Positions 1-37,077 of a stretch of DNA of 37,077 nt are shown here, piece by piece. The notes beneath the pieces are model-generated. The model was not told the origin of the DNA. It ran no database searches and was given only the letters and a program-made list of their open reading frames with translations. The number at the start of each line of letters is the position of its first letter. Position 1 is the first letter of the stretch. The DNA is from Hydrogenophilus sp. (GTDB lineage Bacteria > Pseudomonadota > Gammaproteobacteria > Burkholderiales > Thiobacillaceae), in NCBI GenBank assembly GCA_020725265.1, contig DYFK01000025.1, positions 1 to 37,077 of the forward strand. Direction: 5' to 3'. The position numbers and the translations under genes were made by a program.

Positions 1-4
1 GGGC

Positions 5-406
5 ATGATCCGCAACCTCCTCATCGCCCTGGCGCTGCTCGCGGCCGTGGCCTTCATCCCGCGTCTGGTCAAGCGCCTGCGCGCCAAGCCCGCCGTCACC
101 CTGGACATCCCCGGCCTGAACGCCCGTCTGGGCGGCGAAACGCTGGTGCTGGACGTGCGCGACGCCGCCGACTACGCCGCCGGCCACATCGCCGGCGCGC
201 GCAGCATCCCGCTACCGGAACTGAAACAGCGCCTGGCCGAACTGGACGACTGGCGCGACCGCCCGGTAGCCGTCATCTGCCGCACCGACAAGCGTTCCGC
301 CCAGGCGGTGCAGCTGCTGGGCGAACAAGGCTTCAAGGAACCGCTGCTGGTGATGGAAGGCATGCAACGCTGGCAAAACGATGGCCTGCCCGTGACGACA
401 CAATAA
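5..406 (+). CDS. Membrane-anchored rhodanese-like protein
   Basis: A 133-residue protein with one N-terminal hydrophobic segment (about residues 4-20) followed by basic residues, then a single rhodanese fold (about 33-130). The loop CRTDKRS carries the expected catalytic Cys92, and the LDVRDAADYAAGHIAGA stretch is the conserved N-terminal rhodanese motif. Such domains carry a persulfide on the active-site Cys and pass sulfane sulfur to acceptors. The anchor leaves the side of the membrane unclear; the positive residues after the segment favour a cytoplasmic domain. It is followed after 10 nt by the methyltransferase gene and is probably the first gene visible of a + strand operon. The ribosome-binding site would lie outside the window, so the start is not verified; an upstream start cannot be excluded. 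Confidence 0.85.
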   Translation: MIRNLLIALALLAAVAFIPRLVKRLRAKPAVTLDIPGLNARLGGETLVLDVRDAADYAAGHIAGARSIPLPELKQRLAELDDWRDRPVAVICRTDKRSAQAVQLLGEQGFKEPLLVMEGMQRWQNDGLPVTTQ

Positions 407-416
407 GGACAGACCC

Positions 417-1460
417 ATGCACGACCTGGTCAAGGACTACTACGCCAACCAACTGAAATCCAGCGCCGACCTGCGCACCTCGGCCTGCTGCGACGCCAGC
501 CGGATGCCCGACTGGCTGAAGCCGCTGCTGGCGCGCATCCACCCGGAAGTCATGTCGCGCTATTACGGCTGCGGCCTGGTCTGCCCGGCCGGGCTCGACG
601 GCCTCTCCGTGCTCGATCTGGGCTGTGGCTCAGGCCGGGACGTCTACGCCCTGGCGCAACTGGTCGGCGAGGCCGGCCGGGTGGTGGGCGTGGACATGAC
701 CGAAGAACAACTGGCCGTGGCCGAGGCGCACCGCGAACACCACCGCCAGGCCTTCGGCTTCAGCCGCGACAACGTCGAATTCCGCCTCGGCTACATCGAG
801 CGGCTGGACGAGCTGGGCCTGAGTGACGCCAGCTTCGACGTGGTTGTCTCCAACTGCGTGGTCAACCTCTCCCCGGACAAGGAAGCCGTGCTGCGCCAAG
901 TCCACCGCCTGCTCAAGACCGGCGGCGAGTTCTACTTCTCCGACATCCAAGCCGACCGCCGCGTGGCGCCGGAACTGCGCAACGACCCGGTGCTGTACGG
1001 CGAATGCCTGGGCGGCGCCCTGTACTGGAACGACTTCCTGGCCCTCGCCCGCCGCCGCGGCTTCGCCGACCCGCGCCTGGTGAAAGACCGCCCCATCGCC
1101 CTCACCGACCCGGCCCTGGCGGCGCGGGTGGGCAACACCCGCTTCTACTCGGCCACCTGGCGCCTGTTCAAGCTCGACGGCCTGGAGCCGGACTGCGAAG
1201 ACTACGGCCAGGCCGTGGTCTACCGGGGAGGCCTGCGTGGCCAGGAACACCGCTTCATCCTCGACAAGCACCACATCATCGAGGCCGGCCGCGTCTTCCC
1301 GGTGTGCGGCAACACCTGGCGCATGCTCCGCGACACCCGCTTCGCGCCCTGGTTCGACTTCATCGGTGACTTCTCACGTCACTACGGCATATTCGCGGGT
1401 TGCGGGGGCGGGCTGCCGTTCGACGACGCCGACCAGGGCGAGGGGGCATCATGCTGCTGA
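417..1460 (+). CDS. arsM: ArsM-type arsenite S-adenosylmethionine methyltransferase
   Basis: A 347-residue class I SAM-dependent methyltransferase. The SAM motif VLDLGCGSGRD lies at residues 65-75. Family features of ArsM are visible: the N-terminal SSADLRTSACC (Cys24-Cys25), SNCVVNLSPDK (Cys147) and GECLGGALYWNDF (Cys197), i.e. the cysteines that bind trivalent arsenic in characterised ArsM proteins, and a C-terminal Cys-Cys pair. By family knowledge it methylates As(III) to mono-, di- and trimethyl species in the cytoplasm. No arsR, arsB/acr3 or arsC is visible next to it; its neighbours are rhodaneses and a TonB/ExbB/ExbD set, so an unusual substrate (for example thiolated arsenic) is possible but unproven. 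A purine-rich AAGGACAG lies just before the ATG. The stop overlaps the next start. Confidence 0.85.
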   Translation: MHDLVKDYYANQLKSSADLRTSACCDASRMPDWLKPLLARIHPEVMSRYYGCGLVCPAGLDGLSVLDLGCGSGRDVYALAQLVGEAGRVVGVDMTEEQLAVAEAHREHHRQAFGFSRDNVEFRLGYIERLDELGLSDASFDVVVSNCVVNLSPDKEAVLRQVHRLLKTGGEFYFSDIQADRRVAPELRNDPVLYGECLGGALYWNDFLALARRRGFADPRLVKDRPIALTDPALAARVGNTRFYSATWRLFKLDGLEPDCEDYGQAVVYRGGLRGQEHRFILDKHHIIEAGRVFPVCGNTWRMLRDTRFAPWFDFIGDFSRHYGIFAGCGGGLPFDDADQGEGASCC

Positions 1461-2041
1461 ACCGCACTAAAAAGGACGCCGGGCAGACAGCGCGCAAACC
1501 CTGGTCCAAACCCGCCCTGGCCGCCGCGATCCTCGGCCTGGCGGCCATCCTGGCCGTGGCGGCCTCGGGCATCGGCTACCGTCTCGGCTGGCGGCATTTC
1601 ACCGTCGGGCAGGAGATCACCCGATGGGCGGTCTACGGCGCGGCCCTCGCCCTCGTCCTGGCCGCGACCGGACTGATCCAGGCCCGACCCAGCGGCACCC
1701 GGCGCGGCCTAGCCCCCGCTGTCCTGGGCCTGTTACTTGCCCTGCCCCCGGTAGCCATGGCCCTGCACTGGGAATACGTCACCCGGACCACCCCGCCGAT
1801 CAACGACAACAGGGGAAGTGGTTCTTCAAGGGCTAGTTCATCGGCGCTGCGCGGCTCTATTGCGTGGAGTCCAGTCGGCCACAGAGTTAGAAATGGCGCC
1901 AATTTGCTCGGACATACAGCACCTTCGTATCCGCGCCTGGCGCCGCTGGTAGTTTCGCATCTGGCTACGGGGCGGCACACCGGGAAAAATACCGTCGCTC
2001 CCAGACCCTTGATTCATCGCTCGCCAGGAAGAACGACATGA
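1451..2041 (+). CDS. DUF1499-like membrane protein with aberrant C-terminal half (probably decayed)
   Basis: The ATG at 1451 overlaps the arsM stop by 10 nt, so translation is coupled. The first 120 residues have three or four hydrophobic segments and end in YVTRTTPPINDN, which resembles the membrane part and PPIxDI signature preceding the soluble DUF1499 domain. After about position 1812 the expected DUF1499 sequence is not recognisable: the reading frame runs on through Ser/Arg/Gly-rich sequence to 2041, and base composition falls visibly. A short PSYPRLAPLVV stretch at the right distance faintly recalls DUF1499, but the domain's usual end is missing. The stop overlaps the next ATG (ATGA). 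I read it as a truncated or decayed gene that keeps an open frame; a genuine divergent short protein is the alternative. Confidence 0.5.
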   Translation: MLLNRTKKDAGQTARKPWSKPALAAAILGLAAILAVAASGIGYRLGWRHFTVGQEITRWAVYGAALALVLAATGLIQARPSGTRRGLAPAVLGLLLALPPVAMALHWEYVTRTTPPINDNRGSGSSRASSSALRGSIAWSPVGHRVRNGANLLGHTAPSYPRLAPLVVSHLATGRHTGKNTVAPRPLIHRSPGRTT

Positions 2042-2490
2042 AGCCGCGCACCCTGATACTCGCTCTCGGCCTGGCCCTGCCACTGGCCGCCCCCGCCGCC
2101 GAGAACCCCGCCGTGGTCGAGGTCATGCAGGAATACCTGGACTTCACCGAATACGGCTCCAGCATCATCTGGCCGGAACAGATCCCGGCCGAGGACTGGA
2201 AGAAGATCACCGTCATCGATGCCCGCGATGCCGCGCAATACGCCAGGGAGCACATCCCCGGCGCGATCCACATCGAATGGCGCCATGCCGTCGCCCGCCG
2301 GCACGAAATTCCGAAAGACCGCACGGTGGTCTACTACTGCAACACCGGCAGCCTGTCGGCCCAGGCCGTGTTCGCGCTACGCGTACTCGGCTGGGACAAC
2401 GTCAAAGTGCTCCAGGATGGCATAGAAGGCTGGAAGAAAAAGGGTGGTTTCGAGGCCAACGCGCGCGCCAGCCAGCCGGCCGGACATTGA
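2038..2490 (+). CDS. Periplasmic rhodanese-like protein
   Basis: A 150-residue protein with a clear signal peptide (residues 1-20, ending APAAE) and one rhodanese domain (about 40-140). The loop YYCNTGSLSAQA places the catalytic Cys101 in the usual position, and VIDARDAAQYAREHIPGA is the conserved rhodanese motif. It is probably a periplasmic sulfane-sulfur carrier or transferase. AGGAAG stands 9 nt before the ATG, and the start overlaps the stop of the preceding frame. It is the second rhodanese in this run: one anchored, one secreted, flanking an ArsM-like enzyme. The substrate is unknown. Confidence 0.85.
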   Translation: MKPRTLILALGLALPLAAPAAENPAVVEVMQEYLDFTEYGSSIIWPEQIPAEDWKKITVIDARDAAQYAREHIPGAIHIEWRHAVARRHEIPKDRTVVYYCNTGSLSAQAVFALRVLGWDNVKVLQDGIEGWKKKGGFEANARASQPAGH

Positions 2491-2493
2491 TCC

Positions 2494-2523
2494 CTGGTTC
2501 CCACCCGCGCGGGGATGACGGGG
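2494..2523. repeat. dRS3-like short inverted repeat (copy 1)
   Basis: The gap between the rhodanese and exbB genes holds TGGTTCCCACCCGCGCGGGG followed by ATGACGGGG. It is a short imperfect inverted repeat of the TTCCC...GGGAA type. A related sequence lies at 25279-25308. Elements of this form are dispersed in intergenic DNA of many beta- and gammaproteobacteria (dRS3 in Neisseria is the best known). No gene function is implied. Confidence 0.5.
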
Positions 2524-2548
2524 TTTCACGTCAAGAATGGAGAAATTC

Positions 2549-3232
2549 ATGACCGACCCGCAAGCCGTCATCGCGATGCTGAAGCACGGTGGCATCATCA
2601 TCTACCCCCTGCTCGCCCTGGCCCTGGCCGCCTTGGTGGTGATGCTGGACAAGGCCTTGGTCTACCGCCGCCATGCCCAGCTGCCGGAGCCGCTACGGCA
2701 ACTGGTGGAGACCTACGGCTTCGACTGGGCCGATCTCGACCGCCAGCTCGCCGGACTGGGGCCGCGCAACTATTTCAGCCGCTTCTTCCGGGTCATCATG
2801 AACAACCGCGCCAAGCCCGTCTGGTGGGTGGAATCCCGGGCCGGCGACGAGGCCCAGCAGATCGAAAAGGCCCTGGGCCGGGGCATGTGGGTGCTGGATA
2901 CGGTGGTCACCGCCGCGCCCCTGCTCGGTCTGCTCGGCACCATCTTCGGCATGATGCAGTCGTTCCAGCTGATCGGCCCCGACGGCCTGGTCAATCCCGG
3001 CGGCGTCACCGCCGGCGTGGCCGAGGCCCTGATCGCCACGGCGGTGGGCCTGCTCATCGCCCTCATCGCCCTGTTCGGTTTCAACTACCTGACCCGCTTG
3101 CAGGCTCAGACCCTGGACGAGATGGAGCGCCTGGGCACGCGCCTGCTGGACCACATCCGCCTGGATGCCCAGGAGGCCGGGACCGGCCATGATGTAGTCA
3201 GCGATGCCGCGGTGAAGCATGAAACTGCGTAG
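2549..3232 (+). CDS. exbB: ExbB/TolQ/MotA-family proton channel subunit
   Basis: A 227-residue inner-membrane protein of the ExbB/TolQ family. A first transmembrane segment lies near residues 15-35 and two more near 125-150 and 165-190. The family core TAAPLLGLLGTIFGMMQSF and the following GVAEALIATAVGLLIALIAL are typical. With ExbD it forms the proton-driven motor that energises TonB. I chose the ATG at 2549 because GGAG stands six bases before it; an upstream ATG at 2537 would add four residues. It overlaps exbD by 14 nt, so exbB-exbD-tonB form a coupled unit. Gene context separates it from tol-pal, as no tolA/tolB/pal follow. Confidence 0.88.
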   Translation: MTDPQAVIAMLKHGGIIIYPLLALALAALVVMLDKALVYRRHAQLPEPLRQLVETYGFDWADLDRQLAGLGPRNYFSRFFRVIMNNRAKPVWWVESRAGDEAQQIEKALGRGMWVLDTVVTAAPLLGLLGTIFGMMQSFQLIGPDGLVNPGGVTAGVAEALIATAVGLLIALIALFGFNYLTRLQAQTLDEMERLGTRLLDHIRLDAQEAGTGHDVVSDAAVKHETA

Positions 3233-3623
3233 AAGCCGCCAAGCCAAGCGCGGCCGCATCGAGATCATCGCCATGATCGACGTGATGTTCTTCCTGTTGG
3301 CGACCTTCATGCTCGCGTCGCTGACCATGCAGCACCTGAACGCCGTCCGGATCAACCTACCCCAGGGCGCGGCGGCGCCCATGGAGAAGAAGCCGCCGGT
3401 GACGTTGACGGTGACCCCGGACGGCCAGTTGTTTCTGGACAAGGCGCCGGTCAGCTTGGAGTCCCTGGCCCCCACTCTGAAGGCATTGCTCGACCCGGCC
3501 GATCCCAGCGTGGTCGTCGCCGCCGACAACGCGGCCACCAACGGCGTCATCGTCCAAGCCATGATCAAGGCCCGGGAGGCGGGGGCGAAGCACTTCCTGA
3601 TCGCCGTCCAGCATGGTCAGTGA
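3219..3623 (+). CDS. exbD: ExbD/TolR-family biopolymer transport protein
   Basis: A 134-residue protein with a short basic cytoplasmic start (MKLRRSRQAKRGR), one transmembrane helix (about 15-38) and a periplasmic domain. The helix contains the conserved proton-accepting Asp in IAMIDVMFFLLATFM. The periplasmic part carries the family's VTPDGQLFLDKAPVSLESL stretch. It overlaps exbB at its start and tonB at its end (11 nt), consistent with equal, coupled production of the three motor components. Confidence 0.9.
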   Translation: MKLRRSRQAKRGRIEIIAMIDVMFFLLATFMLASLTMQHLNAVRINLPQGAAAPMEKKPPVTLTVTPDGQLFLDKAPVSLESLAPTLKALLDPADPSVVVAADNAATNGVIVQAMIKAREAGAKHFLIAVQHGQ

Positions 3624-4515
3624 GTTGGCCAGCGGAGTCGATATAGCCGGATTCGACTGGCGCCTGGACAGCCCCTGGCGGCGTCTGCCCATCACCCTGC
3701 CCGGTGCCGTGCTGGTCGGGCTGTTGGGCCTCTGGGCCGGAGCCTCGCTCATGCCGGACCAAGCCCGCCCGCCGCTAGATAGTTCGGACAAGCTCAGCCT
3801 GGACGCCCAGTTGATCGAGCCGTCACCACCGGAGATCGTCGAGAAACCCCACCGCGAACCTCCTCCACGCCAGGAGGAGCCCGAGCCCAAGCCCGAGCCC
3901 ACCCGCGAACCGCTGCCGGTCGAGATCGCCAACCTCCCCGCGTCCCTGGAAGCGCCTTCTGCCCCCTCCGCCGAGGAATGGCGACTGGCCGCCGGCTACA
4001 CCCTCAAGAACAGCAAACGTTACCGCAACGCCTGGGGCCAGCAGGTGCGCAGCCAGATGGGCACGGCGGTGGCGGGTCCGGACCAGGGCCTGGTCCGCTT
4101 CCGCATCACCATTCGCCCGAACGGCAGCCTGGCCGAGGTGAAAGAGCTGTGGTCGACTTCGGCGAAAGCTTCCGAGCTGGCCCGCAAGGCCATCGAGACC
4201 ATGCCCCCGCTGCCCCCCACCCCCACCGGCAAGCCGCTGGTATTCGAGAAGACCATCTCCTTCCTGCCCTACGAGACCGGCTGGCCGCCGTCCTACAAGA
4301 ACGATTGCCTGCCCGACCCGCCGGCATTCAGGAACCCCTTCGCCTGGGATGGAAGCTCGGCCCCGCCCACCGCGCGGACACAAGCGACCGTGGATGAAGC
4401 CGCCAGCGAAGACGGCCCGACGGCGGAGTGCGATCCCACTTCAACGGCGAGCACGATCGAGGAAGAAGAACACGAATTGCAGCGCCAGATCGAGCGGAAT
4501 CGCTGGGGACGTTGA
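3613..4515 (+). CDS. tonB: TonB-family energy transducer with acidic C-terminal extension
   Basis: A 300-residue protein: cytoplasmic start, one transmembrane segment (about 27-46), a Pro/Glu/Lys-rich spacer (about 65-105, with PEPKPEP), and a TonB-type C-terminal domain (about 140-220) with VRFRITIRPNGSLAEVKELW and IETMPPLPP. By family it carries ExbBD-derived force across the periplasm to outer-membrane receptors. Unusually, about 80 residues follow the TonB fold, Pro/Ser/Thr-rich and then acidic (IEEEEHELQRQIERNRWGR), with two cysteines. No TonB-dependent receptor gene is visible; it may lie upstream of the window. It is likely dedicated to a local substrate rather than being the general TonB. 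Confidence 0.8.
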   Translation: MVSELASGVDIAGFDWRLDSPWRRLPITLPGAVLVGLLGLWAGASLMPDQARPPLDSSDKLSLDAQLIEPSPPEIVEKPHREPPPRQEEPEPKPEPTREPLPVEIANLPASLEAPSAPSAEEWRLAAGYTLKNSKRYRNAWGQQVRSQMGTAVAGPDQGLVRFRITIRPNGSLAEVKELWSTSAKASELARKAIETMPPLPPTPTGKPLVFEKTISFLPYETGWPPSYKNDCLPDPPAFRNPFAWDGSSAPPTARTQATVDEAASEDGPTAECDPTSTASTIEEEEHELQRQIERNRWGR

Positions 4516-4552
4516 CGGGAATGTCGTTCCGGCCGCCGTCGGCATCCGGAGT

Positions 4553-4558
4553 TATCAT
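4553..4558 (+). promoter_or_regulatory. Possible -10 element just upstream of nth
   Basis: TATCAT within GAGTTATCATTCCC ends 8 bases before the nth ATG. If used, transcription would start at or next to the ATG, giving a leaderless or nearly leaderless message, in keeping with the absence of a Shine-Dalgarno sequence there. No good -35 is visible. Confidence 0.25.
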
Positions 4559-4566
4559 TCCCGGCC

Positions 4567-5199
4567 ATGAACGCCGACCGCCGCCGCGCCATCTTCCTCC
4601 GGCTGCAAGCCGCCAATCCCAAGCCGACCACCGAGCTGAACTTCCGCGATCCATTCGAATTGCTGATCGCGGTGATGCTGTCCGCGCAGGCCACCGACAA
4701 GAGCGTGAACCTGGCGACGGCGACGCTGTTTCCGCTGGCGAACACGCCGGAGCGGATGTTGACGCTGGGCGAGGACGGTCTGAAGGCGCATATCCGGCGC
4801 ATCGGCCTGTACCAGACCAAGGCCAGGAACATCCTGGCGACCTGCCAGATCCTGCTCGACAAGCACGGCGGCGCCGTGCCGCGCGACCGCGCCAGCCTGG
4901 AGGCGTTGCCCGGCGTCGGCCGCAAGACCGCCAACGTGGTGCTCAACACCGCTTTCGGCGAGCCGACCATCGCGGTCGACACCCACATCTTCCGGGTCGC
5001 CAACCGCACCGGCCTGGCGCCGGGCAGGACCGTGCTGGAGGTGGAGAACAAACTGTCGCGCCACGTGCCGCGCGAATTCCGCCTGGACGCGCATCATTGG
5101 CTGATCCTGCACGGCCGTTACGTGTGCAAGGCGCGCAAGCCGGATTGCCCGGCCTGCTTGATCCACGATCTCTGCGATTACCGGGACAAGACGCCATGA
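4567..5199 (+). CDS. nth: Endonuclease III (DNA glycosylase/AP lyase)
   Basis: A 210-residue protein, the usual length. The helix-hairpin-helix LPGVGRKTANVVLN contains the catalytic Lys120, and AVDTHIFRV contains Asp138, matching the E. coli enzyme residue for residue. The C-terminal [4Fe-4S] cluster motif C-x6-C-x2-C-x5-C is at Cys187, 194, 197 and 203. It removes oxidised pyrimidines from DNA and nicks the abasic site in base-excision repair. The gene follows tonB after 51 nt and overlaps the next start by ATGA, so it heads a nth-FIST-DUF1841 transcript. Confidence 0.95.
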   Translation: MNADRRRAIFLRLQAANPKPTTELNFRDPFELLIAVMLSAQATDKSVNLATATLFPLANTPERMLTLGEDGLKAHIRRIGLYQTKARNILATCQILLDKHGGAVPRDRASLEALPGVGRKTANVVLNTAFGEPTIAVDTHIFRVANRTGLAPGRTVLEVENKLSRHVPREFRLDAHHWLILHGRYVCKARKPDCPACLIHDLCDYRDKTP

Positions 5200-6287
5200 A
5201 GGTGGCGACCGGACTGGCCAGCGGCAGCATCGCCGATCCGGCGCTGGCGGCGCGCGCGGTGGCAGTGGCGATGGAACGCGCCGGCCTGGAGGTGGCCGAG
5301 GCGGTATTGCTGTATCTGAGCGCGGATTTCGCGCGCGATCCGCGTCCGGCCATCGCCGCCGCCGCGCGCGCCGGCAACTGCCTGCAGGTGGCCGGTTGCA
5401 GCGCCGCCGGCGTGTTCACGGACGAGGACTGGGTGCTGGATGCGCCGGCCGCCGCTGCCCTGGTGCTCGGCGATGGCGCCGGCCTGGCGGCGGCGCGTCC
5501 GGAGACCGAGCCGGTGCTGACCCTGACCGCGCCCAACGCGCTCGATACCCGCTGGCTGGAACAGGGTGGCGCGCGCTGCGGCGGCGTCGCCGGCGATGCC
5601 AGCGGCCAGGGACCGTTTTCGGTGTGGAGCGGCGGCCGGCCAGCGCCGGATGGCCGTTGCGAACTGGCGGCGCGCGGCGTCGAGCTGCGCGTCGGCGTGT
5701 CCCAGGGCGTGCGCCCGCTCGGCACGATCGCCACCATCGACGCGGTCGCCGGCCAGGACATCCGGCGCGTCGATGGCGAACCCGCGCTCACCCATCTGGC
5801 CCGACAACTGCCACTGTCGGCGCGGGCGCCCGAGCGCATCCCGGCGCATCTGCTGATGGCTGGCCTACCCTGGGGCGATCCGGAAACCGCGCCCGCCGAG
5901 GGCCGTTATCTGCTGATGCCGGTGATCGGCGTCAACGCCGACGACAAATCGGTGAGCGTGGCCGGCCATCTGGCGCCCGGCCAGCCGCTGTTCTGGGCAT
6001 TGCGCCAGCCGAAGGCGGCGGAGCGCGACATGCTGGCGCTGCTCGACCGGATGACCGCCGCCGATCCGGAACCGCCGGACTTCGGGCTGCTGTTTCCGTG
6101 CATGGGTCGCGGGCCGCTGTTCCATGGCGGCGACGATGCCGATCTCAACGCGGTCAAGGCGCGCTTTCCGGGCCTGCCGCTGATCGGTTTCTACGGCAAT
6201 GGCGAGATCGCGCGTCTGGATGGCGTCAACCGCCTGTTGCAATACAGCGTCGTGCTCGGCCTGGGCCGCGCCCGGCGCGCCGATTGA
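5196..6287 (+). CDS. FIST N/C domain sensory protein
   Basis: A 363-residue soluble protein. The start MKVATGLASGS, the QVAGCSAAGVFTDEDW stretch and the C-terminal FPCMGRGPLFHGGDDADLNAVKARFP-like region with PLIGFYGNGEIA are the landmarks of the FIST_N and FIST_C domains. FIST proteins are thought to bind small ligands such as amino acids in signal transduction; this one has no output domain of its own. Its ATG overlaps the nth stop (ATGA). It is followed after 11 nt by the DUF1841 gene. The function here is unknown beyond the domain assignment. Confidence 0.8.
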   Translation: MKVATGLASGSIADPALAARAVAVAMERAGLEVAEAVLLYLSADFARDPRPAIAAAARAGNCLQVAGCSAAGVFTDEDWVLDAPAAAALVLGDGAGLAAARPETEPVLTLTAPNALDTRWLEQGGARCGGVAGDASGQGPFSVWSGGRPAPDGRCELAARGVELRVGVSQGVRPLGTIATIDAVAGQDIRRVDGEPALTHLARQLPLSARAPERIPAHLLMAGLPWGDPETAPAEGRYLLMPVIGVNADDKSVSVAGHLAPGQPLFWALRQPKAAERDMLALLDRMTAADPEPPDFGLLFPCMGRGPLFHGGDDADLNAVKARFPGLPLIGFYGNGEIARLDGVNRLLQYSVVLGLGRARRAD

Positions 6288-6298
6288 GAGAGCCGCCC

Positions 6299-6730
6299 AT
6301 GTTCAGCCCGAGCCGCGACCAGGCCCGACGGTTCTTCTTCGACGCCTGGGCGAAATTCCGCGCCGGCCAGCCGTTGTCCGATCTGGAATCGATCGCGGTC
6401 GGCCACATTGGCCGGCATCCGGAATACCACGCCATGCTCGAACAGCCGGAGCGCTACCTGGAGCGCGAATGGCCGCCAGAACTGGGTGAGACCAATCCCT
6501 TCCTGCATCTGGCCATGCATCTGTCGATCAGCGAGCAGTTGTCGATCGACCAGCCCCCCGGCGTGAAATCGCGCTACCAGGCGCTGGCGGTCCGGCTGGG
6601 CGACGAACACGCCGCCCAGCACGCGGTGATGGACTGCCTGGCCGAAATGCTCTGGCGCGCCCAGCGCGACAACCGGCCGCCCGATGGCGCCGCCTATCTG
6701 CTTTGTCTGGAAAACCGATGTCTTGGCTGA
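6299..6730 (+). CDS. DUF1841 family protein
   Basis: A 143-residue soluble protein with the DUF1841 signatures IAVGHIGRHPEYHAML and ETNPFLHLAMHLSISEQLSID, followed by HAVMDCLAEMLWRAQRDN. The family is widespread in beta- and gammaproteobacteria and has no established function. Several conserved His and Asp/Glu residues (HPEYH, HLAMH, HAAQHAVMDCL) could bind metal, but this is inference. It overlaps the following transporter gene by 13 nt. Confidence 0.8.
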   Translation: MFSPSRDQARRFFFDAWAKFRAGQPLSDLESIAVGHIGRHPEYHAMLEQPERYLEREWPPELGETNPFLHLAMHLSISEQLSIDQPPGVKSRYQALAVRLGDEHAAQHAVMDCLAEMLWRAQRDNRPPDGAAYLLCLENRCLG

Positions 6731-9147
6731 AACCCGACCGTCTGGGCGATTTCCTCGCCTGCAATCTGTGGATCTACCGTTTCCTGCCGTTCCTGAAATG
6801 GCAACACCGGGTCACCCGCGACAACCTGCGCGCCGACGCCGTCGCCGGCCTGACCGGCGCGCTGATCGTGCTGCCGCAGGGCGTCGCCTTCGCCACCATC
6901 GCCGGCCTGCCACCGGAATACGGCCTGTACGCGGCGATGGTGCCGACCATCATCGCCGCGCTGTTCGGTTCGTCCTGGCATCTGGTGTCGGGACCGACCA
7001 CGGCGATCTCCATCGTGGTGTTCGCGTCGGTATCACCGCTGGCCGAGCCGGGCTCGCCGGAATATATCGGCATGGTGCTGACGCTGACCTTCCTGACCGG
7101 ACTGTTCCAGTTGATCATGGGTCTGGCCAAGCTGGGCATGCTGGTCAACTTCATCTCGCACACCGTGGTCATCGGCTTCACCGCCGGCGCCGCGCTGCTG
7201 ATCGCGGCCAGTCAGGTGAAGAATTTCTTCGGCCTGGACATCGAGCGTGGCGCGGCGGCCTACGAGGTGATCCGGCAACTGCTGATCCAGATCGAGACCA
7301 TCAATCCGTACATCACCGCCGTGGCGGTGTTCTCGCTGGTCGCCGGACTGCTGGCGCGACGCTACCTGAAACAGGTGCCGTACATGATCGTGGCCATGGT
7401 CGCCGGCGGCCTGCTCGCCGCCCTGCTCGACAGCCAGGTCGGCAACGATGCCACCGGCATCCGCACGGTCGGCGCCCTCACCGCCAGCCTGCCACCGCTG
7501 TCGATGCCGGATTTCTCGCTCAACGCCATCGGCAGCACGCTGTTCGCGGCGCTGGCGGTGACCGTGCTGGCGCTGACCGAGGCGGTTTCGATCTCGCGCT
7601 CGATCGCGGTCAAATCGGAACAGCACATCAACGGCAACCAGGAATTCGTCGGTCAGGGCCTGTCCAACCTGTTCGGCAGCTTCTTCTCCAGCTATGCCTC
7701 CAGCGGCTCGTTCAACCGCAGTGGCGTCAACTACGAGGCCGGCGCGCGCACGCCGCTGGCGGCGGTGTTCTCGTCGCTGTTCCTGTTGCTGGTGCTGTTC
7801 CTGGTGGCGCCGCTGGCCGCGCACCTGCCGATCCCGGCGATGGCGGCGGTACTGTTCCTGGTGGCCTGGAACCTGATCGACTTCCACCACATCGGCGCCA
7901 TCCTGAAAACGCATCGGGAAGAGGCGATCGTGCTCGGCGTGACCTTCTTCGGTACCGTCATCGACCTGGAAAAGGGCATCTTCTTCGGCATCGTCGCCTC
8001 GCTGGTGTTCTATCTGGCGCGCACCTCCAAGCCGGCGATCCGCTCGGTGGTGCCGGATGCCGCCAACCCGGAGCATCCGCGCCGCAAGTTCGTGGTGGAA
8101 ACCGGGGTCGAGCCGGACTGCCCGCAACTCAAGATGCTGCGCATCGAGGGCTCGATCTTTTTCGGCGCGGTCGACCATGTCCAGCAGACCTTCATCGCCA
8201 TCGACGAGCACGTGCCCGGCCAGAAACATCTGCTGCTGTTCGCCAAGGGCATCAACACCATCGACCTGGCCGGCGCCGAGATGCTGGCGCGCGAGGCGGC
8301 GCGCCGGCGGCGCCTGGGCGGCGGCCTGTACTTGAGCGGCGTGCGTCCGGCCGCCTGCGACATGCTCAAGCGCGGCTATCAGCGCGAAATCGGCGAGCAC
8401 AACGTGTTCGCCAGCAAACCCGAGGCCATCGCCGGCGTCTACGCGCGCCTGGACAGCTCGATCTGCCGGACCTGCCAGGCGCGCATCTTCCGGGAATGCC
8501 GGGTGGCGCTACCGAACGGCGAGCGGCGCCCGGACGCCGAGGCCGAGCAGCCGCCGGCGGCGTTGGTCGAACTGGGTGGCGGCTACCGTCGGCTGACCGA
8601 GATCGTCACCCGCACCGGTGACGACGGCAGCACCGGCCTGGCCGACGGCACCCGGCTGGCCAAGCACGCGCCGCGCATAGAGGCGATCGGCGAGGTCGAC
8701 GAACTGAACAGCCAGATCGGCGTCCTGCTCACCGAGCTGCCGCGCGCGCCGGCGCTGGCGGCGGCGCGCCACCTGCTGGTCGACATCCAGCACGACCTGT
8801 TCAACCTGGGTGCCGAACTGGCCTGGCCGAGCGTGTCGCAAATCCACGAGGAAAACGTGCTCAACCTGGATCAGGCCATCGCCCGTTACAACGCCGCGCT
8901 GCCGCCGCTGACCGAATTCGTGCTGCCCGGCGGCAGCGCCGCCGCCGCCCAGGCGCACGTCTGCCGCACCGTCTGCCGGCGCGCCGAACGCCGACTGACC
9001 GCGCTGGCCGAGCAGGAGCTGCTGTCGACCAACCTGGGGAAATACCTGAACCGGCTGTCCGATCTGCTGTTCGTGCTGTCCCGCCACATCAACCGCGCCG
9101 GCGGCGAGGCGGAACCGGTCTGGAAGGGTCCGGCCTCGCGCGCCTGA
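6718..9147 (+). CDS. SulP-STAS anion carrier fused to PduO-type cobalamin adenosyltransferase
   Basis: An 809-residue single open frame. Residues about 1-440 are a SulP carrier (AGLTGALIVLPQGVAFATIAG; many hydrophobic helices). About 465-575 is a STAS domain (KMLRIEGSIFFGAVDHV, INTIDLAGAEML). A linker with CRTCQARIFREC follows. From about residue 628 the sequence is a complete PduO-type ATP:cob(I)alamin adenosyltransferase: TRTGDDGSTGLADGTRLAKH, GEVDELNSQIG, FVLPGG, CRTVCRRAERR and YLNRLSDLLFVLSR. There is no stop and no ATG between the parts; the frame crosses CGG CTG ACC GAG where a free enzyme would start Met-Thr-Glu. TTG at 8562 or CTG at 8593 might still permit separate initiation. SulP proteins move sulfate, bicarbonate or related anions; the adenosyltransferase makes coenzyme B12. 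I chose ATG 6718; TTG 6703 is possible. Confidence 0.85.
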   Translation: MSWLKPDRLGDFLACNLWIYRFLPFLKWQHRVTRDNLRADAVAGLTGALIVLPQGVAFATIAGLPPEYGLYAAMVPTIIAALFGSSWHLVSGPTTAISIVVFASVSPLAEPGSPEYIGMVLTLTFLTGLFQLIMGLAKLGMLVNFISHTVVIGFTAGAALLIAASQVKNFFGLDIERGAAAYEVIRQLLIQIETINPYITAVAVFSLVAGLLARRYLKQVPYMIVAMVAGGLLAALLDSQVGNDATGIRTVGALTASLPPLSMPDFSLNAIGSTLFAALAVTVLALTEAVSISRSIAVKSEQHINGNQEFVGQGLSNLFGSFFSSYASSGSFNRSGVNYEAGARTPLAAVFSSLFLLLVLFLVAPLAAHLPIPAMAAVLFLVAWNLIDFHHIGAILKTHREEAIVLGVTFFGTVIDLEKGIFFGIVASLVFYLARTSKPAIRSVVPDAANPEHPRRKFVVETGVEPDCPQLKMLRIEGSIFFGAVDHVQQTFIAIDEHVPGQKHLLLFAKGINTIDLAGAEMLAREAARRRRLGGGLYLSGVRPAACDMLKRGYQREIGEHNVFASKPEAIAGVYARLDSSICRTCQARIFRECRVALPNGERRPDAEAEQPPAALVELGGGYRRLTEIVTRTGDDGSTGLADGTRLAKHAPRIEAIGEVDELNSQIGVLLTELPRAPALAAARHLLVDIQHDLFNLGAELAWPSVSQIHEENVLNLDQAIARYNAALPPLTEFVLPGGSAAAAQAHVCRTVCRRAERRLTALAEQELLSTNLGKYLNRLSDLLFVLSRHINRAGGEAEPVWKGPASRA

Positions 9148-9185
9148 CCGCGAGGTTCCAACGCGATCCCGGCCCGGCCCCAGCC

Positions 9186-9779
9186 TCAACCGAGGCCGAT
9201 CAGGCTGTCGAAGCGTTGGCCGGTGGCCGGAGATTCGGCCCGGATGCTGGCGATGGCGGCGGAGCCGACCTCGATGCGATAGGCCCGTTCCGGCGCCAGG
9301 CCAAGCGCGTGCGCGATGGCCATGCGGATGACGCCGGCATGAGCGACCACCAGCACCCGCTGGCCGGGATGGCCGGCCACCAGATCCTCGTAAGCCGCCG
9401 CCACCCGCGCGTGGAATTCGGCCAGTGGTTCCGCGCCCGGCGGCCGGCGGCCGACCGGGTCGTGCTTGAAGGCGGCCACGCAGCCCGGCCATTCGGCATT
9501 CAATTCGTCGGCGGTACGGCCTTCCCAGACACCGAAGCCGACCTCGCGCAAACGCTCGTCGACGCGCAGCGGCAGACCGGCGCCGGCCGCAAGCTCTTCC
9601 GCGAACGCGCGGCAGCGGCTCAGCGGCGAGCTGACGATGGCCCGCCAATCGCGCGCCGGTTCGGTCGCCGCGCGCATCTGCGCCCAACCGCGCTGGCTCA
9701 GCGGATCGTCGGTCTGACCCCGGTAGCGGCGGCCGCCAACCGGCTCGCCATGACGCAGGAAATCGAGGGTGACGCGCAT
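9186..9779 (-). CDS. cobC: Histidine phosphatase, probable alpha-ribazole phosphatase
   Basis: A 197-residue histidine-phosphatase (phosphoglycerate-mutase-like) protein. The catalytic RHG is at residues 9-11 and the second conserved histidine, His147, in VVAHAGVIRMAI. The FLRHGEPVGGRRYRGQTDDPLS pattern resembles CobC, which dephosphorylates alpha-ribazole phosphate late in cobalamin synthesis; a general phosphatase is the alternative. Its neighbour on the other strand carries the cobalamin adenosyltransferase domain, which supports the cobalamin assignment. The ATG at 9779 follows GAGG at a good distance. It lies 10 nt downstream of the parA stop and is probably co-transcribed with it. Confidence 0.7.
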   Translation of the reverse strand: MRVTLDFLRHGEPVGGRRYRGQTDDPLSQRGWAQMRAATEPARDWRAIVSSPLSRCRAFAEELAAGAGLPLRVDERLREVGFGVWEGRTADELNAEWPGCVAAFKHDPVGRRPPGAEPLAEFHARVAAAYEDLVAGHPGQRVLVVAHAGVIRMAIAHALGLAPERAYRIEVGSAAIASIRAESPATGQRFDSLIGLG

Positions 9780-9789
9780 GCCCACCACC

Positions 9790-10446
9790 TCACCGACGGC
9801 CACGCAGCAGGCCCTCGACCTCGCGGCGCAGCGCATCGACCTCCATCGAGGCCAGCGCGGCGCGGCTGCCAAGCGCCTGGATGCTGGCGCCAAGCGCCGC
9901 GCACTGGCGGTAGGCGGTGCGGCTCTTCAGGCTGGCGGCCAGCAGCGGGATGCCGAATTCCGGCAGCATCGCCAGCACCTCGCGCGCCAGCACGGTGTTG
10001 GGCTGCATCTGGTTGACCACCAGGCGCGCATCCAGCTCCGGATTGCGGCCGCGCGCCTGGACGATGGCCTCGCGGATGCGCACCGACGCCCATAGATCGA
10101 GCGGTGACGGAATCACCGGCACCAGCGCCAGATGCGCGGCGCGCAACGCGCTCTCGGTGACCGGCGCGGCGGCCGCCGGCGGACTGTCGATGACGATGTA
10201 GTCGTATTCACCGGCGCGCTTGCGCAAGGCCTTGTGCAGCTTGCCGGCCTCGCCGGAAACATCCTCGACGTGGGCCGGAAAACCGGCACCCATGCCAGCC
10301 CAGTGCAGCGCGGTATTCTGCGGATCGGCGTCGGCGACCCAGACCTTGCGGCCGCGGTCGGCCAGGCTGCCGGCCAGCAACATGGCCAGCGTGGTCTTGC
10401 CGGCGCCGCCCTTCTGATTGACGACGGCGACGATTCTCGCGCTCAT
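9790..10446 (-). CDS. ParA/MinD-family ATPase (orphan)
   Basis: A 218-residue P-loop ATPase with the deviant Walker [12 protein letters not shown] (signature Lys12 and Lys17), the [12 protein letters not shown] switch and [14 protein letters not shown]. These belong to the ParA/MinD/Soj group, which form ATP-dependent dimers that position DNA or large complexes. No parB, parS cluster or partner is visible, so it is not a chromosome or plasmid partition pair here. AAGGAG precedes the ATG at 10446. Longer upstream starts would run into the divergent fabI promoter. Its target is unknown; such orphans are often linked to positioning of protein complexes. Confidence 0.8.
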
Positions 10447-10533
10447 GGCGGACTCCTTTTCAGCAACCCCGATGTTAGAGCCTATTTCAGCGGGAATCAT
10501 GCTCTCCGCCAGCAATCCCGGCGGACGCGGCCT

Positions 10534-10552
10534 CGCGGGTATAATTCCCGCG
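10534..10552 (+). promoter_or_regulatory. fabI -10 element inside an inverted repeat
   Basis: A consensus TATAAT at 10540-10545 is enclosed by perfect 6-bp arms, CGCGGG (10534-10539) and CCCGCG (10547-10552). The -10 is about 31 bases before the fabI ATG. No strong -35 is visible. The arms could be an operator or simply G+C-rich flanking sequence. Confidence 0.5.
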
Positions 10553-10575
10553 TTGACCAACTAGGAAATCGCGAA

Positions 10576-11367
10576 ATGGGCTTTCTCGCCGGCAAGAACA
10601 TCCTCATCACCGGGATCGTCAGCAACCGCTCCATCGCCTACGGCGTCGCCCGTGCCTGCCATCGCGAGGGCGCGCGGCTGGCGTTCACCTATCAGGGTGA
10701 AAAGGTCCGCGATCGGGTCACCACCCTGGCCCGGGAGTTTTCCGACGATCCCCTGGTCTTCCCCTGCGACGTCGCCAATGACGACGAAATCACCGCGCTG
10801 TTCAGCGAATTGGGCAAGCACTGGGATGGCCTCGATGGTCTGGTGCATTCGATCGCCTTCGTGCCCAAGGAAGCCCTGGCCGGCGATTACCTGGAAAACG
10901 TCAACCGCGAAAATTTCCGCATCGCCCACGACATTTCCAGCTATTCCTTCACCGCCCTGGCCAAGGCGGCGCTGCCCATGATGCAGGGCCGGGCTGGCGC
11001 CATGCTGACCATGACCTACCTGGGCGCGGTGCGCTACGTGCCGCACTACAACGTCATGGGCCTGGCCAAGGCCAGCCTGGAGACCAGCGTCTACTACATG
11101 GCTTCCAGCCTGGGACCGCGCGGCATCCGCGTCAACGGCCTGTCGGCGGGTCCGATCAAGACCTTGGCGGCGGCCGGCATTTCCGACTTCAGCAAGCTGC
11201 TGGCCTGGGGCGAGAAACACTCGCCACTGCGCCGCAACGTGACCATCGACGAAGTCGGCAATGCCGCCGCCTTCCTGCTCTCCGACCTGGCTTCCGGCAT
11301 CACCGGCGAGATCACCTACGTCGATTCCGGCTTCAACAGCACGGCGGGACTGGCCACCGACGAATGA
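10576..11367 (+). CDS. fabI: Enoyl-[acyl-carrier-protein] reductase (NADH)
   Basis: A 263-residue short-chain dehydrogenase of the FabI branch. The cofactor region reads [31 protein letters not shown] follows, and the catalytic Tyr158-x6-Lys165 lies in [12 protein letters not shown]. It performs the last reduction in each round of type II fatty acid elongation and is the target of triclosan-like inhibitors. AGGAAAT precedes the ATG at 10576. The gene is monocistronic: its own promoter lies upstream and a strong terminator follows the stop. Confidence 0.95.
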
Positions 11368-11398
11368 GCGGAGTCACCGGTGCGCGCGGGGCGCCGGC

Positions 11399-11437
11399 GA
11401 AATGAAAAAGCCGGGCTTGGCCCGGCTTTTTCATTTC
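11399..11437. terminator. Bidirectional intrinsic terminator between fabI and ppiD
   Basis: Perfect 18-bp arms, GAAATGAAAAAGCCGGGC at 11399-11416 and its exact complement at 11420-11437, enclose a TTG loop. The core GCCGGGC stem is flanked by A and T runs on both sides, so it can stop transcription from the convergent fabI and ppiD genes. Confidence 0.92.
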
Positions 11438-11447
11438 GGTAGCCAAC

Positions 11448-13298
11448 TCAATCCTTCGGGTCGAGCGCCGAATCGGTGATCTTGATCTTGGTCGCGTTCT
11501 TCAGACTTTCGATGTAGGCGCGCAATTCCTCCTGCGCCAGCATCCTGCGCATTTCCACGCGCAGTGCCTCGGCCATCTGGGCCTGTTGCGGATCCTCGGC
11601 GAGAATACGGTTGACCCGGTACACGCGATAGCCTTCCGAGGTTTCGGCCCCGACATACGTGGGCAGCTTGCCGCCGTCGGCGCGGAAGATCGCCTTGATC
11701 GAGGCGGCTGACAAATTCAGCGGATTGACGCGGGAAACCGTCATCGGCGCCGACAATCCGACTGGCGTGTTACCGCCACGCGCGGCCTGGAGCGCGCGGT
11801 TGCCAGCGGCCACGGCCAGTTTGCGAGCGGCCTCCGCGATCAAGCGTTCGCGGATTTCCCCAGCGACATCCTCGAACGGCCGGGTGCCGGCTGGACGATG
11901 TTCGAGCACGCGCGCCGAAATCAGCGTATTCGGAGCGACTTCCACCGCTTCGCTGTTCTGGCGCTGCTTGACCGCGTCCTCATGGAACACGGCCTCGATC
12001 AGCCGGGGATTCCCGAGCAGGCCCACCTGGGCCTCGCCGCCGCGCGACAGCCAGCCGCTTTCCTCGATGCGCAGGCCGAACTCGCGAGCGGCCGGTTCCA
12101 GGCTGTCCGGCTGTTCGTAGACCAGATTGCCGAAGCGTTCGGCGGCATCGGCGAAACGGCGCTGCGCCTCGTCCCGGCGCATTTCCCGCAGGATCTCGTC
12201 GCGCACCACCTCGAATCCCATGCGGGTGCCCGGCAGGACGCGATCGAGTCGGATGATGTGATATCCGAACTGGCTTTCCACCGGACCGCGGATTTCGCCC
12301 GGTTTCATCGACCACACGGCCTCCTCGAACGGCTTGACCATGACGCCGCGGGTATGCGGACCGAGATCGCCGCCATTGACGGCGGAACCGGGATCCTCGG
12401 AATGCTTGCGCGCCAGCTCGGCGAACTTCTCCGGAGACTTGCTGACTTCCGCGAACAGCCGCTCGGCGGTGGCCTTGGCGTTCGCGCTATCGGTCTTGAT
12501 CAGGATGTGACTGGCGGCGCGCTGGTCGGGCTCGGAGAAGCGCGCGATATTGGCTTCATGGAATTCACGCGCCCTGGCTTCATCGATCTGGATGCCGGAC
12601 TCGATGGCCGCCAGCGACAAGGTCAGGTATTGGACGCGGACCTGCTCCAGCGTCGCGTATTTGTCCTGGTTGGCCTGGTATTCGGCGGCGACCGCCTTGT
12701 CGTCGATGGCAACTTGGCCACGGTAGGCGGCGGCATCGAACACCGCCTCGTTGACCTCGCGCGTCTGTCCGAGGATGTTGGCGATCCGGACGGCGGTCGG
12801 CCGCGCCACCAGCGCGCCCTCGCCATAGCCGATCTGGACCTGTTGCAGCAACATGTCCTGTTCGATCATTTTCAGCAACTCCGCGCGGCTCTGACCGCGG
12901 CTTCGCAGCCAGGCATCCATGCGCGCCTCGGAAAACTCGCCGTTATCCCGGAACAGCTCGATGTCGGCGAGTACCGCGTGCACCTGCGGGTCGGCGATCG
13001 AGAAACCGCTCCGGGTCGCCGCCATGGTCAGCAGGCGGACGTTGACCAGTTGATCCATGACCTGCTTGCGCAGCGCCTTCTCCTCGACCCGCCCTCCCAG
13101 GGCTTCCTGCTGATCGCGCAGGGCCTGCGCGAATTCCCGCGGGCTGATTTCCTCGTCGCCGATCGTCGCCACCGGCGCCTCGCGGCCACTGCCCGAGAAA
13201 TAGGAGTCGATGCCCCAGAGGGCGAACGGGATCAGGAGGAGGATCAGGATGACTTTGGCGATCCAGCTCTGGGAACGCGCTCTGATGGCTTCTAGCAT
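11448..13298 (-). CDS. ppiD: Periplasmic folding chaperone PpiD (SurA/parvulin family)
   Basis: A 616-residue inner-membrane-anchored protein: a transmembrane helix (about residues 13-33, VILILLLIPFALWGIDSYF), a SurA-like N-terminal chaperone region with helix-rich sequence, a parvulin rotamase domain (about 265-365: ASHILIKTDSANAKATAERL, GGDLGPHTRG, FGYHIIRLDRV) and a C-terminal second chaperone lobe. PpiD helps newly secreted proteins leave the Sec channel and fold. Many PpiD rotamase domains are inactive; I cannot judge activity here. It lies downstream of hupB on the same strand, the usual order. Confidence 0.92.
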   Translation of the reverse strand: MLEAIRARSQSWIAKVILILLLIPFALWGIDSYFSGSGREAPVATIGDEEISPREFAQALRDQQEALGGRVEEKALRKQVMDQLVNVRLLTMAATRSGFSIADPQVHAVLADIELFRDNGEFSEARMDAWLRSRGQSRAELLKMIEQDMLLQQVQIGYGEGALVARPTAVRIANILGQTREVNEAVFDAAAYRGQVAIDDKAVAAEYQANQDKYATLEQVRVQYLTLSLAAIESGIQIDEARAREFHEANIARFSEPDQRAASHILIKTDSANAKATAERLFAEVSKSPEKFAELARKHSEDPGSAVNGGDLGPHTRGVMVKPFEEAVWSMKPGEIRGPVESQFGYHIIRLDRVLPGTRMGFEVVRDEILREMRRDEAQRRFADAAERFGNLVYEQPDSLEPAAREFGLRIEESGWLSRGGEAQVGLLGNPRLIEAVFHEDAVKQRQNSEAVEVAPNTLISARVLEHRPAGTRPFEDVAGEIRERLIAEAARKLAVAAGNRALQAARGGNTPVGLSAPMTVSRVNPLNLSAASIKAIFRADGGKLPTYVGAETSEGYRVYRVNRILAEDPQQAQMAEALRVEMRRMLAQEELRAYIESLKNATKIKITDSALDPKD

Positions 13299-13473
13299 GA
13301 CGGAGGATCACTCGGGTGGATACGGGGCCGGATTATCCGGGATAACCCCGGAAGTCGGCATTGACGGACGGCTGGCGGCTTGGTTCCGGCCGGCGAGCCC
13401 GGCTTCTTGGAAACGATCGGCGCGCTGGCGGGACGGCCGGCGCTTGCACCGGCAGGCGGCCGGAAGATCGCTG

Positions 13474-13500
13474 GCGGCGCGCGGAATCACCGCGCGCCGC
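13474..13500 (-). terminator. G+C-rich hairpin downstream of hupB
   Basis: Perfect 11-bp arms GCGGCGCGCGG (13474-13484) and its complement (13490-13500) around AATCA lie 12 bases past the hupB stop. There is no clear U-run on the - strand, so it may be a Rho-assisted terminator or an RNA-stabilising hairpin between hupB and ppiD. Confidence 0.45.
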
Positions 13501-13512
13501 GCGCTCCACGAA

Positions 13513-13809
13513 TTACTTCTTCTTCTTGCCCTTGGTCGCGTTGGCGGCGGCGCTGAGGGCGGCGCCCGGCTTGAAACGAACGACCTTCTTGGCGGCGATC
13601 TTCATTTCCTTGCCGGTCTGCGGGTTGCGGCCGGTGCGAGCTTCGCGCTGCTGAACGCTGAACGTGCCGAAACCGATCAGCTGCACGCTCTCGCCCTTGG
13701 CGACGGCTTCGGTGATGGCGTCAACGACACCGGCGATGGCGGCGCCGGCCGCGGCCTTGGACAGTTCGGATTTCTGGGCAACAGCATCAATCAGTTCGGA
13801 CTTGTTCAT
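13513..13809 (-). CDS. hupB: DNA-binding protein HU-beta
   Basis: A 98-residue HU/IHF-family protein. MNKSELIDAVAQKSELSKA is the classic N-terminus, and GFGTFSVQQREARTGRNPQTG contains the DNA-intercalating arm with its Arg-Asn-Pro tip. The tail KGKKKK is slightly longer than in E. coli. It is an abundant nucleoid protein that bends DNA. GGAGACATGC precedes the ATG at 13809. An imperfect palindrome, TCTAGTTCAAGCTAGA, lies about 40 bases upstream in the probable promoter. The lon gene that often precedes hupB-ppiD is absent. Confidence 0.95.
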   Translation of the reverse strand: MNKSELIDAVAQKSELSKAAAGAAIAGVVDAITEAVAKGESVQLIGFGTFSVQQREARTGRNPQTGKEMKIAAKKVVRFKPGAALSAAANATKGKKKK

Positions 13810-13924
13810 GCATGTCTCCTGCAAATGTGGTGGAAGGGCGGGCGTAGTCTAGTTCAAGCTAGAAACGGCGGGGAGACCCTTTTTCGTGATAGGTGAAAAA
13901 AATTTTTCGGCTCCAGGCCCGGAT

Positions 13925-15583
13925 TCACGCGGGAAGCGCGCGGGAAAGTGTCGTTTTCGCGGTGCGTTCCGACAGGACCAGGATCAGTTTCATGGTTGCC
14001 CGGGTCATGCCCACGAACAATTTGCGCAAGCCGGCGGGATCGTCATCGGCCAGGTCGATCTCCGTGAAAACCACGCAGGGCGCGGCCTGCCCCTTGAAGC
14101 GGTGGACCGAATCGATGCGGATGTCGCCCTCGGTCCGAACCGGATTGCCAAGCAGATCATAGGCGCCGGTGTAGGCGCGCAGATGATGAGGGCCGAGGTG
14201 GTCGAGACCGGTGAACGCCGAATGCTCGCGGCCCCGGAAGGTGACCACGGCGATCATGTCCTTGCGATAGCCGAGACCGACGCAGCGGGTGATCGCGGTC
14301 TTGGTCTTCTCGATCAGGTCGGCGCCGTCGGCGTAAGTCAGGAATTCGAGTCCGGAGCGCGCCAGCGGGCTGCCGGCCGTCAACGTTTCCGACATGCCCG
14401 GCAGACGTTTCAGCATGGTCATGACATCGCCGGGCGAGCGGTAGTTGACGTCCGCGCGCAGCGTGACCCAGCCGTCGAAATCGGGCGGCGTCCGGCCGTA
14501 CAGGTTCTGCTGGGGATCTTCCAGCCACCAGGCCCGGCCATCCTGGCGCAGCAGATTGAGCAGGTGAGCTCGCCACTCGGGCCGGAAATCCTGGCCTTCA
14601 TCGACGATCAGTTCGTCGAAGCGCCAATCCTCGTCCGGCACGAACCCTTCCAGTACCCGTTCCAGGCGGGCGAAGGCATCGGCGGCGGCGAAATCCGGAA
14701 TGCCGCCGCGCGAACGGAGCACGCGATCGCAAAGCTGATGGTAGGTCGCCACCACGCCGCCCTCGCCCAGGCGCGCGGCCAGCAGCGACACGTGATCGGC
14801 GAGCGGCCGGTTGTAGCAGACGTAGAGCGGCCGCCGACCGGCGGCCAGGGCGTCGCGCCAGGCCGCCAGGGCGAGCTGGGTCTTGCCGGAACCGGCGGTG
14901 CCGATCACGCGCAGCCGGAACGGCGCGCACTCGATCCGGCGCGCCCATTCGGCGAGCCCACCGGACAGCCGGGTATAGAGCACGCCGGCCTGATCGGCGG
15001 CGGCGTCGACGTCGGGCACGAGCTGGAGCTGATCGCCGAGAAAGCGGTGCAGACGCGTCCGCGCCGGATCAGCCGGCTCATCCTCGGGCAGCAACGCGCG
15101 CACGACGGCGACCAGATGGGCGCGGCGACTGGCGTCGACCACCCGGCTGGGATCGATGCCGGCCGAGCCCGGTTGCCGGATCGTGTAATCCGGGCAATAC
15201 AGCAGCGTATCCAGAGGCACCCCGCCGCAATGCAGTTCGATCCGCTCGCGCAGCGCCTCGGCGTCACGCGCCAAGCGTACCGGCACGACCTGGGTGACCT
15301 TGCCATACTGCTTGGCCAGGCCCTCCGCGGTCTCGATCAGGAAGCCGGATTGCTGTTCGATCAGTAACAATCGCCCGGCCGGGCTGACCACCGCGAAATC
15401 GATCTCGCCGAACAGGGCGTGGCCTTCCCGCACGCGCGTCCAGTGGACGCCGTGGTAGACGGTGTAACTGTCGGGAAGGCCGCTGGCAAGCGTGGCCAGG
15501 GTTTCAATCTGGCGCCGGAGCGCGCCCACCGTTCCGGCCGCGCGATCCAGTTCGCGCCAGCCTTCGGGATGCACGATGGCCAA
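13925..15583 (-). CDS. NERD-domain/superfamily 1 helicase-like ATPase
   Basis: A 552-residue protein. The N-terminal part (about 30-120) resembles a NERD nuclease-related domain (GEIDFAVVSPAGRLLLIEQQ), but the Lys expected after the Glu is Gln78. An ATPase follows: Walker A VIGTAGSGKTQLAL (Lys234), Walker B ELIVDEGQDF, DPQQNLYGR, DSVHRFKGQ and FVGMTRA, matching a UvrD-like SF1 core. Such proteins are presumed to act in DNA repair or defence; the role is not established. I chose TTG at 15583, with AGGAT upstream, because the region beyond it overlaps the leader of the divergent gene. The start is uncertain; the ATG at 15661 is the alternative. No partner nuclease or methylase is adjacent, so I do not call it a defence system. 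Confidence 0.75.
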   Translation of the reverse strand: MAIVHPEGWRELDRAAGTVGALRRQIETLATLASGLPDSYTVYHGVHWTRVREGHALFGEIDFAVVSPAGRLLLIEQQSGFLIETAEGLAKQYGKVTQVVPVRLARDAEALRERIELHCGGVPLDTLLYCPDYTIRQPGSAGIDPSRVVDASRRAHLVAVVRALLPEDEPADPARTRLHRFLGDQLQLVPDVDAAADQAGVLYTRLSGGLAEWARRIECAPFRLRVIGTAGSGKTQLALAAWRDALAAGRRPLYVCYNRPLADHVSLLAARLGEGGVVATYHQLCDRVLRSRGGIPDFAAADAFARLERVLEGFVPDEDWRFDELIVDEGQDFRPEWRAHLLNLLRQDGRAWWLEDPQQNLYGRTPPDFDGWVTLRADVNYRSPGDVMTMLKRLPGMSETLTAGSPLARSGLEFLTYADGADLIEKTKTAITRCVGLGYRKDMIAVVTFRGREHSAFTGLDHLGPHHLRAYTGAYDLLGNPVRTEGDIRIDSVHRFKGQAAPCVVFTEIDLADDDPAGLRKLFVGMTRATMKLILVLSERTAKTTLSRALPA

Positions 15584-15675
15584 GCGGGTTATCCTATGCG
15601 CGCGCCGGCCGCCGAAGCGCGCCGGCCCCAACCCCCGGATTGCCCCGGGGACGCATCGCAACGACGGAGATCGAC

Positions 15676-16083
15676 ATGCCGGACATCGACCACGCCACCG
15701 GCCTGCCCCGGCCGGAAGACCGCCTGGTGACGCTCACCCACGTCATCTATGGCCTGCACGCGGTGAGCGTGCTCACCGGCATGCTGACGCCGGCGTTCAT
15801 CGTCACCGCCTTCGTTTCCGGCTGGCCGTCGATCATCGCCGTCATCCTCAATTATCTGAAACGCGGCGAGGCGCGCGGCACTTTTCTGGAATCGCATTTT
15901 CGCTGGCAGATCCGTACGTTCTGGTTCGCCCTGATGTGGGTGCTGATCGCCCTGCTGCTGGCACTGACCTTCATCGGCATCCCACTCGCCATCGGCGTCG
16001 GCCTGATCGCCGGGCTGTGGGTGCTGTACCGCATCGCGCGCGGCTGGCTGACCCTCAACGACCGCCGCGCGCTGCCCCTGTAA
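15676..16083 (+). CDS. Small membrane protein (DUF4870-like)
   Basis: A 135-residue protein with three hydrophobic segments (about 15-35, 40-55, 75-120) and a conserved-looking SHFRWQIRTFWFALMW stretch that resembles DUF4870/Tic20-like small membrane proteins. Function is unknown. GGAG stands six bases before the ATG at 15676; an in-frame ATG at 15640 lacks a clear ribosome-binding site. It is transcribed divergently from the helicase-like gene and followed by a small hairpin (CCCGGC/GCCGGG at 16088-16102). Confidence 0.75.
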   Translation: MPDIDHATGLPRPEDRLVTLTHVIYGLHAVSVLTGMLTPAFIVTAFVSGWPSIIAVILNYLKRGEARGTFLESHFRWQIRTFWFALMWVLIALLLALTFIGIPLAIGVGLIAGLWVLYRIARGWLTLNDRRALPL

Positions 16084-16087
16084 CCCG

Positions 16088-16102
16088 CCCGGCACCGCCG
16101 GG
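16088..16102. terminator. Short hairpin between two convergent genes
   Basis: CCCGGC-ACC-GCCGGG forms a 6-bp stem just after the stop at 16083 and immediately before the stop of the opposite-strand gene. No T-run follows. It may aid termination; support is weak. Confidence 0.3.
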
Positions 16103-16900
16103 TCAGCGCCCGGGCGTGGCCGGCGGCATCATCGGCATGCCGAACAGGCGCGGGTCCAGCATCGGCAGGGCGGGGAGTTGTGGCAACCCCTGCGGCACCC
16201 CCAATTGCGGCAATGCCGGCGGCCCGCCAGCCGGCATCATCGCCTGGGGATAGGCGGGCGCGCGCATCATGGTGTTGACGGTCGGCCCATAGGCCTGGGG
16301 ATTGGCCATGCCCCCCATCCAGGCGCCATACCAGGCCGGGTTCGCCGGCGCCGTGGCCATGCCGGCCACGCGCGGGTCCAGCGGCGCGGTCAGCCAGCGC
16401 GCGTAGACATTGGGGTTGGCCGCGTTCATGACCAGCGCCAGCAGTTTCGGGTCCATCGGCGCCATCAGCCAGCGCATCAGCTTGCCGGGATCGGTCATTA
16501 CCGTCTGCACGGCGGCCATGAATTGCGGGTCACCCAGCGCCTGGCCCCAGGCGGCCAGCACCACGGGGTCCATGGCGCGGACGAAATTCGAATACGCGCG
16601 CGGGTCCATCAGACTGCCGGTGGAACGCAGATAGAGATCGGGCTCCATCACCGCCTTGCCGGCTTCCATCAGGAACGCCGGCTCGGTCACCACCGAGAGC
16701 GCGGCGACGAACTTCTTGGGGTCGGCGAGCATCTCGCCATTGCGCGTGAAGTCGGACAGGTAGGCGATCCACTCCTGGGTATTCGCGGGCATGGTCCGCG
16801 CGTTGGTGTTGGCGCCGGCGGGGTTGGCGACGGCATTCGCCGAAACACCGGCGGCGATCAGCGACAGGGCGAGGGCAAGCGTGGTGCGAAAGGCTTTCAT
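16103..16900 (-). CDS. Secreted protein with twelve 12-13-residue D/E/N-P repeats and Pro/Met-rich tail
   Basis: A 265-residue protein with a signal peptide (residues 1-22, cut probably near SANA). Residues 60-212 are twelve tandem repeats, each starting with Asp-, Glu- or Asn-Pro and running 12-13 residues, for example EPDLYLRSTGSLM, DPRAYSNFVRAM, DPQFMAAVQTVMT, NPNVYARWLTAPL and NPAWYGAWMGGMA. Each unit has hydrophobic residues spaced as in a short helix. The tail (213-265) is rich in Pro, Met, Gly and Leu. I do not recognise a named family. Export suggests an envelope or extracellular role. AGGAG precedes the ATG at 16900; an ATG at 16915 would add five residues. It diverges from nfeD, with about 180 nt between them. 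Confidence 0.8.
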   Translation of the reverse strand: MKAFRTTLALALSLIAAGVSANAVANPAGANTNARTMPANTQEWIAYLSDFTRNGEMLADPKKFVAALSVVTEPAFLMEAGKAVMEPDLYLRSTGSLMDPRAYSNFVRAMDPVVLAAWGQALGDPQFMAAVQTVMTDPGKLMRWLMAPMDPKLLALVMNAANPNVYARWLTAPLDPRVAGMATAPANPAWYGAWMGGMANPQAYGPTVNTMMRAPAYPQAMMPAGGPPALPQLGVPQGLPQLPALPMLDPRLFGMPMMPPATPGR

Positions 16901-17035
16901 CCGGTTCTCCTTCATCCGATGTGGGCAATCCGGGCGATTGCTTATGGTGGCCCCGCGCACGGATTGGCGCGCGGGTCGACGAGATTGTGCCGGGATTCCG
17001 CCCGCCCGTGTCGGTGAATCGACGACATCAGCGCC

Positions 17036-17041
17036 TATAGT
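17036..17041 (+). promoter_or_regulatory. Possible nfeD -10 element
   Basis: TATAGT lies 39 bases before the chosen GTG start at 17081. No convincing -35 is seen 17 bases upstream. The surrounding gap (16901-17080) also carries the control region of the divergent repeat-protein gene. Confidence 0.35.
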
Positions 17042-17080
17042 GAAACCAGTCTGGCGCCAATGATCGAGGAGATTTCCGCC

Positions 17081-18454
17081 GTGATCGTCCGTCCATTTGT
17101 CCGCTTCGCCCTGCTTGTCCTGCTGTTGCTGGCCGCGCCTGGCACGCGCGCCGGCGGCGTCCACGTGCTCACCATAGAGGGCGCGATCGGACCGGCCACG
17201 GCCGACTACGTGGTGCGCGGCCTGGAGCGCGCGACCAAGGACGACGCCAGGCTGGTGGTGCTGGAGATGGATACCCCCGGCGGCCTCGATACCGCCATGC
17301 GCGCGATCATCAAGGCCATCCTCGCCTCGCCGGTGCCGGTGGCCGGCTTCGTGCATCCGCAGGGCGCGCGCGCCGCCAGCGCCGGCACCTACATCCTCTA
17401 CGCCAGCCACATCGCGGCGATGGCGCCGGCCACCAATCTCGGCGCGGCGACGCCGGTGGCGATCGGCATCGGCGGCCAGCCCCCTGGCGGGGACAAGCCG
17501 GCCGGCAAGGGCAAGACGGACGACGACCAGGCGGGCAAGGACGCGCCGACCGCCGGCGACGCGCTCACGCGCAAGCAGGTGCACGACGCCACCGCCTACA
17601 TCCGCGGTCTGGCCGAATTGCGCGGCCGCAACGTGGAATGGGCGGAGCGCGCGGTGCGCGAGGCGGTCAGCCTGTCGGCCGAGCAGGCGCTGGAAATGAA
17701 GGTGATCGACCTGATGGCGGACGACGTCGGCGATCTCGTCGACAAGCTCGACGGCCGCGCGGTCAAGACCCTGGAAGGCGCCGTCACCCTCGACCTGCAA
17801 GGCGCCGAGACCGAACGCCACGCGCCGGACTGGCGCAGCCGCCTGCTGGCGGTGATCGGCGACCCGGGCATCGCCTACATCCTGCTGCTGGTCGGGCTGT
17901 ACGGTCTCTATTTCGAATTCGCCAACCCCGGCTTCGTGCTGCCCGGCGTGATCGGCGCCATCAGCCTGCTGCTCGGCCTGTTCGCGCTCAACATGTTGCC
18001 GGTCAACTACGTTGGCCTGGGTCTCATCCTGCTCGGCATCGCCTTCATGGTGGCGGAGGCCTTCGTGCCCAGCTTCGGCGCGCTCGGCCTGGGCGGCCTG
18101 GTGGCGTTCGTCATCGGCTCGGTGATGCTGATCGATACCGACGTACCCGGTTACGGCCTGCCCTGGGGCCTGATCCTGCCGGTGGCGGTCGCCAGTGGCG
18201 CCTTCGTGTTCCTGGTCGCCAGCCTGGCGGTGCGGGCACGCAAGCGGCCGGTGGTGACCGGGCGCGAGGACATGCTCGGCGCCGAGGGCATCGTGCTCGA
18301 CGACTTCGAGCGTGAAGGCTGGGCCACGGTGCGCGGCGAGACTTGGCGGGTGCGCTGCGCGACGCCATTGGCGCGCGGCAGCCGCGTCCGGGTCACGGCC
18401 ATGGACGGTCTGACGCTGCAAGTGCAACCTCCGACCACGGGAGAAACGACATGA
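17081..18454 (+). CDS. NfeD-family ClpP-class membrane serine protease
   Basis: A 457-residue long-form NfeD (NfeD1b). A signal sequence (1-25) is followed by a ClpP-like protease domain with VVLEMDTPGGLDTAM and ARAASAGTYIL, where Ser100 is the expected nucleophile and Lys165 in TRKQVHDATAYIRGLAE the expected base. Then come several transmembrane segments (about 260-390) and a C-terminal OB-fold NfeD domain. Archaeal and bacterial members cleave the C-terminal region of their partner stomatin. GAGGAG stands nine bases before the GTG at 17081; an in-frame ATG at 17060 lacks such a site. A charged insert (residues about 130-160, GGDKPAGKGKTDDDQAGKD) interrupts the protease domain. The stop overlaps the slipin start. 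Confidence 0.9.
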   Translation: MIVRPFVRFALLVLLLLAAPGTRAGGVHVLTIEGAIGPATADYVVRGLERATKDDARLVVLEMDTPGGLDTAMRAIIKAILASPVPVAGFVHPQGARAASAGTYILYASHIAAMAPATNLGAATPVAIGIGGQPPGGDKPAGKGKTDDDQAGKDAPTAGDALTRKQVHDATAYIRGLAELRGRNVEWAERAVREAVSLSAEQALEMKVIDLMADDVGDLVDKLDGRAVKTLEGAVTLDLQGAETERHAPDWRSRLLAVIGDPGIAYILLLVGLYGLYFEFANPGFVLPGVIGAISLLLGLFALNMLPVNYVGLGLILLGIAFMVAEAFVPSFGALGLGGLVAFVIGSVMLIDTDVPGYGLPWGLILPVAVASGAFVFLVASLAVRARKRPVVTGREDMLGAEGIVLDDFEREGWATVRGETWRVRCATPLARGSRVRVTAMDGLTLQVQPPTTGETT

Positions 18455-19239
18455 TGGGCTTCGATCCTTTCGGCGGCTTCGGCCTGCTGCTCCTCGTCGT
18501 GCTGGCGATCGGCGCCAGCCTGCGCATCCTGCGTGAATACGAACGCGCGGTGGTATTCCAGCTCGGCCGCTTCTGGAAGGTCAAGGGGCCCGGCCTGATC
18601 CTCCTGATCCCCGGCATCCAGCAGATGGTGCGCGTCGACCTGCGCACGCTGGTGTTCGACGTGCCCAGTCAGGACGTGATCTCGCGCGACAACGTGTCGG
18701 TCAAGGTCAATGCCGTGGTCTATTTCCGGGTGGTCGACCCGGCCAAGGCGATCCTCAACGTCGAGGATTTCATGAGCGCCACCAGCCAGCTTTCGCAGAC
18801 CACGCTGCGGGCGGTGCTCGGCAAGCACGAGCTGGACGAGATGCTGGCCGAGCGCGAGCGTCTCAACCTCGACATCCAGCAGAGCCTGGACGCGCAGACC
18901 GACGCCTGGGGCATCAAGGTCTCCAACGTCGAGATCAAGCATGTCGACATCGACGAATCCATGGTGCGCGCCATCGCCAAGCAGGCCGAGGCGGAACGCG
19001 AACGGCGCGCCAAGGTGATCCACGCCGAGGGCGAGATGCAGGCCGCGGAGAAACTGCTGGGCGCCGCGCAAACCCTGTCGCAACAGTCGCAGGCCATGCA
19101 GTTGCGCTACCTGCAGACCCTCACCGCCATCGCCGGCGACAGGACCTCCACCATCATCTTTCCGGTACCGGGGGATTTCATGGATCTGATCGGGCGGATC
19201 AAGACCGAGGACAAGGACACGCCCCGGAGCCCAACCTGA
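18451..19239 (+). CDS. Slipin/stomatin-like SPFH protein
   Basis: A 262-residue SPFH-domain protein: one membrane hairpin or helix at residues 10-25, then ILREYERAVVFQLGRFWKVKGPGL, VDLRTLVFDVPSQDVISRDNV and the heptad-rich AIAKQAEAERERRAKVIHAEGEMQAAEKL. These match slipins. It is translationally coupled to nfeD (ATGA overlap), the conserved pairing in which the slipin is both partner and substrate of the protease. The complex is thought to order membrane microdomains. The C-terminus has TIIFPVPGDFMDLI, the usual end motif. Confidence 0.92.
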   Translation: MMGFDPFGGFGLLLLVVLAIGASLRILREYERAVVFQLGRFWKVKGPGLILLIPGIQQMVRVDLRTLVFDVPSQDVISRDNVSVKVNAVVYFRVVDPAKAILNVEDFMSATSQLSQTTLRAVLGKHELDEMLAERERLNLDIQQSLDAQTDAWGIKVSNVEIKHVDIDESMVRAIAKQAEAERERRAKVIHAEGEMQAAEKLLGAAQTLSQQSQAMQLRYLQTLTAIAGDRTSTIIFPVPGDFMDLIGRIKTEDKDTPRSPT

Positions 19240-19260
19240 GCGACGCCCCACCGGCGTAGT

Positions 19261-21141
19261 TCAGACCACCCCCAGCATCGACAAGCACCGGGCCAGATCG
19301 GGATCGCTCCGGCGCGCTGGCGGCGGCGCCATGCCGCGCTCGACCATGGTCGCCAGGCCCGCGATGGTCGGCGCCTGGTAGAACGCGGCCAGCGGCAGGG
19401 ACAGCCGGAAGGCTTCGTCGAGACGGGCGACGACCCGCGCGGCGAGCAGGGAGTGGCCACCCAGACTGAAGAAATCCGCTTCCCGGTCGATCCGTTCCAA
19501 CCGCAACACCTCCCGCCATATCCCGGCGATGCGTGCCTCGACCGCGCCACGCGGTCCGGCGACGGACAAGGGCGACGTCGGCATCGGCGCCGGCTCGTCC
19601 GGGCTGGCAAGGGCCTGTCGGTCGATCTTGCCGCTGGCGGTGAGCGGCAGCGCATCCCGGAAGACGAAACGGGCGGGCAACATGTAGTCGGGCAGGCTGG
19701 CCGCCAGGCGCCGGCGCAAATCGCCGGCATCGGGCTGGTGGCGCCGGCCCGCCACGACATACGCCACCAGGCCGTTCTCCCCGCTTGCGTCCGGCCCGGT
19801 CACCACGGCCGCCGCGTCGACGCCTTCGAGAGCGAGCAACGCGGCCTCGATGGCATCGAGTTCGACCCGATACCCCCGGATCTTGGTCCGGCGGTCGCCC
19901 CGGCCGAGCAGTTCGAGGCCGCCATCCGGCCTGAACCGGCCCAGATCGCCGGAAAGGTAGAGACGGCTCCCGGGGTTTTCCGGGTCGGCGACGAAACGCG
20001 TCCGGGTCAGCTCCGGTCGGCCCGGATAACCGGCCGCGAGGTAGCGGCTCGCCACCCCGATCTCGCCGACCCGACCGCTGTTCGCGGGCAGCGGCGCGCC
20101 ATCCGGATCGAACAGCCGCACCCGCTTGCCGGGCACGGCGTGGCCGACCGGGACTGCACCGGCACCGGCGTCGGCGCCAGGCGTCACCGTCAGCCTGTTC
20201 AGGCAGACCAGGCCGGCTTCGCTCATGGAGTAGCGATGGATGATCTCGACGCGATCGGACAGACGCCGGCGCGCGCGCGCCACGTCCCGGTCGTACAGGA
20301 TGTCGCCGCTGAGCACGACCCGACGCAGCGCCGGCAACGCCGGATCGGTCGTCGGCAATTCCAGGAAATGCCGGAACAGCGCGACCGGCGCGCGCATGCA
20401 GGTGATGGCCTGAGCGCGCAGCCAATCCGGCAGGCCGGCCGTGCCCCGGGCGCGAATGTCATACAGGCACAGACAGGCGCCGCTGAGCAACGCCCAATGG
20501 AGATCGGAAGTGGCCGCCGGAAACACCAGCGGCGTCAGCAGGGTCAGGCGGTCGCCGGGGAATACCGGGCTGAGCAGGCGGTCGACCGCCGCCCGATGCA
20601 GGCAGATGTCGTGGCGCCAGAGCACGCCCTTGGGCTGGCCGGAGGAACCGGAGGTATAGAAGATGCCCAGGTCCATGTCGGCCCGGACGGCAACGTCGGG
20701 ATCGGTTTCGGGCAAGCCACCGGGAATATCCTCGTACACCAGCAGGCGCGTTTCCCGGCCGGCCAGGGCGGCGGCGGCGGCCAGACCGGCCTGATCGCAC
20801 AGGATCAGGCGGGCGCCGCTGTCGGCGAGGATGGCCGCGTTCCGGTCGCGCGGAAAGGTCGGGTCCAGGCACACGTGGCACCCGCCGGCCTTGAGCACGC
20901 CCAGGATGGCCGCGATCACCGGCGCGTGGTGGCCAAACATCAGGGCAACCCGGGCATCCGCGCGCGCCAGGGCATGGGCGACACGGTTGGCGGCCCGGTT
21001 CAGGTCGCGGTAGTGCCAGACCTGACCGCGCGAGCGGATGGCCTCCCGGTCCGGATAGGCGGCGGCGATCGCCTGGAAACGGGCCGACACGGAATCGCCG
21101 GGGGCGATTTCGATTTCCGTCCGCCCGTCGCTGCCTTCCAT
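19261..21141 (-). CDS. NRPS-like adenylation-carrier protein (A-PCP didomain)
   Basis: A 626-residue protein. The adenylation domain shows YTSGSSGQPKGVL, YSMSEAGL, LYLSGDLGRFRPDGG, GDRRTKIRGYRVEL and LTASGKIDRQAL with catalytic Lys505. A carrier domain follows, with DFFSLGGHSLLAARV; Ser564 should take phosphopantetheine. It would adenylate an acid and load it on its own carrier as a thioester. Where alpha-amino-acid-activating domains have Asp (PheA position 235), my alignment places Pro208, so a substrate without an alpha-amino group is likely. No condensation or thioesterase domain is present. It is the last gene of the - strand block, beyond a tandem repeat. The ATG at 21141 fits the domain start; the one at 21183 is an alternative. 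Confidence 0.85.
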   Translation of the reverse strand: MEGSDGRTEIEIAPGDSVSARFQAIAAAYPDREAIRSRGQVWHYRDLNRAANRVAHALARADARVALMFGHHAPVIAAILGVLKAGGCHVCLDPTFPRDRNAAILADSGARLILCDQAGLAAAAALAGRETRLLVYEDIPGGLPETDPDVAVRADMDLGIFYTSGSSGQPKGVLWRHDICLHRAAVDRLLSPVFPGDRLTLLTPLVFPAATSDLHWALLSGACLCLYDIRARGTAGLPDWLRAQAITCMRAPVALFRHFLELPTTDPALPALRRVVLSGDILYDRDVARARRRLSDRVEIIHRYSMSEAGLVCLNRLTVTPGADAGAGAVPVGHAVPGKRVRLFDPDGAPLPANSGRVGEIGVASRYLAAGYPGRPELTRTRFVADPENPGSRLYLSGDLGRFRPDGGLELLGRGDRRTKIRGYRVELDAIEAALLALEGVDAAAVVTGPDASGENGLVAYVVAGRRHQPDAGDLRRRLAASLPDYMLPARFVFRDALPLTASGKIDRQALASPDEPAPMPTSPLSVAGPRGAVEARIAGIWREVLRLERIDREADFFSLGGHSLLAARVVARLDEAFRLSLPLAAFYQAPTIAGLATMVERGMAPPPARRSDPDLARCLSMLGVV

Positions 21142-21186
21142 GTCCGGTCGCGCTGGATGCCCGGACGCGGCGCGTCGGCGCATCGA

Positions 21187-21268
21187 CTCAGTCCCGCTGG
21201 ACCGTCCCGAGGGACTGATCCACCCCCTCGGGGGGCAGCGAACGAAGTGAGCGTGGGGGCTGTTTCAT
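21187..21268. repeat. 82-bp intergenic repeat, unit 1
   Basis: First of two directly repeated 82-bp units. It contains the perfect inverted repeat TCAGTCCC/GGGACTGA, then a C-run/G-run hairpin CCCCCTCGGGGGG and GCGAACGAAGTGAGCGTGGG. It differs from unit 2 at two positions that I can see. Confidence 0.92.
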
Positions 21269-21350
21269 CTCAGTCCCGCTGGGCCGTCCCGAGGGACTGA
21301 TCCGCCCCCTCGGGGGGCAGCGAACGAAGTGAGCGTGGGGGCTGTTTCAT
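21269..21350. repeat. 82-bp intergenic repeat, unit 2
   Basis: Second unit, starting CTCAGTCCCGCTGGGCC, immediately abutting unit 1; CTCAG of a third copy follows at 21351-21355. The two units fill most of the gap between the adenylation gene and the acyltransferase gene. The strong hairpins could attenuate transcription from the upstream genes into the adenylation gene. Confidence 0.92.
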
Positions 21351-21351
21351 C

Positions 21352-22014
21352 TCAGCCGGGTGACAACTGGTTGCTGCCGATCGGCAGGAGATCGGCCGGC
21401 TGGCTCATGTACACCCCCTTCTCCACCGTGTCGCCGAGGATGACGGCGCCGGCGCCGATGACGCAGGCCCGGGCGATGACCACCTTGTTGCGGATGGTGG
21501 CGTTGATGCCGATGTAGCTGTAGGGCTCGACCGTGACATGGCCGGCGATCTTGACGCTGGCGGACAGATAGCAGTGGTCCTTGATCACGCTGTGATGGCC
21601 GATCAGGCTGTCGCCGCCGATGAATACGTCGTCGCCGATGCGCGCGAAAGGCTGGATGCGGGCGTTTTCGTTGATGCGGCAGTTTTCGCCCAGGATGAAG
21701 CCATCCCAGATCGAGGCTTTCGGGCTGACGTAGCTGACCAGGCGATAGCCCATTTCCTTCGCTTCCCGGTACCGCTCCGCGCGCAGGCGGTTCACCTGGA
21801 CGTAGCCCACCGCGATCATCATGCGGTGATCGGCGGGCGGATAGCGCGCGGCGATCTCGTCCCAGGGCACCAGGGGCAGGCCGTGAAAGCTTTCCTCCCG
21901 GATCAGGTCGCGGTCGACGGTGAAGGCGACGATCCGGTAATCGGTGTCCCGGCTGAACTGATAGTGCAGGACTTCCGCCACCGAGCCGTTGCCGTAGAGG
22001 ATCAGTTTTTCCAT
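21352..22014 (-). CDS. NeuD/PglD-type left-handed beta-helix acyltransferase
   Basis: A 220-residue protein. An N-terminal Rossmann-like PglD_N domain (LILYGNGSVAEVLHYQF) is followed by hexapeptide repeats from about residue 90 (ASIWDGFILGENCRINENA, IGDDVFIGGDSLIGHHSVI, CVIGAGAVILGDTVEKG). His in GHHSVI is at the place of the catalytic base of PglD/NeuD. Family members acetylate amino- or hydroxy-sugars using acetyl-CoA. Here the neighbouring carrier protein might supply an acyl group instead, but that is inference. Its start overlaps the end of the fusion gene by 13 nt, so it is coupled to it. Confidence 0.85.
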   Translation of the reverse strand: MEKLILYGNGSVAEVLHYQFSRDTDYRIVAFTVDRDLIREESFHGLPLVPWDEIAARYPPADHRMMIAVGYVQVNRLRAERYREAKEMGYRLVSYVSPKASIWDGFILGENCRINENARIQPFARIGDDVFIGGDSLIGHHSVIKDHCYLSASVKIAGHVTVEPYSYIGINATIRNKVVIARACVIGAGAVILGDTVEKGVYMSQPADLLPIGSNQLSPG

Positions 22015-24059
22015 GGTGCTCCTTCGGGTTGCCGGGCGGGGCGCGCCGGCGCGGCCCGGTAGACGGCCTGGGGCCGACAGTAGAACGACTCGTCCCAGCG
22101 GCCATGCTCCGGCGGCCCCATGCCGGAAGCCTTCCAGCCGCCGAAGGGCGCCTCCGGATGGATGCCGCGACCAGCGTCGTTGATGCGCAGGATACCGGCC
22201 CGGGCATGCCTGGAAAAATGGCGCAGCTGGTCCTCGTCATCACTGTACAGACTGGCCACCAACCCCTGTTCGACGTCGTTGCACAGGGCCACGGCGGCCT
22301 CGAAATCGTCGGCGCGCAGAACGACCACGACCGGGCCGAAGCTTTCCTCGCGGACGATGGCGTCGCCCGCGTCGGCCGGGGCGATCACCGTCGGTTCGAG
22401 CCAGCAGCCCTGGCCCGCGTGGGCGGGAATGCCGCCGCCGCGCAGCAGTTCGCCGCCCCGGCTCAGGGCGGCCTCGACGCGCGCCAGGACCTCATCCCGC
22501 CGTTGCCGGGAGAGCAGCGGCCCCACCCGGGTTTCCGGGTCGGCCGGATGGCCGAGGCGCAGTTCGCCGACCCGGGCCAGGAACAAGGCCAGGAAATCGT
22601 CATACCGGTCCCGGGTCACGATCAGGCGCCGGGGCGCGGTGCAACGCTGGCCGCTGAAGCTGAACGCCGCGCTCGCCAGCTCGGCGGCGGCCCGGGCGGG
22701 ATCGCGGCAGGCGCCGATCACCACGCCGTTGTTGCCGCCCAGTTCCGCCTGCAAGGGTTTGCCGCTCAACGCGCACAGGCCGGCGATGGCGCGGCCGGCG
22801 GCCACCGAGCCGGTGAAGGAAATGGCGGCGACGTCGGCATGGCGGACCACCGCCTGGCCGGTTTCCGCGTCGCCGATCACCACGTTCACGCAGTCCTCCG
22901 GAAAGCCTGCCTCGGCGAGACTGGCGAGCACGTGGTCGACGATGCCCAGGCCGGGCGGCGCCGGTTTCCAGAGCACGGTGTTGCCGTATGCCAGGGCTGG
23001 CGCGATCTTGCCCACCGGGATCGCGAGCGGGTTGTTCCAGGGCGTGATCAGGCCGACCACGCCCAGAGGACGGCGCATCACCTCGACGCCGTCGGCGATC
23101 CGTTCCGGTGCCCGCGCGCCCGCCCGCCCGGCGGCGGCGGCAAGCAGGCCGAGCGCGTAATCGAACTCCGCCTCGGCGTCGGCCACCGGCTTGCCGATCT
23201 CCCGCGTCAGCGCGGCGACCATCGCCGCCCGTCGGCCGGCCAGGGCGTCGGCCCAGGCACGCAACCGGGCCGGCCCCTGATCAGCGGCCTCGTCCGCCCA
23301 ATGCCGCTGCCGTTCCCGGGCCCGGCGCGCGGCGAGATCGACGTCGTCGGCATCGCCGATGGCGACGGTGTAGAGCAGCTCGGCGTGGTCGGCCGGGTTG
23401 TGCTGGCGCCAGACGCGGCCGCTTCCGGAAGCCCGCCAGCCACCGCCCGCGTGCACCGGCTCGCGCGGGCTCGCGCCGGGCGCCGGATCGCCCAGACTCA
23501 GGTTCAGGCGGCGAGCGATTTCCGCCATGGTCAGGAAACGGCAGGCCCGGCCTTCCAGATGGTCACGGCTCAGCGCGGCATGCGCGGGATCGTAGGAAGC
23601 CACGCCATCGGCGGCGACCCAGACCTCGTAGCCGCGCTGGTAGGCATCCAGCACGGTGGCGCGCACGCAGGCATGGGCATGCACGCCGGCGACCACCAGC
23701 ACACGCGCGCGCGGTCCGGCATGCCCGCTCCGGTTCTGGAACGGACTGTAGAAGGTCTTCGCCAGGATCGGCTCATCCGCCCGCGCCTCCAGTTCGGCGG
23801 GCGGCGCGGCGCCGGGCGTGCCCTCGACGCAACGCCAGAGATTGTCGCGGCGCCAGTGCGGCATGCGGTCGTCGACGTCGGCGCGCACCAGGGTGCGCGC
23901 GTGCGCGACCGGCAGGCCGGCGGCGCGAAAGGCCGCCAGCAGGCGGGCGATATTGCCGGTGAGGGTGCCGGCATCCGGAACCAGGCCGGGGTGGGCCAGG
24001 AAATCACGCTGAAGATCGACCAGCAGCAGCGCCGCGCGCGCATCGGCGGCGACATTCAT
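22002..24059 (-). CDS. Isochorismatase-like hydrolase fused to aldehyde dehydrogenase
   Basis: A 685-residue fusion. Residues 1-185 are an isochorismatase-superfamily cysteine hydrolase with the triad Asp15 (LLLVDLQRDF), Lys101 (ILAKTFYSPF) and Cys131 (GVHAHACVRATVLDA). Residues about 200-665 are an NAD(P)-dependent aldehyde dehydrogenase: LITPWNNPLAIP, FTGSVAAGRAI, QAELGGNNG with Glu439, FSGQRCTAPRRL with the nucleophile Cys473, and PFGGWKASGMG. Both halves have all their catalytic residues. The hydrolase type cannot be named: relatives include amidases, nicotinamidases and true isochorismatases. A fusion suggests that the two reactions follow each other. Its start overlaps the stop of the dehydrogenase gene by 4 nt, and its end overlaps the acyltransferase. 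Confidence 0.88.
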   Translation of the reverse strand: MNVAADARAALLLVDLQRDFLAHPGLVPDAGTLTGNIARLLAAFRAAGLPVAHARTLVRADVDDRMPHWRRDNLWRCVEGTPGAAPPAELEARADEPILAKTFYSPFQNRSGHAGPRARVLVVAGVHAHACVRATVLDAYQRGYEVWVAADGVASYDPAHAALSRDHLEGRACRFLTMAEIARRLNLSLGDPAPGASPREPVHAGGGWRASGSGRVWRQHNPADHAELLYTVAIGDADDVDLAARRARERQRHWADEAADQGPARLRAWADALAGRRAAMVAALTREIGKPVADAEAEFDYALGLLAAAAGRAGARAPERIADGVEVMRRPLGVVGLITPWNNPLAIPVGKIAPALAYGNTVLWKPAPPGLGIVDHVLASLAEAGFPEDCVNVVIGDAETGQAVVRHADVAAISFTGSVAAGRAIAGLCALSGKPLQAELGGNNGVVIGACRDPARAAAELASAAFSFSGQRCTAPRRLIVTRDRYDDFLALFLARVGELRLGHPADPETRVGPLLSRQRRDEVLARVEAALSRGGELLRGGGIPAHAGQGCWLEPTVIAPADAGDAIVREESFGPVVVVLRADDFEAAVALCNDVEQGLVASLYSDDEDQLRHFSRHARAGILRINDAGRGIHPEAPFGGWKASGMGPPEHGRWDESFYCRPQAVYRAAPARPARQPEGAPWKN

Positions 24060-25192
24060 GCGCCGTCGCCCCCGCGCCCAGCCGACAGCCGGGCATCCAG
24101 GGCGGCTCCGACGCGCTCGCCGAGTTCGCGGGTTCCCACCAGCCGGGAGCCGGCGCTGGCGATGTCGGCGGTGCGATAACCGCGCGCCAGGGTCTCGTCG
24201 ACCGCCGCCACGATGGCCGCCGCCTCCCGCCGCATGGCGAAGGACTCGCGCAACATCATGGCCAGGGACAGGATCTGCCCGACCGGATTGGCCCGGCCGG
24301 TGCCGGCGATGTCATGGGCGGCACCGTGGCCGGTCTGGTAGACGGCATGGCCGCCGGCATCGAAATTGCCGGAATGGGACACGCCCCGGGAGCCGAGCAG
24401 CAAGGCGCCGCAATCGGCGAGCACGTCGCCGAACATGTTCGGGGAAACCACCACGTCGAAATCGCGGGCGTTGGCGATCAGCTGATAGACGGCATTGTCG
24501 ATTTCCAGCACGCGCAGATCGACGCCGGCCTGATCGGCGATTTCACGCGCCAGTTCCTGCCACAACGCGCTCACGGAAGGCACGCCACCGGGCTTGGTGG
24601 TGATGGTCAGACGCCCGCGTCTTTGTCCGGCAAGCGCCGCGCCCACCCGGACAATACGTTCGATTTCCCGTTCTCCATAGCTGAAGCCGTGAAAGGCCTC
24701 GCGAGCGCCATCGGCGCCCGCGCGCTCGCCCCACTGCCCCAGATAGAGGCCGGCGGTGTTCTCGCGGACCGCGACGATATCGACATCGGCGAGACATTCC
24801 GGCCGGATCACGCCGGTATCGCGCAACGCCGGCAGGGGCCGCAGCGGCGTGAACTTGCAGAACAGATCGAAACGGGCGCGCAATTCGTAGACGAAACGAT
24901 CACCGCCCGGACCGCAGAAGACGGCGCCACCCTCGGCGAACACCCGCTCGCAGAACCCCACGACTTCATCGGTGAGGCACTTACCGTGCTGGCGCATGGC
25001 CGGCTTGCCGATCATGCCACCATGACGCACGACGAATTCCGGCGTGCCGTGGGCGGTGAGCACATCCAGCAGCGACAGCGCGAGCGGAACGATCTCCGCG
25101 CCGACGCCTTCGCCGGTCAACACGCCGATCACCGGCGACGAACGCCGCTCGCGTGGCTGGCCGGCTTCCGGCAGCGCGTTCAACAGACGCAT
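24056..25192 (-). CDS. Isocitrate/isopropylmalate dehydrogenase-family enzyme
   Basis: A 378-residue beta-decarboxylating dehydrogenase. Seen are the start VIGVLTGEGVGAEIVPLAL, VRENTAGLYLGQW, the TITTKPGG region, FDVVVSPNMFGDVLADCGALLLGS and GHGAAHDIAGTGRANPVGQILSLAMML. The family oxidises (2R,3S)-3-substituted malates with NAD(P) and loses CO2. The substrate is not clear: the region that sets specificity differs from LeuB and Icd, and there is no leuCD nearby. It is the first gene of the - strand block and is coupled to the fusion gene. GGGAG stands seven bases before ATG 25192; an ATG at 25219 would add nine residues. Confidence 0.85.
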   Translation of the reverse strand: MRLLNALPEAGQPRERRSSPVIGVLTGEGVGAEIVPLALSLLDVLTAHGTPEFVVRHGGMIGKPAMRQHGKCLTDEVVGFCERVFAEGGAVFCGPGGDRFVYELRARFDLFCKFTPLRPLPALRDTGVIRPECLADVDIVAVRENTAGLYLGQWGERAGADGAREAFHGFSYGEREIERIVRVGAALAGQRRGRLTITTKPGGVPSVSALWQELAREIADQAGVDLRVLEIDNAVYQLIANARDFDVVVSPNMFGDVLADCGALLLGSRGVSHSGNFDAGGHAVYQTGHGAAHDIAGTGRANPVGQILSLAMMLRESFAMRREAAAIVAAVDETLARGYRTADIASAGSRLVGTRELGERVGAALDARLSAGRGGDGA

Positions 25193-25241
25193 GGTGAACT
25201 CCCGACCAGTGCTGAGCACATCGAAACACCCTCTTCTCGTC

Positions 25242-25261
25242 GCTCCCGTCCGCGCGGGAGC
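25242..25261. other. Hairpin upstream of the dehydrogenase gene
   Basis: GCTCCCG (25242-25248) and CGGGAGC (25255-25261) form a perfect 7-bp stem about 50 bases before the start at 25192, followed on the + strand by CGAATAAAAT. It may lie in the leader of the - strand transcript. Function unknown. Confidence 0.4.
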
Positions 25262-25278
25262 CGAATAAAATCAAGGCG

Positions 25279-25308
25279 CTGGATTCCCGCCTTTGCAGGG
25301 AATGACAG
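25279..25308. repeat. dRS3-like short inverted repeat (copy 2)
   Basis: ATTCCCGCCTTTGCAGGGAAT, written here as arms ATTCCC and GGGAAT nine bases apart, flanked by CTGG and GACAGG. It resembles the element at 2494-2523 and the dispersed dRS3-type elements of other Proteobacteria. It lies between the dehydrogenase gene and yqjK. Confidence 0.6.
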
Positions 25309-25332
25309 GATTTTCGAGATGTCCCGCCGTGG

Positions 25333-25605
25333 TCAACGCAGTTTGCGCAGCAGCAGCCAGGCGGTCCAGCCGCGCCGCAGCCACGCGCCGGCGCGCGCCG
25401 GCTTCAGCGCGATCAGCAACGCGATGCCGCCGGCGAACAGCACCGGATGACGGCGCACCGCGCGCAGCGCGGCCAAGCCCTGATCGGCCAGGGCCAGCGG
25501 CGCGCGCCAGGGTTCGATGCCGCGCGCCAACGCCGCGCGCTGGGCCGCCGCCTCGGCGATCAGACGCTCGCGGCGTTCGGCCAGCCGGTTTGCCTTGCCG
25601 TTCAT
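25333..25605 (-). CDS. yqjK: YqjK-like small membrane protein
   Basis: A 90-residue protein with a basic, helical N-terminus (NRLAERRERLIAEAAAQRAAL) and a hydrophobic segment near residues 55-68, followed by Arg-rich sequence. This pattern and its position after yqjE match the YqjK family; function unknown. Its start overlaps the end of the yqjE gene by 4 nt. Confidence 0.75.
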   Translation of the reverse strand: MNGKANRLAERRERLIAEAAAQRAALARGIEPWRAPLALADQGLAALRAVRRHPVLFAGGIALLIALKPARAGAWLRRGWTAWLLLRKLR

Positions 25606-25994
25606 GATCGGGAGCCGAGGTGCTGGCGATCCTTGCGCAATTCGGCCAGGCTCGCCGCGAACGGCTTCGGCCGGGTCCGCGCCCGGTGCATGGCGAACGC
25701 CACCGCCGCCGCGCCCACCGCCAGAAAGCCGGCGGTCAGCAACCCCAGCACCAGCAGGCGATGCGTATCCCAGAACACGACGACCAGGAAAAAGGCCGCC
25801 AGCACCGCGCCCATGCCCAGGAAGAACACCGCGACCAACGCCGAAACCAACAGCGTGAGCCAATGCGCGCGCTCCTCCTCCAGATCGGTGGACAGCAGTT
25901 CGAGGCGGGTGCGCGCGATGGCCACCAGCGTGGCCGCCAGCGTCGTCAGGGAATCCAGCAGCCCCTTGCCGCCGGCGGGGGTCTCATGGGCCAT
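25602..25994 (-). CDS. yqjE: YqjE-family (DUF1469, phage-holin-superfamily) membrane protein
   Basis: A 130-residue protein with a soluble N-terminus (LLDSLTTLAATLVAIARTRLELLSTDLEEER) and two strong transmembrane segments (about 45-70 and 77-100). It matches the YqjE family, always found with yqjD and yqjK. Its role is not established. It lies 7 nt after yqjD. Confidence 0.85.
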   Translation of the reverse strand: MAHETPAGGKGLLDSLTTLAATLVAIARTRLELLSTDLEEERAHWLTLLVSALVAVFFLGMGAVLAAFFLVVVFWDTHRLLVLGLLTAGFLAVGAAAVAFAMHRARTRPKPFAASLAELRKDRQHLGSRS

Positions 25995-26001
25995 GGCGCG
26001 C

Positions 26002-26316
26002 TCAGCGGCGGCCCATCAACCAACCGACCAACAGGCCGATACCGGCCGCGACGCCGACCGCCTGCCAGGGATTTTCATGCACGTATTCATCCGTGGCCTT
26101 GGCCGCCGCCTTGGTCTTCAGGACCAACGCCTCCTGGGCCTCGGCCAGCCTCGCCTTGGCGCGCCGCAGCGATTCCTCCACCCGGGCGCGCGTCTCGGCG
26201 AGTTTCTCGCCACCCTGATTGGCGGTCGCCTTCAGCAACGCCTCCGCGTCCGAAACCACCACCTTGAAATCGGCGATCAGTTGTTCACTGGTGACTTCTT
26301 CCGAAATTTCTTTCAT
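26002..26316 (-). CDS. yqjD: YqjD/ElaB-family (DUF883) membrane-anchored protein
   Basis: A 104-residue protein: a charged coiled-coil-like region (about 10-80, with TRARVEESLRRAKARLAEAQ) and a C-terminal glycine-rich anchor VHENPWQAVGVAAGIGLLVGWLMGRR, the DUF883 hallmark. E. coli YqjD is a C-tail-anchored inner-membrane protein that binds ribosomes in stationary phase. AGGAG precedes the ATG at 26316. It heads the yqjDEK operon. Confidence 0.9.
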   Translation of the reverse strand: MKEISEEVTSEQLIADFKVVVSDAEALLKATANQGGEKLAETRARVEESLRRAKARLAEAQEALVLKTKAAAKATDEYVHENPWQAVGVAAGIGLLVGWLMGRR

Positions 26317-26532
26317 GACGTTCTCCTGGTCTTGATCCATGGTTCGGGCGGCATGCCGCCGGCGGGACTAGCCCCGACCCGGCCGCGCCGACCCGACCGG
26401 GCCGACCGCCGCCATACCCGACAAGGATACGCCACCAAGGTTTCATGCAGGGCATGACCTGTCGGGAAAAGCCTTGATGCCGCGGGTTCGAGGGCCACCG
26501 TCGTCCCCTTCCAACCCGGGGTTCCCACGCGT

Positions 26533-26538
26533 TTGACA
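26533..26538 (+). promoter_or_regulatory. Candidate -35 box (TTGACA)
   Basis: A perfect TTGACA followed by A/T-rich sequence, about 125 bases before the start of the secreted DUF5648 gene. The matching -10 is poor, so the promoter may need an activator or may be chance. Confidence 0.35.
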
Positions 26539-26602
26539 AAAAAAGTTTCAGAGCAAACCATTCCGCCAACATGACCGGCAAGAACCGGCGACAACCGGAC
26601 TC

Positions 26603-26628
26603 GGCGCGGAAGCGCGCCACGCATTTTT
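26603..26628 (+). terminator. Terminator- or attenuator-like hairpin in the DUF5648 leader
   Basis: A 6-bp G+C stem (GGCGCG/CGCGCC, GAAG loop) and a T5 run stand between the candidate promoter and the start codon. If transcribed, it could reduce read-through into the gene. Confidence 0.4.
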
Positions 26629-26661
26629 CCGGAGCTTTTTTCCATGACAGGGAGTGACTTC

Positions 26662-27516
26662 ATGAACCACCGTTCCATTTTCGGATTGCCATGGCTGTTG
26701 CTGGCCGCCGCCCATGTCGCGAACAGCGCCGCCGCCAGCACTTTCGAGGAAATCTACTGCCAGAACACGGCCATCACTCCGGTGCCGGCGACGCCGCAAG
26801 CCTACGCGCCGTTCAGACTGGAAATCGTCACCAACCGGGGCGCTGACCCCGGAACCTTGCGATCGGTCGACATCGCCGGCAACGAAATCCGGATCAAGCA
26901 TCAGAACTCGTATGAACGCTTCGATCCGTCACCACTCGGGCAGATGATTGTCCACCTTCCCGGCCTGGCGCCTGGGCACTACGTGGTGAAAAGCCAGGAA
27001 TTCGATGTCACCATGCCCGGGACCCATCCGGAATGCGCCATCGCGTTGGACGTCGCCGAGGCGCCGCCCAGCCGGCCCGTGTACGCGATCTATCTGGAAA
27101 ATCACAAGCGCTATTTCCTGACCGCTTCGGAATCCGGACGCGATACGCCCGCCAGCCACGTGGTCGACGCGGGCTTCAATGCCTGGCCGGCCGAGGGACC
27201 GGCGCCTGAGGCCGCGCGGCCGGTCTGCCGGTTTTATTCCGGCCTGGTGAATTCGCATTTTTATACCGCCAGCACGGCGGAATGCGAATCCCTGAAACCG
27301 AGCGATACCTGGGCGTATGAAGGCATCGCCTTCCGGGCGCTGGTGCCCACCGCCCGCGCCTGCCCGCCCGGCAGCACGCCGGTCTGGCGCCTGTTCAACA
27401 ACCGCGCCGCCCAACTGGACAGCAATCACCGCTTCGTCGCGAGCGAGGGCATTTATCACGCCATGATGGCGGACGGCTGGACCGGCGAAGGCGTGGCGTT
27501 CTGCTCGCCCGGATGA
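26662..27516 (+). CDS. Secreted protein with DUF5648 domain
   Basis: A 284-residue protein with a signal peptide (about 1-25, ending NSAAAS). Residues about 27-130 form a beta-rich domain that I do not recognise, with two cysteines. Residues about 135-284 show the DUF5648 repeat pattern: YLENHKRYFLTASE, PVCRFYSGLVNSHFYTASTAECESL, TWAYEGIAFRALV, PVWRLFNNR and GWTGEGVAFC. This domain is common in exported and surface proteins of Proteobacteria and has no proven activity. AGGGAG stands nine bases before ATG 26662. Confidence 0.8.
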   Translation: MNHRSIFGLPWLLLAAAHVANSAAASTFEEIYCQNTAITPVPATPQAYAPFRLEIVTNRGADPGTLRSVDIAGNEIRIKHQNSYERFDPSPLGQMIVHLPGLAPGHYVVKSQEFDVTMPGTHPECAIALDVAEAPPSRPVYAIYLENHKRYFLTASESGRDTPASHVVDAGFNAWPAEGPAPEAARPVCRFYSGLVNSHFYTASTAECESLKPSDTWAYEGIAFRALVPTARACPPGSTPVWRLFNNRAAQLDSNHRFVASEGIYHAMMADGWTGEGVAFCSPG

Positions 27517-27545
27517 GCCGACGACGCCCCCCGCCAGGGACACGA

Positions 27546-28016
27546 CTAACCCGACTGGTCGGGCGATCGGTCGAGCAGCCAGCCGGCCAGCCAGGCGCGC
27601 GCTGCCGCGAGGTTGGCCGCCGCGTCCGGGCTGAGTCCTTCGCCCAGTTCGAAGGCATGACCGCGGATCGCCAGCGTCCAGGCCGGCGGCGGCTGGCCAT
27701 AGAGCTTGCGGTAGGCATGCAGCACGGCGCCGGGTGACAGCGCGTGGCTGCTGTAGCTGGCATCCTCCTCGGCGACGGTGGCGGTGAAGGCGAACGGCGC
27801 CGGCGCATCGAGGCTGGCGTCGACGAAGATCACCTCGCGCCGGCCGCGCAGGTCGAGGGCGAATTCGACCTGAAGCTGGAAATCGGTGAGCAATTCCACG
27901 CCCGGCGGGTCCAGGTCTTGCAGCGATTCGATCAGCAGCGGGCCGAGCGCGTCGTCGCCGCGGCTGGGGTTGCCGATGCCGATCACCAGGATGGGGGGCG
28001 GGGTGCTCAACAACAC
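27546..28016 (-). CDS. hoxW: [NiFe] hydrogenase maturation endopeptidase
   Basis: A 156-residue HyaD/HycI-family protease. ILVIGIGNPSRGDDALGPLL carries the metal-binding Asp/Glu region, and FVDASLDAPAPF and YSSHALSPGAVL follow as in the family (the His contacts nickel). It removes the C-terminal extension of HoxH after nickel is inserted. The start is a GTG at 28016 that overlaps the end of hoxH by 10 nt, so its production is coupled to its substrate. Confidence 0.88.
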   Translation of the reverse strand: MLLSTPPPILVIGIGNPSRGDDALGPLLIESLQDLDPPGVELLTDFQLQVEFALDLRGRREVIFVDASLDAPAPFAFTATVAEEDASYSSHALSPGAVLHAYRKLYGQPPPAWTLAIRGHAFELGEGLSPDAAANLAAARAWLAGWLLDRSPDQSG

Positions 28017-29521
28017 GCGGCCACGTCGCCCGCGCCGCCGCGCGTCAGCGTGTCGATCCGGCGACCTTCGGCGTCGAGCAGTTCAACCTGCAAGGGCATC
28101 TTGCCGAGCGCGTGCGTGGCGCAGGACAGACAGGGGTCGAAGGCGCGCACGGCGACCTCGATGTGGTTGAGCAAGCCTTCGTTGAGCTTGCGGCCGTCGA
28201 GGTATTGCCGGGCGACCTGGCGCACCGCCTCGTTCATGGCCTGATTGTTGTGCGTGGTGGAGACGATCAGGTTGGCGCGGATCACCTGGTCGTGCTCGTC
28301 GACCCGGTAGTGGTGAATCAGCGTGCCGCGCGGCGCCTCGATCATGCCGACACCGCGTTCCTGGCGTTCACCCTTGACCATCAGGTCGGTGCCTTGCAGG
28401 TCGGGGTCGTGCAGCAGTTCCTTGATGGTTTCGGCGGCATGCAGCATCTCGATCATGCGCGCCCAGTGGTAGCCGAGGGTGGCACCGCTGGGTTTGCCCG
28501 CTTCGTTACCGGCGCCAAAGGCGAGGAACTCCTGGCGTTCACGCTCGGCCAGCGGCGTCGGGATGAAATCGCACTGCGCCACGCGCGCCAGCGGGCCGAC
28601 ACGGTACCAGCCGGTTTCCGGCCCGAGCGCCTTCAGGAAGGGGAATTTCATGTACGACCAGGGTTTCACTTCCTCGCTGATCTGTTCCCAGTAGCGGTTG
28701 TAGTCGACGTGGTCGAAGATCGTCCTGCCGTCCATGTCGCGCGCGCGCAGGCCGCCGTGGTAAAGGTCCATGGCGCCGTCGGCGCGGATCAGACCGAGGG
28801 TATGGGCGCGGAAGCGGCCGAAGGCGTTGTACTCGTCGAGGTTCTGTTCGAACAGGCGGCGCGCCAGATGCACCGCGTCGCGGCACCAGCCGATGATCGG
28901 ATAGATATCCTTGAGCAGTTCGTCGCGTTCGGCCAGCGACAGATTCTTGTTGACCCCGCCCGGCACCGAGCCGGTGCCGTGGATGCGCTTGCCGGCGGTG
29001 TGGCGGATCACCTCCTGGCCAAACTTGCGCAGCAGCACGCCCTGGCGGGCGACTTCCGGATACTCGGCGGCGACGCCGACGATGTTGCGCCGCGCCACGT
29101 CCGAGTCGAAGCCGAACAGCAGGTCGGGCGACGACAGGTGGAAGAAATGCAGCGCATGCGATTGCAGGATCTGACCGTAATGCATGAGCCGACGCAGCTT
29201 GTCGGCGGTCGGCGTCAGGCGCGCGCCGCCGGCGCCAACGCCGACGATCTGGTCGAGCGCCTTGCTCGCCGCCAGGTGGTGCGACACCGGGCAGATGCCG
29301 CACAGGCGCTGCACCATCACCGGCACTTCCCAATACGGGCGGCCCTGGATGAATTTCTCGAAGCCGCGGAACTCGACGATATGCAGGCGGACCTGCTGGA
29401 CGTGCTCGTCCTCGTCGAGCAGCAAGGTCACCTTGCCGTGGCCCTCGACGCGCGAGATCGGGTCGATGGCGACGCGGCGCAGGGTTTCCGGATGGGCGGC
29501 GGTTTCCAGGTTGGATGTCAT
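28007..29521 (-). CDS. hoxH: NAD-reducing [NiFe] hydrogenase large subunit
   Basis: A 504-residue group 3d catalytic subunit. The [NiFe] ligands are Cys74 and Cys77 (RLCGICPVSHH) and Cys464 and Cys467 (DPCLSCATHALGKMPL). About 34 residues follow His470, the expected cleavage point of the maturation protease, and end unusually in Cys-Cys. It splits or forms H2 at the active site and exchanges electrons with HoxY. I chose ATG 29521, which has GAGG six bases before it; ATG 29536 is possible and would overlap hoxY. Confidence 0.95.
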   Translation of the reverse strand: MTSNLETAAHPETLRRVAIDPISRVEGHGKVTLLLDEDEHVQQVRLHIVEFRGFEKFIQGRPYWEVPVMVQRLCGICPVSHHLAASKALDQIVGVGAGGARLTPTADKLRRLMHYGQILQSHALHFFHLSSPDLLFGFDSDVARRNIVGVAAEYPEVARQGVLLRKFGQEVIRHTAGKRIHGTGSVPGGVNKNLSLAERDELLKDIYPIIGWCRDAVHLARRLFEQNLDEYNAFGRFRAHTLGLIRADGAMDLYHGGLRARDMDGRTIFDHVDYNRYWEQISEEVKPWSYMKFPFLKALGPETGWYRVGPLARVAQCDFIPTPLAERERQEFLAFGAGNEAGKPSGATLGYHWARMIEMLHAAETIKELLHDPDLQGTDLMVKGERQERGVGMIEAPRGTLIHHYRVDEHDQVIRANLIVSTTHNNQAMNEAVRQVARQYLDGRKLNEGLLNHIEVAVRAFDPCLSCATHALGKMPLQVELLDAEGRRIDTLTRGGAGDVAACC

Positions 29522-29528
29522 GGCAACC

Positions 29529-30080
29529 TCAGTCATAGCGAATCAGCTCCGGCCCCAGGCGCGGCGTGCGGCCGGCCAGCAGGTCGGTGAGGAACTTCCA
29601 GATGGTGTCCGCCGACGGCGGGCAGCCGGGCAGGAAGTAATCCACCTTCACCACCTCGTGCAGCGGGCGCACCTTGTCCAGCGGCAGCGGGAGTTCCGGG
29701 TCGTTGGGGATCATGCCGGAGGCGAGGCTGATCTCGGTGACGTAGACCTCCCTCAGGCAGTCGGCGAGATCGAGGTGGTTGCGTTGCGCCGGCAGGCCGC
29801 CAGTCACCGCGCAAGCGCCGACCGCGACCAGGATCTTGCAGTTCTTGCGGAACTCGCGCAGCACGTGCACGTTTTCCGCGTTGCAGATGCCGCCTTCCAC
29901 CAGGCCGACGTCGCAGGGGCCGCAGTGCTTGATGTCGGTCAGCGGCGTGCGGTCGAACTCGACGTGCTCCAGCAGCGTGAACAGGCGCTCGTCGATATCC
30001 AGCAGCGACATGTGGCAGCCGAAACAGCCGGCCAGCGAGGTGGTGGCGACGCGGATCTTGTTCTGTTCGGGGGCGGCCAT
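29529..30080 (-). CDS. hoxY: NAD-reducing hydrogenase small subunit
   Basis: A 183-residue small subunit without signal peptide, as expected for a cytoplasmic enzyme. Proximal [4Fe-4S] ligands are visible in LAGCFGCHMSLLD (Cys19, Cys22), VGACAVTGGLP and LPGCPPSADTIW. It passes electrons between the nickel site in HoxH and the HoxFU diaphorase. It lies between hoxU (4 nt gap) and hoxH. Confidence 0.95.
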   Translation of the reverse strand: MAAPEQNKIRVATTSLAGCFGCHMSLLDIDERLFTLLEHVEFDRTPLTDIKHCGPCDVGLVEGGICNAENVHVLREFRKNCKILVAVGACAVTGGLPAQRNHLDLADCLREVYVTEISLASGMIPNDPELPLPLDKVRPLHEVVKVDYFLPGCPPSADTIWKFLTDLLAGRTPRLGPELIRYD

Positions 30081-30084
30081 GGCG

Positions 30085-30831
30085 CTACTCCTCGCACGCC
30101 GCGCAGCGGCCGTCGCCACTCGGCGGACGCGGCGCGTCATCGAGCGCCTGGGCGCTGATCGGACGCTGGTCATAGCGGCGCGCGCCGATCGGCACCGCGA
30201 AACCGACGCGCTTCCTGAGGATCACGCCGACCGGGCAGACTTCCATGGCCTTGTCGGTGAGCGCGATGTCGGTATCCACCAGTTTGCCGGAGGCGGCGTT
30301 GACCACCAGGTGCTTGTCGATGCCGCGTCCGGACAGCGCGAACACGCATTTGCCGTCGACCTCGCAGGAGGCGCGCACGCACAGTTCGCAAAGGATGCAG
30401 CGGTTGAAGTCGAGCAGGATGTCGGGGTGCGAGGCGTCCACCGGCCGGTCCGGGAAGAAGTGGCGGAAACCGGCGGTCATCACGCCGAGGTCCGAACCGA
30501 GCGCCTGCAACGCGCAGTTGCCGCTCTTCTCGCAGGACGGGCAGAAATGGTTGCCCTCGGCGAACAGCATCTGCACCAGGGTGTGGCGCAATTCGTGCAT
30601 TTCCTCGCAGTCGCTGGCGATCTCCAGGCCGGGCTGCGCCGGCAGCGTGCAGGACGCGGCGGTGCGCTCGCCGACCTTCACGGTGCACACCTTGCAACTG
30701 CCGTGCGGCTTGAACTCCGGGTGGTAGCACAGGTGCGGGATGTAGCGGCCGGCGGCGAGCGCCGCCTGCAAGACGCTCTGGCCGGGGGCGAAGGGTACGT
30801 CCTCGCCGTCGAGGAGAAAGGTGTCGGTCAT
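30085..30831 (-). CDS. hoxU: NAD-reducing hydrogenase diaphorase iron-sulfur subunit
   Basis: A 248-residue homologue of the N-terminal part of NuoG. It carries a [2Fe-2S] cluster (Cys35, Cys46, Cys49, Cys61), a His-Cys3 [4Fe-4S] cluster (His95, Cys97, Cys100, Cys106) and ferredoxin-type cysteines (RCILCELCVRASC, AMEVCPVGVI). It wires HoxF to HoxY. The C-terminal tail ends RCAACEE, two extra cysteines past the usual end. Confidence 0.95.
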   Translation of the reverse strand: MTDTFLLDGEDVPFAPGQSVLQAALAAGRYIPHLCYHPEFKPHGSCKVCTVKVGERTAASCTLPAQPGLEIASDCEEMHELRHTLVQMLFAEGNHFCPSCEKSGNCALQALGSDLGVMTAGFRHFFPDRPVDASHPDILLDFNRCILCELCVRASCEVDGKCVFALSGRGIDKHLVVNAASGKLVDTDIALTDKAMEVCPVGVILRKRVGFAVPIGARRYDQRPISAQALDDAPRPPSGDGRCAACEE

Positions 30832-30849
30832 GGTTGCCTCGGTTCTCGC

Positions 30850-32733
30850 TCAGTTCTGGATTTCCGTGCTCAGGTGCGCGCCGGCGTCGTCGCGCCCGGT
30901 CATGCGGCGGGCGGCGGCAAGGGCGCCGTCGAGGTCGAAGGCCGGCTCGAAATCGAGCGACTTCAGGCGGCGTTCGTAGGTCGGACGGAAGCGTTTCAGG
31001 GTGTCCAGCGTCGGGTTGCAGGCGGTGTGGCCGAGGCCGCAATGCGCGGACTGGTGCAGCACGCGGTCGAGCTTGTCGATCTCGGCGAGGTCGTACTGGG
31101 TGCCGTGGCCGGCGGCGATCTTGTCCATGGTGGCCTTGAGCATGGCGGTGCCAACCCGGCAGGGCGTGCAGAAACCGCAACTCTCGTGCGCGAAGAAATG
31201 CGCGAAGTTGCGCGCCACCTCGAACATGTCGCGGCTGGCGTCGAACACCATGAAGGCGCCGGCGGTGGCGAGATCCTCGAAGGCGATGCGGCGGTCGAAC
31301 TCGTCGGCGGCGATGCACACGCCGGACGGGCCGCTGATCTGCACCGCCTGCGTGTCGTATTCGCCGATGCCGGCGCCGCAGTCGTCCAGCACCTGGCGCA
31401 CCGTCACGCCGAACGGATATTCGTAGATGCCGGGGCGCGCGCAGTCGCCGGAAACCGACAGGATCTTGGTGCCGGCCGATTTCGCCGTGCCGATGGCGCG
31501 ATACCAGTCGCCGCCGTGTTGGGCGATCAGCGCGGCGGCGCAGAAGGTCTCGACGTTGTTGACCGTGGTCGGCTTTTGCAGATAGCCGTGTGTCACCGGA
31601 TAGGGCGGCCGGTTGCGCGGGATGCCGCGCTTGCCTTCCAGCGATTCGATCAGCGCCGACTCCTCGCCGCAGACGTAGGCGCCGGCGCCGAGATGGATTT
31701 CGATGTCGAAATCGAAGCCGGCCTGGCCGAGGATGTTGGCGCCCAGCAGGCCCGCCGCGCGGCGCCGCGCAAGGACTTCGTTGAGCGGCTCCAGCAGATG
31801 GCGGTACTCGCCGCGCAGGTAGAGCAGGCCGTGGCGGGCGCCGATGGCCCAGGCGCAGACGGTCATGCCCTCGAACACCAGGTCGGCCTGGCGGGTCAGC
31901 AGCACGCGGTCCTTGAAGGTGCCGGGTTCGCCCTCGTCGGCGTTGCACACCACGTAGCGCGGCGTCGCCGGGGCGTTGCGGCAGGCCTCCCATTTCAGGC
32001 CGGTGGTGAAGCCGGCGCCGCCGCGGCCGCGCAGGTTGGCGCGCTTGATTTCCTCCAGCGTCGCCAGCGGTCCCGGCGCGGCGGGGACGTTGGCTTCGCG
32101 CCAGGAACGCGCGTTGGCCGCCGCCTCGGCATCCAGGCCGGCGCCGCGCGCGATCGCCGCGCGCAGGGCGTCGCCAGGCCGCGAATCGTTGTCGAGCAGG
32201 ATGTCGGCACGGCGGATGTTGTCGTCGATGGCGAACAGCTCGGGGGGCCACTGCTCCAACGGCTGCTGTTGCAGGATCAGTTCGGCGACGCGGTCTAGGC
32301 GCTCACTGGTGGCGCGCGGAATGGCACGGCCGTTGACCAGCAGGCCCGGGCCCTGGTCGCACAGGCCGGTACAGGAAGTGGTGTCGACGCGGACCAAGCC
32401 GTCTTCCGAAACCCGTCCGGGCTCGACCCACAGTCGTTCGCACAGGGATTTCATCAACGCCTGACTGCCCTGCATGCGGTCGGTGATGTTGTCGGAGAAC
32501 AGCACCCGATAACGGCAAGGCGCGTCGGTGCGCAGGAAGCTGTAGAAGCCGGCGACGCCCTCGACGCGCGCGCGCGGCAGATGCAGGCGCTCCGCCAGGC
32601 GGTCGATGCCATCCGGCGGTATCCAGCTCAGCGCCTCCTGGATTTCGCGAAGAATTTGCACCAGACGGCTCGGGTCGTCGCGATGCCGTGCCGCGATGGC
32701 ATCCAGCGTGGCGATCCGGGAATCCTCGGTCAT
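30850..32733 (-). CDS. hoxF: NAD-reducing hydrogenase diaphorase large subunit
   Basis: A 627-residue protein. The N-terminal part (about 1-165) is a NuoE-like thioredoxin fold that keeps CTGLC but shows FSDNITDRMQGS where NuoE has its other cysteine pair. The rest is NuoF-like: NLRGRGGAGFTTGLKWE (NADH/FMN site), YVCNADEGEPGTFKDR, GAGAYVCGEESALIESLEG and the [4Fe-4S] motif ESCGFCTPCRVG with the later CNP. It reduces NAD+ with electrons from H2 or runs in reverse. GGAG stands six bases before the ATG at 32733. It is the first gene of hoxFUYHW; no hoxI or hyp genes are in the window. Confidence 0.95.
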   Translation of the reverse strand: MTEDSRIATLDAIAARHRDDPSRLVQILREIQEALSWIPPDGIDRLAERLHLPRARVEGVAGFYSFLRTDAPCRYRVLFSDNITDRMQGSQALMKSLCERLWVEPGRVSEDGLVRVDTTSCTGLCDQGPGLLVNGRAIPRATSERLDRVAELILQQQPLEQWPPELFAIDDNIRRADILLDNDSRPGDALRAAIARGAGLDAEAAANARSWREANVPAAPGPLATLEEIKRANLRGRGGAGFTTGLKWEACRNAPATPRYVVCNADEGEPGTFKDRVLLTRQADLVFEGMTVCAWAIGARHGLLYLRGEYRHLLEPLNEVLARRRAAGLLGANILGQAGFDFDIEIHLGAGAYVCGEESALIESLEGKRGIPRNRPPYPVTHGYLQKPTTVNNVETFCAAALIAQHGGDWYRAIGTAKSAGTKILSVSGDCARPGIYEYPFGVTVRQVLDDCGAGIGEYDTQAVQISGPSGVCIAADEFDRRIAFEDLATAGAFMVFDASRDMFEVARNFAHFFAHESCGFCTPCRVGTAMLKATMDKIAAGHGTQYDLAEIDKLDRVLHQSAHCGLGHTACNPTLDTLKRFRPTYERRLKSLDFEPAFDLDGALAAARRMTGRDDAGAHLSTEIQN

Positions 32734-32772
32734 GTTCGTCTCCATAGTCCGGGCCGTGCCCGCTTGCCTGCG

Positions 32773-32803
32773 TACTGACAATTACCTACTGACAGTGTAG
32801 GCA
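32773..32803. promoter_or_regulatory. Direct and inverted repeats upstream of hoxF
   Basis: TACTGACA occurs twice, at 32773-32780 and 32787-32794, 14 bp apart. The second copy is part of an imperfect palindrome CCTACTGACAGTGTAGG. The sites lie 40-70 bases before hoxF and are A+T-richer than their surroundings, so they are good candidates for a regulator-binding site. I see no sigma-54 consensus here. Confidence 0.45.
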
Positions 32804-32899
32804 GCGACGACGAAACTCGCGGCCGCATTATCGGACACCCGTGTTACCGTCGGATCACGAGTGCCGTCGCTTCGACGGCACCCCCCACCGGAGACCGCC

Positions 32900-33346
32900 A
32901 TGCCGCCCATGTCCCAGCCGCCATCCCGGGTTTCCGCGTCCGGCCACGATCTGACGCCTCCGGACGCCGACACGCGCGCCCGCATGGAAGCCGACCTGAA
33001 CGACGAAGAACGCCGCGTGCTCCTGCGCCAGGGCACCGAGCCGCCGTTTTGCGGCGGCCTGCTCGCCAACAAGGAAGCCGGTGTCTACCACTGCCGGTTG
33101 TGCGATCTGCCGCTGTTCCGCTCCGAGGCCAAGTTCGACTCCGGCACCGGCTGGCCGAGCTTCTTCCAGCCTTTCGATGCCGACCACGTGCATGTGTCGC
33201 GCGACTTCAGCCACGGCATGATCCGCGACGAAATCCGTTGCGCCCGCTGCGACGGTCATCTGGGCCATGTATTCGACGACGGCCCGGCGCCGACCGGCCT
33301 ACGCTACTGTTTGAATTCCGTCTCGCTGCGTTTCCGGCCGGCCTGA
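32900..33346 (+). CDS. msrB: Peptide methionine (R)-S-oxide reductase
   Basis: A 148-residue MsrB. The zinc cysteines are Cys65/Cys68 (CRLC) and Cys114/Cys117 (CARC). [13 protein letters not shown] is the family signature, and the catalytic Cys137 lies in [12 protein letters not shown]. It repairs the R form of oxidised methionine. No signal peptide is seen, so it is cytoplasmic. GGAG precedes ATG 32900; ATG 32909 is also possible. It diverges from hoxF. Confidence 0.93.
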
Positions 33347-33356
33347 GACGGAACGG

Positions 33357-33417
33357 TCCCCACGCTCGCTTCGTTCGCCCCCCCCCCCCCCGGGGGGGTC
33401 AGTCCCTCGGGCCGGCC
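33357..33417. repeat. Degenerate inverted copy of the 82-bp repeat with C14-G7 run
   Basis: CCCCACGCTCGCTTCGTTCG, then fourteen C (33378-33391) and seven G (33392-33398), then TCAGTCCCTCGGGCCGGCC. This is the reverse complement of the tandem 82-bp element with its middle converted to a long C/G run. It lies between the convergent msrB and slyX genes. Confidence 0.85.
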
Positions 33418-33435
33418 ACCCCAGGTTGCCGGCAT

Positions 33436-33636
33436 TCAGTAGTGCGGCGGGATCTCGTCGACCGGTGCCCGCCGTTCCGGCGGTGTCATCTCGTCGACCA
33501 GGCGGGCGAGCAGGCGCACCCGCTCCTCCAGCGACTCGATGCGCGCCTGCTGCCGGTACACCACGCGATTGAGTTCATCGAGCAGATCCTCGGCATAGCT
33601 CAGCTTGATCTCAAGTTCGACCTGGCGGGATTCCAT
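33436..33636 (-). CDS. slyX: SlyX family protein
   Basis: A 66-residue coiled-coil protein (VELEIKLSYAEDLLDELNRVVYRQQARIESLEERVRLL as heptads; shown in part: ELEIKLSYAEDLLDELN) ending in PPHY, the family's usual C-terminus. Function unknown. AGGAG lies about ten bases before ATG 33636. Its start overlaps the end of the cyclase gene by 26 nt. Confidence 0.85.
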   Translation of the reverse strand: MESRQVELEIKLSYAEDLLDELNRVVYRQQARIESLEERVRLLARLVDEMTPPERRAPVDEIPPHY

Positions 33637-35398
33637 GCCGGTTGATCTCCTGTCTCGTCTCGTTCCCGGAACCGGCGGATGCGTGGAACGCATAGCCGTT
33701 GCGGCCTCGTGCCTTGGCCCGGTACATGGCGGCGTCCGCCTTGTCGACCAGATCGCCGGCGCTGGTGGCGTCGTTGGGGAACACCGCGATGCCGGCGCTG
33801 GCGCTGACGCGCAGTTCCCGCCCGTCCACGCGCATCGGCTCGGCCAGGCCATCGATGAGCTTGCGCGCGATCATGGCCAGCTGACCGGTCTGGTCTGGAT
33901 CGACCAGCAGGACCACGAACTCGTCCCCGGCCAGACGCGCGACGGTATCGATCTCGCGCACCATGCCACGCAAACGCTGGCCGGTGATCCTGAGCACGGC
34001 ATCGCCAACCTGGTGGCCCAGACTGTCGTTGATCTCCTTGAAGCGGTCGAGATCCAGGAAGAACACCGCCAGTGATTTGTCGGTCCGACGCGAGCCGGCG
34101 ATGGCCTGTTCCAGCCGTTCGAGAAACAGGGTCCGGTTCGGCAGGCCGGTCAGGGCGTCGTGATGGGCCAGGTGATCGAGCCGGGCCTGGCTTTCGTACA
34201 GTTCGCCCAGATGCGCCTTGATCTCGATCTGCATCTCGTCGAAGGCGCGCGCGAGCAGACCGATCTCGTCACGCCGCTTGACCGGCAGCGGACCCATTTC
34301 GTGCTCGCGCGAGAACCGTTCGACGGCGTCCGCCATCACGTGCAGCGGTCGCGTCAGCACGCGCGCGACCACGAACGCGAGCAATGCCGCCAGCAGGCTG
34401 AAACCCAGCACCAGGGTGATCGTGCGCATGCCCAGTTCACGGCTGTCGCGCAGCACCGCGTCGAGGGGTTGCGCCAGGCCGACGACGACGAAACGGCTGG
34501 CATCGGTCTCGTCGAAGGCGAGCTTGTGAAAGGCCACGACCTGACCACCATGGTCCCCGGCCGCGCGCGCGACGACGTTGTCGGCACCCTCGAACAGCGC
34601 GGCGGCGGCCGGATACGCGTCCTGGACCAGATGGCGCTGGCCACGGTCGAAACCGAAGGCGAGCGCCGGGTCGGGATGGACCAGATAGTCGCCCCAACGA
34701 TTGGTCAGATAAAGCCGATAGTGGCTGGGCAGGTCGGCCTGGAGCAAGGTGAACAGGCTGTCCAGGTCGACACTGACCGCGATCACTCCCAACGCGACGC
34801 CGTCGGCATCGTGGATGGGCGTGGCCACATGCAGGCTGGGCTGGTTTTCGCCGGCATGGCCACCAGCCTCGTGATTGATCGCGATCCGCGAATAATGGAA
34901 CTTTCCGGGCGGCAGCTTGAGGGTCTCGGAAACATAGGGAAGATGTCCCTTTTCCTGGAGCGAGTAAGCGGCGACGCGGACTGGTCGACCACCATCGCGA
35001 TCCACCCGGACCCGTTCCAGCCCGTACTGGTCGGCGCCGATCAGGCGAATCTGGAAATACTCCGGCCGCGCCAGCAACATCGCCGAAAACACCCCGGCCA
35101 GTTCCGCCGCGCGCGCTTCCGGCAGTCCCTCGGCCGCCGCGCCGGGGCGGGCCAGCACGGTTTCGACGTCGGGCAGCGCGGCCAGCAACCGGACATCGGC
35201 GACGACCTCGTCGAAGGCGATATCGACCCGCCGCGCCAGTACCTGGGTCGCCGTCAGCAGATCCTGCTCGGCGGCCTCGATCAGGATGTCGCGACTGGAG
35301 GTATAAGCCAGGTAACCGGTCACCCCGGACGCGAACACGCCGAACAGCGCGAGCAGAATGCCCAGCTTGAAACCCAGGCCGATGCGCGGAATGGTCAT
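33611..35398 (-). CDS. Membrane diguanylate cyclase (Cache-HAMP-GGDEF)
   Basis: A 595-residue sensor: transmembrane helix 1 (about 10-30), a large periplasmic Cache-like domain (about 35-320, with HVATPIHDADGVALGVIAVSV), helix 2 (about 324-345), HAMP (about 346-395), then a GGDEF domain. The active-site motif is AGDEF (490-494), a tolerated variant. An inhibitory RxxD site, REID (481-484), lies five residues upstream, so product feedback is likely. It makes cyclic di-GMP in response to an external signal. The ATG at 35398 begins MTIPRIGLGFKLG. It diverges from trxC. Confidence 0.9.
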   Translation of the reverse strand: MTIPRIGLGFKLGILLALFGVFASGVTGYLAYTSSRDILIEAAEQDLLTATQVLARRVDIAFDEVVADVRLLAALPDVETVLARPGAAAEGLPEARAAELAGVFSAMLLARPEYFQIRLIGADQYGLERVRVDRDGGRPVRVAAYSLQEKGHLPYVSETLKLPPGKFHYSRIAINHEAGGHAGENQPSLHVATPIHDADGVALGVIAVSVDLDSLFTLLQADLPSHYRLYLTNRWGDYLVHPDPALAFGFDRGQRHLVQDAYPAAAALFEGADNVVARAAGDHGGQVVAFHKLAFDETDASRFVVVGLAQPLDAVLRDSRELGMRTITLVLGFSLLAALLAFVVARVLTRPLHVMADAVERFSREHEMGPLPVKRRDEIGLLARAFDEMQIEIKAHLGELYESQARLDHLAHHDALTGLPNRTLFLERLEQAIAGSRRTDKSLAVFFLDLDRFKEINDSLGHQVGDAVLRITGQRLRGMVREIDTVARLAGDEFVVLLVDPDQTGQLAMIARKLIDGLAEPMRVDGRELRVSASAGIAVFPNDATSAGDLVDKADAAMYRAKARGRNGYAFHASAGSGNETRQEINRHGIPPGRT

Positions 35399-35433
35399 TC
35401 GCTCAACCGGCCTGTCGGCTCGACGCGGTTCCG

Positions 35434-35463
35434 CCGGTTTTTCGCCGGCGCGGCGAAAACCGG
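35434..35463. other. Long hairpin upstream of the cyclase gene
   Basis: CCGGTTTTTCGCC and GGCGAAAACCGG pair over 12 bp with one bulged T. The structure begins 36 bases before the cyclase start. It may be a regulatory leader hairpin or a remnant of a terminator. Confidence 0.5.
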
Positions 35464-35669
35464 CCACGGCATGGACGGAAATCCGGGCGGAAACGACGAT
35501 ACGCGCATGGAAGAGGAATCGGGCATGGATCCAATACCCACCGACGACGGAAGGAACGATTCATTGTGACATGGTTCCCCCGACCATTCCGGTCCCTGGC
35601 CCGATCGACAGGGACTTGATCCCGGCTTCGGCGACATCATGTATCCGCCAGATCATCCAGGAAGCCATC

Positions 35670-36107
35670 ATGAACGCATCGCCCCATCTCGTCTGTCCCC
35701 ATTGCCATGCCATCAACCGGGTTCCCGCCGCGCGCCTGGGCGAACATCCCAACTGCGGCCAGTGCCACCGCCCGCTGTTCTCCGGCGAACCGGTCGAGCT
35801 GACCACCGCCACGTTCGAGCGCCATCTCGAACGCAACGACATTCCGGTACTGGTGGATTTCTGGGCGCCCTGGTGTGGCCCCTGCCGCATGATGGCGCCC
35901 CAGTTCGCCCAGGCCGCGCGCCTGCTGGAACCGCGCGTCCGGCTGGTCAAGCTGAATACCGAGGCGGAACAGGCGCTGGCCGCGCGTCACGGCATCCGGA
36001 GCATTCCGACCCTGGCCCTGTTCCGCGGCGGCCGCGAGATCGCGCGCCAGGCTGGCGCGCTCTCGGCCCCGGACATCGCGCGCTGGACCGGCGGCCACCT
36101 GGGCTGA
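35670..36107 (+). CDS. trxC: Thioredoxin 2 (zinc-binding thioredoxin)
   Basis: A 145-residue protein: an N-terminal zinc domain with Cys9/Cys12 and Cys29/Cys32 (CPHC, CGQC), then a thioredoxin fold with WCGPC at residues 68-72 and the cis-proline region SIPTL. TrxC reduces disulfides and is typically induced by oxidative stress. AGGAAG precedes the ATG. It converges with the regulator gene, 12 nt away. Confidence 0.95.
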   Translation: MNASPHLVCPHCHAINRVPAARLGEHPNCGQCHRPLFSGEPVELTTATFERHLERNDIPVLVDFWAPWCGPCRMMAPQFAQAARLLEPRVRLVKLNTEAEQALAARHGIRSIPTLALFRGGREIARQAGALSAPDIARWTGGHLG

Positions 36108-36119
36108 GCCAGCGCCGGC

Positions 36120-36806
36120 TCAGCCGGCGAACGCGCGCAGCGAATCGAGATCCCGGAGCGTGATGTTGCGGCCGCGGATGTGGATCAGGCCATCCCGGGA
36201 CAGCCGGTTGAGCACGCGCGAGAACGTCTCCGGCGCCAGGTTGAGCTGGGAAGCGATGGTCTGCTTGTTGACGTCGAGTTCCAGATCGTAGCTGTCCGCC
36301 TCGCGCGGCGCGTGCTGGGTCAGAAAATGCGCGACCCGTTGCGCGCTGCCGCGCTGGACACAGGTTTCCATGTTGTCGATCAGGGCATACATGCGTTCGC
36401 ACAAGCGCGCCATGATGGTGTTGGCGAACTGGCAATTTCCCGCCATGGCATCCAGCAGCGCCTGCTTTTCCAGCACCAGCAGGATGCTGTCCCGATTGGC
36501 CTGGGCGGCGAGCGGACAGGGCTTGCCCGGCAACACCGCCTCCTCGCCGAAGCTGTCGCCGGCGCCGGCCAGGTGCACCACCTTGTCGGTACCGGTCGGG
36601 GACGGCAGGAACAATTTGATCTGGCCGACCAGAACCAGGTGCATGCCGGCCGGACTGTCGCCCTTATGGAACAGCATCTCGTTCTTGCCGACCCGGTATT
36701 CGCTGGTGCCTTTGGTCAGACGGGCGCGCTCGTTGACGTCGAGCGCGCGGAACAGGCCCTGACGGGCAAGTATCTCCGGAATGAACCGGCGGTTTTCCAT
36801 GATCAT
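36120..36806 (-). CDS. CRP/FNR-family transcriptional regulator
   Basis: A 228-residue regulator: cyclic-nucleotide-binding-like sensor (about 20-130, GMHLVLVGQIKLFLPS), a dimer helix and a C-terminal helix-turn-helix (TIASQLNLAPETFSRVLNRLSRDGLI). The recognition helix has E-x-x-S-R, as in FNR, so a TTGAT-N4-ATCAA-type site is likely. There are no N-terminal cysteines for an [4Fe-4S] cluster; it is therefore not a true FNR and may sense NO via haem (Dnr-like) or another ligand. GAGAGG stands nine bases before ATG 36806; ATG 36800 is possible. I found no FNR-like box in this window's intergenic DNA. Confidence 0.9.
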   Translation of the reverse strand: MIMENRRFIPEILARQGLFRALDVNERARLTKGTSEYRVGKNEMLFHKGDSPAGMHLVLVGQIKLFLPSPTGTDKVVHLAGAGDSFGEEAVLPGKPCPLAAQANRDSILLVLEKQALLDAMAGNCQFANTIMARLCERMYALIDNMETCVQRGSAQRVAHFLTQHAPREADSYDLELDVNKQTIASQLNLAPETFSRVLNRLSRDGLIHIRGRNITLRDLDSLRAFAG

Positions 36807-37077
36807 CGTTGTCTGCCTCTCTCGGTGAATCGCAGGCTCGGGCTGGTTGCCCCGCTTCGTTTCATCGCCAGTCTAGGCAGCTCATGATCGGGAATGAAGG
36901 CGCGCAATACCCGACTGGAATTCTAGGGATACCACCAAGGAGGTATGAGTGGTACTCCGCATGTCATTGTTTTCATGATGGTTTGCCCTTCTTGAAGTGG
37001 TCACCATGGGCATGAAGTTTCATTAGCAGGCCGTTGAAAAACCCCGCCTGGCCGGACGGGTCGATAGAATTCCATCA
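36807..37077. other. Region upstream of the regulator gene, no supported gene
   Basis: It contains an inverted repeat ATACC-N8-GGTAT at 36929-36946, which may be an operator. A short - strand frame (36973-37077) reads like the end of a protein (GFFNGLLMKLHAHGDHFKKG) but has a stop codon at the window edge, so I do not call it a gene. The window ends here. Confidence 0.45.

Follow-up and report, generated by a model that had tools for sequence, protein, structure and literature searches.

Four genes on the minus strand of Hydrogenophilus sp. contig DYFK01000025.1 make up the cluster described here (Table 1), which lies within the analysed stretch of 37,077 nucleotides that we refer to as the window. 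As proposed in the initial annotation, the first three genes overlap (the dehydrogenase and fusion genes by 4 bases, the fusion and acyltransferase genes by 13 bases), and family searches recovered every domain it had named, namely an isopropylmalate-dehydrogenase-like enzyme, a fusion of a cysteine hydrolase to an aldehyde dehydrogenase, a NeuD-type acyltransferase and a didomain protein of an adenylation (A) and a peptidyl carrier (PCP) domain. Two starts were considered for the dehydrogenase gene, of which the ATG is implied by the end coordinate of the initial annotation, while dehydrogenase residues are numbered here from the GTG. The A-PCP gene is separated from the acyltransferase gene by 168 bases, inside which lies a tandem repeat with strong stem-loops; a 19-base core of this repeat occurs once on another contig of the same genome (L004). 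Family searches assigned the immediate neighbours to NfeD, SPFH, YqjK-like, holin-like, DUF883 and DUF5648 proteins, and among the window neighbours searched in this way there was no sugar gene and no match to an exporter, glycosyltransferase, transporter or CoA-pathway gene. The absence of export and regulator genes noted previously is borne out for those immediate neighbours that the family search covered, and that of condensation and thioesterase functions for the four cluster proteins, in which neither domain was matched. A role in defence was rejected as a PADLOC search of the four proteins gave no match.

Table 1. Genes, domains and repeat of the four-gene cluster (window positions).
Feature	Position	Strand	Family or model
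Whole cluster, four genes	19261-25219	-	
Isopropylmalate-dehydrogenase-like gene	24056-25219 (GTG) or 25192 (ATG)	-	PF00180, E 2.8e-67
Bifunctional hydrolase-aldehyde dehydrogenase fusion gene, 685 aa	22002-24059	-	PF00857 + PF00171
Cysteine-hydrolase (isochorismatase-like) domain, fusion residues 10-179	23523-24032	-	PF00857
Aldehyde dehydrogenase domain, fusion residues 208-666	22062-23438	-	PF00171
NeuD/PglD/PerB-type left-handed beta-helix acyltransferase, 220 aa	21352-22014	-	TIGR03570
Tandem repeat of 82 bp in 2.1 copies, between the acyltransferase and A-PCP genes	21187-21355		
A-PCP gene, 640 aa	19261-21183	-	PF00501, PF13193, PF00550
Adenylation domain, A-PCP residues 36-519	19627-21078	-	PF00501 + PF13193
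Peptidyl carrier domain, A-PCP residues 551-614	19342-19533	-	PF00550

The dehydrogenase belongs to the PF00180 beta-hydroxyacid oxidative decarboxylases by its fold family and its catalytic Tyr, Lys and Asp residues. Alignment with E. coli LeuB, DmlA and a homologue from G240, a distantly related genome within the same class (see below), showed that R114, R152, Y159, K209, D241, D265 and D269 are retained, so that the enzyme has the catalytic Tyr and Lys, three Asp and two of the three substrate Arg residues in common with LeuB and the tartrate/malate dehydrogenases; by cofactor preference it is presumably NAD-type. It differs from LeuB in that the Arg of the 'LRP' motif is replaced by T124 (also Thr in the G240 homologue), in a shorter loop, approximately 13 residues directly before the LR motif being absent, and in a score against the NCBIfam leuB model of 221.4 bits, below the cut-off of 353.2, which places it outside LeuB proper. 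The oxidative decarboxylation previously proposed for this enzyme is uncertain owing to the loss of one LeuB substrate Arg and of part of the loop.

The hydrolase domain of the fusion carries the triad D15-K101-C131, as in amidases (aligned with RutB), and is accordingly a cysteine hydrolase. True isochorismatases of the EntB type are not known to have a Cys at the nucleophile place, EntB itself having Gly there and a Cys one position on, and the presence of Cys131 sets the window domain apart from them. Its solved relatives include both isochorismatase-type proteins and amidases, while its nearest NCBIfam model is biuret amidohydrolase at 44 bits, far under the cut-off of 370, with nicotinamidase models also near and all of them under cut-off. 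The second domain is assigned to the aldehyde dehydrogenase superfamily by PF00171 together with a candidate catalytic Cys and Glu; C473, E439 and N342, the candidate catalytic residues, are invariant in the G240 homologue. Here the nearest NCBIfam models, also under cut-off, are those of 2,5-dioxovalerate and alpha-ketoglutaric semialdehyde dehydrogenase.

The specificity code of the A domain (P A S R V S R L V K) has Pro at the place of Asp235 and Arg at positions 278 and 322. In a control alignment of other A domains, drawn from 28 loci in range with L073 and L086 left out for having no intact segment, Asp235 was kept in 25 of 26, and no domain of this set had Arg at 278 or 322. According to PMC10949194, A domains for alpha-keto acids typically carry an aliphatic residue at 235. 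The replacement of Asp235 by Pro suggests that the substrate is an acid without an alpha-amino group, and the two Arg residues of the predicted pocket, placed by alignment, perhaps accommodate a second acidic group. The carrier domain has the phosphopantetheine serine in a GGHS motif; PPTase-family genes are located elsewhere in the genome. With Pro for Asp235, and with no condensation or thioesterase domain matched in the four proteins, the protein does not fit an alpha-amino-acid NRPS module.

The acyltransferase scored 167.5 bits against TIGR03570 (cut-off 160.8) and is thereby a member of the NeuD/PglB/VioB family, which carries the name of sugar N-acetyltransferases. Its best solved relatives are perosamine N-acetyltransferase and PglD-type acetyltransferases, and the first His of its HH pair aligns with a PglD His that we take to be catalytic in PglD, so that it resembles the NeuD/PglD/PerB enzymes in both family score and aligned His. 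It differs from them in sitting beside an A-PCP gene. Acetyl-CoA is the donor for known NeuD enzymes; this adjacency suggests that the donor here is probably the acyl-PCP rather than acetyl-CoA.

The cluster is rare and sporadic rather than characteristic of the genus: a search of 100 relatives at E 1e-100 recovered the fusion in none. The conservation of the neighbourhood, on which the initial annotation had staked its reading, failed among the relatives searched, yet the first two genes and a ligase recur in the distant genome G240, where the dehydrogenase homologue is 54% identical and the fusion homologue 40% identical over 673 aligned columns. There the order is dehydrogenase, fusion and AMP-forming ligase, each gene overlapping the next, with the first two in the same order as in the window, and the recurrence of this order with its overlaps in so distant a genome argues that the arrangement is more than chance. 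The G240 contig gave Pfam matches to a glycosyltransferase, a nucleotide-sugar dehydrogenase and a nucleotide-sugar epimerase/dehydratase, and further glycosyltransferase-, flippase- and sulfotransferase-like ORFs were recognized by eye only. The G240 ligase, of 366 aa, is short, without a C-terminal lobe and PCP, and not closely related to the window A domain (E 0.22); no close homologue of the NeuD or PCP was found on that contig by tblastn, a search insensitive to distant relatives that also missed the ligase there. A scan of genome contigs with the fusion protein gave one irrelevant match (31% over residues 323-406). On viral contigs 97 and 24 stretches matched the patterns of the two two-row profiles and none encodes a relative, and none of 3398 matching plasmid records covers at least 80% of the fusion. 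The dehydrogenase matched 692 plasmid records, the best-ranked at 38.7% identity, and among the 12 matches listed all five annotated ones are leuB. AlphaFold models built from the two-row alignments were poor, with mean pLDDT values of 50.7 and 51.5.

We propose, with a probability of roughly 0.4, that this is an acid-supply and acyl-transfer cluster, in which an acid is made, adenylated, held on the PCP and handed by the NeuD-type enzyme to an amine, probably that of an amino sugar in a surface glycan. The dehydrogenase and fusion would take a hydroxy-acid-type precursor, by way of an intermediate with an amide or ureido group and one with an aldehyde group, to a small carboxylic acid that has no alpha-amino group and probably carries a second acidic one; the A domain would adenylate this acid and load its own PCP, from which the NeuD-type enzyme would transfer the acyl moiety to an amine, most likely on a 4-amino-4,6-dideoxyhexose or similar amino sugar. 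The domains, their intact motifs, the gene overlaps, the loss of Asp235 and the G240 core with its ligase on a polysaccharide-type contig are features of the sequences themselves; from them we infer the substrate, the order of steps, the carrier-to-NeuD transfer and the acceptor. The initial annotation had likewise envisaged an acid that is made, activated and transferred, a logic that gains from the linked core in G240 and the Asp235 loss. Rather less probable is a carrier pathway of a kind so far undescribed, in which the bifunctional amidase-aldehyde dehydrogenase and an atypical dehydrogenase lacking the LRP Arg provide an acidic non-amino acyl group that the A-PCP offers to the NeuD-type transferase for a new N-acyl decoration of a surface amino sugar, which may, for example, be the half-amide of a dicarboxylic acid.

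The nearest likeness to such an acid-to-amino-sugar scheme is the Vibrio cholerae O1 tetronate pathway (VC0248-VC0252, wbeL and its neighbours), which presumably comprises a ligase, a carrier and a hexapeptide transferase together with other oxidoreductases, and no hydrolase-aldehyde dehydrogenase fusion. A ligase, a carrier and a left-handed beta-helix transferase are likewise present in the window, but here the carrier and an NRPS-type A domain form one protein, and whereas the tetronate genes lie inside an O-antigen locus, no sugar gene was among the searched neighbours of the window cluster, the sugar link of which is putative. In V. cholerae O1, according to PMC3441752, dedicated genes make a hydroxy acid that becomes linked to the perosamine amino group, perosamine being a 4-amino-4,6-dideoxy sugar. 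The parts of the window cluster are familiar and their combination looks undescribed; as the initial annotation had surmised, no such gene set was found described in open-licence PMC text. If the proposal is true, NRPS-type A-PCP loading joins NeuD-type sugar acylation, usually separate worlds, and an unfamiliar fusion enzyme supplies the acid. The fusion beside a dehydrogenase without the LRP Arg can serve as a marker for similar clusters, and the set of four genes is compact enough for its product to be tested in a laboratory host.

The A-PCP layout is shared with NRPS-type proteins, and the last A-PCP of an NRPS on contig C36 of the same genome shares 48% identity with that of the window; the code of this C36 A-PCP (V A V H F A R A I K) is also without Asp235. 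Asp235 is absent too from an A-PCP of genome G866 (C437) and, by eye, from a second (C226). These NRPS-type proteins adjoin condensation domains or a gene resembling an ABC transporter or a PPTase (partly judged by eye), in contrast to the window A-PCP, which adjoins acid-making enzymes and NeuD. It is conceivable, and in our estimate unlikely, that an unusual acyl unit for the C36 peptide comes from this cluster, the A-PCP supplying the acid in trans and the NeuD-like enzyme capping an amine. Besides the A-PCP similarity, this would fit the first C36 protein, which has two condensation, two carrier and one A domain and hence a module without a matched A domain, the PPTase-family match approximately 1 kb from the NRPS (PF01648, 39.7 bits, 67 of 111 positions), and the finding that in an A-domain locus search (E 1e-75) the genome was the sole match in its genus, the four other same-genus genomes listed all being without a match. 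However, cluster and NRPS are on different contigs, the two loci occur together in one genome only, the G240 core shares its contig with polysaccharide-type genes, and the similarity may reflect no more than a copying of the A-PCP from the NRPS.

We consider it improbable that the product is a free small molecule, such as an amide or short lipid-like conjugate formed by NeuD-like acylation of the amine of a metabolite, neither sugar nor NRPS being involved; four genes would be enough for an acid and its amide, and the neighbours searched gave no exporter or glycosyltransferase, but the NeuD family names refer to sugar acceptors and the G240 contig again points to polysaccharide. A catabolic module degrading an amide or ureido acid via a semialdehyde, with the A-PCP adjoining by chance across the tandem repeat, is less probable still, for although the nearest (under cut-off) models of the hydrolase and aldehyde dehydrogenase domains are of this kind, in G240, too, the fusion gene is succeeded by one for an AMP-forming ligase, the NeuD gene overlaps the fusion gene and no transporter or CoA-pathway gene is among the neighbours searched.

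With regard to the amino-sugar acceptor of the preferred reading, approximately 4.7 kb separate a DegT-family aminotransferase gene of this genome from one for a GDP-mannose 4,6-dehydratase, which makes 4-amino sugars plausible there. The PPTase-family match near the NRPS also suits this reading. DegT matches number nine, three of them strong; as one of the strong matches is of the RfbH type, presumably a dehydrase that forms no amino group, and the remaining two score under the cut-off of every aminotransferase model, no specific amino sugar was identified. The window protein was considered as the missing acyltransferase of the dehydratase/aminotransferase locus and rejected, as that locus has a NeuD-type enzyme of its own (C12:110919-111518), which at 196 bits scores above the window protein.

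The four-gene cluster of the window is a real, rare and partly conserved pathway. The initial annotation had placed four genes here, which gene calls and domain matches bore out, and had envisaged oxidative decarboxylation, hydrolysis and aldehyde oxidation to an acid, followed by activation of this acid on a carrier and acyl transfer; this general logic is plausible, with the order of the steps a prediction. The dehydrogenase and fusion genes overlap by 4 bases and the fusion and NeuD genes by 13 bases, and 168 bases, within which lies an 82-bp tandem repeat, separate the NeuD and A-PCP genes; judging from this gap with its repeat and stem-loops, expression of the A-PCP gene may be attenuated or separate from that of the first three genes. 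A 19-base core of the repeat has one further occurrence, on another contig of the same genome (L004). The GC content of the cluster is 66-75% (1-kb steps), with no clear contrast to the rest of the window. Upstream of the first gene (25220-25340) an apparent dispersed-repeat motif (ATTCCCGC...GGGAATGAC) was seen by eye only.

Features of the cluster, its surroundings and the NRPS locus of the same genome
Feature	Position	Strand	Remarks
IPMDH-like dehydrogenase	24056-25219	minus	transcribed first
Cysteine-hydrolase/ALDH fusion	22002-24059	minus	second
NeuD-family acyltransferase	21352-22014	minus	third
A-PCP didomain	19261-21183	minus	fourth
82-bp tandem repeat, strong stem-loops	21187-21355		between NeuD and A-PCP genes; 2.1 copies, 97% matches
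NiFe-hydrogenase large and small subunit genes	28007-30173		nearest models VhuA/VhuG, below cut-off
Cryptic NRPS, then A-PCP without Asp235	L013:11135-17928		contig C36

Alignment with E. coli LeuB and DmlA established that the dehydrogenase retains the Arg of the LR and VRE motifs, the Tyr, the Lys and the three Asp. Thr occupies the position of the LRP Arg, present in both LeuB and DmlA, and directly before the LR motif the protein is shorter by approximately 13 residues than LeuB and by 10 than DmlA; both changes are common to the window dehydrogenase and that of G240, a distant genome of the same class. The hydrolase domain of the fusion has D15, K101 and C131 as in RutB, unlike EntB, where Gly occupies the Cys131 position and Cys is found one position further on. 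Its nearest models are biuret amidohydrolase and nicotinamidase, with scores far under the cut-offs, and its solved relatives include both isochorismatase-type proteins and amidases. For the ALDH domain, the models that come closest are those of 2,5-dioxovalerate/alpha-ketoglutaric semialdehyde dehydrogenase (under cut-off), and the closest solved structures are L-sorbosone and betaine aldehyde dehydrogenases.

Alignment to EntF gives the window A domain the code P A S R V S R L V K. The 26 A domains used for comparison came from loci of the A-PCP search (28 were in range, L073 and L086 being dropped for want of an intact segment); 25 of them carry Asp235, the sole exception being an A-PCP of genome G866 with Asn, and Arg is absent from positions 278 and 322 in all 26. 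The role of Asp235 in amino-acid A domains is to bind the alpha-amino group (PMC11355689), and typical alpha-keto-acid A domains have an aliphatic residue instead, although one exception retains Asp235 (PMC10949194). The two Arg residues predicted by alignment to line the pocket suggest that the acid carries a second acidic group. A link between the cluster and the NRPS locus on contig C36 of the same genome is conceivable, as the last A-PCP of that locus is 48% identical to the window A-PCP, and an order-wide A-PCP search (E 1e-75) matched 27 of 300 genomes with ours as the sole match from its genus, four other genomes of which were listed, all of them lacking a match. In this last A-PCP of C36, position 235 is Val and position 322 is Arg. 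This NRPS is organized as A-PCP-C-PCP-C, then A-PCP (domain types by Pfam, order read from the sequence), its first protein having two condensation domains and only one A domain, and a PPTase-family match lies approximately 1 kb upstream. In G866, two short A-PCP proteins (L088 and L089) are without Asp235, one having Asn by alignment and the second being read by eye; also by eye, one adjoins an NRPS and an ABC transporter-like gene, and the other a PPTase-like gene.

With regard to the acceptor, the window NeuD passes the cut-off of its family, and a perosamine N-acetyltransferase is the solved structure that matches it best. Nine DegT-family matches were obtained in the genome carrying the window, three of them strong: one is RfbH-type, which we take to be a dehydrase and not an aminotransferase, and the other two score under the aminotransferase model cut-offs. 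A GDP-mannose 4,6-dehydratase gene (598 bits against a cut-off of 415) and one strong DegT gene lie approximately 4.7 kb apart, at a locus which also contains glycosyltransferases and ABC-2 permease-like genes and has its own NeuD-type enzyme (29% identity to the window NeuD over 173 residues). Overall, an amino-sugar acceptor is plausible yet not located. The logic of the cluster is similar to that of a V. cholerae O1 pathway. Tetronate, made by VC0248-VC0252, acylates the amino groups of perosamine in that organism (PMC3441752). No paper on the present four-gene set was found in open-licence PMC text.

The fusion was confined to its own genome when this and 100 relatives were searched (1/101; other same-genus genomes made up 20 of the 21 rows among those listed), and was found in two of 369 genomes of the class, the second being G240. 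The dehydrogenase profile matched only our genome among 398 of the phylum and 399 of the order, ours and G240 among 266 of the class, and G240 itself among 114 of its relatives. These genome sets overlap one another, and as cut-offs were strict (1e-80 to 1e-100) and only the best 3 to 7 candidates per genome were scored in the wide searches, weaker relatives were possibly overlooked. None of 3398 matching plasmid records reached 80% coverage of the fusion. In G003, the same-genus relative with the closest SPFH protein, the NfeD-SPFH pair is 81% and 86% identical to that of the window; next come an ORF that by eye resembles an alpha/beta-hydrolase gene and then hydrogenase genes. As in the window, NiFe-hydrogenase genes therefore lie near NfeD-SPFH. 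The four cluster proteins had no match (tblastn, E 1e-8) in this 14-kb stretch or in stretches from five other same-genus genomes, so the cluster represents either an insertion in the window or a loss in these relatives.

The conserved neighbourhood that the initial annotation had proposed as a check was lacking in the relatives searched, and was recovered in G240 for a core of dehydrogenase, fusion and ligase. The G240 proteins are 54% (dehydrogenase, 351 residues) and 40% (fusion, 673 residues) identical to those of the window, and their genes are followed by that of a 366-aa AMP-forming ligase, with ends overlapping; linkage of dehydrogenase, fusion and acid ligase therefore has two occurrences. 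Searched by tblastn against the whole G240 contig, the NeuD, PCP and A domain of the window gave nothing at E 0.1. This search also missed the Pfam-confirmed ligase and is thus insensitive, so the contig may encode a carrier or transferase that has diverged; so far, NeuD and PCP are particular to the window. Among eight proteins of this contig tested, Pfam matched a glycosyltransferase, a nucleotide-sugar dehydrogenase and an epimerase/dehydratase, one of each; further glycosyltransferase-like ORFs, together with flippase- and sulfotransferase-like ones, were recognized by eye only. Two proteins of 341 and 320 aa on the G240 contig (L012:4713-5738 and L051:18780-19742), with N-termini alike by eye, had no match in a Pfam search. 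A block of glycosyltransferase-like ORFs, also named by eye, occupies L051:1946-9799, and its third-position GC (mostly 0.32-0.42, 0.59 in the last ORF), which is below that of its flanks, suggests recent acquisition.
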